Of a stretch of DNA of 64,000 nt, positions 1 through 64,000 are shown in pieces. How positions within the stretch are numbered: position 1 is the stretch's first letter; every line of letters begins with the position of its first letter. The notes under the pieces were generated by a model, which searched no databases, was not told the origin of the DNA, and saw only the letters and a list, made by a program, of their open reading frames with translations. Source of the stretch: Oscillospiraceae bacterium (GTDB lineage: Bacteria; Bacillota; Clostridia; Oscillospirales; Ruminococcaceae); contig JALEOL010000025.1 of NCBI GenBank assembly GCA_022766785.1, positions 16,831-80,830 of the forward strand, given 5' to 3'. A program made the position numbers and the translations under genes.

Positions 1-2
1 AC

Positions 3-800
3 AACGGACTTAAAATACACCGCGTTGTCAAGGATAACGTTATCCAGGGCGGCTCGCTTTACGGAGACGGCACCGGCGGAGCGGCGGCGTATACCGGCGA
101 GGAGCAGACCGACAACACCGTTACCACATTCCCGATAGAGGTAAACGAGAACGCCCGGAATTTCTACGGCGCTCTTGGCTATGCAGCGGATCAGTACGGG
201 CAGAACGCGGTGCAGTTCTACATAGTAAACAACAAGACGCCACAGGATATCCGTGCGACTGACGCTTCCAAAGTACAGTCCCGGTCTGACGAGCTTGCGG
301 CGGAAGCGGAAACAGCCACATGGGAGGCTTCCTCCGGTAAGGCAAAGGCTAACTCATATCAGCAGTCCTACTACAGCAATAACGCCTCTATGCTGAACAG
401 CAAGAACGGTCAGGCGGCATTCAAGTACTCAAAGACCGGCGGAGTTTACCAGTACGACGGCGGATATACCGTTTTCGGACAGGTCATCGAGGGATTTGAC
501 GTGCTGGACAAGATCAGCGATGTTACCGTAAAAACAAACGCTCAGGGCGAGAAATCAATGCCGATCGACGACATAATCATCTCGTCAGTTACGATAGAGA
601 CATTCAAGGTCAGCACTGCCGAAGCAGAAAGCGAGTCCGGCGGTAAGACGAGCAGCAAGCCGCAGAATTCCTCAGATACTAAGCCAACCGAGGAACAGCC
701 GGTTTCCGCCGAAGCAGCCAAATCTACCTCGGAAGCTGAAAGCAAACCCCAGACCGCTGAAGCCCCTGATTCCACGATCGACACTAAAGACGTTGAATAA
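3..800 (+). CDS. Cyclophilin-type peptidyl-prolyl cis-trans isomerase, 5' truncated by window edge
   Basis: Open frame from position 3 reads NGLKIHRVVKDNVIQGGSLYGDGTGG..., a cyclophilin core motif; Ser/Glu/Pro-rich C-terminal tail. Confidence 0.88.
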   Translation, partial: NGLKIHRVVKDNVIQGGSLYGDGTGGAAAYTGEEQTDNTVTTFPIEVNENARNFYGALGYAADQYGQNAVQFYIVNNKTPQDIRATDASKVQSRSDELAAEAETATWEASSGKAKANSYQQSYYSNNASMLNSKNGQAAFKYSKTGGVYQYDGGYTVFGQVIEGFDVLDKISDVTVKTNAQGEKSMPIDDIIISSVTIETFKVSTAEAESESGGKTSSKPQNSSDTKPTEEQPVSAEAAKSTSEAESKPQTAEAPDSTIDTKDVE

Positions 801-804
801 CATA

Positions 805-840
805 ATCCCGTCGGAACAGAAAACCGACGGGATATTTTTA
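805..840 (+). terminator. Intrinsic terminator after PPIase
   Basis: ATCCCGTCGG-N9-CCGACGGGAT followed by ATTTTTAT. Confidence 0.85.
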
Positions 841-1488
841 TCTCAGTGAAACACTGTCGATCGTGCAGTCGCATGGAATGAATTCAGTCATCACCCCAGC
901 CGCTGTCGCCCGGGCGTATTCCAGGGCAAAATCCGGGTCTGTTGCGGCATTCGGCTGCACATTCTCAACTCCCCGGAGCATTATAACAAACGCGATCATC
1001 GGGCGGAAACCTGAGGACAGCGACCCGGAAAGCTCCCGGAGGTGCTTTGCGCCGCGTTTCGTTGGAGCGTCCGGGAATAGACCCGTTCCGTTATCAGCCA
1101 GGGTGCAGCCCTTGACCTCCACAAGCCAGCGCTCGCCGTTTTTTTCCGCGTAGAAATCTATCCTGCTGCCACCGAAAGAAAATTCCGGCTTTATATGCGT
1201 AAAACCCTGTTTCGCCAGCCACTCCCCTGCCAGCTTATTAGGAGCAAGGCTGTCGAGGTTTACCCAGCCGTATTGCCGAGAATTGACCGCGATAAGGGTG
1301 TATTTGGTGCTGCGGCTGGGATCAGTGCTTTTTTGCAGGCTGACTTCACACCCCGGCGAGAGCACATGCGTGCATCTGCCTGTATTCCTGACATGCGCTC
1401 TTTCCGTTTCCCCGTTTACCTCGACCTCAGCGATAAAGCGGTTCAGGCGGCGGATAAAAACGCCTTTTACTATATCGCTGTATTGCAT
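838..1488 (-). CDS. sfsA: SfsA family DNA-binding / sugar fermentation stimulation protein
   Basis: 216 aa; AHVRNTGRC, EVKGCTLA and FPDAPTKRGAKHLREL motifs typical of SfsA. Confidence 0.9.
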   Translation of the reverse strand: MQYSDIVKGVFIRRLNRFIAEVEVNGETERAHVRNTGRCTHVLSPGCEVSLQKSTDPSRSTKYTLIAVNSRQYGWVNLDSLAPNKLAGEWLAKQGFTHIKPEFSFGGSRIDFYAEKNGERWLVEVKGCTLADNGTGLFPDAPTKRGAKHLRELSGSLSSGFRPMIAFVIMLRGVENVQPNAATDPDFALEYARATAAGVMTEFIPCDCTIDSVSLR

Positions 1489-3578
1489 CAGAAAACCGTC
1501 ATCTCCGCATTATCACGCACGAATACCGGTATAACGTCAATGGGCGCAGGAACTGTGACGCGCTGCCCTCCTTTGTAGACGGTGCCTGTGTTCGCGTCCC
1601 TCCATACCGTACCCCCGGGGAGATAAACGCTGCGCTCCTTAGCCCCCGGTTCCATGACCGGAGCCACCAGCAGTGAAGCTCCGAGGGTGTATTCGTCCTC
1701 AACGCTCCACGCTTCGTTATCCTCCGGGAACTCATACCACAGCGGCCGCATTACCGGAGCGCCGCAGGCGGAGCATTCGTCCATTGTCTTTCTCATATAC
1801 GGGCGAATGTTTTCGCGGACGAACAGGTATTTTTTCAGTATCTCGTAATTATCCTCGCCAAAGCTCCACACCTCGTTATCCTGACCGGAGGTGAGCTGAC
1901 GCACGCCGTTTATGAACTCCTCCTCACGCTCGTACCAGGGTGAACGCTCGCCGTGCATTCTGAACACCGGACAGAAGCAGCCCCACGCGAACCACCGCAC
2001 CAGAAGCTCCCGGAAGCCCTCGTCGCTGATATCTCCCCCCAGAAATCCTCCAATATCCGAAGTCCACCAGGGAATACCTGCCACGCTCATGGAAAGACCT
2101 GCCTGAAGCTGCTCCCTCATTGCACGGAAGCTGGAATGGATATCCCCCGACCAGGTGAGCACGCCGTATTTCTGGCTGCCTGCCCATGCGCAGCGAACAA
2201 GGCTCAGCACGTCCTTTTCCCCTGCTGCTTTCAGACCGTCATAGAAGCCCTTGGCATACATCAGCGGATAGATGTTCGTACATTGCAGGGCGCTGCCGGC
2301 ATAGTAGCGGTAATTGTCAAAATCGTATGGCCCGTATTCCGGCTCTGCTTCATCAAGCCAGAAGCAGCGTATGCCGATCTTGTAGTAATTCTCGCGGCAT
2401 TTCTCCCAGACAAATTTCTGCGCCTGGGGATTTGTGGCGTCATAGAAAACCGTGTTGCCCATCCAGGTCATGTGCAGCCCGTTTCCACGGTCGGCGGAGA
2501 CAAGCATTCCCTTGTCTGCCATTTCGCCGAAATTCTCGCTGCGCTCGTCTATGGTGGGCCAGACTGACACCACTGTTTCAATTCCCAGATCCTTCAGCTC
2601 CTTTACCATAGCTTCAGGATCGGGCCAGTCACGCGGCTCGAATTTGAAATCACCCTGCATAGTCCAGTGGAAGAAATCCACAACTATGGCGTCCATAGGA
2701 AGCCCTCTGCGCTTGTGCTCCCGGGCAACTGCGAGAAGCTCCTCCTGGGTGCGGTAACGCAGCTTGCACTGCCAGTAGCCCAGACCGTATTCCGGCATTC
2801 TGGGCGCTCTGCCTGCGGCTGCTGTGTAATGCTCGGTTATCTCCGCCGGGGTATCTCCAGCGGTTATGAAATAGTCAAGGTAACGCGCACTATTTGCGTA
2901 CCACTCCGTCTTATTCATGCCAAAAGACGCAGTGCCAACCGCAGGATTGTTCCAGAGAAAGCCATAGCCGCGGCTGGATATGCAGAAAGGAACGCTCGCC
3001 TGGGAATTTCTATGGCAAAGCTCCAGCACGCAGCCTTTCTTGTTCAAATGTCTGTCCTGGTACTGACCCATTCCGAATATCTTCTCATCATCGAACGCTT
3101 CAAAACGCGCAGTGACCTCGTAATCCGTGCCGCCCTGACGTGGCTTCAATTCCCTGCCGGTAATGCGCAGAGGAACACAGTAACGGTTTATCCGGTTGCG
3201 GTCTCTCCAGTATTCCTCTGTGAGCAGCTCTCCGCGCTGGTTATAGAAACTGAGCCTGCCCTCGCAGTCAAGCCTTACTGTCAGCTTGCCGTTGGTGAGG
3301 TAATACTCTCTGCCGGTCTGGTGGTATTTCGCGTATTCCTCTCCCTTGTACCAGGGGTCGGTGGTGTCGATCTCCTCGCTGCGGATAGTGCAGGCATGTG
3401 ATACGGTCTCGGTCAGCGCACTGTAATACGGTGAGCCGCTCAGCCTTTCGCATTCAGGTATTTCCGAAAGCTCAGGGTACATGCGTACTCTTACCGAGCT
3501 TTCACCCCACGGCTCAACGATAAGCCGCGCTCTGCCTGTGGATACTGTCAGTCTGCTGTTTTCGGTGTTTACTGTCAT
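1488..3578 (-). CDS. Glycoside hydrolase family 31 (alpha-xylosidase/alpha-glucosidase-like)
   Basis: 696 aa; GMGQYQDRHLNKKG, GYWQCKLRYRTQEELL, FWLDEAEPEYG and WTSDIGGF motifs. Confidence 0.9.
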   Translation of the reverse strand: MTVNTENSRLTVSTGRARLIVEPWGESSVRVRMYPELSEIPECERLSGSPYYSALTETVSHACTIRSEEIDTTDPWYKGEEYAKYHQTGREYYLTNGKLTVRLDCEGRLSFYNQRGELLTEEYWRDRNRINRYCVPLRITGRELKPRQGGTDYEVTARFEAFDDEKIFGMGQYQDRHLNKKGCVLELCHRNSQASVPFCISSRGYGFLWNNPAVGTASFGMNKTEWYANSARYLDYFITAGDTPAEITEHYTAAAGRAPRMPEYGLGYWQCKLRYRTQEELLAVAREHKRRGLPMDAIVVDFFHWTMQGDFKFEPRDWPDPEAMVKELKDLGIETVVSVWPTIDERSENFGEMADKGMLVSADRGNGLHMTWMGNTVFYDATNPQAQKFVWEKCRENYYKIGIRCFWLDEAEPEYGPYDFDNYRYYAGSALQCTNIYPLMYAKGFYDGLKAAGEKDVLSLVRCAWAGSQKYGVLTWSGDIHSSFRAMREQLQAGLSMSVAGIPWWTSDIGGFLGGDISDEGFRELLVRWFAWGCFCPVFRMHGERSPWYEREEEFINGVRQLTSGQDNEVWSFGEDNYEILKKYLFVRENIRPYMRKTMDECSACGAPVMRPLWYEFPEDNEAWSVEDEYTLGASLLVAPVMEPGAKERSVYLPGGTVWRDANTGTVYKGGQRVTVPAPIDVIPVFVRDNAEMTVF

Positions 3579-3752
3579 GGCGGTGTTCCTTTCAGTTTTC
3601 TCTGAATTCTATAATAAGTATATATTATTAAGGAGATAATGTCAAGGGGGATATTGAGACAGGATATATGAAAAATCACTGCACGGGCGTAAATTATATT
3701 CGGTTTCTCCGCCCATATGCCAGTGCATACTATGGAAAATTAAAACAAAAAT

Positions 3753-3790
3753 CACCCCGAACAGTGAAAAGTTCCGGGGTGTTTTTCACT
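3753..3790 (+). terminator. Hairpin with T-run (possible terminator)
   Basis: CACCCCGAAC-agtgaaaa-GTTCCGGGGTG followed by TTTTT. Confidence 0.6.
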
Positions 3791-3796
3791 CGAAAA

Positions 3797-3931
3797 GAAA
3801 AGTGCCCCAACGCGCGTAATGTGTGTCGAGGCACTCGATATGTCGTCTATGATATTCGAAAAAGAAATTTACGCGGGAGAAAACCTGAAAAGGAAAAGTG
3901 CCCCAACGCGCGATTTGCGTGTCGAGGCACT
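3797..3931. repeat. Two imperfect copies of a ~40-bp hairpin unit (AGTGCC...GGCACT), 96 bp apart, 3' of tRNA-Leu
   Basis: Copies at 3801-3835 and 3897-3931 share AAAAGTGCCCCAACGCGCG...TGTCGAGGCACTCGA; on the minus strand each stem is followed by a T-rich run, so terminator-like for the tRNA. Confidence 0.75.
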
Positions 3932-3936
3932 CGACC

Positions 3937-4023
3937 TGGTGCCGCTGACCGGACTTGAACCGGTATGGCATTGCTGCCGAGGGATTTTAAGTCCCTTGTG
4001 TCTGCCGATTTCACCACAGCGGC
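3937..4023 (-). tRNA. tRNA-Leu (anticodon TAA), CCA encoded
   Basis: Reverse complement GCCGCTGTGGTGAAATCGGCAGACACAAGGGACTTAAAATCCC...GGTTCAAGTCCGGTCAGCGGCACCA; long variable arm; acceptor pairs GCCGCTG/CAGCGGC. Confidence 0.95.
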
Positions 4024-4038
4024 ATTATGACGTTATTT

Positions 4039-4067
4039 ATTTTATCACAAACCGAACGATTTGTCAA
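4039..4067 (-). promoter_or_regulatory. Promoter of tRNA-Leu
   Basis: Minus strand TTGACA-N17-TAAAAT. Confidence 0.75.
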
Positions 4068-4152
4068 GTACTGCGACCAGATTTTTTTCCTGAAAAAGCA
4101 AGGAATAATCCATTGTACTCCGCAAAAAATAGTACCATAAAGGAGATGTAAC

Positions 4153-5133
4153 ATGGAAAAGATCGCATTTTTTGACGCAAAGCCATACGACCGGGTATGG
4201 TTCGACAAGCTGAACCGTGACTTTGAGATACGTTACTTTGAAAGCAAGCTGCGCCCGGAATCCGTGCAGCTGGCGGAGGGCTGCCGGGCGGTATGCGCAT
4301 TTGTGAACGACGACATCGGGAGCGCAACGGTAAACTCCCTGGCAAAGCTCGGCGTCGAGATCATCGCGATGCGCTGCGCCGGGTATAACAACGTCTCACT
4401 GGAAGCGGCTTCCGGTAAGATGAAGGTGGTAAGAGTGCCGGCATATTCTCCGTATTCAGTCGCGGAGCACGCCATGGGTATGATCCTGATGCTCAACAGA
4501 AAGCTGCACAAGGCGTATATCCGCACCCGTGACTTCAATTTCAGCCTTAACGGGCTGGTGGGGTTTGACATGCACGGAAAGACCGCCGGGGTGATCGGTA
4601 CAGGAAAGATCGGCAGGGCGTTCATCGACATTTGCCGCGGCTTTGGAATGAACGTCATCGCAAACGACCCCTACCCCGATACCGGAAGCGGAATAAACTA
4701 TGTCACCAGCGAGGAGCTGTTCCGGCAGTCTGATATAATTTCGCTGCACTGCCCTCTGACGAATGACACTCACCATATCATCAACGAAAGATCGCTTTCA
4801 TTGATGAAGCCGGAGTCGCTGCTTGTGAACACCTCACGCGGCAGCCTTATTGACAGCGAAGCGCTGCTTGCCGCGCTCAACGAAAAGCGGATCGGAGGAG
4901 CCGCACTGGATGTCTATGAGGAAGAGACCGACCTGTTCTACAATGACAATTCCACAAAGATAGTGACCGACGAGGTGCTCTCCCTGCTGGTCTCCAGACC
5001 CAATGTGCTTATCACCTCCCACCAGGCGTATCTAACCCGGGAAGCGCTGCAAAGCATTGCCGCGACTACACTGGAAAGCCTGGGCGACTTCTTCTCGGGA
5101 AAGCCGCTGAAATACGAGATAAAAAGGAGCTGA
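4153..5133 (+). CDS. ldhA: D-lactate dehydrogenase / D-2-hydroxyacid dehydrogenase
   Basis: 326 aa; TAGVIGTGKIGRAFIDICRGFGMNVIANDPYPD Rossmann motif, LHCPLT and NTSRG motifs. Confidence 0.9.
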   Translation: MEKIAFFDAKPYDRVWFDKLNRDFEIRYFESKLRPESVQLAEGCRAVCAFVNDDIGSATVNSLAKLGVEIIAMRCAGYNNVSLEAASGKMKVVRVPAYSPYSVAEHAMGMILMLNRKLHKAYIRTRDFNFSLNGLVGFDMHGKTAGVIGTGKIGRAFIDICRGFGMNVIANDPYPDTGSGINYVTSEELFRQSDIISLHCPLTNDTHHIINERSLSLMKPESLLVNTSRGSLIDSEALLAALNEKRIGGAALDVYEEETDLFYNDNSTKIVTDEVLSLLVSRPNVLITSHQAYLTREALQSIAATTLESLGDFFSGKPLKYEIKRS

Positions 5134-5137
5134 GAGC

Positions 5138-5893
5138 ATGAACGAGATGATCTCCGCCCTTCTGGCAGCGGCTGTGTCCCTATCCGTATCGGAATACTCG
5201 CGTTTTGAGAATATCGACAACACAAAAGTCGCATACGGAATGGGCGTTGACACAGACAGCCTGAACCGTCCCCTCGGCGCAGTCCAGGCTCAGGAGCAGT
5301 ACGGCGATAAGGGCGGACTGTTTATCGGTGACAGCAGCAGACAGCAGCTCTGGCTGACATTTGACGAGGGTTATGAAAACGGCTGCACCGCCGGTATTCT
5401 AGACACATTAAAGGAAAAGAACGTCAGAGCAGTATTCTTTGTGACCTACGACTACTGCGAAAGAAACCCGGAGCTTGTGAAACGCATGATAGCCGAGGGT
5501 CACACCGTCGGAAACCATACCTGGAGCCATCCCTCACTGCCGGAATGCTCCCCGGACGAGCTGTATTCGGAGTTGAAACTGCTTCACGATTACGTCCTGG
5601 AGAAATTCGACTATGAGATGTACGTCATGCGGCCCCCTATGGGGGAGTTCTCACAGAGGGTACTCGCCTGCGCAAAGGAACTGGGATATACCACCGTTCT
5701 GTGGAGCTTTGCGTATCCGGACTGGGACGTGAATGCTCAGCCCGACCCGGAACAGGCTTTCAGCAAGATCACTTCAAAGACGCATAACGGGGCAATTTAT
5801 CTGCTTCATGCAGTGTCCGAGACCAACGCTTCGATACTCGGAAGAGTGATCGACTACTGGCAGGACAACGGATTTGTTATTACACCGATGTGA
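5138..5893 (+). CDS. Polysaccharide deacetylase (PdaA-like NodB domain)
   Basis: 251 aa; LWLTFDEGYENG, EGHTVGNHTWSHPS and MRPPMGEFS motifs. Confidence 0.88.
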   Translation: MNEMISALLAAAVSLSVSEYSRFENIDNTKVAYGMGVDTDSLNRPLGAVQAQEQYGDKGGLFIGDSSRQQLWLTFDEGYENGCTAGILDTLKEKNVRAVFFVTYDYCERNPELVKRMIAEGHTVGNHTWSHPSLPECSPDELYSELKLLHDYVLEKFDYEMYVMRPPMGEFSQRVLACAKELGYTTVLWSFAYPDWDVNAQPDPEQAFSKITSKTHNGAIYLLHAVSETNASILGRVIDYWQDNGFVITPM

Positions 5894-5897
5894 AATA

Positions 5898-5922
5898 ACG
5901 GGCGGAATTATTCTCCGCCCGT
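5898..5922. terminator. Bidirectional terminator between convergent genes
   Basis: ACGGGCGGA-attattc-TCCGCCCGT between stops at 5893(+) and 5927(-). Confidence 0.75.
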
Positions 5923-5926
5923 AAGT

Positions 5927-6850
5927 TTATTCTGTCAGTTCTGAATTACCAGAAAGCTGTTCTTTGATCGCCGAAAATACCTCGGTCAGCCGGGCAGAGG
6001 GTCTTTCAAATCTCTCCGCCGGGACGAACAGCAGCTTTGCGCCGCCGGACAGCATTCCAGAAAACGGCTCTACTGCGGCAATGTCGCTCTCTGTAAGAGT
6101 ATCTGCTGCAATAATGTACTGAGGTATCTCAGCAGTTTCCTCCGGCAATGCATAGCCGTCGCCGGTGAAAATGTTCTTGCCGCTAAGCGACAGCACCGCG
6201 CTCTCAAAAGTGCCTGCGCCAGCCGCAGAGAGCTTCGGCGTTACATAAACAAAGCTGCCGAGATCAATGCCCTCCGCCGCAGAACTGAGCGATTTTTCCG
6301 CACTTTCCGCCGCTGCACTGCCGGCTTCCTTTCCCTCGAACACTGTGACGATCGTACCGTAAAGCTCTCCGTAGCCGCTCGCGCTGTCCGGAGAGGAAAG
6401 CGTCACAACGGTTATCCCGGCGTTTTCCAGGGCGTAGTATTCTCTTTCCGCAAGCGGAGTAAGCGTGAACAGAATATCCGGAGCAAGCCCCGTCAGCTTG
6501 TCGATATCCGGATTTTCGCAGCTGCCGGCTGTGACATTGCAGACGTTTTCCGGGTAATCACAGTAACGGCTGACAGCGCACAATCTGTCACCAAAGCCCA
6601 GCTCCGACAGTATTTCAGTCACCGCAGGCGAAAGGCTGGCAACGCTCTCCGGTTGTCTTTCTATAACAGTACCGTCCTCCAGCTGTAGTGGAAACGCAGA
6701 GTCCTGCGCCTCTACCGACAGCGTGCTGTCAACGATTATCTCCGACGGTACGGAAGAACTGTCCTCTCCGCCGCAGCCTGTAAGCAGCGCCGCCGAAACG
6801 ATCATGCTGATCGCAGCAAATATCTTTCTCATATCAGTAATCCAATCCAA
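5927..6850 (-). CDS. ABC transporter substrate-binding lipoprotein (BtuF/FepB-like)
   Basis: Lipobox LLTGCGG; VASLSPAVTEILSELGFGDRLCAVSRYCDYP and NPDIDKLTGLAPDILF motifs. Confidence 0.85.
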   Translation of the reverse strand: MDWITDMRKIFAAISMIVSAALLTGCGGEDSSSVPSEIIVDSTLSVEAQDSAFPLQLEDGTVIERQPESVASLSPAVTEILSELGFGDRLCAVSRYCDYPENVCNVTAGSCENPDIDKLTGLAPDILFTLTPLAEREYYALENAGITVVTLSSPDSASGYGELYGTIVTVFEGKEAGSAAAESAEKSLSSAAEGIDLGSFVYVTPKLSAAGAGTFESAVLSLSGKNIFTGDGYALPEETAEIPQYIIAADTLTESDIAAVEPFSGMLSGGAKLLFVPAERFERPSARLTEVFSAIKEQLSGNSELTE

Positions 6851-8042
6851 GCTCTATTCTTGAGCAGAGCCAGTCCACGAACTGCCGCGCGATCCTCGGG
6901 GAACGACCTCCCCTCTTCAGCGCGAAACGCTCCGCAGCCTGGGTAAGCTCGCCGTCGTCAATATCGATCTCTCTGTCCTCAGCCAGCTTCCTCACGATGT
7001 CGAAGAATACCTCGCGGTTGGGCTGAGTGAACGTGATGAACAGCCCGAAACGATCCGCCAGGGACATGCTTTCGTCCACTGCGTCGCTCCTGCCGATATC
7101 GTCCACAGACCTGTCCCCTCTGGTCTCCTTGATCAGCTTGCGGCGGTTGGTGGTGGAATAGATCAGAACGTTATCCGGACGGGCTGTCAGGCTTCCGTCC
7201 AGGGTCGCTTTAAGTACGCCGAAACGCTCATCGTCCTCTGTGAACGTCAGGTCGTCTATAGTAACGATAAAATGCAGCGGAATATCTTTCAGCATTCCGA
7301 AAAGCTCCGGGAGCCCGTTTATCTCGGATTTCGGCAGCTCCACCATGCGAAGCTCCTCGTACTCGTTAAGTATAGCCTTTATCGTGGAGGATTTACCGCA
7401 GCCGCGGTCGCCGTAGAGCAGGACGTTCTGCGCAGGCAGTCCGTTGAGGAAAGCCAGCGTGTTTTCTATCACCTGATTTCGCTGAAGCTCGTAATTCTTC
7501 AGGTCTGTCAGGCGGATAGGATCAACGTTGTCAACAGGCACCAGCCTGCCGCCCTTGAACGTGAACGCCTTGTATTTTGCAAACTCGCCCGTACCGTATT
7601 TCTGGGCGCGCTTCAGCAGGCGGTCGGCGGTCAGCGTGAACTTTCCACTGTCGAAATCCGGCAGAGCGCTGTAATCCGCGGTAGCGTCCGGGAGAGCGGC
7701 GAGGGCTTTCTTCACAGCCTGGGAGGTGTATTCCTTCACGACCTTTTTTATAAGCGCGATATCGTAGGAAAGAGCCTTGTTGCGCTGCTCGGAAGGCTCC
7801 TTCACGGCTTTCGCGAACAACGGCGATTTAGAGTAAAGCACCGCGTCGGTGAGGTATTCCCCGAGGGACTGCCCGGTCATGAGCAGTTCAGAGCAGATAT
7901 TCGCGTATCCCTTGAGCCGCTGTTCCTCGGACAGGTTTTGATCAAGCCAACAGATTCCGTCGGCGAACAGCTTGTTATTTTCAGTTATCTCCTGAAAAAC
8001 CAGCAGCGGCGGTATTTTTTCTTCACATATCTTCATTGTCAT
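6834..8042 (-). CDS. DUF815-type AAA ATPase
   Basis: 402 aa; NVLLYGDRGCGKSST Walker A, FIVTIDDLTF Walker B, YSTTNRRKLIKET. Confidence 0.8.
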   Translation of the reverse strand: MTMKICEEKIPPLLVFQEITENNKLFADGICWLDQNLSEEQRLKGYANICSELLMTGQSLGEYLTDAVLYSKSPLFAKAVKEPSEQRNKALSYDIALIKKVVKEYTSQAVKKALAALPDATADYSALPDFDSGKFTLTADRLLKRAQKYGTGEFAKYKAFTFKGGRLVPVDNVDPIRLTDLKNYELQRNQVIENTLAFLNGLPAQNVLLYGDRGCGKSSTIKAILNEYEELRMVELPKSEINGLPELFGMLKDIPLHFIVTIDDLTFTEDDERFGVLKATLDGSLTARPDNVLIYSTTNRRKLIKETRGDRSVDDIGRSDAVDESMSLADRFGLFITFTQPNREVFFDIVRKLAEDREIDIDDGELTQAAERFALKRGGRSPRIARQFVDWLCSRIELGLDY

Positions 8043-9018
8043 TCTCTCCTTGTTCTGTCTTTATTTTCTCTATAAGGCGCTCGAGCTGGTCGAGCGTAGT
8101 TAGCTCACTGCAAAGGTCACGGAAATGCGCTGCGCCCCTCATGCCTTTAAGATACCACGAGGCAGGACGGCGCGCTTCTTTCATTCCCACCCTTTCGCCC
8201 TTATCCTCAACTATCAGCCGGATATGGCGGCGCATTACTTCAAGACGCTGCTCCGGCGTGGGGTCGCTTTCATAGCTTCCGCTGGTCAGATAATCCTTTA
8301 TCTGACGGAACAGCCACGGTCTGCCATAGCTGCCGCGCCCCACCATAACAAGATCGCAGCCGGTGTACTCATACATCGCGCGGCAAAGCTCCGGGGTCGT
8401 CACGTCGCCGTTACCGATAACCGGGATATCAACTGACTGCTTGACCGCGCGGATAACGTCCCAGTCAGCCTTGCCAGAATAAAGCTGGGTCTTGGTCCTG
8501 CCGTGGACTGCTACCGCCGCAGCGCCGTTTTCCTGGGCGATCTGCGCAAGTTCAACGGCGTTGACGCTGCTTTCGTCCCAGCCGGCGCGTATCTTGACTG
8601 TGACCGGGACATGCGCCGCTTCCACCGCCGCACGAACTACTTCGCCGAAAAGCTCCGGCGTTTTCATCAAAGCGCTGCCTGCGCCACCGGAAACGATCTT
8701 CGGCATAGGGCAGCCGGAATTTATGTCGATGATGTCCGGGCTGAACTGCTCCGCGATCCTCACCGCTCCGGTCACGAACTCAGGCTCTGAGCCGAAAAGC
8801 TGTACCGCCATAGGGCGCTCCCCGGAGGTTACGGACAGAAGCTCGGCGGTCTTGCGGTCGTTGTAGCACAGACCCTTGCAGCTCGCCATTTCGCCGACGA
8901 CATAGGCAGCGCCGTATTCTTTTGCCATAATTCGGTAGGCGCGGTCTGCAACGCTCGCCATAGGTGCCAGCGCGGCGGTTTTTTCTATCTTAACGCCGCC
9001 GATTTCGATATATTCCAT
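8023..9018 (-). CDS. dusB: tRNA-dihydrouridine synthase
   Basis: 331 aa; LAPMASVADRAYR, DINSGCPMPKIV, VHGRTKTQLYSGKADW, IGNGDV, VMVGRGSYG. Confidence 0.93.
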   Translation of the reverse strand: MEYIEIGGVKIEKTAALAPMASVADRAYRIMAKEYGAAYVVGEMASCKGLCYNDRKTAELLSVTSGERPMAVQLFGSEPEFVTGAVRIAEQFSPDIIDINSGCPMPKIVSGGAGSALMKTPELFGEVVRAAVEAAHVPVTVKIRAGWDESSVNAVELAQIAQENGAAAVAVHGRTKTQLYSGKADWDVIRAVKQSVDIPVIGNGDVTTPELCRAMYEYTGCDLVMVGRGSYGRPWLFRQIKDYLTSGSYESDPTPEQRLEVMRRHIRLIVEDKGERVGMKEARRPASWYLKGMRGAAHFRDLCSELTTLDQLERLIEKIKTEQGENDNEDM

Positions 9019-9183
9019 CAGCTATCCTCTCATTTTGAGTTATTTCATCAGAATTTCAACCTATATTGTATCACATTTTTGAAAACAGTTCAAGTTCTTC
9101 TTGTAATTTTTTTTGATTTATGTTATAATAAATCTGTGAGACTGTTTTAAGGCTTATAAAAAACAACGGAGTTACATAAACAG

Positions 9184-9960
9184 ATGGAAAACATAAAACG
9201 AAAAAACAACTCCCGGGTGGGTATTCTTGACGAGATACGGGGCTTTGCGATAATCTGCATGGTGGTATACCACGCGATGTACGACCTCAAATACATTTTC
9301 GGGCTTGACGTGCCGATATTCTTTGAAGGCTGGTTCGGTATTATCCGCGATATTTTCGCCGGTTTATTCATATTCATTTCAGGAACGGTCTGCCGCTATT
9401 CCTCAAACAACATAAAACGCGGCGCACAGTGTTTTTTCATCGGAATGATGATGACCTTCATTATGCCGTTTTTCACCAGCGGCACTATTCTGTTCGGAAT
9501 ACTGCACTTCCTTGGCGTCAGCATGATGCTGTTCGGGCTGGGACAGAAGCTGTTCGACCTGCTCCCCTCGTGGGTTGGCATCGCGCTGTGCGTTCTGCTG
9601 TTCGTTCTTACGATGAATGTAAGAATGACCTACAACAACGGATTACAGCCGGGATATTTCGGAATTCCGAACCTGTTTCAGCTGTACTTCCCAATGGAAG
9701 CTTACAATGTCGGAGTGCTGTTTCCGCTGGGTCTGCATGACGCTCATTTTGCTTCCTCGGACTACTTCCCGTTGATGCCGTGGTTCTTCCTGTTTCTAGC
9801 CGGGAGTTATTTCGGGATCATCGCAAAGGACAACAGACTTCCGAAGTTCTGCTATCCTACTCACATCAGGTGGCTCGCTGTGGTCGGACGCTACACGATT
9901 TGGATCTACGTCCTGCACCAGCCGATCATTTACCTGATATTCAGCCTGATATTTCACTGA
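9184..9960 (+). CDS. DUF1624 / heparan-alpha-glucosaminide N-acetyltransferase-like membrane protein
   Basis: 258 aa; RVGILDEIRGFAIICMVVYHAMYDL N-terminus and multiple hydrophobic segments. Confidence 0.8.
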   Translation: MENIKRKNNSRVGILDEIRGFAIICMVVYHAMYDLKYIFGLDVPIFFEGWFGIIRDIFAGLFIFISGTVCRYSSNNIKRGAQCFFIGMMMTFIMPFFTSGTILFGILHFLGVSMMLFGLGQKLFDLLPSWVGIALCVLLFVLTMNVRMTYNNGLQPGYFGIPNLFQLYFPMEAYNVGVLFPLGLHDAHFASSDYFPLMPWFFLFLAGSYFGIIAKDNRLPKFCYPTHIRWLAVVGRYTIWIYVLHQPIIYLIFSLIFH

Positions 9961-10086
9961 TATAAGGCAATTTGTGTGACTTCTGCCACAAATAAGGGCT
10001 TGCTTTTTTTGTGGAAATGTTATATAATAGTATCTACCTGACAAGATTACAAATCGATAACACAGATCAAGATCGGGGGAATTTTC

Positions 10087-12507
10087 ATGAACAAAAAGAC
10101 AACTAACGAAATTATACCTGCAATTTCCCTCAGGGGACTTGTGGTTTTTCCGTCGATGGTGCTTCACTTCGACGTCGGGAGGGAGCGCTCCGTAAACGCG
10201 CTCAAGGCTGCCGCTGACGAGTCCGGGCATATTTTCCTCGTGGCACAGAAGGACGCTTCCATTACCGATCCGGAGCTTTCTGATATGTACGAGGTCGGCG
10301 TTATCGCGGAAGTTCGCCAGCTGCTCACAACCCCGGACGGCTCCACACGGGTGCTGGTCGAGGGTATTTCAAGAGCGCGCAGAGTGAAGTCCGTGGGCGG
10401 AAAGGATTATCTGAGGTTCGAGGTAAAGGAGCTTCCCACCAGGAGCGGAACGATCTCCGAAAGCACCGCGGCAGCAGCCTCCAGGGCGCTGAAAAATATC
10501 TTTGCCGAGTACGCGCAGATCTCTCCCAAAATGCCCAGAGAGCTTTTCGAGAGCATAATGACCGAGGAAAATTGCTCAGAGCTGTTTGACAAGGTCGTAT
10601 TCAACGTGGTTCTCAAGGTTGAAGACAAACAGGCGCTGCTTGAGGCGAACGGTCTTCTGAACCGAATAAAAATGCTGATCTCCATGCTTGAAACTGAGAT
10701 CGAGATCATCGAGACCGAGATAGATATCCAGGAGCAGGTAAAGGAGCAGGTGGACAAAAACCAGCGCGACTATTACCTCAGAGAACAGCTCCGCGCGATC
10801 TATAAGCAGCTTGGCGAGGGTGACAATCCCCAGGAGGAAGCGGATAATTACATAGAGAAGATCCGCGCGCTGAACCTCTCCGACGATGTAACCGAAAAGC
10901 TTGTCGGCGAAGCGCAGAAGCTGGTCAAGATGTCCTACTCCTCACAGGAGGCAGGCGTGATCAGGAGCTACCTCGACACGGTGCTGGAGCTTCCCTGGAA
11001 TATCCGCACAAAGGATAAACTTGATATCGACAAGGTTGAAAAGCAGCTTGACAAGGATCACTATGGTCTGAAAAAGGTCAAGGAGCGTATCACTGAAATA
11101 ATCTCAGTGCGTGCCCTTTCGCCTGACGTCAAGGGTCAGATAATCTGCCTTTACGGGCCTCCCGGAGTGGGCAAGACATCTATCGGGCGCTCTATCGCCG
11201 ACGCGCTCGGCAGGAAGTATGTGCGTATTTCCCTGGGCGGCGTTCACGATGAAGCGGAGATAAGGGGTCACAGAAAGACCTACATCGGCGCAATGCCCGG
11301 ACGTATCGCAGCGGCTCTTAAACAGGCAAAAAGCATGAACCCTGTCATGCTGCTGGACGAGATAGACAAAATGGGCAGCGATTACAAGGGAGACCCGGCT
11401 TCGGCAATGCTGGAAGTACTGGACAGCGAGCAGAACACCACTTTCACCGACCACTACCTTGAAATTCCGCTGGATCTCAGCGACGTGCTGTTCATCACCA
11501 CAGCGAACAGCCTTGACACTATCCCTGCTCCCCTGCTGGACAGAATGGAAGTGATCGAGCTGTCCAGCTATACCCGTGAGGAAAAGTTCAATATCGCCAA
11601 AAAGCACCTGCTCCCGAAGCAGCTGAAAAAGCACGGCGAAAAGCCCTCTACAGTAAAGATAAACGACAAGGCTTTGTATTCCGTGATAGACTTCTACACC
11701 CGCGAAGCGGGAGTGCGCAAGCTGGAACGCAGCATTGCGGATATCTGCCGCAAATCGGCAAAGAAACTGGTTTCCGGCGAGAAAAAGGTCACTGTTACCG
11801 ATCAGAATATCACCGAGTTCCTTGGGGTGAAGAAATACCTGCCGGAGCACCTTGCGGCTCATGATGAGGTGGGTCTTGTAAACGGGCTTGCCTGGACTTC
11901 GGTTGGCGGTGTAACTATGCCGCTGGAGGTTCTGGTGCTTGACGGAACCGGAAAGACTGAATTTACCGGAAGCCTCGGCGAGGTGATGAAGGAGTCCGCA
12001 AAGATCGCGGTGAGCCTTACACGTTCCCTTGCCAGGAAATACAACATCGACCCGGATTTCTACAAGAACAAGGATATCCACGTCCACGCCCCCGAGGGTG
12101 CAGTACCCAAGGACGGCCCCTCCGCAGGCGTAACGCTGACCACCGCGCTTGTATCTGCGCTTTCCGGTACTCCGGTGCGCCGTGACGTTGCCATGACCGG
12201 AGAGATAACTCTGCGCGGAAAGGTGCTCGCTATCGGCGGACTAAAGGAAAAGACCATGGCGGCTTACCGCGCCGGAGTCAAGACCGTGTGCATTCCCAAG
12301 GAGAACGAGCCGGACATTGACGAGCTGGACGATGTTGTGAAGAACAGCCTGAAGTTCGTGGTGGCAGAGGATATATCCACGGTGCTGGAAACCGCGCTTG
12401 TTCTGCCGAACGTTGCTCCTGAGAAGAAAGCGCCGCTGAAACGCCGTGCTTCCACCAAGACAAAGACAGAGAACGCGGAAAAAATTCCTGCACTGACTGT
12501 CAACTGA
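10087..12507 (+). CDS. lon: Endopeptidase La (ATP-dependent Lon protease)
   Basis: 806 aa; LYGPPGVGKTSIG, LGGVHDEAEIRGHRKTYIGAMPGRI, APEGAVPKDGPSAGVT catalytic Ser region. Confidence 0.97.
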   Translation: MNKKTTNEIIPAISLRGLVVFPSMVLHFDVGRERSVNALKAAADESGHIFLVAQKDASITDPELSDMYEVGVIAEVRQLLTTPDGSTRVLVEGISRARRVKSVGGKDYLRFEVKELPTRSGTISESTAAAASRALKNIFAEYAQISPKMPRELFESIMTEENCSELFDKVVFNVVLKVEDKQALLEANGLLNRIKMLISMLETEIEIIETEIDIQEQVKEQVDKNQRDYYLREQLRAIYKQLGEGDNPQEEADNYIEKIRALNLSDDVTEKLVGEAQKLVKMSYSSQEAGVIRSYLDTVLELPWNIRTKDKLDIDKVEKQLDKDHYGLKKVKERITEIISVRALSPDVKGQIICLYGPPGVGKTSIGRSIADALGRKYVRISLGGVHDEAEIRGHRKTYIGAMPGRIAAALKQAKSMNPVMLLDEIDKMGSDYKGDPASAMLEVLDSEQNTTFTDHYLEIPLDLSDVLFITTANSLDTIPAPLLDRMEVIELSSYTREEKFNIAKKHLLPKQLKKHGEKPSTVKINDKALYSVIDFYTREAGVRKLERSIADICRKSAKKLVSGEKKVTVTDQNITEFLGVKKYLPEHLAAHDEVGLVNGLAWTSVGGVTMPLEVLVLDGTGKTEFTGSLGEVMKESAKIAVSLTRSLARKYNIDPDFYKNKDIHVHAPEGAVPKDGPSAGVTLTTALVSALSGTPVRRDVAMTGEITLRGKVLAIGGLKEKTMAAYRAGVKTVCIPKENEPDIDELDDVVKNSLKFVVAEDISTVLETALVLPNVAPEKKAPLKRRASTKTKTENAEKIPALTVN

Positions 12508-12542
12508 TAATGTAATTTTCTGTAACGAACAGCAGGTGATCT

Positions 12543-13130
12543 ATGAACTACAATAACGCGCAATTCTTCACCTCCTACGGCAGCTTCAGGCAGATACCGC
12601 CGACCGACCGCACCGAGATAGCGTTCTCCGGTCGGTCGAATGTCGGGAAATCCTCGCTGATAAACAAGATATTCAACCGCAAATCGCTGGCAAGGGTCAG
12701 CGCCGTTCCCGGAAAGACTGCGACGATAAACTTCTACAGCCTCGAAAACCTTTACTTTGTTGACCTCCCGGGGTACGGCTACGCCAAGGTCTCGAAATCT
12801 GAAAAGGAACGCTGGGGCAGCCTTATCGAGGGATATCTGAATGACGACCGGGATCTTGCTCTGGTGTTCCAGCTTATTGACTTCCGACATCCACCCACCG
12901 CAGACGACATCATGATGGTGAACTTTCTCATCGACAGCGGAATACCATTCGTGGTGATACTCACAAAGGCTGACAAGCTCTCGAAGAAGCAGCGTGAGGA
13001 GCGGCGCGCTTCCCTGCTGACCGAGCTTCCCTGCGCGGAGGATATCACGATCATTGAGTTTTCAGCGCAGACCGGAGAGGGCAGAGACGAGATACGTTCG
13101 ATAATCGAGGAGATCTCAGAAAGTGAATAA
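12543..13130 (+). CDS. engB: Ribosome biogenesis GTP-binding protein YihA/YsxC
   Basis: 195 aa; FSGRSNVGKSSLIN, DLPGYGYAKVSK, LTKADKLSK. Confidence 0.95.
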   Translation: MNYNNAQFFTSYGSFRQIPPTDRTEIAFSGRSNVGKSSLINKIFNRKSLARVSAVPGKTATINFYSLENLYFVDLPGYGYAKVSKSEKERWGSLIEGYLNDDRDLALVFQLIDFRHPPTADDIMMVNFLIDSGIPFVVILTKADKLSKKQREERRASLLTELPCAEDITIIEFSAQTGEGRDEIRSIIEEISESE

Positions 13131-13290
13131 TACTAATCTTCAATCGCCCTATAGACATCTTTTCGAAAATCTCAGGCATCTTTCGTCGTCGTTCAACCTT
13201 GCAAGGCATACAGCCTTGCGGCGGTTTCACTCCTAGAAATATACCTAATCTTTTCGAAAATCTTGTCTATAGTTCGATTGAAGATTAGTA
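13131..13290. mobile_element. MITE-like palindromic element (160 bp) with ~46-bp imperfect terminal inverted repeats
   Basis: Termini TACTAATCTTCAATCG / CGATTGAAGATTAGTA are perfect; similarity continues through CTATAGAC...TTTTCGAAAA; internal hairpin GCAAGGC-atacA-GCCTTGC; flanking TA. Confidence 0.75.
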
Positions 13291-13297
13291 TAAAACT

Positions 13298-13330
13298 ACC
13301 TCCGCACGACAAATGCGGAGGTTATTTTAT
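13298..13330. terminator. Intrinsic terminator
   Basis: ACCTCCGCA-cgacaaa-TGCGGAGGT followed by TATTTTAT. Confidence 0.85.
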
Positions 13331-13355
13331 ATGAAGTAGGCAAATTAAGTGAGGA

Positions 13356-14078
13356 TCATAGCCGGTTGATTATCCTGTCCTTTATCCTCTCAAATTCATC
13401 ATCGGTTATGACGCCTTCATCAAGCAGCTGACTGTATCGTCGTATCTCTGCAACAGGATCGGCGGTATTATCCGGTAGGTCAAGCCCGGCTTCATGCTCC
13501 AGGTGCTGTATTTCAACGGTAAGCTTATCAGCGAGTTTCTGGTTTTTATAGTAACTCCGGCTGCCGTCTTTCTCAATATACAGCTTTCTGCCTTTCGGGA
13601 ATGGTATTTCCAGCCGCTCAGCGCCTTTGATGTCGGTGTGCAGTGTAATCTTCCAGCCGCGATGGTTCTCATGCACCCTAATATCAGGCGTGCCGGAGCA
13701 TGCGCCGATTATCGCCCCCGGAGTTCCCATAAGAGCGCCGCCGACAAAGGTGTTGAGGGTGGCACCCTTCAGCTTTGTTTCTGTGTAAACCGTGCTGTCC
13801 CGAATGATCTGCACTCCGAGAATTCTTTTGAAAGATATCGTTTTGCAGTTCTCGTACAGTTCCGGGCGCAGTTTTCTGCCTTTGTAATCTATCGAGATGA
13901 TATTCTCGGCTGTGAAATCCGCATGGAAATCCCGGTCGCGGGACATTCCTGCGCCAAATTTACTGCGCTGCTCCTGCTCTTTCTTATTGTCTTCTCTGAG
14001 CATCATGAACACAACAAACAGAATGGCAAAAATGGTCAGCATGGAAACTGCCGCAACTATCCAGACACTCCAGTGCAT
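13356..14078 (-). CDS. SHOCT-domain membrane-anchored protein
   Basis: N-terminal TM segment after a start with SD (GAGGTGATAG); C-terminal RYSQLLDEGVITDDEFERIKDRII matches SHOCT pattern. Confidence 0.7.
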   Translation of the reverse strand: MHWSVWIVAAVSMLTIFAILFVVFMMLREDNKKEQEQRSKFGAGMSRDRDFHADFTAENIISIDYKGRKLRPELYENCKTISFKRILGVQIIRDSTVYTETKLKGATLNTFVGGALMGTPGAIIGACSGTPDIRVHENHRGWKITLHTDIKGAERLEIPFPKGRKLYIEKDGSRSYYKNQKLADKLTVEIQHLEHEAGLDLPDNTADPVAEIRRYSQLLDEGVITDDEFERIKDRIINRL

Positions 14079-14186
14079 ACTATCACCTCTTAATGATATT
14101 ATACACACAAGGAACAGTCAAGTCAAGGGAAATCTGCCCTGAAAGCGATACAGTTTATCTGACATGCCAAACTTGCCGCAGGGTGA

Positions 14187-16169
14187 TTATCCGCTGGTAA
14201 TGCTCACAGACCGGGCAAACTGTACCAGCTGCTCTTCGGAGAGCGTGTCCGGTTCCAGAGAGAACATCGCAAAATACGGTGCTTCTGTGTAATCATACAC
14301 AAATACGCACTGCGACTCTGTCCCGTCTGCGCTTACCGGTGTCGATACAGCCGCCGCGCCTGTTTCCGTGCTGTAGACCACAGCATAATGCGACGAATAA
14401 TCGACCATAGACGAAAGCCCTATCGGGGAGAATATCTGCATTGGCATTTCGTCCGAGGAGGTGTCAACTGCCGCCAGGTCTTCCGGCTGAGTAGTTCCGA
14501 AAGGATACATCATCAGCGTGCCCACGCGCTTTCCGTCCCTTAGCACATAGGTTTCGGGGATACCGGCGGAGTGACTGTTTTCACCGTCCGGGTCGGTATC
14601 GCTGAGGGTGATCCCCTCGGGGAGTGCGCCGAATGTTACCGTCCAGTCGTCGCCGGAGAAATGATACACCACGGTTGAAGCGCCGATATCTGTATCCGCC
14701 GGCGCAAGAGGGTCTCCCTGCGCGTAAGGCTCGTCAAGCTCGATATATTCTGCGTAATACTCCCGGAACGTGTCCTCGTCCACTTCGGTCATGAACGCCG
14801 CACGGAACATAACCGACTGAAATTCGCGTTCGTCGTCCGCGAGAAGAACGGTTTGGTTCCAAGCCTCGCCGGGCTGAAATGTGGAATCGTGATCCAGGAA
14901 ACTTACGTTCTGGTAAGTACCCTCGCCAAGATAGTACGTAACATTCAGTGTAAGATACAGCCGGGTCTTTTCGTCCGGGTCAGACGGTACTATGTCCGGC
15001 ATCGCGAACGACGCATTCAGACTGCCGTCGATGCCTGCGATGAGCCTTGCGCTGTTAAGAAGCGAATTAACTGTTTCTGCTGCGTTCTCCTCATTCAGAA
15101 CGGGCGCAGGTTCCGGCTGAGATACAGTTTCCGGCTCTGGTTCGGCTTCCGGCTGGGATAACGTGGTTACTGCCGGGGTGCTATCGCTGTTTTCCTGCGA
15201 CTGGCTTGCTATGCTTTCCGGGGTATTCTCCTGGGTTTTGCTGGAACTTGTCAGCAGGCATACCGCTGAAACAGCGACCACCGCGACTGCCCCTATGGTT
15301 ATCCACAGGGTGGGTTTTTTCGGACTGAGGACGCTCTTTATACGCTGTTTTATGCTGCTTTCCCCGAACGCCAGAACTCCGCCCATAGACAGGCGGTTCT
15401 GTCTCACGGACATGTTGAGCAGCGCCCCGGCGTATTCCTTGCGGCTCTCTGCGTCAAAATTCTTCACTGCAAGCTCGTCACAGGATATCTCCATGTCCCT
15501 CACCATAAGGAAGAAAGATACCCAAACGAAAGGATCGAACCAATGGATGCACAGCGCCAGCAGAGCTATCGGTTTGACGATGAAATCAAGCCGGCGGATA
15601 TGCGTCTTTTCATGCGCGATGATGAAATCCCTGTCGCGTTCTGACAGCCCGGTGGGCAGGTATATCCTCGGGCGGATAATTCCCATGACGAACGCCGTGT
15701 CGATGTTATCGCATTCCCAGATGTTATCGCGCAGAAGTACGGCGCTGTGTATCCTCCTGCGAAGAACCAGGAACGAGACCGCAGACCACACTGCAAAAAC
15801 AGCAGCGCCTGCCGCCCATACCCAGAATAGTATCACCGTGACATTCACGCCAGTCTGAACCGCTGCCTGTGAGACTTCGGAGGGGTGAACGATGTTCCCG
15901 GTGATAGGCTGAGATATCGCAGTCCCGATGTTTCCGGAAATCGTCAGTTTCACCCTGCCGCTGTCTGTGCCATTGCTGAACAGATTGAACAAGCTCGCAG
16001 GACTGGGCAGCGAAAACGGGCAAAGCAAGCGTATACCGAGAATGCTCCACAGCAGGTAGGAATACCGCCGGGGCGCTTTCCTGAGCGGTATTCTCAGCAG
16101 GATTATTACCACGGAAATGATCGCGCCGGAAATGCTCATATTTAAAAGGGTCTCTAGGAATTCTCCCAT
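14187..16169 (-). CDS. BlaR1/MecR1-family M56 antirepressor-type membrane metallopeptidase
   Basis: 660 aa; four-TM N-terminus, IIAHEKTHIRRLDFIVKP (HExxH) and ISCDELAV; non-canonical C-terminal extracellular region. Confidence 0.85.
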   Translation of the reverse strand: MGEFLETLLNMSISGAIISVVIILLRIPLRKAPRRYSYLLWSILGIRLLCPFSLPSPASLFNLFSNGTDSGRVKLTISGNIGTAISQPITGNIVHPSEVSQAAVQTGVNVTVILFWVWAAGAAVFAVWSAVSFLVLRRRIHSAVLLRDNIWECDNIDTAFVMGIIRPRIYLPTGLSERDRDFIIAHEKTHIRRLDFIVKPIALLALCIHWFDPFVWVSFFLMVRDMEISCDELAVKNFDAESRKEYAGALLNMSVRQNRLSMGGVLAFGESSIKQRIKSVLSPKKPTLWITIGAVAVVAVSAVCLLTSSSKTQENTPESIASQSQENSDSTPAVTTLSQPEAEPEPETVSQPEPAPVLNEENAAETVNSLLNSARLIAGIDGSLNASFAMPDIVPSDPDEKTRLYLTLNVTYYLGEGTYQNVSFLDHDSTFQPGEAWNQTVLLADDEREFQSVMFRAAFMTEVDEDTFREYYAEYIELDEPYAQGDPLAPADTDIGASTVVYHFSGDDWTVTFGALPEGITLSDTDPDGENSHSAGIPETYVLRDGKRVGTLMMYPFGTTQPEDLAAVDTSSDEMPMQIFSPIGLSSMVDYSSHYAVVYSTETGAAAVSTPVSADGTESQCVFVYDYTEAPYFAMFSLEPDTLSEEQLVQFARSVSITSG

Positions 16170-16171
16170 GT

Positions 16172-16540
16172 CTATCCCTCCTCCGTGTATTCGTCGATGA
16201 GCTTTTTCAGCTCCTCCGCTTCCTCTCGGCTTAGCTTCTCGCGGCTCAGGAATGCGGTCAGAAACATCGGCAGAGAACCGCCGTAGCTGCGCTTTATAAC
16301 GTCCTCCGACTTCTCCGACAGCACCTCGTCACGGTCGTGGGTCGCGGTTATCACCGACTGCTCATTGAGCGCAAGTCCTTTTGTGACCAGCTTCTTGAGT
16401 ATCGTATAGACTGTCGATTTCTTCCAGCCGTATTCCGCGAACGCCTTGTCAACAAGATCTCCGGAGCGAACCGGCTGTTCTCTCCAGATCAGTTCCAGCA
16501 GCTTCATTTCGCTGTCCGGGAGCTTTTTCATGCTTTCCAT
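16172..16540 (-). CDS. BlaI/MecI/CopY family winged-helix repressor
   Basis: 122 aa; LPDSEMKLLELIWREQPVRSGDLVDKAFAEYGWKKSTVYTILKKLVTKGL. Confidence 0.92.
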   Translation of the reverse strand: MESMKKLPDSEMKLLELIWREQPVRSGDLVDKAFAEYGWKKSTVYTILKKLVTKGLALNEQSVITATHDRDEVLSEKSEDVIKRSYGGSLPMFLTAFLSREKLSREEAEELKKLIDEYTEEG

Positions 16541-16559
16541 ATTATCCGTCCTTTCTGTA

Positions 16560-16607
16560 GTCTATAGTTGTAGACCGGTACCGTAATTATAGTCTATCAC
16601 AATAGAC
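16560..16607. promoter_or_regulatory. Two tandem BlaI-type operators upstream of blaI-like gene
   Basis: GTCTATAGTTGTAGAC (16560-16575) and GTCTATCACAATAGAC (16592-16607), both GTCTAT-N4-rTAGAC dyads, 32 bp apart. Confidence 0.75.
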
Positions 16608-16672
16608 CTGATTTGTCAATAGGTTTTCAGAAAAAAATAAAACGCTGCCGGAACAGCGTTTCAAGAATAATA

Positions 16673-17128
16673 CTATTCAGCTCCAAAAAGCACATACGGC
16701 GGATTTTTCCCGGAATAGGGTATCTCAACAAAGCCGCCCTTCAGAGCGCACTGTATCAGCTTTTTGGTGAGATCCGGCACATCGTCGCGGGAAAGCGCCT
16801 CGTCAACGTCCAGCCAGACCGCCTCGCTGTTCTCGTCGTTATCCGGGCGCGCTTCACCGGAAACGTATTCCCCACGGAACGCCGCATACCAGTCCTTTGT
16901 GTTGAAGCGCATTCCGATAAGCTCCTTCGGCTCGATAAGCACGCCCGTTTCCTCCAGGTACTCGCGGATGATAGCTTCCCTGGGCATTTCGCCGAAGTTC
17001 AGATAACCTCCCGGGATTATCAGCAGTCCCTTTCCTGCACCGTATGTGTGTCGTGCAAGAAGCACCCTGCCCTCTTTTATCACCACAGCCGTGACCGACT
17101 GGCTCCAGTTCGTGTTTCCGTTTTCCAT
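16673..17128 (-). CDS. NUDIX hydrolase
   Basis: GGYLNFGEMPREAIIREYLEETGV Nudix box; start chosen at MENGNTNW with SD AGGAGAG. Confidence 0.9.
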   Translation of the reverse strand: MENGNTNWSQSVTAVVIKEGRVLLARHTYGAGKGLLIIPGGYLNFGEMPREAIIREYLEETGVLIEPKELIGMRFNTKDWYAAFRGEYVSGEARPDNDENSEAVWLDVDEALSRDDVPDLTKKLIQCALKGGFVEIPYSGKNPPYVLFGAE

Positions 17129-17157
17129 AAAACTCTCCTGTTCAGAAATGGCAGCAA

Positions 17158-17859
17158 TTATCCGGGTGCAGCCGCGATAAACTTCTGTGACTTCCTGCGA
17201 TAGCCGCATTTCTCATAAAAGCCGCACAGCCTCTCCTCGCATATCACCTGCACCTCGCCGCTCAGCGCTGCGCTTATCTGCCGCACAAGCGCCCCGGCAA
17301 TCCCCTGCCCCTCAGATTCACGCAGGACGCTCACCTGGGATATCAGCGCTTCGCCGTTGATGTCGTGCTGCAAAACCAGCGCCGCCTTGCCGTCTGAAAA
17401 ACACCGGGTAATTCCGTGCCGCACCCGGTGGGACATGTCGAGATACCACGGCTCGAACGGGATACCGAAACGGCTGCCGATCACGCTCCACGCTTCCATA
17501 GGGGTGCACTCCGGGGGAAATCCGCCGTGCTTTTGGCCGCAATAAACCATAAGCTGAACCGGCGTGAATACCGCAGGAAGCAGCGGTTTCAGCCTGTCCC
17601 CGGTCTCCTCCGAGCAGAAAATATCTGTGTACCCGTGCATACACAGAAACTGCGCTATCTCCTCATGATCCGCACCGGGCTGCTCAGCTATCACAAACGA
17701 GCCGTCCAGCGCCGCAAGGAAGCTCTCCCCATGACGGAAGAACCGGCAGAAATCGTAATCACCGCCATAAGCCAAAAACAGCGCGCGTATCTTCTGCGCC
17801 TCCACCCCATGTTCGGGAAGCGCGTAAAGCTGCTCTGCCGTGTATATTCTCTCCGTCAC
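17158..17859 (-). CDS. GNAT family N-acetyltransferase-like protein
   Basis: 233 aa; ISQVSVLRESEGQGIAGALVRQI and CEERLCGFYEKCGYR. Confidence 0.75.
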   Translation of the reverse strand: MTERIYTAEQLYALPEHGVEAQKIRALFLAYGGDYDFCRFFRHGESFLAALDGSFVIAEQPGADHEEIAQFLCMHGYTDIFCSEETGDRLKPLLPAVFTPVQLMVYCGQKHGGFPPECTPMEAWSVIGSRFGIPFEPWYLDMSHRVRHGITRCFSDGKAALVLQHDINGEALISQVSVLRESEGQGIAGALVRQISAALSGEVQVICEERLCGFYEKCGYRRKSQKFIAAAPG

Positions 17860-18905
17860 AGCTCTGCAAAAACACCCAGCACCGCTTCGGCGAGCTTCGC
17901 TGTGGCTTCAATGTCGCTCAGCTTCGCAACGCAGGACGGCGAATGCAGATAGCGTGTTGGCACGGAAAGAGCGCAGGTGCGCACTCCGCCGCGGCTGACG
18001 TGTATCGCACCACTGTCGTTTCCGCCGGCGATAAGAGTTTTGGTCTGGTTCGGAATGCCCAGCTCGTCCGCCTTGTTTCGTGCCAGCTGGTAAAGCTCAC
18101 GGTCGTAGATCGTCGCCCTGTCCATAAAGGAGACCACGCAGCCCTTTCCCAGCTCGCACACGCGCTTCTCCCCGGAACACCCCAAGATATCGCATGCAGT
18201 AGTTGTCTCAAGCACCACCGCTATATCCGGAGCGATCGTGAACGAAGCCGCCTTTGCCCCACGGGTGCCTATCTCCTCCTGCACTGTGAATGCGTACCAC
18301 GCGTCGTACTCCGGGTCGCCGTTTATCATATCCATCATGATAAGGCAGCCGGCGCGGTCGTCTATCGCCTTGCTCTTCACAAATCCGTCCCCGAAACAGA
18401 ACGCGTCACTGTCGAACACCGCGCAGTCTCCCCGGCTCACACGGCTCTCGGCTTCCTCACGGGAGGAAGCGCCGATATCTATCAGCATTTCGGGGAAATC
18501 AGGGGCTTTCTTCCGTTCCTCGGCGGACTGCTGGTGGACTGCCTTTGTGCCGACAACGCCCGGCGTTCCGTTTCTGAAGCGCAGTCCCCTGCCCAGCACT
18601 ACCCTGGGGTCTATACCACCGACAGCGCCGAATCGCAGAAATCCCTCCTCGGTGATATCCGTAACCATAACACCCACTTCGTCCATATGCGCCGCGAACA
18701 TCACGCGGTTCTTCGGAGTTTTTCTGCCTTTCCTGAACACAAGAATGTTTCCCAGATTATCCGTTGTTACCTCGTCTGCTGAAATATGAGACAAAATAAA
18801 GTCACGCACCGCTCCCTCGTCGCCGGAAGTCCCGTCCAGCGCGCAAATCTCCAGCAGTCTTTCTGCAAGATCAGCCATTGCTCTCACCTCCGGCATACGC
18901 GGCAA
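17856..18905 (-). CDS. M42 family metallopeptidase (glutamyl aminopeptidase-like)
   Basis: AHMDEVGVMV, KAIDDRAGC, VQEEIGTRGAK, GGNDSGAIH motifs. Confidence 0.9.
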   Translation of the reverse strand: MPRMPEVRAMADLAERLLEICALDGTSGDEGAVRDFILSHISADEVTTDNLGNILVFRKGRKTPKNRVMFAAHMDEVGVMVTDITEEGFLRFGAVGGIDPRVVLGRGLRFRNGTPGVVGTKAVHQQSAEERKKAPDFPEMLIDIGASSREEAESRVSRGDCAVFDSDAFCFGDGFVKSKAIDDRAGCLIMMDMINGDPEYDAWYAFTVQEEIGTRGAKAASFTIAPDIAVVLETTTACDILGCSGEKRVCELGKGCVVSFMDRATIYDRELYQLARNKADELGIPNQTKTLIAGGNDSGAIHVSRGGVRTCALSVPTRYLHSPSCVAKLSDIEATAKLAEAVLGVFAEL

Positions 18906-19902
18906 TAAGCTTTGCCGTATTCTCTATATCGCACAGCGCGACTGTTTCAATTGGCGTGTGCATGTATCTTATGGGAATTGAGAGAGTGCAGCACTTCACT
19001 CCCCTGCCGCTCACCCCGATACTGTCGGCGTTCGTCCCGGTCGAGGAGGGCATTACTTCTATGGTATAGGGGATCTTGCAGCGCTCCGCAGTTGATTTCA
19101 GCGCTGTTGACATTCCCCGGTCAAGCGCAGCGGAAACGCCGATCATAACGCCGCTGCCAAGCTCCGCCGTTTCATGAGGTACGCTGTCCGGAGTTCTGCC
19201 AAAGGACACGTCAACAGCGATAGCCTCGTCAGGCTGTATCCTGAACGCAGCAGGCTTCACTCCGCGCTCGCCGGTCTCCTCCTGTGCCGAAAAGCAGACC
19301 GCCAGATCATACCTCAGCTGTGACATATCCATCATATCCAGAGCCGCGAGTATTGCGCAAACTCCGCTACGGTCGTCAACCGCAGGCGCCGACACGACTT
19401 CTCCGGAAAGGACGCGGAACGCGGAATTCACCGTCACACGGTCGCCGGGGGAAACGAGCTTTTCTGCCTGTTCCTTTGTCATGCCTGTGTCAACGGAGAG
19501 CTCACCGACCTCGGGCACCTTGCTGTGATCTGATGAAACGTGGGGCGGCAGAGTGGAGATGACCCCGGGAATATCTGCGTCCCCGTGCACCGTAACGCTC
19601 TGGGAAAGCATTATTTTCATATCAGCACCGCCGCAGCAGCCCACTTTCAGAAAACCGTCCTTGTCGATAGAGGTAACGATAAGTCCGATCTGATCTATGT
19701 GCGCGTCCAGCATGAGCGTTCCGGCGTCCGGCTTTCCGCACTTTATCAACGCTGTGACGTTCCCGAAGCTGTCGGCGGACGCGTCCGGGGCGTATTTACG
19801 GAGCAGTCTCAGAGCGGTATCCGAGGCGATTTTTTCATCGCCGGATACGCCTTTAGCGCCGGTGAGTTCCTTCAGTGTGTTCAGTATATCCAAATCCTTC
19901 AT
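18871..19902 (-). CDS. M42 family metallopeptidase, second paralog
   Basis: DAHIDQIGLIVTSI, PAVDDRSGVC, SAQEETGERGVK, GTNADSIGVSGRG. Confidence 0.9.
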   Translation of the reverse strand: MKDLDILNTLKELTGAKGVSGDEKIASDTALRLLRKYAPDASADSFGNVTALIKCGKPDAGTLMLDAHIDQIGLIVTSIDKDGFLKVGCCGGADMKIMLSQSVTVHGDADIPGVISTLPPHVSSDHSKVPEVGELSVDTGMTKEQAEKLVSPGDRVTVNSAFRVLSGEVVSAPAVDDRSGVCAILAALDMMDMSQLRYDLAVCFSAQEETGERGVKPAAFRIQPDEAIAVDVSFGRTPDSVPHETAELGSGVMIGVSAALDRGMSTALKSTAERCKIPYTIEVMPSSTGTNADSIGVSGRGVKCCTLSIPIRYMHTPIETVALCDIENTAKLIAAYAGGESNG

Positions 19903-19906
19903 TCCT

Positions 19907-20401
19907 TTACCTTAGAAAATCGCTCGCCGCGCCGCTGACGTTGAAATGATACCCGGCGGAATTGAGCAGCTCCAGCTTGTATTCAACGATCTCCGGCATA
20001 ACGCCAAGCTCGAACGCCGCCTGCCCGATATCCGAAGCGTACTCCAGCACGGACAGGGCTTCACGGTCTGTGATCAGCATTTCCGCCGCAAAGAGATTGG
20101 CTTCTCGCTCGGTCTTGTTGTTGGCTAGAAAAAGCGTGCTCTCCCTCATTCCGCCTGCGGACAGCTCCCGGTGGAGGACATCGTGCCCCAGCTCATGGGC
20201 GCAGACTGTCTTTGAAACGATATCGTCAAGCGACTCATTTATAATAATGTATCTCCTGCCGTTTTCGCAGAGATAGAACCCCTTCAGAGAACCAAGCTCC
20301 CGGAACCAGACGTTGACCCCGGAATTCGCGGCGGTCTCGAATATATCGCGCCCCTTGAATACCTGGCGCAGCTTATCCGCCGCCATTTTTATAGCGTTCA
20401 T
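19907..20401 (-). CDS. ImmA/IrrE family metallo-endopeptidase
   Basis: 164 aa; VCAHELGHDVLHR (HExxH) and EREANLFAAEMLI. Confidence 0.93.
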   Translation of the reverse strand: MNAIKMAADKLRQVFKGRDIFETAANSGVNVWFRELGSLKGFYLCENGRRYIIINESLDDIVSKTVCAHELGHDVLHRELSAGGMRESTLFLANNKTEREANLFAAEMLITDREALSVLEYASDIGQAAFELGVMPEIVEYKLELLNSAGYHFNVSGAASDFLR

Positions 20402-20790
20402 TTTTTATCCTTACGGGAATCCTCATAGATATCCCACAGGCAGCGCAGAAGCGCTTCTTTGTCGTCGTCGTTCAGGGCGTTGCCGGCAAAAAGACCCCGG
20501 GACTGTGCCAGAAACTGCGCCGCCTGAGCCTTGTCCGCTTCGCTTGCGCAAACACGTTTGATGAAACGCTCCTCGATAGTAAGCTCCAGATCCTGGGTAT
20601 CGTCCTTCAAAAACTCCGGGGTGAGCTGGAGCTGCTCGGCTATCCTGTTCAGCGTTTCCCCCCTCGGACGTCTGGTTCCGTTGAGGTAATTCGCAAAAGC
20701 GCGGTAGGTCACGCCGACGCTTCGCGCAAAATCCGTCTTGCGGATCCGCTTCCTGTTGAGAATGATCTCGATCTTTTCGTTCATCTTCAT
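20398..20790 (-). CDS. XRE family helix-turn-helix regulator
   Basis: 130 aa; RKRIRKTDFARSVGVTYRAFANYLNGTRRPRGETLNRIAEQL. Confidence 0.9.
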   Translation of the reverse strand: MKMNEKIEIILNRKRIRKTDFARSVGVTYRAFANYLNGTRRPRGETLNRIAEQLQLTPEFLKDDTQDLELTIEERFIKRVCASEADKAQAAQFLAQSRGLFAGNALNDDDKEALLRCLWDIYEDSRKDKK

Positions 20791-20827
20791 GGTGAATACC
20801 TCCGTTTTTCTGCCGGATAATGCCCGT

Positions 20828-20871
20828 CGTGTTCATAGTTATATTATAAACATGAACACGAATTTTGTCAA
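20828..20871 (-). promoter_or_regulatory. Promoter with embedded dyad operator for XRE-ImmA operon
   Basis: Minus strand TTGACA (20866-20871)-N17-TATAAT (20843-20848); dyad CGTGTTCAT (20828-20836) / ATGAACACG (20852-20860). Confidence 0.8.
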
Positions 20872-21042
20872 GGGGTTATATTACATTTCTTTTTATTCAT
20901 CGTTCTGTATATTATTCACGCCGATTATTTGTTCACATCGTCCGGAACCGCATTATACGATATTGCTTTTGTCATGTGCCCGCAAAATATTCAATATTGT
21001 TAAAATTATCTGTATATTATTCACTTAATGGTATTTTACCCC

Positions 21043-21070
21043 TTGACAAAAGACAGAAAAAGAGTATAAT
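21043..21070 (+). promoter_or_regulatory. argG promoter
   Basis: TTGACA-N16-TATAAT 48 bp before ATG. Confidence 0.8.
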
Positions 21071-21117
21071 AAAGATTGTAAAAAATAAATCACCCATGAA
21101 AAGGAGATAAAAAAATC

Positions 21118-22344
21118 ATGGCAAAGGAAATCAAAAAGATCGTTCTGGCATACTCCGGAGGACTTGACACCTCTATTATCATTCCGTGGCTGCACGAGAA
21201 TTATCCCGGCTGCGAAGTTATCTGCGTAGCAGGAAACGTTGGTCAGGACTCCGAGATCGTAGGTCTTGAGGAAAGAGCCAAGAAGACCGGCGCTTCCAAG
21301 CTTTACATTGAGGATATCCAGGACGAATTCGTTAACGACTTCATCTTCCCGACCTTAAAGGCTGGCGCAAAGTACGAGGGCTATCTGCTCGGCACTTCTT
21401 TCGCACGTCCTCCTATCGCAAAGCGCATCGTTGAGATCGCACGCAAGGAAGGCGCTGACGCTATCTGCCACGGCTGCACCGGCAAGGGCAACGACCAGGT
21501 TCGTTTTGAGCTTACCATCAAGGCTCTCGCTCCCGAGATGCAGATCATTGCTCCCTGGAGAATATGGAACATAAAGTCCCGTGAGCAGGAGATCGAATAC
21601 GCAGAGGCTCACAATGTTCCGATAAAGATCACCCGTGAGACCAATTACTCAAAGGATATGAACCTGTGGCATCTCTCCCACGAGGGTCTTGACCTTGAGG
21701 ATCCGGCTAACGAGCCGCAGTACAACAAGCCCGGCTTCCTTGAACTGGGCGTATCCCCCGAGCAGGCTCCCGACAAGCCTACATACGTTACTATTCACTT
21801 TGAGAAGGGAATTCCTACCGCTCTCAACGGTGAGACCATGGACGGAGTAAAGCTCATCAAGACCCTTAACAAGCTCGGCGGCGAGAACGGCATCGGTCTG
21901 TTCGACGTTGTTGAGAACCGTCTTGTCGGCATGAAGTCCAGAGGCGTTTACGAGACCCCCGGCGGCACTATTCTCTACCACGCACACGAGGTTCTGGAGA
22001 CCATCTGCCTTGACAAGGAGACTCAGCACTACAAGGCTGGTCTGGCTCAGAAGTACGCTGATCTCGTATACAACGGTCAGTGGTACACTCCCCTGCGCGA
22101 GGCTATGGACGCTTTCGTTGACAAGACCCAGGAGACCGTTACCGGCGACGTTAAGCTGAAGCTCTACAAGGGCAACATCATCAACGCCGGCGTTACCTCC
22201 CCGAACACCCTCTACAGCAAGGACTTCGCTTCCTTCGACGAGGACGATGTTTACGACCAGAAGGATTCCGCAGGCTTCATCAACCTGTTCGGTCTGCCTA
22301 TCCACGTTAAGGCGCTTCTCGACCAGGAGAGAAACAACAAGTAA
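21118..22344 (+). CDS. argG: Argininosuccinate synthase
   Basis: 408 aa; [30 protein letters not shown]. Confidence 0.97.
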
Positions 22345-22361
22345 TTAAAACGAGTAAGATG

Positions 22362-22400
22362 TAAGGGCGGAAGGAAAGCCTTTCCGCTCTTATATCTTTT
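22362..22400 (+). terminator. Intrinsic terminator between argG and argH
   Basis: AAGGGCGGAAGG-aaag-CCTTTCCGCTCTT then TATATCTTTTATTT. Confidence 0.65.
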
Positions 22401-22439
22401 ATTTGACAAGGATATATTACATATAAAAGAGGTAGTTTT

Positions 22440-23831
22440 ATGGCAGAAATGATGTGGGCAGGACGTTCCTCCCAGGGTGTTGACAGCAGAGTGAATGCGT
22501 TCAACTCGTCAATTGCATTCGACGGAAGAATGTACAGGCAGGATATCGAGGGAAGTATCGCACATGCAACGATGCTCGGCGAGCAGGGCATAATCAGCAT
22601 GAGCGACAGTCTTGAACTTATCGGCGGACTGAAAGAAATTCTCGCGGATATCGAGAGCGGCAAATTGCAGTTCGACATGACAGCCGAGGATATACATATG
22701 TTCATAGAAGCCGAGCTTACAAAAAGGCTTGGCGATGTGGGCAAGCGCCTGCACACCTCACGCTCCAGGAACGACCAGGTTGCTCTTGATATCCGCCTGT
22801 ACCTGCGCGACTCTGTGAAAGATCTTCGCGAGCTGGTGGTTTCGCTGGTAAAAGTCCTCTGCAATATCGCGGAGGAGAACACCGATACTATCATGCCGGG
22901 CTACACACATTTACAGCGCGCTCAGCCCATCACGTTCGGTCATCATATGATGGCTTATGCGCAGATGCTGCTGCGTGATATCGAGCGCTTTGACGACGCG
23001 CTCCGCAGAATGAACGTTTCCCCCCTCGGCAGCTGCGCCCTCGCCGGGACTACCTATGACATCGACCGCTTCCGTACCGCCGGACTTCTCGGAATGGACG
23101 CACCTATGGTCAATTCTCTTGACGGCGTTTCCGACCGTGATTTCTGCATAGAGCTTGCAAGCGCGATATCTATCTGCATGATGCACCTTTCGAGGTTCTC
23201 TGAGGAGATAATCATGTGGTGCAGCTGGGAGTTCAAGTTCATTGAGCTGTCAGACCGCTTCTCCACAGGCTCCAGCATTATGCCGCAGAAGAAAAACCCC
23301 GATGTCACCGAGCTTATCCGTGGTAAGACCGCAAGAGTTATCGGCGACAATGTTACCCTGCTCACAATGATGAAAGGTCTCCCCCTCGCCTATAACAAGG
23401 ATATGCAGGAGGATAAGGAGGCTATCTTTGACGCGGTGGACAACCTTAAACTCTGCCTGACCACGTTCATTCCCATGCTGGAAACAATGACCCTCTACAA
23501 GGACAACATGCGCAAGGCTGCTGCAAAGGGCTTCATCAACGCCACTGACTGCGCGGACTATCTCGTGAAAAAGGGCATGCCGTTCCGTACTGCGTACAAG
23601 ATAACCGGCGGTCTGGTGGCGCACTGCATCGAGCTTAACACAACGCTTGAGGAACTGCCCCTTGCCGATTACCAGAAGCAGAGTGAACTGTTCACCGAAG
23701 ACGTTTACCATGCGATAAGCCTTGACACCTGCGTAAGAGAGCGACGTTCATTCGGCGGCCCTGCACCGGAGTGCGTAAAGGCTCAGATAGAGCTTACAAG
23801 AAATAAACTGGAGGAGCTTTGCAATGGTTAA
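22440..23831 (+). CDS. argH: Argininosuccinate lyase
   Basis: 463 aa; TSRSRNDQVALD, GSSIMPQKKNPD. Confidence 0.97.
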   Translation: MAEMMWAGRSSQGVDSRVNAFNSSIAFDGRMYRQDIEGSIAHATMLGEQGIISMSDSLELIGGLKEILADIESGKLQFDMTAEDIHMFIEAELTKRLGDVGKRLHTSRSRNDQVALDIRLYLRDSVKDLRELVVSLVKVLCNIAEENTDTIMPGYTHLQRAQPITFGHHMMAYAQMLLRDIERFDDALRRMNVSPLGSCALAGTTYDIDRFRTAGLLGMDAPMVNSLDGVSDRDFCIELASAISICMMHLSRFSEEIIMWCSWEFKFIELSDRFSTGSSIMPQKKNPDVTELIRGKTARVIGDNVTLLTMMKGLPLAYNKDMQEDKEAIFDAVDNLKLCLTTFIPMLETMTLYKDNMRKAAAKGFINATDCADYLVKKGMPFRTAYKITGGLVAHCIELNTTLEELPLADYQKQSELFTEDVYHAISLDTCVRERRSFGGPAPECVKAQIELTRNKLEELCNG

Positions 23832-24765
23832 GGTATACATAGACGGTCAGGAAGGTACTACCGGACTTAAAATACTGGAGCGCTTCAGGAACCGTACCGA
23901 TATAGAGCTGCTTCGCATCGACGAGGACAAGCGCAAGGATCCCGAGGAGCGAAAGAAGCTCATTCACAGCGCGGACTTCACGTTCCTCTGCCTGCCGGAC
24001 GCTGCGGCAAAGGAAGCCGTGGCTCTCGCCGAGGGCAGCAATACGCGCATAATCGACGCTTCCACCGCTCACAGAACAAATCCCGAATGGGCATACGGCT
24101 TTCCGGAGCTTGGCGCAGATTTCCGCGAGAAAATAGCGAAGTCCTCACGGGTGGCGGTTCCCGGGTGTTATGCAAGCGGATTTGCATCAATGGTTTATCC
24201 TCTTGTGAAGCTCGGTATCCTGCCGAAGGATTACCCGGTGAGCGCTCATGCGGTTTCCGGTTACAGCGGCGCAGGCAAGAAAGCTATCGCAGTTTATGAG
24301 AGCGCCGACCGACCGGCAGATTTTGACAGCCCCAGGCAGTACGCCCTGACCCAGCAGCACAAGCACCTGCCGGAAATGCAGAAGATATGCGGTCTGGACT
24401 ATGCACCCTCGTTCAATCCGCTGGTGTGCGATTATTTCAGCGGAATGGTGGTTTCCCTGCCGCTGCACACAAGGCTTCTTACAAAGAAATACACCGCTTA
24501 CGACGTCAGAAAAGCGCTCAGCGAATACTACGAGGGCAACGGCTCTTTCTTTGTAAAGATAATGCCGGAGGGCGAGCCGGAGGACGGATTTATCGGCGCA
24601 AGCGACCTCAGCGGAACGAACAACATGCAGATATTCGTCAACGGAAACGACGACAGGCTGATACTCTGCTCAAGACTTGATAATTTAGGAAAGGGAGCAA
24701 GCGGCGCGGCGGTTCAGTGCCTTAATATAATGATGGGCATTGACGAGACCACCGGGCTTCTCTGA
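23824..24765 (+). CDS. argC: N-acetyl-gamma-glutamyl-phosphate reductase
   Basis: 313 aa; GQEGTTGLKILERF, VAVPGCYASGF, SGYSGAGKKA. Confidence 0.95.
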   Translation: MVKVYIDGQEGTTGLKILERFRNRTDIELLRIDEDKRKDPEERKKLIHSADFTFLCLPDAAAKEAVALAEGSNTRIIDASTAHRTNPEWAYGFPELGADFREKIAKSSRVAVPGCYASGFASMVYPLVKLGILPKDYPVSAHAVSGYSGAGKKAIAVYESADRPADFDSPRQYALTQQHKHLPEMQKICGLDYAPSFNPLVCDYFSGMVVSLPLHTRLLTKKYTAYDVRKALSEYYEGNGSFFVKIMPEGEPEDGFIGASDLSGTNNMQIFVNGNDDRLILCSRLDNLGKGASGAAVQCLNIMMGIDETTGLL

Positions 24766-24776
24766 GGTGAAATAAA

Positions 24777-26012
24777 ATGGTAAAGTTTGAAGGATATGAA
24801 TTCGTGGACGGCGGCGTTTGCGCTGCCGAAGGCTTCACTGCCGCAGGCGTTATCGCAGGAATAAAGGCTGGCAACACCACAAAGCGCGACCTCGCCATGA
24901 TATACTGCGCCGAGCGCTGCAAGACTGCCGCTCTCTACACCACAAACAAGGTAAAGGGCGCACCCATTTACGTTACACAGCAGCACCTTAAAGACGGATA
25001 CGCGCAGGCGGTCATCGTGAACTCCGGCAATGCCAACACCTGCAACGAAAACGGCATTGAGATAGCCGAGCAGATGTGCGAGCTTACCGCAGAAGCACTG
25101 GATATCGATGCAAACGACGTGCTTGTCGGCTCCACCGGTGTTATCGGACAGCCGCTTTCCATAAAGCCGATCAAAGCAAGGATCCCTACCCTCGCAAAAG
25201 AGCTTTCATCAAAAAAGAGCGGCGAAGCGTGCGAGGCTATAATGACCACCGACACACGCAAAAAGGAACTTGCAGTTGAATTTGAGATCGACGGCAGGAA
25301 GTGCCATGTCGGCGGAATATCCAAGGGGAGCGGAATGATCGCTCCCAACATGGCTACAATGCTTGCTTTCATCACAACTGACGTTGATATCTGCCATGAA
25401 CTCCTTGAAAAGGCTCTGCGCAGGGTGAACAAACTCACATACAGCATGGTGAGCGTTGACGGCGACACTTCCACCAACGACACGCTTATCCTCATGAGCA
25501 GCGGTCTCGCCAAGAACCCGGAGATCAGCGCCGAGGACAGGAACTATGAGAAGTTTGAGAATGCGCTTTACGCGGTAATGATGAACCTTGCAAGGGAAAC
25601 TGCACGGGACGGCGAGGGCGCTACCAAGCTGCTGGAATGCATCGTTAAGGGCGCTCCTGACGAGGATACCGCGCGCGTTGTTGCGAAGTCGGTCATTTCC
25701 TCCAGTCTGGTCAAGGCGGCGATGTTCGCATCGGACGCAAACTGGGGACGTATCCTCTGCGCTATCGGATATGCGGACGCTGATTTTGACATCTCAAAGG
25801 TATCTGTAGAGCTTGCAAGCGAAAAGGGCAAGATAACTGTGTGCACCAACGGCGCAGGCATCTCATTCTCCGAGGAAGCCGCAAAGGAGATACTTTCCGA
25901 AGAGGAGATAAAGGTGCTGATCGATCTGCACTGCGGAAACGGCGAGGCTATCGCGTGGGGCTGCGACCTTACGTTCGAATATGTAAAGATAAACGCGGAA
26001 TACCGCACATAA
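24777..26012 (+). CDS. argJ: Bifunctional ornithine acetyltransferase/N-acetylglutamate synthase
   Basis: 411 aa; VNSGNANTC, GGISKGSGMIAPNMATMLAFITTD autocleavage region. Confidence 0.96.
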   Translation: MVKFEGYEFVDGGVCAAEGFTAAGVIAGIKAGNTTKRDLAMIYCAERCKTAALYTTNKVKGAPIYVTQQHLKDGYAQAVIVNSGNANTCNENGIEIAEQMCELTAEALDIDANDVLVGSTGVIGQPLSIKPIKARIPTLAKELSSKKSGEACEAIMTTDTRKKELAVEFEIDGRKCHVGGISKGSGMIAPNMATMLAFITTDVDICHELLEKALRRVNKLTYSMVSVDGDTSTNDTLILMSSGLAKNPEISAEDRNYEKFENALYAVMMNLARETARDGEGATKLLECIVKGAPDEDTARVVAKSVISSSLVKAAMFASDANWGRILCAIGYADADFDISKVSVELASEKGKITVCTNGAGISFSEEAAKEILSEEEIKVLIDLHCGNGEAIAWGCDLTFEYVKINAEYRT

Positions 26013-26029
26013 AAAAAGGAGCAAAGGAA

Positions 26030-26884
26030 ATGCAGATAGACTACGATATACGGGCGAACGCGCTGGTTGAAGCGCTCCCCTACTTACAGGAATACAACGA
26101 CAAGGTTGTTGTTGTGAAATACGGCGGCAACGCCATGACCAACGATGATCTCAAGCAGGCAGTTATGCAGGATATCGTGCTGCTTTCGCTGGTGGGGATA
26201 AAGGTGGTTCTCGTACACGGCGGCGGTCCTGAGATAAATGCCATGCTAAAGAAGATCAACAAGCCGAGCGAATTTGTCAACGGTCTGCGCTACACTGACG
26301 AGGAGACTATCGACATCGTTCAGATGGTTCTCGCCGGTAAGGTGAACAAGGATCTCGTTCAGCTTCTTCACCAGGCAGGCGGCAAGGCTATAGGGCTTTG
26401 CGGTCTGGACGGCGATCTCATAAAGGCTAAGCAGCTAAATCCCGACCTCGGCTTTGTCGGCGAGATAACCGAGATCGACCCCGGCGTTATCAACACCGCG
26501 CTGAACAACGGCTACATTCCGGTTGTATCCACCGTTGCTGCCGGAAAGAACGGCGAGGTCTACAACATAAACGCAGACACCGCAGCCGCAAGGATCGCAG
26601 CTGAAATGGGCGCCGCAAACCTCATTCTCCTCACCGATATCAAGGGACTTCTTGAGGACAAGGACGACGACAACACCCTTATCAGGACTCTCGGCGTGAG
26701 CGAGGTGCCCTATCTCAAGAACCAGGGCATCATCTCCGGCGGCATGATACCGAAGATAGACTGTTGCGTTGAAGCGGTTCGCCGCGGCGTTAAAAAGACC
26801 AACATCATTGACGGACGCATACCGCACTCTATCCTTATTGAACTGCTGACCGACATAGGTGCAGGCACAATGATCATTCCGTAA
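26030..26884 (+). CDS. argB: Acetylglutamate kinase
   Basis: VVVVKYGGNAM, LVHGGGPEIN; start MQIDYDIR preceded by AAAGGAGCAAAGG. Confidence 0.96.
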   Translation: MQIDYDIRANALVEALPYLQEYNDKVVVVKYGGNAMTNDDLKQAVMQDIVLLSLVGIKVVLVHGGGPEINAMLKKINKPSEFVNGLRYTDEETIDIVQMVLAGKVNKDLVQLLHQAGGKAIGLCGLDGDLIKAKQLNPDLGFVGEITEIDPGVINTALNNGYIPVVSTVAAGKNGEVYNINADTAAARIAAEMGAANLILLTDIKGLLEDKDDDNTLIRTLGVSEVPYLKNQGIISGGMIPKIDCCVEAVRRGVKKTNIIDGRIPHSILIELLTDIGAGTMIIP

Positions 26885-26895
26885 GAGGTGAAGAA

Positions 26896-28062
26896 ATGAG
26901 CACGATAGAACAATTCAACCAATATGTAATGCCCTCCTACGGCAGATACGACCTGGTGCTTGAAAAGGGCGAGGGCAGACAGGCTGTGGACGAGAACGGC
27001 AAGGAATACATAGATTTTGGCAGCGGCATCGGCACGAATTCGCTGGGCTACTGCAACGAGGACTGGGTAAAGGCGGTCTGCGACCAGGCGCACAGGATCC
27101 AGCACACCTCGAATTATTACTACACAAAAGTACAGGCAGACTTCGCAAAGGCGCTCTGCGAGACCGCCGGCTACACTGATATGTTCTTCGGGAACTCCGG
27201 TGCGGAAGCTAACGAATGCGCGATAAAGATCGCCCGGAAGTACAGCTTCGACAAGTACGGCAAGGGTCGCCACAATATTATCACGCTGGTGAACAGCTTC
27301 CATGGCAGAACGCTCTGCACCCTGTCCGCCACCGGTCAGGAAGTGTTCCACAACTACTTCTTCCCGTTCGTTGAGGGATTTATCAACGTTGAGGCGAACA
27401 ACATCGATGATCTCCGTGCAAAGCTGGACGATACCGTTTGCGCCGTTATGTTCGAGTACATTCAGGGCGAGGGCGGCGTTATGGCTCTCCAGCAGGAGTT
27501 CGTGGACGAGATATTCAGGCTTTGTGCCGAAAAGGACGTGCTGACTATCGCAGACGAGGTACAGACCGGCGTTGGCAGGACCGGTAAGTTCCTTGCCGGG
27601 GACAACTTTGGCAAAAAAGCTGATCTCACCACCCTTGCAAAGGGACTGGCAGGCGGCGTTCCTATCGGCGTCTGCCTTTCCGGAGAAAAGTGCGCGAAGG
27701 TGCTTACCCCCGGAACACACGGTTCAACCTTCGGCGGAAATCCCATTAGCTGCGCAGGCGGTCTTGCAGTACTGAACACTGTAAACAAGCCCGGATTTCT
27801 GGACGAGGTCACTGCAAAGGGCGAATATATCCGCAAAAAGCTGCTCTCCTCCCCCGAGGTGGCTTCCGTGTCGGGCATCGGCATGATGATAGGCGCAGAG
27901 CTTAAAACCAAGAAAGCAGGCGATGTCGCAAAGGCTGCGCTTGACAAGGGACTGCTGATCCTCACTGCAAAAACAAAGGTTCGTCTGCTGCCGCCGCTCA
28001 CGATAACATATGAGGAGATCGACAAGGGTATGGAGATACTTCTCGGTGTTCTGAACAGCTGA
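26896..28062 (+). CDS. argD: Acetylornithine aminotransferase
   Basis: 388 aa; DFGSGIGTNSLGY, ADEVQTGVGRTGKF, TLAKGLAGGVPIG. Confidence 0.95.
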   Translation: MSTIEQFNQYVMPSYGRYDLVLEKGEGRQAVDENGKEYIDFGSGIGTNSLGYCNEDWVKAVCDQAHRIQHTSNYYYTKVQADFAKALCETAGYTDMFFGNSGAEANECAIKIARKYSFDKYGKGRHNIITLVNSFHGRTLCTLSATGQEVFHNYFFPFVEGFINVEANNIDDLRAKLDDTVCAVMFEYIQGEGGVMALQQEFVDEIFRLCAEKDVLTIADEVQTGVGRTGKFLAGDNFGKKADLTTLAKGLAGGVPIGVCLSGEKCAKVLTPGTHGSTFGGNPISCAGGLAVLNTVNKPGFLDEVTAKGEYIRKKLLSSPEVASVSGIGMMIGAELKTKKAGDVAKAALDKGLLILTAKTKVRLLPPLTITYEEIDKGMEILLGVLNS

Positions 28063-28063
28063 T

Positions 28064-28495
28064 ATGGAATACCGCAACATCACTATAGGCGATCACGACC
28101 AGCTTTCAGCACTGTGGAAAAGCATTCCCGGAATGGGACTGAGAAGCCTGGACGACAGCCGGGCAGGAATTGAAAAATATCTCCGGAGAAATCCCACCAC
28201 GAGCTTTGCGGCAGTCGATAACGAAAAAATCATCGGCTGTATCCTCGGCGGTCATGACGGGCGGCGCGGTTTTATCTATCACACCTGCGTACACCCGGAT
28301 CACCGCGGAAAGGGCGTAGGAAGTCGCCTTGTGAAGCTGTGCTGCGACGCGCTCCGTGCAGAGGGAATTACAAAATGCGCCCTTGTCTGCTACTCCTCCA
28401 ACGAATGCGGAAATGATTTCTGGCGATCACAGGGGTGGGAGCTGCGAAAAGATCTTCACTACTTCAATCTGTCGCTTGACGAAAATAACACCTGA
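28064..28495 (+). CDS. GNAT family N-acetyltransferase
   Basis: 143 aa; HTCVHPDHRGKGVGSRLVKLC acetyl-CoA binding motif. Confidence 0.9.
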   Translation: MEYRNITIGDHDQLSALWKSIPGMGLRSLDDSRAGIEKYLRRNPTTSFAAVDNEKIIGCILGGHDGRRGFIYHTCVHPDHRGKGVGSRLVKLCCDALRAEGITKCALVCYSSNECGNDFWRSQGWELRKDLHYFNLSLDENNT

Positions 28496-28512
28496 CGAAA
28501 GGAAATAATTCA

Positions 28513-29427
28513 ATGAAGCATTTATTAAAGCTGATGGATCTCTCCACTGAGGAGATCATCGACATTCTCAACCTTGCCGACCAGCTCAAGTACGAGCAGA
28601 AGCACGGCATTCCCCACAACATTCTCAAGGGTCAGACCCTGGGCATGATTTTCCAGAAGTCCTCCACAAGAACGCGCGTTTCCTTTGAGACCGGCATGTA
28701 TCAGCTGGGCGGTCAGGCGCTGTTCCTCTCCTCCCGGGATCTCCAGATAGGACGCGGCGAGCCTGTTCAGGACACCGCAAGAGTTCTTTCACGGTATCTC
28801 AGCGGTATCATGATCCGTACTTTCGAGCAGAAAGAAGTCGAGGATCTGGCGGCATACGGCTCTATCCCGATAATCAACGGACTGACCGATTACTGCCACC
28901 CATGCCAGGTGCTTGCAGATCTCCAGACTGTACGCGAGTACAAGAACAAGCTGGACGGGCTGAAGTTCTGCTATATCGGCGACGGTAATAACATGGCGAA
29001 CTCCCTCACCGTCGGCGCGCTCAAGGTTGGCATGAGCGTTTCCCTCGGCTGCCCGGAGGGCTACTACCCCGACCAGACTGTCATCGACTTTGCAAAGCAG
29101 TACCCCGGCAAGTTCCAGATAGTGAACGATCCCGTACAGGCTGCGGCGGACGCAGATGTGCTGTACACCGATGTGTGGGCTTCCATGGGTCAGGAAGACG
29201 AAGCTGCAAAGCGCCGCCTTGTATTCAAGGGATACCAGATCAACGATGATGTAATGGCTTCCGCCAAGTCCGACGCAATGGTAATGCACTGCCTGCCTGC
29301 TCACCGCGAGGAAGAGATCACCGCAAAGGTATTTGAGGAGCACGCAAACGAGATATTCGACGAGGCAGAAAACAGACTGCACGCACAGAAGGCTGTTATG
29401 GTACGTCTCATGGCTCCCGACGCTTAA
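28513..29427 (+). CDS. argF: Ornithine carbamoyltransferase
   Basis: 304 aa; FQKSSTRTRVSFE, HPCQVLADLQT, MHCLPAHR. Confidence 0.97.
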   Translation: MKHLLKLMDLSTEEIIDILNLADQLKYEQKHGIPHNILKGQTLGMIFQKSSTRTRVSFETGMYQLGGQALFLSSRDLQIGRGEPVQDTARVLSRYLSGIMIRTFEQKEVEDLAAYGSIPIINGLTDYCHPCQVLADLQTVREYKNKLDGLKFCYIGDGNNMANSLTVGALKVGMSVSLGCPEGYYPDQTVIDFAKQYPGKFQIVNDPVQAAADADVLYTDVWASMGQEDEAAKRRLVFKGYQINDDVMASAKSDAMVMHCLPAHREEEITAKVFEEHANEIFDEAENRLHAQKAVMVRLMAPDA

Positions 29428-29443
29428 TTCAAAGATATACAGT

Positions 29444-29480
29444 AAATCCCACGGAGTGTATGTCAGCCGTGGGATTTTTT
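29444..29480 (+). terminator. Terminator of arg operon
   Basis: AAATCCCACGG-N12-CCGTGGGATTTTTT. Confidence 0.9.
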
Positions 29481-29543
29481 GCATTCATAAATCGGACTAT
29501 GCCCTCATAATATGTACAGAAAAAACTATTCTGGAGGTACAAA

Positions 29544-30464
29544 ATGACAGAGTTTCTGCCTGAGGGCTACTTATTCAACACCGCCGAGAACCGCTCCTGC
29601 ATCGCAAGCTTTTACTCGCTGAGCGAATGCATGACCACCGGCAGGATCATCGAAGCACCCTGCGTTATCTGCAACAGCCGCCACGATCTCATCGTAGACT
29701 TCGGTCATATGAGGGGCGTCATTCCCCGGGAAGAGGGCGCAATCGGCATTACCGAGGGAACGACAAAGGACATCGCGCTGATATCCCGGGTCAACAAGCC
29801 GGTGGCTTTTATCGTTACCGATTTCCGCCGGGACGAACAGGGGGAGCTGTACGCCGTGCTCTCACGACGCGCAGCGCAGGAGAAATGCATGGCGGACTAC
29901 CTCAGCCGGCTTATCCCCGGGGACATTATCCCTGCAAGGGTAACTCACCTGGAGCCTTTCGGATGCTTTGTTGACATCGGCTGCGGTATTCCTTCGCTAA
30001 TTCCGATAGACATGATATCCGTGTCCAGGATCACCCACCCACAGGATCGCTTTCATGTCGGTCAGGATATCTACGCAGTCGTGAAATCCCTGGATAACGG
30101 CAGGATATGCCTGTCGCACAAAGAGCTTCTCGGCACGTGGGAGGAGAACTCGTCCCTGTTCGAGCCGGGCGAGACCGTAACAGGGATCGTCCGGTCTATT
30201 GAGGACTACGGAATTTTCGTGGAACTTACGCCGAACCTTGCCGGGCTTGCGGAGCTGCGGCAGGACGTCAGGGTGAACAGCTGCGCCAGCGTCTACATAA
30301 AGGCGATAATCCCGGAAAAGATGAAAATAAAGCTCATCATCGTCAGTACGTCTGATAATGCGTACAGCGGTAATGAGCTGAAATATTTCATGACAAGCGG
30401 CCACATAGACAGCTGGATGTATTCCGGAGAAAACACCTCAAAGGTGATACAGACTATTTTTTGA
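29544..30464 (+). CDS. S1 RNA-binding domain protein (30S ribosomal protein S1-like)
   Basis: 306 aa; GDIIPARVTHLEPFGCFVDIGCGIPSLIPIDMIS and GETVTGIVRSIEDYGIFVELTPNLAGLAEL repeats. Confidence 0.85.
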   Translation: MTEFLPEGYLFNTAENRSCIASFYSLSECMTTGRIIEAPCVICNSRHDLIVDFGHMRGVIPREEGAIGITEGTTKDIALISRVNKPVAFIVTDFRRDEQGELYAVLSRRAAQEKCMADYLSRLIPGDIIPARVTHLEPFGCFVDIGCGIPSLIPIDMISVSRITHPQDRFHVGQDIYAVVKSLDNGRICLSHKELLGTWEENSSLFEPGETVTGIVRSIEDYGIFVELTPNLAGLAELRQDVRVNSCASVYIKAIIPEKMKIKLIIVSTSDNAYSGNELKYFMTSGHIDSWMYSGENTSKVIQTIF

Positions 30465-31698
30465 CTTGACTCCAGTACTCCTTTGCGGCTTTTTCCAGCT
30501 TGTTGTCGCCGTATTCGTAGTACACATGATCCTTGATCGGGTCGGGAAGATACTGCTGCTTCACCCAGTGGTTCGGGTAGTCGTGCGGATAGAGATAATG
30601 CTGACCCTTGACCGCAGCGCCCTCGCCGTCGCAATGTACATTCTGGAGCTGTCTCGGGAAATCGTAGGCAGCTCCGCCTTTTATGTCCTCCATTGCAGCG
30701 CCTATCGCCTTGTATGCGCTGTTGGATTTCGGCGATGTGGCAAGAAGTATAACAGCCTCCGCAAGCGGTATCCTAGCCTCCGGAAGCCCAAGCTGCATGG
30801 CGCTGTCAACGCACGCCTTGACTATCGGCATTGCCTGGGGATACGCAAGCCCAATATCCTCGCTGGCGATAACAAGCAGCCTGCGCGAAAGCGAGATGAT
30901 ATCCCCTGCCTCCATAAGCCGCGCGGCGTAGTGGAGCGCAGCATTTTCGTCCGAGCCGCGTATCGACTTCTGGAGCGCTGAGAGCAGGTCGTAATGCTGA
31001 TCGCCGTCCCGGTCATAGCGCATGTTGCTGCGCTGAGTGAGTTCTTTTGCAAGGTCAGGAGTAATTCTGCCGTCATTGCAGGTTAGAGCGCATAGCTCCA
31101 CCGTATTCAACGACTTACGGACGTCTCCTCCGCAACCGTGACAGATGTACTTCACAGCTTCATCGTCAAGGATATATTCGACACCGGTCTCCTCCGTCAT
31201 ACAGGCAAATCCGCGCCGAACCGCTTTTTCCAGCTCCGCAGGCTGCACCGGCTTGAATTCAAACACGGTGCTCCGGGACAATATCGCGTTGTACACATAG
31301 AAGTACGGGTTTTCTGTGGTGGAAGCTATCAGCGTGATACTGCCGTCCTCGATGTATTCCAGCAGGCTCTGCTGCTGCTTTTTGTTGAGGTACTGTATCT
31401 CGTCAAGGTACAGCAGTATGCCGTTCGTCCCGAGAAAGGTGTCCACCTCGCTCACCACGCTCTTGATATCCCCGGTGGAAGCCGAGGTGCCGTTGAGCTT
31501 GTGCAGCCGCATATTCGCGGACTCCGCAATTATCCTTGCAACAGTGGTCTTTCCCACGCCGGACGGCCCGTAAAATATCATATTAGGAATTCGTCCGCTC
31601 TCGATAATTCTCGAAAGCGGACGGTTTTTTCCGATCAGATGTGACTGCCCCACCACATCGTCAAGTGATGAAGGGCGTATTCTGTCAGCTAATGGCAT
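30454..31698 (-). CDS. rarA: Replication-associated recombination protein A (RarA/MgsA AAA+ ATPase)
   Basis: 414 aa; GPSGVGKTTVARIIA, LYLDEIQYLNKKQQQSLL, DFPRQLQNVHCDGEG. Confidence 0.92.
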   Translation of the reverse strand: MPLADRIRPSSLDDVVGQSHLIGKNRPLSRIIESGRIPNMIFYGPSGVGKTTVARIIAESANMRLHKLNGTSASTGDIKSVVSEVDTFLGTNGILLYLDEIQYLNKKQQQSLLEYIEDGSITLIASTTENPYFYVYNAILSRSTVFEFKPVQPAELEKAVRRGFACMTEETGVEYILDDEAVKYICHGCGGDVRKSLNTVELCALTCNDGRITPDLAKELTQRSNMRYDRDGDQHYDLLSALQKSIRGSDENAALHYAARLMEAGDIISLSRRLLVIASEDIGLAYPQAMPIVKACVDSAMQLGLPEARIPLAEAVILLATSPKSNSAYKAIGAAMEDIKGGAAYDFPRQLQNVHCDGEGAAVKGQHYLYPHDYPNHWVKQQYLPDPIKDHVYYEYGDNKLEKAAKEYWSQVKK

Positions 31699-31699
31699 A

Positions 31700-32854
31700 T
31701 CAAAGACCTCTGTGCTCTCTGAGCAAAGCCTTTATCTTCTCGTGGGGATCGATCACGTTGCTGATAGAGGTGTCGTGGTTGATCGAAGCGATGAAGTATG
31801 CCAGATACTTGGAAACATCGACCTCCTTGAACCACGGACGGGACAGCAGCTCCGGCGTGCGGTAGGACAGATTTGTGCCAAACACACCGTGGATAAGTCC
31901 CTTTTCATAAGCCTCATCGAACTTCTGAAGACCCTTTGTGAATATCGGATAGGTCGCATAAGCAAACATTCTCTTTGCCTTGCGGGCTTTCAGCTCCTTT
32001 GCGATATCAAGCATGGATTCGCCGGAAGAAATGATGTCGTCCGCAACGAAAACGTCCTTGCCCTCAACGGAAGCGCCAAGATACTCATGCGCTACAATGG
32101 GGTTGCGCCCGTCAACTATCGTAGAATAATCACGGCGCTTGTAGAACATACCCATATCAACTTCCATGACAGAGGCATAGAACATGTTTCTCTGAAGTGC
32201 GCCCTCATCAGGACTTACCACCATGAAATGATCCTTATCAATGATAAGATCCGGGAAATCCTTGAACATTGCCTTCAGCACCTGATAGGACGGAATCACG
32301 TTATCAAAGCCCATGAGCGGCACCGCGTTGCAGACTCTGGGGTCGTGGGCGTCAACAGTAACGAGGTTGGATACGCCCATTCTCTGCATCTCCTGGAGAG
32401 CAACAGCGCAGTCCAGGGACTCGCGGTAGCTTCTTCTGTGCTGACGTCCGCCGTAAAGCAGCGGCATGATGACGTTGATACGGTGCGGCTTACCGCTTGC
32501 CGCCTGGATAATCCTCATCAGATCCATGTAGTGATCGTCCGGGGACATGCTGTTTTCCTGGTCGAAAAGCTTGTACTTCACGCTGTAATTTCCAACGTCC
32601 ACAAGAATGAACAGATCCTTGCCGCGCACGGTGCTCTTGATAAGTCCCTTTGCGTCGCCGGACTGGAAACGGGGGCACTGGCACTCGATCATGTAATCCT
32701 CATGTTCCATGCCGTTTCTGTCAGCCCATCTTTCAAGATAGCTGTTGATCTTTGCGCCAAGCTCCTGCGTGCCGTTCATACAGATAAGTCCAAGGGGAGC
32801 GACGGAGTTGAAGTTCTGATATAAAACCTCGGTGTTCTTGACAGTTGTCATCAT
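31700..32854 (-). CDS. prs: Ribose-phosphate pyrophosphokinase
   Basis: GGRQHRRSYRESLDCA, VTVDAHDPRV, DVFVADDIISSGESMLDIA; start at MMTTV downstream of AAGGAAG. Confidence 0.9.
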   Translation of the reverse strand: MMTTVKNTEVLYQNFNSVAPLGLICMNGTQELGAKINSYLERWADRNGMEHEDYMIECQCPRFQSGDAKGLIKSTVRGKDLFILVDVGNYSVKYKLFDQENSMSPDDHYMDLMRIIQAASGKPHRINVIMPLLYGGRQHRRSYRESLDCAVALQEMQRMGVSNLVTVDAHDPRVCNAVPLMGFDNVIPSYQVLKAMFKDFPDLIIDKDHFMVVSPDEGALQRNMFYASVMEVDMGMFYKRRDYSTIVDGRNPIVAHEYLGASVEGKDVFVADDIISSGESMLDIAKELKARKAKRMFAYATYPIFTKGLQKFDEAYEKGLIHGVFGTNLSYRTPELLSRPWFKEVDVSKYLAYFIASINHDTSISNVIDPHEKIKALLREHRGL

Positions 32855-32938
32855 TTGATCTTCCTTCATATTTTCTATATTTGGCAGAATTCATTCTCCC
32901 CTGCTGACAGAGGAGAATGCGATTATACTCATGAGATA

Positions 32939-34192
32939 TTATTCATAAAGAGGATACTTTGCGCAGATATCGTTTACCATTGCGCGAACCTTTTCCTTAT
33001 TGCCCTCAAAGTCCTTTGCGGTGAGGTAGATGCACTCGCCGATAACGCGCATGTCGTCCTCTTTCAGACCTCTTGTGGTGACAGCAGGCGTGCCGATACG
33101 AACGCCGGAGGTGAACGCAGGCTTCTGAGGATCGTTCGGAATGGCGTTCTTGTTTACGGTGATGTAGCACTCGTCGAGGTTGGTTTCAAGCTCCTTGCCG
33201 GTGATGTTGAACGGACGGAGATCGACCAGCATCAGGTGATTGTCAGTTCCGCCGGAAACGAGCTGGAAGCCCTTTTCGAGCAGGGTGTCAGCAAGAACCT
33301 TTGCATTCTTCACGATCTGAGCGCCGTACTCCTTAAATTCAGGCTTGAGGGCTTCGCCGAAGCATACAGCCTTTGCAGCGATGATGTGCATGAGAGGACC
33401 GCCCTGCGTTCCGGGGAAAATAGCGGAGTTGATCTTCTTTGCGATGTATTCGTTGTTGGTGAGGATAAGACCGCCTCTGGGACCGCGGAGAGTCTTGTGT
33501 GTAGTCGTTGTAACGATGTCTGCGTAAGGAACAGGGCTCATGTGCTGACCAGCCGCAACAAGACCGGCGATGTGCGCCATATCAACCATGAGATAAGCGC
33601 CGACTGCTCTGGCAATGGCGGACAGCTTCTCAAAGTCGATAGCTCTGGGGTACGCGGACGCGCCTGCAACGATGAGCTTGGGCTTGCACTTGTTCGCCTG
33701 CTTGTAAAGCTCCTCATAGTCGATGAAGCCATCGTCGTTGGTGCCGTAGGATACGAAGTTGAAATACTTGCCGGAGATATTCACCGGAGAGCCGTGAGTG
33801 AGATGACCGCCGTGAGCAAGGCTCATGCCCATAACAGTATCTCCGGGCTGAAGCAGAGCCACATAAACCGCAGTGTTCGCCTGTGCTCCGGAGTGTGCCT
33901 GAACGTTCGCAAATTTCGCGCCGAACAGCTTCTTTGCACGCTCGATAGCGATATTCTCGACGATATCCACGTCCTCGCAGCCGCCGTAGTAGCGCTTTCC
34001 GGGATAGCCCTCGGCATACTTGTTGGTGAGCACGCTGCCCATTGCCGCCATTACCGCCGGGGATACTATGTTCTCGCTTGCGATAAGCTCAAGGTTTCTT
34101 TTCTGGCGCTTGAGCTCCAGACCCATTGCGTCAGCGACCTCGCTGTCATAATTACCCAGGAAGCCGATGGTGTCCACGATATCATTATACAT
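32939..34192 (-). CDS. glyA: Serine hydroxymethyltransferase
   Basis: 417 aa; [44 protein letters not shown]. Confidence 0.97.
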
Positions 34193-34335
34193 TTCGGAAA
34201 TGCTCCTTTCTGATTATCCGTTGATTTTATTATAACCTAATTTTTACTCAAATGCAACCGTTTAGCCGCATTTCAATGTAATTTACATGAATATTCCCCA
34301 CCGGGGGACATTTTTTGTGGAAAAGCGATAAAGCC

Positions 34336-34389
34336 TTAAGGCAACACCGCACAAAGAGCATTTTTTGATTTTGTACGGTATTGCCTTAA
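34336..34389. repeat. Long near-perfect inverted repeat
   Basis: TTAAGGCAACACCGCACAAA ... TTTTGTACGGTATTGCCTTAA. Confidence 0.75.
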
Positions 34390-34412
34390 AAGCCGTGCGG
34401 AAAACACGGCTT
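34390..34412 (-). terminator. Hairpin downstream of leuB
   Basis: AAGCCGTG-cggaaaa-CACGGCTT. Confidence 0.6.
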
Positions 34413-34420
34413 GGCAGTTA

Positions 34421-35503
34421 TCAGATGTATTCCGCGATCTTGCTTCCCATTTCGGAGCAGGACAGCAGCTTCATTCCATCGGACATGATATCTCCGGTTC
34501 TGAAACCGTCCTTTATCGTCTGGCGGACAGCGTTCTCGACAGCGTCTGCTTCTTCGTTCATGTCAAAGGAATAGCGCAGCATCATCGCAGCGGAAAGGAT
34601 AGTTGCGATAGGGTTTGCCTTATTCTGACCGGCAATGTCGGGCGCAGAACCGCCGGACGGCTCGTACAGACCGAACTTTGTCTCGTTCATGCTGGCAGAG
34701 GGAAGCATGCCGATAGATCCGGTGATCATGGAAGCCTCATCGGACAGAATATCGCCGAACATGTTCTCCGTCACCATAACGTCAAACTGCGCAGGATCCT
34801 TTACCAGCTGCATTGCGGAGTTATCCACCAGCATATGCTCCAGCTTTACCTCGGGATAGTCCTTTGCGACCTCCTCGACGACCTTTCTCCACAGTCTGGA
34901 GCTGTCCAGAACGTTCGCCTTGTCAACGCTGGTGACTTTCTTGCGGCGCTTCATTGCCACATCGAACGCCTTGACCGCAATGCGGCGGATCTCGTTTTCA
35001 TTGTAGCTGAGAGTATCAACGGCGGTCATTACGCCGTCTACTTCCCCGGTGTGGCGCTCGCCGAAGTACAGTCCGCCGGTAAGCTCGCGCATGATGAGCA
35101 TGTCGAAGCCCTTTTCGCTGATCTCGGTTTTGAGCGGACACGCACCGGAGAGCTCACTGAACAGCAGGCAGGGACGCAGGTTCGCGAACAGCCCCAGTGA
35201 CTTGCGTATCTTCAGCAGACCTGCCTCCGGGCGGAGGTTCGCCGGGAGCTTGTACCACGGGGACTTGGTGGTGTCGCCGCCGATAGAACCCATAAGCACT
35301 GCGTCGGAAGCCTTGCAGCGCCCGATAGTCTCGTCCGTCAGCGGTACGCCGTTTGCGTCGATAGAGCAGCCGCCCATCAGCAGCTGTTCATAGTTGAACT
35401 TGTGACCGAATTTTTCTGCGACCTTATCCAGTACCTTCATAGCCTCGGTGACTATTTCCGGCCCGATACCGTCGCCCTTTATCACTGCGATATTCTTTTC
35501 CAT
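34421..35503 (-). CDS. leuB: 3-isopropylmalate dehydrogenase
   Basis: 360 aa; [41 protein letters not shown]. Confidence 0.97.
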
Positions 35504-35516
35504 TATTGTAGCCTTT

Positions 35517-35975
35517 CTATATGATATCGATCTTCATGCGCAGTTCCTCGCCGGGAATTCCGTTTCTGGCGGGTCTGCGCTTTCCGTCACTCTGAAATCC
35601 GAATTCCGTGAAGAACCGCATCGCTTCGGCATTATTCTCATTCACCCACAGGAAAGCGTTCTTCATTCTCATGCTGCGCATATTCCTCAGAGAATGCGAC
35701 AGCAGCTTTCTGCCAAGCCCGATACGCCGGTGATCGCCGGTTATACAGATAATGCCTATCTCACAGCTGTCAGGTATCATTGAGCTTGTACACACGCAGA
35801 CCCCCTCATTCCGTTTGTCGCAGGAGACAACGGAAATGAGCAGCGCCTGTTTCATGCACCATGTGAAATAAACGGAGTCAAAATGCCGGGTGTACTCTCC
35901 GGTGTCAGCTATTCCGGACAATTCCACCGGAGAAAACTGCGAAGACTTCAGAACGTTCTGAATATTAATTATCAC
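35517..35975 (-). CDS. GNAT family N-acetyltransferase
   Basis: 152 aa; [55 protein letters not shown]. Confidence 0.88.
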
Positions 35976-35996
35976 AGAACCGCCCCCTCGGATAAA

Positions 35997-36479
35997 TTAC
36001 CCCTTGAGCGAATTCAGAAGTCCGCCCTTGTTAATGATCTCCTTGATGAAATCCGGGAACGGCTGAGCCTGGTAGGTCTTGCCCTTTGTGACATTAGTTA
36101 TCATGCCGGTGTCAAAATCAATATCCACCTCGTTGCCATCGTCGATATCCTTTGCGGCAGCGTCGCATTCAAGTATCGGCAGACCTATATTGATCGCGTT
36201 GCGGTAGAATATCCTTGCGAAAGTGGACGCGATAACGCACGCAATACCGCTTTCCTTGATAGCTATCGGAGCGTGCTCACGGGAGCTGCCGCAGCCGAAG
36301 TTGAGGTTTGCGACCATGATGTCGCCGGGCTTCACCCTGTTCACGAAATCCTTGTCGATATCCTCCATGCAGTGGGAGGCAAGCTCCTTGTGATCTGCGG
36401 TGTTGAGATATCTTGCCGGGATTATTACGTCTGTATCTACATTATCGCCGTACTTATGTACTATGCCGTGTGCTTTCAT
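35997..36479 (-). CDS. leuD: 3-isopropylmalate dehydratase small subunit
   Basis: 160 aa; [26 protein letters not shown]. Confidence 0.96.
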
Positions 36480-36490
36480 ATTTGCCCTCC

Positions 36491-37756
36491 TTATTCCTGT
36501 ACATCAGAGATATAACCGGTCAGGGCGCTCGCAGCTGCGATAGCCGGACTTGCGAGATATACCTCAGAGGTCACGTCGCCCATTCTGCCGACGAAATTAC
36601 GGTTTGTGGTGGAGACAGCTCTCTCACCCGGGGCAAGTATACCCATATGACCGCCAAGGCAGGGGCCGCAGGTTGGCGCGGAAACCACCATGCCTGCTTC
36701 AACGAATATTTCAAGCAGACCGTTTCTCAGCGCGTCAAGGTAGATCTGCTGGGTCGCCGGGATAACGATAGCGCGCACGCCCTTAGCGACTTTCTTGCCC
36801 TTTACAACAGCCGCAGCGGTCTCCAGGTCGGAATATCTGCCGTTGGTGCAGGAGCCAATAACCACCTGGTCTATCTTTATCTTATCCATCTTTGCGATCT
36901 CATCTATCGTCTTTGTGTTCTCGGGGAGATGAGGGAAGGATACGGTCGGGCGGACAGTTGACAGGTCGATGTCGATCACGCGGCTGTACTCTGCGTCCGG
37001 GTCAGCCTTGAGCACCTCGAACTGACGGTCAGTTCTGCCCTTGACATAAGCGAGCGTTACCTCGTCTACCTCGAAAATGCCATTCTTTGCGCCGGCTTCG
37101 ATCGCCATATTTGCCATGCACAGACGGTCGTCCATAGAAAGGCTTTTAAGCCCCTCTCCGGTGAACTCCATGGACTGGTACAAAGCGCCGTCAACGCCGA
37201 TCATGCCGATGATGTGCAGGATAACGTCCTTGCCGCTCACCCACTTGCCGAGCTTTCCGGTAAGGTTGAACTTTATCGCCGAGGGCACCTTGAACCACGC
37301 CTCTCCGGTAGCCATTCCGGCAGCCATATCAGTGGAGCCTACGCCGGTGGAAAACGCGCCGAGCGCTCCGTATGTACAGGTATGGCTGTCAGCGCCGATA
37401 ACACAGTCAGACGGCACAACAAGACCTTTTTCGGGGAGCAGTGCGTGCTCAATGCCCACGTTTCCCACATCATAATAGTTCACGATGTCGTATTTATCAG
37501 CGAAATTGCGGCACTGCTGGCACTGCTTTGCCGCCTTGATATCCTTGTTTGGGGTGAAGTGATCCATTACAAGGGAGATCTTTGTGCGGTCAAAAACGCT
37601 GTCAAAGCCGTTCTTCTGAAATTCATTGATAGCCACCGGGCTGGTGATATCGTTGCCGAGCACCATATCCAGCTTAGCCCTGATGAGCTGTCCCGGTACA
37701 ACACTGTCAAGACCCGCATGCTTCGCAAGGATCTTCTGTGTCATCGTCATACCCAT
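36491..37756 (-). CDS. leuC: 3-isopropylmalate dehydratase large subunit
   Basis: [39 protein letters not shown]; start MGMTMTQK after AGGAGG. Confidence 0.96.
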
Positions 37757-37794
37757 TGTGTATTCCTCCTGAGTTTTGATACGCCTTTTACAGG

Positions 37795-37835
37795 CTTTAC
37801 ACTTTATTATAGCACTTTTTTGTTGCTGTGTAAAG
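37795..37835 (-). promoter_or_regulatory. leuC promoter with overlapping dyad
   Basis: Minus strand TTTACA-N17-TATAAT; arms CTTTACAC (37795-37802) / GTGTAAAG (37828-37835). Confidence 0.65.
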
Positions 37836-37916
37836 GGGTAAAGTGAGAAAAAATTCACCGCGCAGCTCCCAGCCGATTTCAAGCAAGTGGTTTTTTCAGA
37901 AATTTTGTTATACTAC

Positions 37917-37945
37917 TTGACAAATCGCTCAGAATGGTGTAAAAT
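37917..37945 (+). promoter_or_regulatory. Promoter of tRNA-Ser
   Basis: TTGACA-N17-TAAAAT. Confidence 0.75.
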
Positions 37946-37961
37946 AGATACGTTATATTAT

Positions 37962-38050
37962 GGAAGCGTATCGAAGTGGTCATAACGGGACTGACTCGAA
38001 ATCAGTTGTACCTCACGGTACCGTGGGTTCGAATCCCACCGCTTCCGCCA
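37962..38050 (+). tRNA. tRNA-Ser (anticodon CGA), CCA encoded
   Basis: GGAAGCG...CTGACTCGAAATCAG...GGTTCGAATCCCACCGCTTCCGCCA, long variable arm. Confidence 0.95.
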
Positions 38051-38119
38051 TTTGGTTGAAGGATCGCGTTCTGTAATGCGGTCCTTTTGATTATTCCAAC
38101 TTTATTGTTCGAGGGTCTT

Positions 38120-38911
38120 ATGGAAAAACTGATAGCTGCATTATTATCGCTGATGATCTCCACCCTGACCATTCCGGATCAGTATAAACCTGATCTTGTG
38201 GTGGACGGGCACCCCCTGAGGCTCACGTTCGAGGACGAATTCAACGGGCAGGAGCTTGACAGCACCAAATGGGTGCGTGCCGATGAAATGAAGCGCCAGG
38301 ACAAGGAAAATTACTGGTCGGACAGTATGACACGTCTGAACGGAAAAGGTCAGCTGGTGCTCAGCGCCCGTACCGACAGAGATACCGGCAATATACTTAC
38401 CGGGGCGGTATGGACGAAAGGTCTGTTCGAGCAGAGCTATGGCTATTTTGAGATATGCACCACACTGAACACCGTTCCTGGCTACTGGACTGCATTCTGG
38501 CTGATCACGGATAATGTCATGAGCGAGGAAAACGGCGGCAGGGACGGGACTGAAATAGACGTGTACGAGAGCGCATATCACGACGAGGGTCTTGTGCAGC
38601 ACACGCTCCACTGGGACGGCTATACAGAAAAGCACCGCTCAGAGGGCTCGCATGCCCCGCTTGTCTATGATAAGGAATATCATACGTTCGGGGTGCTCTG
38701 GACGCCGGAGGAATACATCTTTTACGTTGACGGAAACGAGACCTGGCGCACAGACGCCGCTGCCGCCGGAGGTACCTGCGAAGTACCTTTATATATGATA
38801 ATATCGGCAGAAACAGGCTCCTGGACTTACAGCCAGCTTGACAAGAATAGTCTCCGGGACAGGATCATGATAGAATATGTGAGAGCATACTCCCTTATGG
38901 AACAGCAATAA
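38120..38911 (+). CDS. Glycoside hydrolase family 16
   Basis: FEDEFNGQELDSTKW, GTEIDVYES catalytic motif, FGVLWTPEEYIFYVDG. Confidence 0.9.
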   Translation: MEKLIAALLSLMISTLTIPDQYKPDLVVDGHPLRLTFEDEFNGQELDSTKWVRADEMKRQDKENYWSDSMTRLNGKGQLVLSARTDRDTGNILTGAVWTKGLFEQSYGYFEICTTLNTVPGYWTAFWLITDNVMSEENGGRDGTEIDVYESAYHDEGLVQHTLHWDGYTEKHRSEGSHAPLVYDKEYHTFGVLWTPEEYIFYVDGNETWRTDAAAAGGTCEVPLYMIISAETGSWTYSQLDKNSLRDRIMIEYVRAYSLMEQQ

Positions 38912-38949
38912 AATCTTCCGACAGACCTTGCTTTTTTCTTACGAACCGC

Positions 38950-38978
38950 TTGAAACGACCGGGCAGATATTATATAAT
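38950..38978 (+). promoter_or_regulatory. Promoter of GH27 gene
   Basis: TTGAAA-N17-TATAAT. Confidence 0.7.
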
Positions 38979-39018
38979 CAACACAAGATTAAATAACCTA
39001 ATATAAGGAGTACCTGTA

Positions 39019-40293
39019 ATGAACGACCGCAAAATTTTTGTCAAGACCCCGCCAATGGGCTGGAACAGCTGGGACTGCTACGGCACAGCAGTAAACGAGG
39101 ACACAGTCCGCGCAAACGCCGAATTCATGGCAAAGCACCTTAAAGGCTTTGGCTGGGAATACATCGTTGTTGACATTCAGTGGAGCAATCCCATAGCCCT
39201 GAACCACGAATACCAGCCGTTCACCGAGCTTTGCATGGACGAATACTCCCGGCTGATACCTGCAGCAGAGCGCTTCCCCTCCTCCGCAGGCGGAAAGGGC
39301 TTCGCTCCCCTGGCTGAATATGTTCACTCCCTGGGGCTTAAATTCGGCATACACATTATGAGAGGTATCCCCCGTCAGGCAGTACACCGCAACACCGCGA
39401 TCAAAGGTACTGACAAGACCGCGCGCCAGATCGCCAGGACTGCCAGCATATGCCAGTGGAATACCGATATGTACGGCGTTGATCCTGAAAAAGAGGGCGC
39501 ACGGGCTTACTATGACAGCATTTTTGAGCTGTACAAGTCCTGGGGCGTGGACTTCATCAAGGTAGACGACATCTGCCGTGAGCTTCCCCACGAGGAAAGC
39601 GAGCTTGTCATGCTCAGCGAATCTCTGCGCTCCTGCGGCAGAGATATGGTGCTAAGCCTCTCACCCGGGGCGGCGCTCCCGGAAAAGGCAGAGCTTTACA
39701 AGCAGGTCAGCAACATGTGGCGTATCACTGATGATTTCTGGGATAACTGGGAGCAATTGCATGATATGTTCAGCCGTGCGCAGACCTGGTGCATTCACGC
39801 CGCAGCAGGTCACTTTCCGGACGCTGATATGCTTCCCATTGGAGCGATTCTTCAGGATTACGGAGCTGATGGCTGGACAAAATTCACACATGACGAACAG
39901 ATCACAATGATGAGCCTGTGGAGCATAATGCGTTCTCCGCTTATCATAGGCGGCGAAATGACAAAGTTCGACGAGTTCACCATGAGTCTGCTGACAAATC
40001 CTGACATCATCGACTGCCTGAACAATACCCATTCCGCGCACCCGCTGTTCCGCAGGACAGTTGACGGAAACGAACAGATCGCGTGGTTTACTACCCACGA
40101 GGACGGGAAAACTTTCTATGCAGCGCTGTTCAACTGTGGCGAAAGCGAGTGCAGGATCACCGCGGAGCTTCCTGTTTCCTGCCGGCTTTCTGCACGCGAA
40201 GTCTGGACAGGGGCATTCTGCGAGGCAGCCGGAAGCATATCTGCATCAGTAAAGCCCCACGGAACGGCAATGTTCAGGCTGACACGCGTCTGA
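39019..40293 (+). CDS. Glycoside hydrolase family 27 (alpha-galactosidase-like)
   Basis: 424 aa; TPPMGWNSWDCYG, FIKVDDIC, RSPLIIGGEM. Confidence 0.9.
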   Translation: MNDRKIFVKTPPMGWNSWDCYGTAVNEDTVRANAEFMAKHLKGFGWEYIVVDIQWSNPIALNHEYQPFTELCMDEYSRLIPAAERFPSSAGGKGFAPLAEYVHSLGLKFGIHIMRGIPRQAVHRNTAIKGTDKTARQIARTASICQWNTDMYGVDPEKEGARAYYDSIFELYKSWGVDFIKVDDICRELPHEESELVMLSESLRSCGRDMVLSLSPGAALPEKAELYKQVSNMWRITDDFWDNWEQLHDMFSRAQTWCIHAAAGHFPDADMLPIGAILQDYGADGWTKFTHDEQITMMSLWSIMRSPLIIGGEMTKFDEFTMSLLTNPDIIDCLNNTHSAHPLFRRTVDGNEQIAWFTTHEDGKTFYAALFNCGESECRITAELPVSCRLSAREVWTGAFCEAAGSISASVKPHGTAMFRLTRV

Positions 40294-40303
40294 GGTAAAA
40301 GAA

Positions 40304-40993
40304 TTGAGTAACATAACCTACGAATATATCCGCAGAAACAAGGATATTCAGACCTATATCAACTACGCTGACGCCGCACTCAACACGATCGGCTACACTG
40401 AACACTCCAACGCGCATGTGGAGCGCGCGGCGGCGTCTGCATACAAGATACTGACCACCCTCGGCTACGAGCAGAGGACGTGCGAGCTGGCGGAGATCGC
40501 CGCATACATGCACGATATCGGCAACGTGATAAACCGCATAGACCACGCACAGAGCGGCGCGGTCATGGCGTTCCGTCTGCTGGACAACCTAGGAATGCCG
40601 GCAAACGAGATCTCGCTGATCGTATCCGCGATAGGCAACCACGACGAGGGTACTGCTGCTCCCGTTACACCCATTGCCGCCGCGCTCATCATCGCGGACA
40701 AGTCCGACGTGCGCCGCTCCAGGGTGCGTTCAGCGGACGGAGCATTCGTGCCGACCTCGGAGAACCTTGCCAAGGATATCCACGACCGGGTGAATTACGC
40801 CGTGGAAAAATCATCTCTGTACTTCTCTGAGGACAAAAATGACATCATTCTTGACCTCACGATCGACCAGAAAATATCCTCAATAATGGAATATTTTGAA
40901 ATTTTTCTCGACAGAATGAAGCTCTGCCGCAGGGCAGCGGAATTTCTGGGCATTCGTTTCAGGTTAAAGATCAACGAGGCGGTTTTGCTTTAG
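40304..40993 (+). CDS. HD-domain phosphohydrolase
   Basis: 229 aa; EHSNAHVERAA, YMHDIGNV; TTG start. Confidence 0.85.
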   Translation: MSNITYEYIRRNKDIQTYINYADAALNTIGYTEHSNAHVERAAASAYKILTTLGYEQRTCELAEIAAYMHDIGNVINRIDHAQSGAVMAFRLLDNLGMPANEISLIVSAIGNHDEGTAAPVTPIAAALIIADKSDVRRSRVRSADGAFVPTSENLAKDIHDRVNYAVEKSSLYFSEDKNDIILDLTIDQKISSIMEYFEIFLDRMKLCRRAAEFLGIRFRLKINEAVLL

Positions 40994-41088
40994 CATGAAC
41001 TAACACCGTATAAATCTGATATATTGCCGGATTTCGGTCGCAATTCCACAATATTTTGAGAATTTTTTCGGAAATTTTAAAAAAGCAC

Positions 41089-41117
41089 TTGAAATTCCGG
41101 CAATTATATAGTAAAAT
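41089..41117 (+). promoter_or_regulatory. Candidate promoter of pur operon
   Basis: TTGAAA (41089-41094)-N17-TAAAAT (41112-41117). Confidence 0.65.
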
Positions 41118-41174
41118 ATAATTATGTTATTGTGCGTGTTACACAGCGCGGAAATCCAGTAAAAGGGAGAATTG

Positions 41175-41261
41175 ATGATGGGTGTAATTTTATGTCACAG
41201 CTATCATAGGGCAGATGCGGCTTCTTTTTACAGAATAAGTGCAACCATAACACAATTGTAA
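41175..41261 (+). CDS. Putative 28-aa leader peptide (uORF) of the purine operon
   Basis: AAAGGGAG SD then ATGATG...TAA: MMGVILCHSYHRADAASFYRISATITQL; ends 6 nt before a terminator hairpin. Confidence 0.5.
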   Translation: MMGVILCHSYHRADAASFYRISATITQL

Positions 41262-41267
41262 CTTAAT

Positions 41268-41300
41268 TTAGCTGTATTCCGCATACAGCTAATTTTTATT
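41268..41300 (+). terminator. Leader intrinsic terminator (attenuator candidate) before purE
   Basis: TTAGCTGTAT-tccgc-ATACAGCTAA followed by TTTTTATTT. Confidence 0.85.
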
Positions 41301-41315
41301 TCAGGAGGAAGATAC

Positions 41316-41828
41316 ATGTCAGAACAGAAAAAAGTCGGCATAGTAATGGGCAGCGACAGCGATTTTCCGGTCGTTCGCAAGGCTGCCGAGGCTTTAAAGG
41401 AATTTGGCATTCCTTTCGAGATGAGGGTGCTTTCTGCGCACCGCTCCCCCGCTCAGGTTGCTGAGTTCGCAAAAAGCGCCCGGGACAACGGCTTCGGCGT
41501 TATAATCGCTGCGGCAGGAATGGCGGCTCACCTCGCCGGAGCTGTCGCAGGAAACACCACCCTGCCGGTGATCGCAATTCCGGTTAAGGCAAAGGCGCTG
41601 GAGGGCGTTGACGCACTTTTAAGCTCGGTAATGATGCCACCGGGAGTTCCGGTCGCAACAGTTGGAATTGACACCGCCGCAAACGCAGGCTACCTTGCTG
41701 CTGAGATACTCGCGGTATCAGACCCCGAACTTGCGGACAAGCTGCTGGAATTCAAGAAAAAGCAGAACGAGAAGAACCTCGCCGCCGACGCAAAAATGCA
41801 GGAGACCGTAAAAAACGAGCTTTCCTGA
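41316..41828 (+). CDS. purE: 5-(carboxyamino)imidazole ribonucleotide mutase
   Basis: 170 aa; VGIVMGSDSDFPVV, VLSAHRSP, IAAAGMAAHLAGAVA. Confidence 0.96.
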   Translation: MSEQKKVGIVMGSDSDFPVVRKAAEALKEFGIPFEMRVLSAHRSPAQVAEFAKSARDNGFGVIIAAAGMAAHLAGAVAGNTTLPVIAIPVKAKALEGVDALLSSVMMPPGVPVATVGIDTAANAGYLAAEILAVSDPELADKLLEFKKKQNEKNLAADAKMQETVKNELS

Positions 41829-41893
41829 CCTATCAAACGACAATTCGTCCCGACGGGACACAAATAAACAAATAAGACAAAGGAGATAATATC

Positions 41894-42616
41894 ATGAGCT
41901 ACACAAAGGCAGAACAGCTTTACGAGGGAAAGGCAAAGAAGGTTTTCGCATGTGCAGAGAACCCCGACTACGTTATCGTATCCTACAAGGACGACGCTAC
42001 TGCGTTCAACGGTCTGAAAAAGGGTCAGATCAGCGGTAAGGGCGTTATAAACAACAAGATGACCAACTACATGTTCGGACTGCTTGAGAAAGAAGGCATT
42101 CCCACCCACCTCATTGAGGAGATCAACGACCGCGAGACCGTTGTAAAGAAGGTGGAGATCGTTCCGCTGGAGGTTATCGTAAGAAACGTCGCAGCAGGCA
42201 GCTTCTCCAAGAAGCTCGGTATTGAGGAGGGCACTCCCTTAAAGCAGCCCACCCTTGAATTCAGCTACAAGAACGACGACCTCGGCGACCCTTTCATCAA
42301 CAGCTACTATGCGCTGGGTCTAGGTCTTGCCACACAGGAGGAGATCGACACGATCACCAAGTACGCGTTCGCAGTCAACAAGTTCATGCTTGACTACTTC
42401 AAGAAGCTCAACATCGACCTTATCGACTTCAAGATCGAGTTCGGTCGCTTCCACGATCAGATAATCCTCGCAGACGAGATCTCCCCGGATACCTGCCGCT
42501 TCTGGGATTCCACCACTCACGAGAAGCTGGACAAGGATCGTTTCCGCAGGGATATGGGCGGCGTTGAGGACGCTTACCAGGAGATCATGCGTCGTATCTT
42601 CGGCGAGAACAAGTAA
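41894..42616 (+). CDS. purC: SAICAR synthetase
   Basis: 240 aa; [30 protein letters not shown]. Confidence 0.97.
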
Positions 42617-42717
42617 TTTTCAAAAGCAAGGGAAACGGGATATTACGCGGCTTTCCGGGGCGCTTCACGACCCCGGATCAACCGTGAACAGACAGAGAAA
42701 AGGCGGTAAAACTTTAT

Positions 42718-44142
42718 ATGGGCGGATTTTTCGGAGCAGCAACAGAAAACAACTGTATAAGCGACGTATTCTTCGGCACGGACTACCACTCCCACCTCGG
42801 CACACGACGCGGCGGCATGACGGCTTATTCCCCTGAGAAGGGCTTCCAGAGGAGCATTCACAGCATTGAGAACTCGCCGTTCCGCACCAAATTCGAGAAC
42901 GACGTGGACGGAATGACAGGAAACCTGTGCATCGGCAGCATCAGCGACACTGACCCTCAGCCTATCCTGCTGAAGTCGCAGCTTGGCACCTACGCTATCT
43001 GCAACATCGGCATAATCAACAATGACGAAGAACTTTGCAGCGAACTGCTGAGCAAGTCCAGTGCGAGCTTTGAGACCATGAGCAGCGGTAAAGTAAATTC
43101 CTCATCGCTCATAGGGGCGCTTATTGCGCAGAAGGGCAATATCGTTGACGGTATCCGCTACGCTCAGGAGAGGATCGTAGGTACGATGTCGCTGCTGATA
43201 CTCACCGAGGACGGCATCATCGCAGCCCGGGACAAGGACGGCAGACTCCCGATCATCATCGGCAGACGTGACGACGGCTATTGTGTGTCGTTTGAGAGCT
43301 TTGCATTCCAGAAGCTGGGATACGAGATCTACCGTGAAATGCTCCCCGGAGAGATCGTAAAGATCACCTCAAAACGCGCGGAAGTTCTCAGCGAAGGAAC
43401 TCAGAAAAACCTGAAGATATGCACGTTCCTGTGGACTTACTACGGCTATCCCAACTCAGTATATGAGGGCGTCACCGTAGAAACGATGCGCACAAGAAAC
43501 GGCGAAATTATGGCTGAGCACGATATCCGGAACGGCACCCTGCCCGATGTTGACTTCATCTGCGGCGTGCCCGATTCCGGCGTTCCCCATGCGATTGGCT
43601 ATGCAAACCGCAGCGGTATTCCTTTCGCACGTCCTTTTATAAAGTATACCCCCACATGGCCGCGCAGCTTCATGCCGCAGAGCCAGTCCATGAGAAACAA
43701 GGTTGCAAAGATGAAGCTTATCCCCGTTCACGAGCTTATCGAGGGGAAAAAGCTCCTGTTCGTAGACGACAGCATCGTAAGAGGCACGCAGATGCGCGAG
43801 ACCGTGGAATTCCTCTACGCGAACGGCGCAAAGGAAGTTCACACGAGGTCTGCATGTCCGCCGATAATGTACGGGTGCAAGTACCTGAACTTCTCCCGGA
43901 GCACCTCTGAGCTTGACCTCATAGCACGCCGCATTATCCACGAATTTGAGGGCGAGGACGGCGTGAAGTATATCAGCGAATACAGCGATACCAAAACAGA
44001 ACGCGGAAAGCGTCTGAGAGCCGAGATATGCAAACGTCTCAAGCTCACATCGCTGGAATTCCAGTCGCTGGAGGGTACGGTAAAGGCTGTCGGACTTCCG
44101 GAAAGCGGGCTTTGCAGCTACTGCTGGAACGGAAAGGAATGA
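42718..44142 (+). CDS. Amidophosphoribosyltransferase-like paralog lacking the catalytic N-terminal Cys
   Basis: 474 aa; starts MGGFFGAA where PurF has (M..)CGVFG; retains PRTase motif LLFVDDSIVRGTQMRE and C-terminal CSYC. Confidence 0.88.
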   Translation: MGGFFGAATENNCISDVFFGTDYHSHLGTRRGGMTAYSPEKGFQRSIHSIENSPFRTKFENDVDGMTGNLCIGSISDTDPQPILLKSQLGTYAICNIGIINNDEELCSELLSKSSASFETMSSGKVNSSSLIGALIAQKGNIVDGIRYAQERIVGTMSLLILTEDGIIAARDKDGRLPIIIGRRDDGYCVSFESFAFQKLGYEIYREMLPGEIVKITSKRAEVLSEGTQKNLKICTFLWTYYGYPNSVYEGVTVETMRTRNGEIMAEHDIRNGTLPDVDFICGVPDSGVPHAIGYANRSGIPFARPFIKYTPTWPRSFMPQSQSMRNKVAKMKLIPVHELIEGKKLLFVDDSIVRGTQMRETVEFLYANGAKEVHTRSACPPIMYGCKYLNFSRSTSELDLIARRIIHEFEGEDGVKYISEYSDTKTERGKRLRAEICKRLKLTSLEFQSLEGTVKAVGLPESGLCSYCWNGKE

Positions 44143-44148
44143 TATACT

Positions 44149-45573
44149 TTGTCAGGTAATATCCACGAGGAATGCGGTGTATTCGGCATTTACTGCAATA
44201 CGCCGTCCGATGTCGCGCATTCGGTGTATTTCGGACTTTATGCATTACAGCACAGGGGTCAGGAAAGCTGCGGTATCGTTGTCAACGACCGCGGCGTGTT
44301 CAAGGCTCACAAGGGTCTGGGACTTGTAAACGAGGTCTTTAACGAACGTATACTGTCAGACTTTGGTCAGGGCAAGATAGCAGTTGGTCATGTACGCTAC
44401 TCCACCACGGGCAACGTCAACACCGCGAACTGCCAGCCCATGACTGTACGCCACGTCAAGGGCGCTCTTGCCATAGCCCACAACGGAAATCTCATCAACG
44501 CGCTCCAGCTGCGCCAGCAGTACGAGTTAAAGGGTGCGATATTCCACAGCACCAGCGACACCGAGGTAATTTCCTACGCGATTACCGAAGCACGTCTGGA
44601 GACCGGCTCAATTCAGGAAGCGGTCGAAAAGGCGATGTATAAGATAAAAGGGGCGTATTCCCTGGTGATAATGTCCCCGAAAAAGCTCATCGCGGCAAGA
44701 GATCCGCAGGGTTTCCGTCCGCTGTGTCTGGGCAAACTCCCGGACGATACCGGATATGTTTTCGCGTCGGAAAGCTGTGCGCTGGACTGTATCGGCGCAG
44801 AGTTCGTTCGTGACGTTGAGCCGGGCGAGATCGTTGTTGTTGATGAAAACGACATCCAGAGCATAAAGACCCACTGCGGTCAGAAAAGCTCGCTGTGCGT
44901 GTTCGAGTTCATTTATTTCGCACGTCCCGATTCTGTTATCGAGGGCGCCAGCGTTCATCGTGCAAGGCTTCGTGCCGGGCATTACCTTGCGCTGGAGCAC
45001 CCGGTTCAGGCGGACGTGGTTATCGGGTGTCCGGACAGCGGACTTGACGCTGCGCTGGGATTTTCCCAGCAGAGCGGTATCCCCTACGGCGTCGGCTTCG
45101 TGAAGAACCGCTATATTGGCAGGACGTTCATTCAGCCCACACAGGGAATGCGTGAGAACTCCGTTAAGATCAAGCTGAACGCAGTCACAGAAACCGTTAA
45201 GGGAAAGCGCGTCGTTCTGATAGACGACAGCATCGTAAGGGGCACTACCTCTGCAAAGGTGGTAAAGCTGCTCCGTCATGCCGGCGCAAAGGAGATCCAC
45301 ATGAGGATATCCTCGCCGCCGTTCATCAGCGAGTGCTTCTTCGGAACGGACATCGACAGCAAGGAAAATCTTATCGCCAACAAGCATTCCGTTGAGGAGA
45401 TCGCGCAGATCATCGGCGTTGATTCCCTGGGATTCCTCAGTACGGAAAGCGTAACTAAGATCGCCGAGAATGCAGGCTGCGGCTTCTGTTCCGGCTGCTT
45501 CACCGGGAATTATCCGATCGAAGTTCCCAAGGAGATACCCAAGGATAAATTTGAAATGAAGTTCGACGAATGA
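44149..45573 (+). CDS. purF: Amidophosphoribosyltransferase
   Basis: 474 aa; propeptide then ECGVFGIY, HRGQES, GHVRYSTTG, VVLIDDSIVRGTTS, GCGFCSGCFTGNYP. Confidence 0.97.
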   Translation: MSGNIHEECGVFGIYCNTPSDVAHSVYFGLYALQHRGQESCGIVVNDRGVFKAHKGLGLVNEVFNERILSDFGQGKIAVGHVRYSTTGNVNTANCQPMTVRHVKGALAIAHNGNLINALQLRQQYELKGAIFHSTSDTEVISYAITEARLETGSIQEAVEKAMYKIKGAYSLVIMSPKKLIAARDPQGFRPLCLGKLPDDTGYVFASESCALDCIGAEFVRDVEPGEIVVVDENDIQSIKTHCGQKSSLCVFEFIYFARPDSVIEGASVHRARLRAGHYLALEHPVQADVVIGCPDSGLDAALGFSQQSGIPYGVGFVKNRYIGRTFIQPTQGMRENSVKIKLNAVTETVKGKRVVLIDDSIVRGTTSAKVVKLLRHAGAKEIHMRISSPPFISECFFGTDIDSKENLIANKHSVEEIAQIIGVDSLGFLSTESVTKIAENAGCGFCSGCFTGNYPIEVPKEIPKDKFEMKFDE

Positions 45574-45641
45574 CGGACTAAAACATTATTAATTAAGGCT
45601 GCTCCGTGGACTGCGGCGCTCCTTATAGAAAGGGCAGTAAA

Positions 45642-46676
45642 ATGAAAAGTTACAGCGAAAGCTACAAGGCAGCAGGTGTTGACGTCACCGCAGGCTACGA
45701 ATCAGTACGTCTCATGAAAGAGCATGTCGCAAGAACCACCACCCCCGGCTGCATATCCGGGATAGGCGGCTTCGGCGGTCTGTTCATGCCTGACCTGACA
45801 GGAATGAAGGAACCGGTACTCGTTAGCGGCACCGACGGCGTGGGCACCAAGCTAAAGCTCGCAATGCTGATGAACAAGCACGACACCATCGGCATCGACG
45901 CAGTTGCAATGTGCGTGAACGACATCATCTGCTGCGGCGCAAAGCCCCTGTTCTTCCTGGATTACATCGCTATCGGAAAGGTAGTTCCTGAAAAGGTCGC
46001 AGAGATAGTAAAGGGCGTTGCTGACGGCTGCGTTATGGCAGGCTGCGCTCTGGTTGGCGGCGAGACCGCAGAGCACCCCGGCATGATGGCAGAGGACGAA
46101 TACGACATCGCAGGCTACAGCACAGGTATCGTTGACAAGTCAAAGATCCTTGACGCTTCCTCCATAAAACCCGGCGACGCTATCATCGGTATCGCTTCAA
46201 GCGGTGTGCACTCCAACGGCTTCTCACTGGTCAGAAAGGTATTCAACGTAAACGAGCAGAACCTAAAGACATTCTATCCGGAGCTTGGGACTTCCCTCGG
46301 CGACGCGCTGCTGAAGCCCACCAGGATCTATGTAAAACCTGTCCTGGATGTTATTTCCAAGATGACGGTAAAGTCCATAAGCCATATCACCGGCGGCGGC
46401 TTCTATGAGAATATCCCCCGGGCGCTGCCTGACGGTATCACTGCAAAGATCAACAAGAACAGCTACGAGGTGCCTGCTATATTCAAGCTCCTCCAAAGCA
46501 CCGGAAATATCTCAGAGCACGATATGTACAACACCTTTAACATGGGTATCGGCATGATGTTGGTCGTAAACAAGGCTGACGCTGACAAGGCTGTGGAGAT
46601 ACTCAAGGAAAACGGCGAAAATGCGTTCATTATCGGCGAAACTATCGCAAGCGACGAGGGCGTTATCATAGAATAA
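45642..46676 (+). CDS. purM: Phosphoribosylformylglycinamidine cyclo-ligase
   Basis: SYKAAGVDVTAGYESV, DGVGTKLKLA, HITGGGFYENIPR; start at MKSYSES. Confidence 0.96.
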   Translation: MKSYSESYKAAGVDVTAGYESVRLMKEHVARTTTPGCISGIGGFGGLFMPDLTGMKEPVLVSGTDGVGTKLKLAMLMNKHDTIGIDAVAMCVNDIICCGAKPLFFLDYIAIGKVVPEKVAEIVKGVADGCVMAGCALVGGETAEHPGMMAEDEYDIAGYSTGIVDKSKILDASSIKPGDAIIGIASSGVHSNGFSLVRKVFNVNEQNLKTFYPELGTSLGDALLKPTRIYVKPVLDVISKMTVKSISHITGGGFYENIPRALPDGITAKINKNSYEVPAIFKLLQSTGNISEHDMYNTFNMGIGMMLVVNKADADKAVEILKENGENAFIIGETIASDEGVIIE

Positions 46677-46758
46677 TTCCACAAAGGGAGCGGGCGTTAT
46701 GTCCGCCCCCGAAATGTGTTATTCAGGAACACATTTTTTTATCACAGGAGCAGCGATT

Positions 46759-47403
46759 ATGGGGCTATTTGACAAATTCCGAAAACCAGCACCGGAGGAG
46801 AAAGCCCACGACCCAGCCGTGGACTACGACCGCACACCTTCGCAGGATATCACGGTTAATTTAACCGAAAACAATATCGAGATAAACGGAAAAAGCTACG
46901 CCTTCCCTATCCCGTTGACGGAACTTGTAGAGCAGTTCGGCGAGCCGGAGAAGTACGTGTTCGGCAAGATGTACATAGACGTGCTGAGCGACAAGCAGAA
47001 CGCCATTCTCAATGAGACCACCCCAGACCGGCTGAATTACGTCTGGAATGAGTTGGGAATAAAGGCGTACTGCTACGACCGGGTGAGTATCAGGGCGTTT
47101 CAGTTCACATTTCGCCCGTATGCCTACCGGGAAATGCCGCCGGCTTCCCCCAGCAATATGTTCGGGGGGAAAATCACGTTCAACGGGCAGCCATGGTTTG
47201 AGCTGATGAAGCCGGTAAAGCCGGAGTCTCCCAGCAGCTACAACAAGAGCTTCAAATTCGGCGCACACAAAATACACGGCGCTTTCACCGACCCAAAGAC
47301 AAAGGACAAGCTGCGTACCGAAAAGGACTACACCAACATTGAGATAGCGCTGGACTCTTCGGTTTCCGAAATATTCAGCCAGCCGAAACAGGAGACGCTT
47401 TAA
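46759..47403 (+). CDS. Uncharacterised protein, paralog of the downstream gene
   Basis: MGLFDKFRKP...; shares architecture (N-terminal MG-F---F, I-ING-, R-NY-W-dLGI--Y, G--t--G-PWF--M, EK-Y--IE) with 47403-47975. Confidence 0.7.
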   Translation: MGLFDKFRKPAPEEKAHDPAVDYDRTPSQDITVNLTENNIEINGKSYAFPIPLTELVEQFGEPEKYVFGKMYIDVLSDKQNAILNETTPDRLNYVWNELGIKAYCYDRVSIRAFQFTFRPYAYREMPPASPSNMFGGKITFNGQPWFELMKPVKPESPSSYNKSFKFGAHKIHGAFTDPKTKDKLRTEKDYTNIEIALDSSVSEIFSQPKQETL

Positions 47404-47975
47404 TGGGATTTGCGGATCATTTCAAAAAACTGTTCGGTGTGAATAAAACTCCGCACCAGACAGCAGTTATCAACAGTATTGATATTACCGGCTCGGGGCT
47501 GTACATAAACGGTACCCCGGTGGATATGCCCACCCATATTTCTGCGTTGGAAAAGCTGCTCGGAAAGCCCCGTGCAGAGAAGTACAAGACAAAGGAAGAA
47601 ACCGTGGAGTATCTGGAGAGTGTCCACGGCAAGGGAATGATAGTAAATCGCGTGAATTACGCATGGGACGACCTTGGTATCTACTGCTACACAAACAACG
47701 GAACAGTGCTTTCTGCATTCGGGATAAGGCTGTCAAAGCAGGGTGACGAGTACAAACACTACCCCAAAGCCGAGTTTAAGGGAACTGTGACGATAGAGGG
47801 CAAGCCGTGGTTCGGGGTGATGAACTCCGCTGAGGACAAGGAAGTATTCCGGCGGTTGGAGCTGGGCTGCTACTCCATCATTGCAGACTATACCGACACT
47901 TTTGACGAGCCGGAAAGCCGCACCGAAAAGAGCTATGCTACCATAGAAGTCAACCTGAAACAAGTCAGCACCTAA
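47403..47975 (+). CDS. Uncharacterised protein, paralog of the upstream gene
   Basis: MGFADHFKKLFG...; RVNYAWDDLGIYCY and GTVTIEGKPWFGVM match upstream copy. Confidence 0.7.
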   Translation: MGFADHFKKLFGVNKTPHQTAVINSIDITGSGLYINGTPVDMPTHISALEKLLGKPRAEKYKTKEETVEYLESVHGKGMIVNRVNYAWDDLGIYCYTNNGTVLSAFGIRLSKQGDEYKHYPKAEFKGTVTIEGKPWFGVMNSAEDKEVFRRLELGCYSIIADYTDTFDEPESRTEKSYATIEVNLKQVST

Positions 47976-47996
47976 CGCAAGCATAAAGGAGAAATC

Positions 47997-48623
47997 ATGA
48001 AGAATATAGTAGTCCTCGTATCCGGCGGCGGCACGAATTTACAGGCGCTTATCGACGCAGAAAAGCGCGGCGAGATACACGGCGGAAAAATCACCTGCGT
48101 TATTGCTTCAAAAGCGGACGCCTACGCGCTTGAAAGAGCGAAGAATAACGGAATTAAGACCCGTACCCTTGTAAGAAAGGATTATCCGGACGTAGCTTCT
48201 TACAGCCGGGCAATGAGGGACGCTCTTTTAGAGGAAAAGGCTAATCTTGTGGTTTATGCCGGATTTATGACGATACTCGACGAGCAGGTGTGCGACGCGT
48301 TCCCGAACAAGATGATAAATATTCACCCGGCGCTGATCCCCTCTTTCTGCGGAAAGGGCTTCTACGGACTTCACGTCCACGAAGCCGCTCTTGCAAAGGG
48401 TGTAAAGGTCTCCGGCGCAACCGTTCATTTCGTCACCGCGGACTGTGACGCTGGTCCGATAATCCTGCAAAAGGCAGTGGAGGTCAGAAACGGCGATACT
48501 CCCGAAACGCTCCAGAGGCGCATTATGGAGGAGGCGGAGTGGAAGCTGCTACCGAAAGCGGTGTCTCTTTTCTGCGAGGACAAGATCACCGTCAGGAACG
48601 GCGTTACTGTTATTGAGGACTGA
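47997..48623 (+). CDS. purN: Phosphoribosylglycinamide formyltransferase
   Basis: 208 aa; VLVSGGGTNLQALIDA, NIHPALIPSFCGKGFYG, VTADCDAGPII. Confidence 0.96.
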   Translation: MKNIVVLVSGGGTNLQALIDAEKRGEIHGGKITCVIASKADAYALERAKNNGIKTRTLVRKDYPDVASYSRAMRDALLEEKANLVVYAGFMTILDEQVCDAFPNKMINIHPALIPSFCGKGFYGLHVHEAALAKGVKVSGATVHFVTADCDAGPIILQKAVEVRNGDTPETLQRRIMEEAEWKLLPKAVSLFCEDKITVRNGVTVIED

Positions 48624-48628
48624 TAATA

Positions 48629-49159
48629 ATGGAACGTTCATCTGACAAACACCGCACGATAAACGATCTGCACTACACTCAGTACGGCTGGGAGGGAACG
48701 GTAAGCTCTCCCCTTTCCGAATTCGACATTCCGTTGAGTTCCCGTGATGGCAGCGAGGATTATGTGAAGCTGTGTGCGGATGCGTTTCTGGGAATGAGCG
48801 ATGAGCTTCTGGAAAGACTGCTCCGTGCTACCGCCGCGTATGTCCTGGATAACGCGCCGGACGAGGGTATCACTGACGAGGAAACGGGCGAATGCTTCAC
48901 CGAAAGCTCTCCTCCCCGGGATATACTGAAATTCATCTTCCCCGTCCGTCTGGTGATAAAGCCGACAAAGCTGCTCAGCGAGGAGGATATGCCCCCTGCA
49001 TTTGTTCTGGAATTCAACTGCTGCATTGACCCGGACGAAGCGTCGGACGGTCTGGAATGGGCTGTAAGAGACGGCGATCCGCTCTATGTCGGCGAATACA
49101 TCGGGTGCGACCCGTGGGAGAGTTACCCCGGTGAGGACAATTACATAAACCGGGTATAA
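48629..49159 (+). CDS. Uncharacterised acidic protein (possibly DUF6985-like), paralog of next gene
   Basis: 176 aa; LLERLLRATAAYVLD, GLEWAVRDGDPLYVGEYIGCDPWE. Confidence 0.65.
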   Translation: MERSSDKHRTINDLHYTQYGWEGTVSSPLSEFDIPLSSRDGSEDYVKLCADAFLGMSDELLERLLRATAAYVLDNAPDEGITDEETGECFTESSPPRDILKFIFPVRLVIKPTKLLSEEDMPPAFVLEFNCCIDPDEASDGLEWAVRDGDPLYVGEYIGCDPWESYPGEDNYINRV

Positions 49160-49177
49160 TTAAGAGAGGACAGTAAA

Positions 49178-49657
49178 TTGAGCAACCTGATAACAAATAT
49201 CCATGACACTGGAGATGAGCTTGAGGGCGAAATGCACTGGCAGCTGTTTGACAGCGATATGACGGTACTGATATATGACGCGGACGAGGAATACGCACAG
49301 CGCTGCGCCGAGTACCTCGACAACATTCCGGAACAGCTTCTGGACAGGCTGCGCCGTGCCACGCTGCTCTACGCGCGGGACTTCTATGGTATGACCGGCG
49401 ATGAGGAACTGGAGAAATTCATGACCGTCAAGCCGGAGGATATTCTGGAGTATATCTATCCCTCCGCGCTGATAATCAGAAAGCCGCAGGACGAGCGTAT
49501 CGGCTTCCACCTTGAAATGGAATGCGACTGGGAGCCGGAGCACGGTCTGGAATGGTCGGTACTGGACGGAAAAGCAATGTATGTCGGTGCATTCAACAGC
49601 ATTTCACCCTGGAGCAAATTCGAAGATAAATCCTGGAATTATCTGACAAAGCTATGA
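49178..49657 (+). CDS. Uncharacterised acidic protein (possibly DUF6985-like), paralog of previous gene
   Basis: 159 aa; LLDRLRRATLLYARD, GLEWSVLDGKAMYVGAFNSISPW. Confidence 0.65.
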   Translation: MSNLITNIHDTGDELEGEMHWQLFDSDMTVLIYDADEEYAQRCAEYLDNIPEQLLDRLRRATLLYARDFYGMTGDEELEKFMTVKPEDILEYIYPSALIIRKPQDERIGFHLEMECDWEPEHGLEWSVLDGKAMYVGAFNSISPWSKFEDKSWNYLTKL

Positions 49658-50397
49658 ACGAAGAAAAATTCACCGGGAAAGCCGGATATTACGCGAAATA
49701 CCGCCCCTCCTACCCTGCTGTTGTCGTGGACAGGCTTTATAACCTCACCCATGCAGAAGCAGTCGCGGACATCGGCGCAGGAACCGGTAAATTCACCGAG
49801 AAGCTGCTGACAAAGCCATGGCAGGTCACAGCGGTGGAGCCGAACCTGGATATGTGCCGGGAGCTTATGCGAACTGTTGCAGGCAAAGCCGAGATATGCA
49901 CCGGCACGGCGGAAAACACCGGACTGCCCTCTCACAGCTTTGGGCTAATCACAACGGCGCAGGCATTCCACTGGTTTGACGAAAACAAATTCCGGGAAGA
50001 ATGCAAACGGCTGCTCACCCCCGACGGCAGGCTTGCGATAGTATTCAACAGCCGCTATCAGGGCGATATCATGCCGGAGCGCGAAGGAATTTGCAGAAAA
50101 TACTGCCCTCTGTTCGGCGCACGGGGTCACGTTGGGATACGGTCTGAAGAGGAGGGCGACAGTTTCCTGCGGAACGAATACTTCACCTCGGTAGAGGTGT
50201 TCAAGATAGAAAATCCGGTCATGATGACAAGGGAGCATTTCATCGGCGACGCGCTTTCCCGCTCCTACTCGCCGAGAGAGGGCGACGAAAATTTCCAGCC
50301 CTTTGTAAAGGAACTGCTGGAGCTGTTTGACAAGTGGCACAGATACGGAAAGATCTCCGTAAGCTATACAACGACCTGCTATGCAGGAAAATTCTGA
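49654..50397 (+). CDS. Class I SAM-dependent methyltransferase
   Basis: 247 aa; VADIGAGTGKFTEKLL, AQAFHWFD. Confidence 0.88.
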   Translation: MNEEKFTGKAGYYAKYRPSYPAVVVDRLYNLTHAEAVADIGAGTGKFTEKLLTKPWQVTAVEPNLDMCRELMRTVAGKAEICTGTAENTGLPSHSFGLITTAQAFHWFDENKFREECKRLLTPDGRLAIVFNSRYQGDIMPEREGICRKYCPLFGARGHVGIRSEEEGDSFLRNEYFTSVEVFKIENPVMMTREHFIGDALSRSYSPREGDENFQPFVKELLELFDKWHRYGKISVSYTTTCYAGKF

Positions 50398-50410
50398 AAG
50401 GGAAATTACT

Positions 50411-51145
50411 ATGGACTACATTGAGCTTGACAAGGAACTGAATTCACTTGCCTATCACGGCAGAGGTATCGTTATCGGCAGATCCCCGGACGGCAAAAAG
50501 GCTGTGACTGCTTACTTCATCATGGGCAGAAGCGAAAACAGCCGCAACCGCGTGTTTGTTGAGGACGGCGAGGGTATCAGAACACAGGCGTTCGACCCGT
50601 CAAAGATGGTAGATCCGCACCTCATCATTTATGCTCCGGTTCGCGTTCTCGGCAACAAGACTATCGTTACCAATGGCGACCAGACCGACACGATATATGA
50701 GCTGATGGACAAGCAGATGACCTTTGAGCAGTCGCTTCGCACCCGTGAATTTGAGGACGACAAGCCGAACTTCACACCCAGAATTTCCGGCATCATTCAC
50801 CTTGAAAACGGTGCTATGAACTATGCTATGTCTATTCTGAAATCCGCAGACGGTGACGGTTCTTCCTGCCGCAGATACACCTACGCTTACAGCACTCCCC
50901 TTTCCGGCAAGGGCAGCTTTATCCACACATACTCCGGTGATGAAATTGAGCAGAATGGCGTTCGCAGACTCCCAAGCTTTGAGGGAGAGCCGAAGAACGT
51001 TATCATTCCGGATATGGATATCGACAGCTTCACCGATTTCCTGTGGACTAACCTCAACAAGGACAACAAGGTTTCTCTGTTCGTGAGATATATCGACATT
51101 GAAACCGGGAAGTATGAGAGCAGGATAGTAAATAAAAACGTTTAA
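50411..51145 (+). CDS. IMP cyclohydrolase, PurO-like
   Basis: LAYHGRGIVIGRSPDGKKAVTAYFIMGRSENSRNRVF; N-terminus and position next to a stand-alone AICAR transformylase. Confidence 0.8.
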   Translation: MDYIELDKELNSLAYHGRGIVIGRSPDGKKAVTAYFIMGRSENSRNRVFVEDGEGIRTQAFDPSKMVDPHLIIYAPVRVLGNKTIVTNGDQTDTIYELMDKQMTFEQSLRTREFEDDKPNFTPRISGIIHLENGAMNYAMSILKSADGDGSSCRRYTYAYSTPLSGKGSFIHTYSGDEIEQNGVRRLPSFEGEPKNVIIPDMDIDSFTDFLWTNLNKDNKVSLFVRYIDIETGKYESRIVNKNV

Positions 51146-51159
51146 AAAGGAGATAAAAC

Positions 51160-52338
51160 ATGAACGAACTGGAACTCAAGTACGGCTGCAACCCCAATCA
51201 GAAGCCCTCGCGCATTTTCATGGCGAACGGCGCTGACCTGCCTATCGAGGTTCTGAACGGCAGACCGGGCTACATCAACTTTATGGACGCATTCAACGGC
51301 TGGCAGCTTGTAAAGGAACTAAAGGCTGCGACAGGCTGCCCTGCTGCGACCAGCTTCAAGCATGTTTCCCCGGCAGGCGCGGCTATCGGACTTCCGCTGA
51401 CTGAAACTCTTGCAAAGATCTACTGGGTGGACGACCTCGGAGAGCTTTCTCCCCTCGCCTGCGCTTACGCAAGGGCAAGAGGCGCTGACCGCATGAGCAG
51501 CTACGGCGACTTCATCGCGCTGTCTGACGTGTGCGACGTACCCACCGCAAAGATAATCCAGAGAGAGGTTTCCGACGGCGTTATCGCTCCCGGTTACGAA
51601 CCGGAGGCGCTGGAGATACTAAAGTCAAAGAGAAAAGGCACATACAACATCATAAAGATCGATCCGGATTACGTTCCCGAGCCGATAGAGCGCAAACAGG
51701 TGTACGGTATAACCTTTGAGCAGGGACGCAATGAGCTTGTGATAAACGACGAGCTGTTTGCAAACATTCCCACCGAAGCAAAGGATCTCCCCGATAGCGC
51801 AAAGCACGATCTTGCAATAGCTCTCATCACGCTGAAATACACACAGTCTAACTCAGTTGCTTACGCATGCGGCGGTCAGGCTATCGGTATCGGCGCTGGT
51901 CAGCAGTCCAGAATTCACTGCACTCGTCTTGCCGGAACAAAGGCAGACAACTGGTATCTGCGCCAGTCGCCAAAGGTAATGGAACTGCAGTTCGTTGATA
52001 ATATCCGCCGCGCAGACCGCGACAACACCATTGATCTGTACATTGGCGAAGATTACATGGACGTGCTTGCTGAGGGCGAATGGCAGAAGTTCTTCAAGGT
52101 GAAGCCCGAGGTATTCACCCGTGAAGAAAAGCGCGCATGGCTTGATACAATGAAGGGTGTATCCCTCGGCTCGGACGCGTTCTTCCCGTTCGGCGACAAT
52201 ATCGAGAGAGCGCACAGGAGCGGCGTTCAGTATATCGCGCAGCCCGGCGGTTCGATCCGCGACGACAATGTAATTGAAGTGTGCAACAAATACGGCATCA
52301 CAATGGCGTTCACAGGAATACGCCTGTTCCACCATTAA
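51160..52338 (+). CDS. Stand-alone AICAR transformylase (PurH C-terminal domain only)
   Basis: 392 aa; LKYGCNPNQKPS, SFKHVSPAGAA, VAYACGGQAIGIGAGQQSRIHCTRLAG, QPGGSIRDD. Confidence 0.92.
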   Translation: MNELELKYGCNPNQKPSRIFMANGADLPIEVLNGRPGYINFMDAFNGWQLVKELKAATGCPAATSFKHVSPAGAAIGLPLTETLAKIYWVDDLGELSPLACAYARARGADRMSSYGDFIALSDVCDVPTAKIIQREVSDGVIAPGYEPEALEILKSKRKGTYNIIKIDPDYVPEPIERKQVYGITFEQGRNELVINDELFANIPTEAKDLPDSAKHDLAIALITLKYTQSNSVAYACGGQAIGIGAGQQSRIHCTRLAGTKADNWYLRQSPKVMELQFVDNIRRADRDNTIDLYIGEDYMDVLAEGEWQKFFKVKPEVFTREEKRAWLDTMKGVSLGSDAFFPFGDNIERAHRSGVQYIAQPGGSIRDDNVIEVCNKYGITMAFTGIRLFHH

Positions 52339-52356
52339 TTTTTCCGGAGGTAAACC

Positions 52357-53898
52357 ATGTCCCACGAGTTAGTTCTCGTTCTCGACTTCGGCGGTCAGTA
52401 CAATCAGCTTATCGCGCGCCGGGTCAGAGAGCACAAAATATACTGCGAGGTTAAGTCCTACAAGACCCCAATTGAGGAGATCAAGGCGATGAACCCCAAG
52501 GGTATCATCTTCACCGGCGGTCCGAACAGCGTTTATCTTGATGATTCTCCCAGAATGGACAGGGAGATACTGGAGCTTGGTATTCCTGTACTGGGAATAT
52601 GCTATGGCGCTCAGTTCCTGGTGTACGCATTAGGCGGAGTGATCGAGCCTGCTCATGACGCTTCTCTTTCAGAGTACGGCAAAACAGAATGCGAGATAGA
52701 CACATCATCGCCTCTTTTCGACGGTCTGGAGAAAAACACGATCGTGTGGATGAGCCACAACGACTACATTTCGAAAGTACCCGATGGCTTCAAGTCGATA
52801 GGTCACAGCGTAAAATGTCCCTATGGCGCAATGGCTGATGAAGAAAGAAAACTGTATGGCGTTCAGTTCCACCCTGAGGTAAATCACACCGTTCAGGGCT
52901 TTGATATGCTGGGTAACTTCCTTACAAAAATATGCGGCTGCCGCGGTGACTGGACGATGGAAAGCTATGCAGAAACTGCGATCCGTGACATTCGTGCAAA
53001 AGTCGGCGATGGCAAGGCTCTGCTGGCTTTGTCGGGCGGTGTGGACAGTTCGGTTGCCTGCAAGCTGCTGGCAAAGGCTATCGGCAGCCAGCTCACCTGC
53101 ATTTTCGTTGACCACGGACTTATGAGAAAGAACGAGGGCGACGAGGTAGAAGCAGCATTCGCTGACAGCGGCGTAAACTTTGTCCGCGTCAACGCCGGAG
53201 AAAGGTTCCTCAGCAAGCTTGCCGGTGTTGAAGAACCCGAGCGAAAGCGCAAGATAATCGGCGAGGAATTTATCCGCGTATTTGAGGAAGAAGCCAAGAA
53301 GATCGGCAAGGTAGATTATCTTGTTCAGGGAACTATCTACCCTGATGTTATCGAGTCAGGACTAGGCGATGCTGCGGTGATAAAGAGCCACCACAATGTA
53401 GGCGGACTGCCAGATTATGTTGATTTCAAGGAAATAATCGAGCCGCTGCGCCTGCTGTTCAAGGACGAGGTTCGCGCGCTGGGAACCACCCTCGGTCTGG
53501 ACGAGAAGCTGGTTTGGCGGCAGCCGTTCCCCGGCCCCGGACTTGCTATCAGAATTATCGGCGACATTACCCCGGAGAAAGTCGCGACGCTTCAGGACGC
53601 AGACGCTATCTTCCGCGAGGAGATCGCAAACGCAGGTCTTGACCGCAGCATAAATCAATACTTCGCTGTGCTGACGAATATGCGCTCGGTCGGCGTCATG
53701 GGCGACGGCAGGACATACGATTACACACTGGCGCTGCGCGGCGTTTCCACAAGCGACTTCATGACCGCGGATTTCTCGCGTATACCCTACGACGTACTGG
53801 AGAAGGTTTCTGTACGGATCGTTAATGAAGTAAAGAATATCAATAGGATCGTTTATGATATTACGTCTAAGCCGCCGGCGACGATAGAGTGGGAATAA
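52357..53898 (+). CDS. guaA: GMP synthase (glutamine-hydrolysing)
   Basis: 513 aa; [36 protein letters not shown]-terminal KPPATIEWE. Confidence 0.97.
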
Positions 53899-54044
53899 TC
53901 GCCGCCCCCGAAATTTCCGCATAACAATGCGGTTTAACGGGCTTCAAACGGCTCTCTGATACCGTTTTGATACCGAAATATGAAAATGTGAAATAGTTGC
54001 AAGTGGCTTACAGATTGTAGCCAATTTGTAGCCACAATAAAAAC

Positions 54045-54080
54045 CAACCCCAAGAGTCTGTTTTCAGATGATTGGGGTTG
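54045..54080 (+). terminator. Intrinsic terminator
   Basis: CAACCCCAA-N18-TTGGGGTTG then TTTATCTTT. Confidence 0.8.
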
Positions 54081-54163
54081 TTTATCTTTCCAGTTGAAAT
54101 ATAAGTTCTTGTATGATATAATAAAAGCAAGATATCAGCCTTATTATGTCAGAGGTGAACAAT

Positions 54164-54826
54164 ATGAAAACAATACTTATTACAGATGACGATATGCACA
54201 TCGGAAACCTGCTTGAAGAAGCGCTTACAGGCGAGGGGTATTCGGTTCTGCGCGCCTATTCGGGAACGGAAGCGCAGCTTCTGCTCTCGAAATCAAAGCC
54301 CGATTTGATACTCCTCGACCTTATGCTGCCGGGGCTTTCGGGCGAGGAACTGCTCCCGCAGATTAAGGATATCCCTGTTATCGTGGTGAGCGCGAAAGCC
54401 GATACTTCCGATAAGGTGGGACTTCTGCTCGGCGGGGCTGCGGACTATGTTACAAAGCCGTTTGAGCTGCCCGAGCTTATCGCACGGGTTGCCGTTCAGC
54501 TTCGCAAGAGCGAAAGTAGCACAGCGGGAAACGCGCTTTGCTTTGAGGACATCACACTGTTCCCCGATACGCTTACAGCAAAGATTTCCGACACCGAAAT
54601 ACGGCTTACCCGAACCGAGTGCGCTATCCTCAAACTGCTTATGCAGAACCCGAAAAGTCCCGTCAGCCGTAGCTCAATCCTAGATAAAATCAGCCTCGAC
54701 ACACCCGACTGCACCGAGCGTTCGCTCAAACAGCACATCAGCAATATCCGCCGTAAATTGCAGGCGGTGAGTGGACGAGATTATATAGAGGCGGTTTACG
54801 GAATCGGCTTCAAGATGAAATCTTGA
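54164..54826 (+). CDS. OmpR/PhoB-family response regulator
   Basis: ILITDDDMHIGNLLEEAL, LILLDLMLPGLSGEEL, C-terminal winged helix. Confidence 0.93.
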   Translation: MKTILITDDDMHIGNLLEEALTGEGYSVLRAYSGTEAQLLLSKSKPDLILLDLMLPGLSGEELLPQIKDIPVIVVSAKADTSDKVGLLLGGAADYVTKPFELPELIARVAVQLRKSESSTAGNALCFEDITLFPDTLTAKISDTEIRLTRTECAILKLLMQNPKSPVSRSSILDKISLDTPDCTERSLKQHISNIRRKLQAVSGRDYIEAVYGIGFKMKS

Positions 54827-54868
54827 CGAAATCTTGACCTTTTCTTTGCCGCTTTCTTGACCGTCTTG
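54821..54868. promoter_or_regulatory. Phased TCTTGAC repeats upstream of ABC cassette (response-regulator box candidate)
   Basis: TCTTGAC at 54821 and 54832, TCTTTGC at 54843 (11-bp period), TCTTGAC at 54855. Confidence 0.6.
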
Positions 54869-54904
54869 TGGTATGATGTTTTCAGAAAGGATTGGTGATA
54901 ACCT

Positions 54905-55816
54905 ATGGAATACGTTCTGAAAACGGACGAACTGAAAAAGGAATACCGAGGCTTCAAGGCGTTAAACGGTGTTACAATGAACGTTCCCAAAGGCTCGATT
55001 TACGGCTTTGTGGGAAGAAACGGCTCGGGAAAAACCACGCTTATTCGCCTTATCTGCGGCTTGCAGTTTCCGACAGGCGGCGATTTTGAACTGTACGGGG
55101 TAAAGCACACCGACAGCACGATTTCAGCCGCACGCAGGCGAATGGGGGCGGTTGTGGAATCTCCCGCGATTTACACGGGGCTGTCTGCAAGGGCTAATCT
55201 GGAGCAGCAATTCCGCGTGTTGGGCTTGCCCTCGTTTGACGGAATTGACGAGATTTTAAAGCTTGTCGGCTTGTCCGATACCGGCAGAAAGAAAGCGGGA
55301 AACTTCTCTCTCGGAATGCGGCAGCGTTTGGGAATCGCGGTTGCTTTATGCGGAAATCCCGATTTCCTCGTGCTGGACGAGCCGATAAACGGACTTGACC
55401 CGCAGGGAATTGTCGAAACACGCGAGCTTATTCTCAAGCTCAACCGCGAACGGCAGATAACCGTGCTTATCTCCAGCCACATTCTGGACGAACTTTCAAA
55501 GCTTGCCACGCATTACGGCTTTATCGACCGCGGCACAATAGTCCGCGAAATGAGCGCCGAGGAACTGGAAGCCGCCTGCCGAAAGTGCGTGCGCGTTACC
55601 GTCAGCAATACCGAGAAGCTTGCAACCGTGCTTGATAAAATGGCTTTTGAATACAAGATAATCGACAGCGAAACCGCCGATGTTTTCGGAAAGCCCAATC
55701 TCACGAAACTGACAATGGCGCTGTCAGAACAGGGCTGCGAACTGCTCTCGGCGAAAGAACAGGACGAGAGCCTTGAGAGCTTTTATATCTCGCTTGTGGG
55801 AGGTGGACGCAAATGA
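54905..55816 (+). CDS. ABC transporter ATP-binding protein (bacitracin/lantibiotic-type)
   Basis: 303 aa; GRNGSGKTTLIRLI, FSLGMRQRLGIAVAL, LVLDEPINGLDPQG. Confidence 0.92.
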   Translation: MEYVLKTDELKKEYRGFKALNGVTMNVPKGSIYGFVGRNGSGKTTLIRLICGLQFPTGGDFELYGVKHTDSTISAARRRMGAVVESPAIYTGLSARANLEQQFRVLGLPSFDGIDEILKLVGLSDTGRKKAGNFSLGMRQRLGIAVALCGNPDFLVLDEPINGLDPQGIVETRELILKLNRERQITVLISSHILDELSKLATHYGFIDRGTIVREMSAEELEAACRKCVRVTVSNTEKLATVLDKMAFEYKIIDSETADVFGKPNLTKLTMALSEQGCELLSAKEQDESLESFYISLVGGGRK

Positions 55817-56691
55817 GCAAGCTGTTAAACGCGAATTTCTCGCGGCTTTTTAAGGGAAAATTTTTTTATATATGTGCTGCGGCGGCATTTGTTTTCGGCT
55901 TGATTGAAACAATCCTGAACAAAGGCACCATAAGAATGGGCGATTGGGTTGTTCACCCCGAGGGTGCGTTATTCAAGGGAAGTGGATTTTTCTTTATTGT
56001 CTTAACGGCAGTTCTGGTGGGAATTTTTGTGGGAGCAGAGCATGACGGCGCATTGCGAAACAAAATCATTGTAGGTCAAAAACGCTCTGCTATTCTTTTG
56101 GCATACTCCATAACCTGTTCTGCGGCAATTGCTATGATACATCTTTTGTTTATTGCGACTGTGCTTATATCGGGATTGATTCGTGGTGGAGAATTTCTGC
56201 TCTCGTTCGGTGAAATCGCGCTTTGCGAGCTTTTGCAGCTTTTATCCCTTATCGAATTGTGCGTCCTATATTCGGCAATATCTTTGCTTAATACGCATAA
56301 ATTCAGCGGCACGATAATTTCTCTGTTAATGGTATTCGCTTTTTTGGCAATCAGCTCAATTATATCTCCTCTCATCTCATCTCTGAAATACTCATACGAA
56401 AGCTACTTTGCCGATGCCCCGATATATCTCGTTGAAGATGAAAATATCACCACCGAAGATAAAATACAGACAGCGATTCTGGAAAGCATACAGGACATAA
56501 CTCCCTTCGGTCAGCAACACCAGATTCAGGAGAGCTTTTACAACGCATATTATTTGCAATACGAGGAGATGACATCTGACAACTATACAAAAGTTCCTAT
56601 CCCCGTGGAAATCGCACCCTTTGCACTCGGTGCAATCGCGGCTGCAACGGCTGTGGGAGTGCTGGTTTTCCGCAAAAAAGATGTAAAGTAG
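55813..56691 (+). CDS. ABC-2 type transporter permease
   Basis: 292 aa with six hydrophobic segments; ATGA overlap with ATPase gene. Confidence 0.85.
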   Translation: MSKLLNANFSRLFKGKFFYICAAAAFVFGLIETILNKGTIRMGDWVVHPEGALFKGSGFFFIVLTAVLVGIFVGAEHDGALRNKIIVGQKRSAILLAYSITCSAAIAMIHLLFIATVLISGLIRGGEFLLSFGEIALCELLQLLSLIELCVLYSAISLLNTHKFSGTIISLLMVFAFLAISSIISPLISSLKYSYESYFADAPIYLVEDENITTEDKIQTAILESIQDITPFGQQHQIQESFYNAYYLQYEEMTSDNYTKVPIPVEIAPFALGAIAAATAVGVLVFRKKDVK

Positions 56692-57594
56692 GTGATGACT
56701 TTGGAGAGTATCTGGATTATACCGACTATTGTTTTCGTGATAGCTGTGCTCGCGCTGCTGATTAAAATTATCCTGATGAAGAAAGCCGCCCGCGAAATCC
56801 GCGAAAAGCTTTCCGAAAAGCTGAATTCCGACACCAATACTCTCATAGACATCTCATCTTCCGATAAGGATATGCGCGCTCTCGCCGCCGATTTGAATAC
56901 GCAGCTTGTCATACTCCGCCGCAAACAGCTCCGTTTCACACAAGGCGACACGGAGCTTAAAAACGCAGTCACGAACATCTCTCACGACCTGCGCACGCCG
57001 CTTACCGCAATCTGCGGCTACCTCGATATTATCAAGAAAGAGGAAAAATCCGAAAAGCTGGCGGGCTATCTTGATATTATCGAGGACAGGGCGGCGCTTA
57101 TGAAGCAGCTCACCGAGGAGCTTTTCAGGTACTCCGTGATTATCTCCGAGAGCGAGGAATACCACACCGAGGAGGTCACCGTAAACAGCGTCCTTGAGGA
57201 CAGCGTTATGGGATATTACGCGGCTTTATGCGAAAGAGGCATAGAGCCGTCTGTCCGTATCACGGAAAAGCCGATTGTCCGCAAGCTAAACCGCGCGGAT
57301 TTGGCAAGAGTGTTCGCGAATCTTATCGGAAACGCGCTGAAATACAGTGACTGTGATTTGAGTATTTCCCTTGATGATGACGGTGTGATTTCGTTCTCAA
57401 ATACCGCTTCGTCGCTTGACGGAGTGGAAGTCGGCAGACTGTTCGAGCGGTTTTACACGTTGGAATCCGCGCGCAATTCAACGGGGCTGGGGCTTTCGAT
57501 TGCACGAACCCTTGTTGAGCGAATGGGTGGGACAATAGCGGCGGAATACTCTATGAATGTTCTATGTATAAAGATTGATTTCAAAAATGAATAA
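56692..57594 (+). CDS. Sensor histidine kinase
   Basis: 300 aa; AVTNISHDLRTPLTAICGYLDII, NLIGNALKYS, STGLGLSIARTLVERMGG. Confidence 0.93.
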   Translation: MMTLESIWIIPTIVFVIAVLALLIKIILMKKAAREIREKLSEKLNSDTNTLIDISSSDKDMRALAADLNTQLVILRRKQLRFTQGDTELKNAVTNISHDLRTPLTAICGYLDIIKKEEKSEKLAGYLDIIEDRAALMKQLTEELFRYSVIISESEEYHTEEVTVNSVLEDSVMGYYAALCERGIEPSVRITEKPIVRKLNRADLARVFANLIGNALKYSDCDLSISLDDDGVISFSNTASSLDGVEVGRLFERFYTLESARNSTGLGLSIARTLVERMGGTIAAEYSMNVLCIKIDFKNE

Positions 57595-57626
57595 ATCATT
57601 ACCCTTTGCCATCTTAGATATCTCGC

Positions 57627-58964
57627 TCAATGCTTCACCCCTCTCACCCTCTGCTTCAAAAACTCCTGCATCTTCTGCGTGAGGTTAAGCCCCTCAATAA
57701 ACTCCAACACCTTTTGGTACAATGCCTTCAGGCTACCAAGCCCGTTTTTGGTTTTTCGGAGTTCCTCTCGGAGCGGGTAAATCTCCTGCACCTTCTGCTC
57801 CAGAGCGGCGTTCCTCTTGGCAGCTTCCTCGTTTTCTTTTTTCAGCTTTGCAATCTCGGCGGTCAGCTCGCTCTCCCTATTCTCGGCGGCAATCTGCTTC
57901 TTGGAGAGTTCGGTCAGCATTCCGTAATCCTCTTTGGAGAGCGTAACCTTACCGCCGAACATTGTCTTGCCGGTTTCAATCTCGTCTATGAATTTGAGCT
58001 TCGTGACCTTTCGGGCGCTCGTTTCAAGCAAGGTCTGTTTATCTGCAAGTGCGGCGGTGGTCTGCGTTAGGGCAGAGGACTTTTCGGCTATCTCCTCGTC
58101 CAAATGAGCAACAGCAGCGTTCTTCTCTTGATACTGCTCGTCCAGCTCATCAATAACAGATTCGACCTGCGTTCGCAGCTCCTCGCGGTGCTTCAAGAGG
58201 CTACCTGCGTACTCGGCTTGTTCATCAAGCCGAGCGACTTCCTCTTTCTTCTCCTCAACCTGCTCCGTTATCTTGGCATATTCCTTGTACTGTTCCACGG
58301 TAAGACTACCACGGGATTTTTCGGGAGCGGCGATTTGTATGCCGTGCCGACTACAAATCTCGGTCAGAACCTTGCACTCGGCTTCACGCCAGCGGGCAAT
58401 GGTTTCTTTTCCGCTGCCGTAGCCCATCTCTTTGAGCGCCTGTGCTATGCCGTTTTGAGTGTCAACGCCCATTTTATAATGTCCAACAGGTATGTAGTCG
58501 ATATGAAGATGTGGAGTAGCCTCGTCCAAATGCAGAACAGCATTGAACACATAGAAATTTGGGTTGCGCTGTTGAAAGCCCTGCATATACTCGGTAAGGC
58601 AAGCTGTAGCGATTTCAGCGTCGTGAGTGCCAACGCCCGTGTTCTTCATATCACCAATCTGCACCACATCTTCATAGAAGCTCTTTCGCTTATCGGCGGC
58701 AGTCACCACGCTTTGAGAAATCTTCCGCTTGAAGATATGCTCATAGTAACTCGTGTTTATCTTCCTGCCGGCTCGCTTCTGCCTTGTGTTGTAACGCTCA
58801 ACAGCAGCGCCAAACAGGTGCTCGTATGCTTCTTCAATAGACTGTTGCACGAAAACGATGTTGTCTTTCGTTCGGGTATCGTCAACGTTCTTGGCGTTGA
58901 ACTTTCGGTTGTTGTGAGTAAGGCTTCCCTTGCCTTGACAATGGGAAATGCGTTTTTCGCTCAT
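57627..58964 (-). CDS. MobV-family relaxase (plasmid recombination/mobilization protein)
   Basis: 445 aa; VLHLDEATPHLHIDYIPV (HxDExxPHxH), C-terminal coiled coil. Confidence 0.92.
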   Translation of the reverse strand: MSEKRISHCQGKGSLTHNNRKFNAKNVDDTRTKDNIVFVQQSIEEAYEHLFGAAVERYNTRQKRAGRKINTSYYEHIFKRKISQSVVTAADKRKSFYEDVVQIGDMKNTGVGTHDAEIATACLTEYMQGFQQRNPNFYVFNAVLHLDEATPHLHIDYIPVGHYKMGVDTQNGIAQALKEMGYGSGKETIARWREAECKVLTEICSRHGIQIAAPEKSRGSLTVEQYKEYAKITEQVEEKKEEVARLDEQAEYAGSLLKHREELRTQVESVIDELDEQYQEKNAAVAHLDEEIAEKSSALTQTTAALADKQTLLETSARKVTKLKFIDEIETGKTMFGGKVTLSKEDYGMLTELSKKQIAAENRESELTAEIAKLKKENEEAAKRNAALEQKVQEIYPLREELRKTKNGLGSLKALYQKVLEFIEGLNLTQKMQEFLKQRVRGVKH

Positions 58965-58995
58965 AAGTATAATCTCCTTTCGTTGTGGTATTTTT

Positions 58996-59102
58996 ACTGT
59001 TGTGCCAACAGTAACGCCATAATACCCTTGACATTGATTTCGCAGGCTTCATCAACATCAAGGGTATGGCGCTCTCCGAGGGGCAAAGGGAGTTCCCTTT
59101 GC
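58996..59102. other. Candidate oriT: three tandem inverted repeats upstream of relaxase
   Basis: ACTGTTG-tgc-CAACAGT (58996-59012); ATACCCTTGACATTGAT/ATCAACATCAAGGGTAT (59022-59067); GCAAAGGGA-gt-TCCCTTTGC (59083-59102). Confidence 0.6.
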
Positions 59103-59397
59103 AATCCAAGTTTGGCTTTCTGCTCGCCCCGTTTTCACACACCGACATCGGTGCTTTTTTCAAAACTGAAAAAGAAAAGCGTGGCTGAAGCGACAAAGCG
59201 CTCGGATAGGGCAGAGCTGAAAAAGATATTGAAATCTTTGCTTGATTATGGTATAATATTTTTATTGACAAAAGTGTCTCGCGAGGTTCAACCCCTTCCG
59301 CGACCGCTTTTTAACTATCCGAAAGGGAATGTGCATTTTTAAGGTTGCGGAGCAGCATTACCGCAATCACGAAAAGTAAATTTGGGAGGAGAGAATT

Positions 59398-60549
59398 ATG
59401 TCACCCACAATATCAGCAGCCATTAACGCAGGAAAAAAGCTGATTTCTAGACCTATACCCGTTATCGCTGTTATTGCTGTAAGATATGCACTGAATTTAC
59501 TTGGAGGCATTGTACAGAGCAATATTATCGCTCCCGCGCATACCGAAAACAACATAGTTGTTGCCGCATTCGGTATTACATTATATCTGCTTGCGGAAAT
59601 TGTGCTGTTTGGGCTGGAGCTTTGTGCAGTTTTGGCTGCGGGAGCGGTGCTGCAGGATAAAAAAATCGGCGCAAATACATTCCGAAATGGATTTCGTCCG
59701 AAAGCTATGCTGACCGCGGCGGTAACGTCGCTGGTGATTGTCGTTGTGGCAATGGTGCCGGGATATTTCCTTTATCAGGGGGCTATGTATATTGCCCTTT
59801 TGCCCGATATGCCAAACCTGAATTTAAGTTACTGGCTGAGCTGTATTTTTAGTGCTGTATTAGTTGTGTTGGGTGTTCCTGCGGAGTATGCGGCGGTGAG
59901 GGGCAGTTTTATAGGAGAGGCTCTGGGCGCTGCCTTTTCCACTGCCAAGAGAGCCGGGCGCAGCTTTTGGGCGGTGCTGGTTGTCGCATTTGTAGGTTCG
60001 GTACTCAGCGCTTTGGGAGGGCTGTTGGCTTTTTTCGGAATATACGGAATTGCGGTAAGGATTATTTCTGCCGTGTTAAATATACTTGCTTCTGCGTATC
60101 TTATAATTTTCCTGACGGACTATGCGCAGAGGTTTTCAAAGCCCGCAGAAAACGCTGTCTGCGAAAAGGAAACAATCACGGAGCCTGACGACGATCCGCT
60201 TCCCGAGTGGTTCAGCGAGATAGAACAGCCTGTGGAGGGCTTGTTCGGCGATGTTACATACACCTGTGAAACAGAAAGCCCCTATGAGCTTGACCCAATG
60301 GAGCTTCTTACCAAGAACAATGCAAACCATTGCTTTACGGAAAGCTTCGCACTGCGACGTACTCTGAAAAAGTATTACACCGACTGCTGCGACAGCATAA
60401 CCACCTACGCCGACTATTCCCAACCCCGCACAGAAAGCCGTCGGGAATTAGTGAAAATAGACGGGAAGCAGGTCGTGGTAACATTCACCATCTCCACAAC
60501 TGACGGCAATCATTATGCGGTTACTGTGGCGTTAGAGGTGGCGGATTAG
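59398..60549 (+). CDS. Uncharacterised multi-pass membrane protein with soluble acidic C-terminus
   Basis: 383 aa; about six hydrophobic segments then DDDPLPEWFSEIEQP...; SD GGAGGAGAG. Confidence 0.75.
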   Translation: MSPTISAAINAGKKLISRPIPVIAVIAVRYALNLLGGIVQSNIIAPAHTENNIVVAAFGITLYLLAEIVLFGLELCAVLAAGAVLQDKKIGANTFRNGFRPKAMLTAAVTSLVIVVVAMVPGYFLYQGAMYIALLPDMPNLNLSYWLSCIFSAVLVVLGVPAEYAAVRGSFIGEALGAAFSTAKRAGRSFWAVLVVAFVGSVLSALGGLLAFFGIYGIAVRIISAVLNILASAYLIIFLTDYAQRFSKPAENAVCEKETITEPDDDPLPEWFSEIEQPVEGLFGDVTYTCETESPYELDPMELLTKNNANHCFTESFALRRTLKKYYTDCCDSITTYADYSQPRTESRRELVKIDGKQVVVTFTISTTDGNHYAVTVALEVAD

Positions 60550-60735
60550 TGCTAATTTCAGAAAGTGTAATCATTTTATCCGTTGAAAGCGCTGCATTTT
60601 GCGCAGAGATTCTTTTAAAGTACGAAAAAGAAAAACACCTTTCCATATACAGCAGTTTACATATTCACATCAAGTCGCACCCGACATCGAGTGCGGCTTT
60701 GCTTTCATCTAGCGACAACTCCTCCAACTCCAAAT

Positions 60736-60871
60736 CTGAAAAAAGAAAATGTGGCGATTTGGCTGAAAGGCGCTCGGATAGTGGCAGGGAGCTGCGGCGA
60801 GCAGTGACCCTGTTTTCTTTTTTCAGCTTTGCAATAAATTCGCCGTCCGCTAAAATCAAGGCAAAGCTGAA
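60736..60871. repeat. Perfect inverted repeats in intergenic region
   Basis: CTGAAAAAAGAAAA (60736-60749)/TTTTCTTTTTTCAG (60813-60826); TTCAGCTTTGC (60822-60832)/GCAAAGCTGAA (60861-60871). Confidence 0.75.
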
Positions 60872-60904
60872 TAGAATTATAAGGAAAATTGAGCCGCTTT
60901 TGCT

Positions 60905-61060
60905 GTACAGGCGTACATTCCGCATAACCAAGCGCTTTGACAGGCTTTCCGCTGATGTACGGCAGTGTACCGGTCTTGTACTCTGTACGCCGTTGTACAC
61001 CCTTTGTACACGCTGATATTGCTAATATTTCGCATTGTAAAGCCAACTGTACACCCGTAC
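60905..61060. repeat. Iteron-like array of ten GTAC sites
   Basis: GTAC starts at 60905, 60913, 60957, 60967, 60978, 60985, 60995, 61006, 61049, 61057. Confidence 0.8.
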
Positions 61061-61067
61061 ACCGAAT

Positions 61068-62465
61068 TTACCTATTAAGGGAAATTCCCTCAAACCCTCG
61101 GACACGCTTACCGTTTTCGTAGATGTTGTTGGAGTATCTGACGCTGTATTTGTCGGCGTTGGATTTCAGCCAATTTATAAAAGTTTCCCGTTTCAGGGCG
61201 GTCAAGCCGTTGTCCTCGCACCACTCGGAATACACTCGGTGAAGCGTGGTGGAGCTGATTGCGGAACTCTCACAAAAGACAGCCGCTTCCGCAAGGAAAT
61301 CCACGATATTGCAGTTTTCCGCAACTGCTTCGGCTACATTCTCCTTTGTTTTCTCGCTTACCGTAAACCGATAATTGTTCTTGATAAGCCGCCGCAGACC
61401 GTCCAACATCCAACAGAATATATTTTCTTTTTCAGCTATGAATTTATCTGCAAGAAACGGGTCGTCCTTTCGGTTAACGGGTTTGGGTTTTGTTGAGAGA
61501 ATAAGCAAGCGCCGAGCAAAGCCGTCCGACTTGTCGTACAAGGCTTTAGGTGAGCCGTTGCCGAAGCATAGGAAGCGGCTATAAACCTGTGCCTGTTGGG
61601 ATTGCTTGCCCTTTGCTTCAACATCAATCGGTATCTCTGCGGTGATGATGTTCTTGATGTAACCCGTGGATTTGAGGGCGGTCATCTGCATATCGTCATC
61701 ATTCATCAGCAGCTTGTTGATGAGGTTGTAGCGAAAAAACTTGTCGTCCTCCACACGCTGAAAGTTGCCCGACAGCATAGCCGAGCCGAATATCGCATTC
61801 ATAGCAACGCCGATACGGCTCTTACCCTCGCCGCCGTTGCCGATTATGAACAGGGCAGTCTGCGCCCTCGTGGACGGTATAAGGCAGTAGCCGAGATACT
61901 CTTGCAGCGTTAATATATCTTCCAAATCAAGCAGTTGTAAAAGGAATGTCTGAAAGTGTTCGGGATAGTACCTATGCTCCCAGATTTCGGGGGCATAGTT
62001 GATGTTGAGCCGATTTACGCAGAATTTCTTTTCGGGTATGAAAGTTGGTGGCTTGCCGTAATCTCCGTCCACCTTTACAACGCCGTTCAGGACGTGGATT
62101 TCGCTCTCGTTCGGCTTAATCGGAGCGCTGTGACAATAGAGCTTCAGCGCTTCAAGCAACGATTTTGACCGCTTTGCAATCCCTGTTGTAATGCCGTTCT
62201 CAATGAGCATTTCGGAGATTTCAGCGGCGATTTTGTCTTGGCTCTCCGCCCCGTCAACCGAGTAGAATATGCCGTCAATGCACTTTAGCTCACGGCTTTG
62301 ACAGAAGCTCTTGCAGAAAAGCGGCTCGTTTATCTTCTTTTCGTCCGATAACCACTTGATTTCGGGCGGCGGTTGTGATATAATAACGTTGTTAAGACTT
62401 TGAGAGGACTGTCCCTCATCTGCGCCAACAGATGAAATAGGGGCGGTCTTTTCGTTTTTGTCCAT
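61068..62465 (-). CDS. D5/SF3-type helicase (P4-like primase family) of mobile element
   Basis: 465 aa; FIIGNGGEGKSRIGVAM Walker A, LLMNDDDMQM, RFLCFGNGSPKALYDKSDGFARRLLILS. Confidence 0.85.
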   Translation of the reverse strand: MDKNEKTAPISSVGADEGQSSQSLNNVIISQPPPEIKWLSDEKKINEPLFCKSFCQSRELKCIDGIFYSVDGAESQDKIAAEISEMLIENGITTGIAKRSKSLLEALKLYCHSAPIKPNESEIHVLNGVVKVDGDYGKPPTFIPEKKFCVNRLNINYAPEIWEHRYYPEHFQTFLLQLLDLEDILTLQEYLGYCLIPSTRAQTALFIIGNGGEGKSRIGVAMNAIFGSAMLSGNFQRVEDDKFFRYNLINKLLMNDDDMQMTALKSTGYIKNIITAEIPIDVEAKGKQSQQAQVYSRFLCFGNGSPKALYDKSDGFARRLLILSTKPKPVNRKDDPFLADKFIAEKENIFCWMLDGLRRLIKNNYRFTVSEKTKENVAEAVAENCNIVDFLAEAAVFCESSAISSTTLHRVYSEWCEDNGLTALKRETFINWLKSNADKYSVRYSNNIYENGKRVRGFEGISLNR

Positions 62466-62788
62466 TATCCCTCACCGCCTTTTATCCCGTTAAGCGTAAC
62501 GGTGATAAGGTTAATTGTATCAAGCAAGTCGCTGTTTGTTGCGGCTTCCTCGCTCTTTTTCAGCTCTGCAAGCACCAATTCCAGCCTGTCTTTCAGAGCC
62601 TTGTAAACTCTCGGATTTGGCTGTACCACAATATCCCTTTGCAGTACCCTTGATATGATATAGTCCTGTTTCGTAAGACCCGAAAGCTGTACCGCCACAT
62701 CAAGCGCGGCGTTCTCTTCCTCGGAACAGCGGAACGATACGATTTTCCCACGAAAGCGACCTTTCGTGTCAAGCACTTTAGCCGACAT
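62465..62788 (-). CDS. Small RHH/MobC-like mobilization accessory protein
   Basis: 107 aa; KIVSFRCSEEENAALDVAVQLSGLTKQDYIISRVL. Confidence 0.7.
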   Translation of the reverse strand: MSAKVLDTKGRFRGKIVSFRCSEEENAALDVAVQLSGLTKQDYIISRVLQRDIVVQPNPRVYKALKDRLELVLAELKKSEEAATNSDLLDTINLITVTLNGIKGGEG

Positions 62789-63869
62789 TTTCCTCGCTCT
62801 CCTTTCTGATATTGTTCAGCTTGTCTGCCATTTCCGTCTGCGTTGACGGAAACATATGAGCGTAGCGGTAGGTTATGTCTATGCTCTCGTGTCCTACTCG
62901 CTCCGCAATAGCAACCGCCGAGAAGCCCATTTCAATCAGCAAGCTGATTGCGCTGTGGCGAATATCGTGTATTCTGATACGCTTCACCCCTGCCTCCTTG
63001 CAGCCACGTTCCATTTCGTGCTTCAAAAAGTGCTTGGTTACGGGAAACAACCTGTCGGTAGGCTTGCAATCATACAGCGATGAAACAAGGTCACGCATTT
63101 CATCACACAGGAAATCGGGCATTTTTATTGTGCGGTTGCTTTTCACGGTTTTGGGCGATGTGATAACGTCCTTCCCTTTCAGCCGCTGATACGACTTGTT
63201 AATTGTAAGGGTACTGTTCTCAAAATCGAAATCAGCAGACGTCAGAGCAAGCAGTTCACCCTCACGAATGCCGCACCAATACAGCAGTTCAAAGGCATAG
63301 AATGCAAGAGGTTTGTCCATTATCGCCTCGGAGAATTTCTTATACTCTTCCTGCGTCCAGAACTGCATTTCTTTCTTTTCAGATGTGCTTACATTACCTG
63401 CTTTTGACGCAGGGTTGCTTGGCAGGTCGTAAAAGCGTACAGCGTGGTTGAAAATTGCGCTAATCTGATTGTGTATGGTGTGAAGATACTGCACCGAAAT
63501 TGGCTTCCCATTCTCTCCGATAGAGTTTCGCAGCTCGTTCTGCCACTTGATTACGTCTTTTGCAGCAATATCCGATATAACACGATTTCCGAAATACGGG
63601 AGAATGTGTTTTGTGATGATTGCTTCTTTTGTAAGCCAGGTATTCAGCTTCAGACGGGGCTTTATGTCCTGCTTATAGAGCTGAAAGAAATCGCTGAAGG
63701 TCATCTCCATTTTCCCCTGCTCCTGATTATGGAACTTGCGTTCATACTCGGCAGCTTCGTGTTTTGTGGCAAAGCCACGCTTCAGCTTTTTCTTCTTACT
63801 GCCGTCCCACGCCGTAAACCACAGCGAAACATACCACGTTCCGTTTTTGTTATCCTTGTAAACAGGCAT
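62778..63869 (-). CDS. Tyrosine recombinase / integrase
   Basis: 363 aa; AP2-like N-terminus, YWCGIREGELLAL, IRIHDIRHSAISLLIEMGFS, VGHESIDITYRYAHM. Confidence 0.95.
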   Translation of the reverse strand: MPVYKDNKNGTWYVSLWFTAWDGSKKKKLKRGFATKHEAAEYERKFHNQEQGKMEMTFSDFFQLYKQDIKPRLKLNTWLTKEAIITKHILPYFGNRVISDIAAKDVIKWQNELRNSIGENGKPISVQYLHTIHNQISAIFNHAVRFYDLPSNPASKAGNVSTSEKKEMQFWTQEEYKKFSEAIMDKPLAFYAFELLYWCGIREGELLALTSADFDFENSTLTINKSYQRLKGKDVITSPKTVKSNRTIKMPDFLCDEMRDLVSSLYDCKPTDRLFPVTKHFLKHEMERGCKEAGVKRIRIHDIRHSAISLLIEMGFSAVAIAERVGHESIDITYRYAHMFPSTQTEMADKLNNIRKESEENVG

Positions 63870-64000
63870 TATGTACCCTCCTTTGCAAGTCCGTAGAACT
63901 TCTCCTCAAAATACTTGCGGCTTACCTTGCCGGCTATTGTGATGAAACCCTTGTTCTTGAGTTCCTCGTTCAGCTCACGGACAACCTTGTAGGCGAAAGC
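63869..64000 (-). CDS. Small excisionase/DNA-binding-like protein, partial (5' end outside window)
   Basis: Reading in from the edge: AFAYKVVRELNEELKNKGFITIAGKVSRKYFEEKFYGLAKEGT*; TAATG overlap with integrase start. Confidence 0.65.
   Translation of the reverse strand, partial: AFAYKVVRELNEELKNKGFITIAGKVSRKYFEEKFYGLAKEGT

Follow-up and report, generated by a model that had tools for sequence, protein, structure and literature searches.

In SaPI origins, two sets of repeats flank an AT-rich stretch. These repeats are oppositely oriented and load two hexamers (PMC9894130), and the C-terminal domains of both SaPI Rep and the SCCmec helicase Cch2 bind iterons lying directly downstream of their own genes (PMC7581432); in the putative SCCmec origin, Cch2 recognises AAGTG iterons within a 23-bp repeat region. 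Short sites set for two opposed hexamers are also found in the origins served by the SF3 helicases SV40 large T antigen and papillomavirus E1, whose origin-binding domain is N-terminal. How excised mobilizable elements escape loss is poorly known. In 2017, a review stated that replication of excised integrative and mobilizable elements (IMEs) had never been studied (PMC5704250), and replication of SGI1 was studied thereafter (PMC7433901, PMC7826253). This IME replicates after excision, and its initiator is listed as Rep_3-type in the review (PMC5704250).

The locus compared here with these systems lies in a stretch of 64,000 nucleotides, hereafter the window, and consists of ten GTAC sites starting 7 bp past the stop codon of an SF3 helicase gene. 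From its layout, its conservation and its linkage to the helicase, the array is very probably the double-stranded replication origin of an apparent IME, at which the helicase would load itself as two opposed hexamers. The array and the genes around it are as follows.

60905..61060, no strand assigned: ten-iteron GTAC array, predicted oriV of the element (from spacing, conservation and shuffles)
61068..62465, minus strand: SF3 helicase of 465 aa, predicted self-loading origin-binding initiator (TIGR01613, P4-family primase C-terminal; DUF5906; Pox_D5)
62465..62788, minus strand: NikA-like ribbon-helix-helix (RHH) protein (PF21983), probable relaxosome accessory factor
62778..63869, minus strand: tyrosine integrase
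57627..58964, minus strand: Mob_Pre/MobV-type relaxase

The ten GTAC tetramers start at positions 60905, 60913, 60957, 60967, 60978, 60985, 60995, 61006, 61049 and 61057 of the 64-kb window, corresponding to start-to-start gaps of 8, 44, 10, 11, 7, 10, 11, 43 and 8 within 60905-61060. Recounting thus reproduced exactly the number of sites and the spacings given in an earlier, sequence-only reading of this DNA, and its placement of the array directly 3' of the SF3 helicase gene is correct as well. Both outer pairs read CTGTACA-N2-CGTACA (at 60903 and 61047). Over the whole window, GTAC is mildly enriched (184 occurrences versus 132 expected); the second-densest 156-bp stretch holds four sites, and the maximum per 156 bp in 200 Markov-shuffled windows was five, compared with ten in the array. 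When ten sites were placed at random within the span, mirror-like spacing, defined as a deviation of at most 4 (3 in the real array), arose in 116 of 908,368 draws, i.e., about 1 in 8,000, whereas 1.6% of reshuffled orders of the observed gaps were equally mirror-like. Judged from the window sequence alone, the mirror symmetry is therefore suggestive. Moreover, GTAC is its own reverse complement, so that the orientation of the sites is unreadable from the window itself. It is the arrays of related elements that settle the case for symmetry.

The spacing pattern, which the sequence-only reading had proposed to look for in related elements, is kept at helicase identities between 76 and 95%. It is exactly retained in L002 (helicase 95% identical), while L034 (84%) has all ten sites with two gaps one base off, and L036/L004 (82%) and L035/L003 (76%) have nine sites with similar outer pairs and gaps. 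In the alignment with L034, 40 of 40 GTAC bases are kept, whereas the remaining array positions agree at 79 of 116 and the positions beyond the array at 48 of 160, and with L004 the corresponding values are 35 of 40 GTAC bases versus 69 of 116 other array bases. As the GTAC sites are kept above the other array bases in both cases, the sites and their distances are under selection. Besides, inverted repeats lie beyond the array (60731-60749 with 60813-60831, 95%; 60822-60832 with 60861-60871, 100%), and these repeats of the region 60731-60871 are also present in the closest relatives.

Next to helicases of 53-65% identity, arrays occupy the same place and are built from different words, most of them non-palindromic. 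Both L006 (GGCGTAT; gaps 8, 31, 13, 19, 11, 19, 13, 31, 8) and L007 (GCGTGTA; gaps 8, 31, 13, 19, 10, 19, 13, 31, 8) are exact mirrors composed of five forward and then five reverse sites. For L005 (CGTGCA), gaps of 8, 33, 12, 11, 5, 11, 12, 32 and 8 were taken from the match list after removing overlapping second matches by hand, and the degenerate GGTGTCT sites on the R. albus plasmid pRUMAL02 (L124) can be read as 8, 31, 12, 20, 12, 20, 12, 31 and 8 when three weak matches are left out. The plans of L005, L006 and L007 are reproduced by the held-out loci L125, L126 and L127, respectively. Accordingly, the shared plan is 2 + 3 / 3 + 2, that is, an outer pair with sites 8 bp apart throughout the plan-sharing arrays, a step of 31 or 43 bp, a triplet and a short centre, followed by the same parts mirrored. 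In relatives whose words are non-palindromic, and in L035, the five sites on the left are seen to face the five on the right. Hence, the mirror layout claimed from the spacing in the window corresponds to a true inverted orientation in these relatives, which makes the claim stronger than what is visible in the window. Transferred to the window, the array is divided into the following parts.

60985..61060, minus strand: helicase-proximal half-array, made up of outer pair 61049/61057 plus triplet 60985/60995/61006; read in the sense of the helicase, this is the forward half, orientation as expected from L006, L007 and L035
60905..60981, plus strand: distal half-array, made up of triplet 60957/60967/60978 plus outer pair 60905/60913; read in the sense of the helicase, this is the reverse half, orientation as expected from the relatives
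61010..61048, no strand assigned: helicase-proximal spacer of 39 bp, 64% AT, with a conserved TTGGCTTTACAATGCG box
60917..60956, no strand assigned: distal spacer of 40 bp with a conserved TTCCGCATAACCAAGCGCTTT box at 60918-60938, also found just 3' of guaA

Remoter helicases are accompanied by other plans, with two sets about 100 bp apart in some loci (L018 and L063, the latter with a long AT-rich middle between the sets) and compact arrangements in others; among the relatives inspected, L068 and L038 have no clear array. In L059, L090, L066, L027 and similar loci of this remoter group, GTACGTACGTAC blocks are present, in some loci with one block within the end of the helicase coding sequence, where it encodes TYVP, and one after it.

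The AlphaFold2 model of the helicase (mean pLDDT 87.5) has the African swine fever virus PrimPol and the SaPI5 primase-helicase as top Foldseek matches, the latter with an E-value of 5e-17 and TM-scores of 0.64-0.66 and 0.67-0.69 (fuller chains). By two-way TM-score, SaPI5 is the better match, and a sequence search of the PDB gave the SaPI5 primase-helicase (7ola) as sole match (E-value 2.5e-7). In the model, the C-terminal domain comprises helices at residues 386-394, 405-418 and 426-435 and wing strands at 443-450 and 453-463, and reads as a winged helix, a fold named by inspection of the model.

61071..61310, minus strand: helicase residues 386-465, putative C-terminal winged-helix domain (from predicted structure and co-variation)

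A primase domain was not recognised in the helicase. In many relatives, a CHC2 zinc-finger (DnaG-type) protein adjoins the helicase, while none was seen beside the window helicase; hence, priming would presumably be performed by the host or by an unrecognised factor. The CHC2 genes overlapping or adjoining the helicase gene are located at L106:9862-10455, L107:2945-3523, L111:7563-8150, L112:7102-7698 and L124:8358-8972, and together with the helicase gene they perhaps represent a split primase-helicase. In the window element, the NikA-like gene sits where relatives carry the CHC2 gene.

An IME is marked by an integrase and a relaxase in combination with a lack of genes for a conjugation pore; integrase, MobV relaxase and NikA-like genes are present in the element, which is seen up to the contig end. 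As the window stops there, the right end of the element and its excised form are unseen. Phage satellites (PICIs) are marked by genes such as those for a small terminase, capsid interference and an stl-like repressor; the genes of the relaxase and of the NikA-like protein speak for an IME rather than a PICI. Scanning IMG/VR with the helicase gave no relatives, and phage records returned four unannotated faecal contigs at 39-45% identity plus weaker matches.

The distal spacer contains a 21-bp box, TTCCGCATAACNAAGCGNTTT (60918-60938), which recurs as a near copy at 53915-53935 just 3' of guaA (expected 0.03), the two places agreeing at 25 of 30 bases when a longer segment is compared, and similar boxes lie near the att cores of L031 and L033. 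In view of these boxes, the array could be taken for arm-type sites of the integrase or of an excisionase, or for a joint control region of integration and replication. We regard this as very unlikely, since the att ends lack the GTAC array, L033 has an unchanged array although its neighbouring integrase shares just 50% identity and occupies another position, and arm sites would account for the spacers at most. The shared spacer/att box itself might link replication with excision. Comparing direct and inverted copies of the spacer boxes, the direct arrangement fits better in several loci, not in all.

The 3' end of guaA looks like the integration site of related elements. The guaA gene (52357-53898) precedes related elements in L032, L033, L034 and L035, and a core, GAGTGGGAAT, is repeated in L033 (3821 and 11222) and in L105. 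The att ends were sought within loci only, and no direct repeat was found between the contig-end tail (63861-64000) and 52001-57700, guaA end included. Compared with the guaA-inserted relatives, the window element (57627-64000) is ordered oppositely, its integrase lying distally where the contig ends, which may equally reflect an inversion, a tandem insertion or an assembly collapse. Between guaA and mobV (54146-57594), genes for a response regulator, an ABC transporter pair and a histidine kinase are located, possibly cargo of this element or of a second one.

Upstream of the helicase gene and in the same direction lie the genes of the NikA-like RHH protein and the tyrosine integrase, with the MobV relaxase gene on the other side of the helicase. 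RHH proteins often bind short repeats at near helical-repeat spacing, and with the RHH gene being directly upstream of the helicase gene, the array could be a centromere-like (parS) or operator site for this protein, serving partition or transcription control. Such a role is highly improbable, as the protein belongs to the NikA-like mobilization family, not to a partition family, a ParA-like gene is absent from the recognised genes of the element, and distant elements with other neighbours keep their arrays. In particular, the complete GTAC array is present in L033, where no homologue of the RHH protein could be detected and the integrase is placed elsewhere. L106 and pRUMAL02 pair such arrays with serine recombinases, a relaxase of the MOBP type and a CHC2 zinc-finger protein, whereas L111 carries a Mob_Pre relaxase and a tyrosine integrase beside its array. 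The array thus tracks the helicase while the other genes vary, which argues against the RHH protein, the relaxase or the integrase as main ligand. Of the sequence-only proposal of an origin or partition site, the origin is consequently well supported by the conserved spacing and the linkage to the helicase, whereas a centromere bound by the RHH protein is not supported in view of the L033 array and of the arrays accompanied by other relaxases and recombinases.

That the array is an oriT, i.e., the place where MobV relaxase and NikA-like protein assemble a relaxosome, has likewise very little probability. While oriTs carry repeats and the array of several relatives is flanked by the helicase gene and mobV, the same plan also recurs in company of MOBP relaxases (L106, L124), each time directly after the helicase gene, and a ten-site mirror layout is not a known feature of oriTs. 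From the position in a 3' intergenic region and the mild enrichment of GTAC, one might suspect a cluster due to chance or composition, or else a terminator of transcription or an mRNA element behind the helicase gene. Such a reading is extremely improbable and appears largely refuted by conservation, as the densest shuffled cluster has five sites, the GTAC bases are conserved above their neighbours, and relatives build the same layout from other words, which composition cannot explain.

With the array as origin, the helicase would bind the ten GTAC-centred iterons via its predicted C-terminal winged helix after excision of the element. Each half, i.e., outer pair plus inner triplet of about 75 bp, might nucleate one hexamer. 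The inversion of the halves would set both hexamers against each other, so that they load head to head and then melt the DNA. Replication would proceed both ways from the array and might keep the excised circle from being lost.

In this proposed mode of action, the locus resembles the SaPI (PICI) Rep/Pri-Rep systems, especially SaPI5 (PDB 7ola, 7om0), with an SF3-type helicase that belongs to the primase C-terminal group, short repeats of opposite orientation directly downstream of the helicase gene, and both self-loading and a C-terminal DNA-binding domain, which are predicted here. In contrast, it belongs to an apparent IME with a MobV relaxase and not, as far as seen, to a phage satellite, its helicase has no recognised primase domain, and the halves abut (7-11 bp; 7 bp start to start in the window) with the outer pairs 31 or 43 bp off. 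The array is 51% AT overall, and a SaPI-like AT-rich unwinding stretch between the halves was not found; the missing AT-rich region sets the array apart from a plain SaPI/SCCmec-type origin. With SCCmec Cch2 it shares a Primase_Cterm helicase and the position of repeats just downstream of the gene, bound by the C-terminal domain and direct in the case of Cch2 (PMC7581432), but the 23-bp repeat region is replaced by a dyad of ten sites that extends over 156 bp. Similarity to the SV40 large T antigen and papillomavirus E1 origins is confined to the SF3 helicase and the setting of sites for two opposed hexamers, with the origin-binding domain at the other end of the protein and with host and element unrelated. 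SGI1, an IME, differs by its Rep_3-type initiator. A Rep_3-type iteron-plasmid origin does not describe the locus either, as the initiator is an SF3 helicase and no DnaA box, allowing one mismatch, is found near the array. Since iterons placed immediately behind the helicase gene are already in use by the helicases of SaPI and SCCmec (PMC7581432, PMC9894130), a new origin as a category, as put forward in the sequence-only reading, is too strong; the ten-site dyad frame is a distinct compact layout within the SaPI/SCCmec-like origin logic, in an apparent IME.

For relating the iteron word to the protein, alignment columns from 45 helicases of less than 85% identity were ranked by mutual information with GTAC-array status. 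Residues 459, 446, 443 and 449, all located in the wing, are within the top six columns of the protein, and N446 is present in 21 of 22 GTAC-class helicases versus 6 of 23 others. In the window wing, S445-N446-N447 and E459 co-vary with the iteron word, and within the window clade every switch to another word is accompanied by different residues at 445-447 (SNN with GTAC, DxN with CGTGTA, VYH or SYH with CGTGCA, STN with CGTAT, TNN with GGTGTCT). On the core-domain tree, GTAC status changes at least eight times, and the tree-corrected test of N446 gave about three independent pairs for, none against and two ties, which is not significant (p 0.25). Agreement with the residue prediction was found in the held-out loci L125, L126, L127-L129 and L133, several of them close to training loci, whereas L132 has STN with TATACACC/TACACACC instead of CGTAT. 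Due to the tree-corrected p-value and the deviating L132, an exact residue code for iterons is not claimed. Nevertheless, the co-variation of iteron word and wing residues is suggestive, and the wing of the putative winged helix likely reads the iteron. We consider it possible, if somewhat doubtful, that origin and initiator form a modular lock-and-key, in which the ten-site mirror frame (2 + 3 / 3 + 2) is fixed and the word switches at all sites together with few wing residues (xNN with GTAC, DxN with CGTGTA, xYH with CGTGCA, and in most cases STN with CGTAT). Related elements would thereby become mutually compatible replicons. In this lock-and-key, the spacer box common to origin and att ends would in addition couple replication to excision.

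For a large group of elements of gut Clostridia, the array provides a concrete and conserved predicted origin. In addition, the naturally matched pairs of helicase and iteron may serve as a test bed for self-loading of opposed hexamers in bacteria and for the rules of winged-helix recognition.
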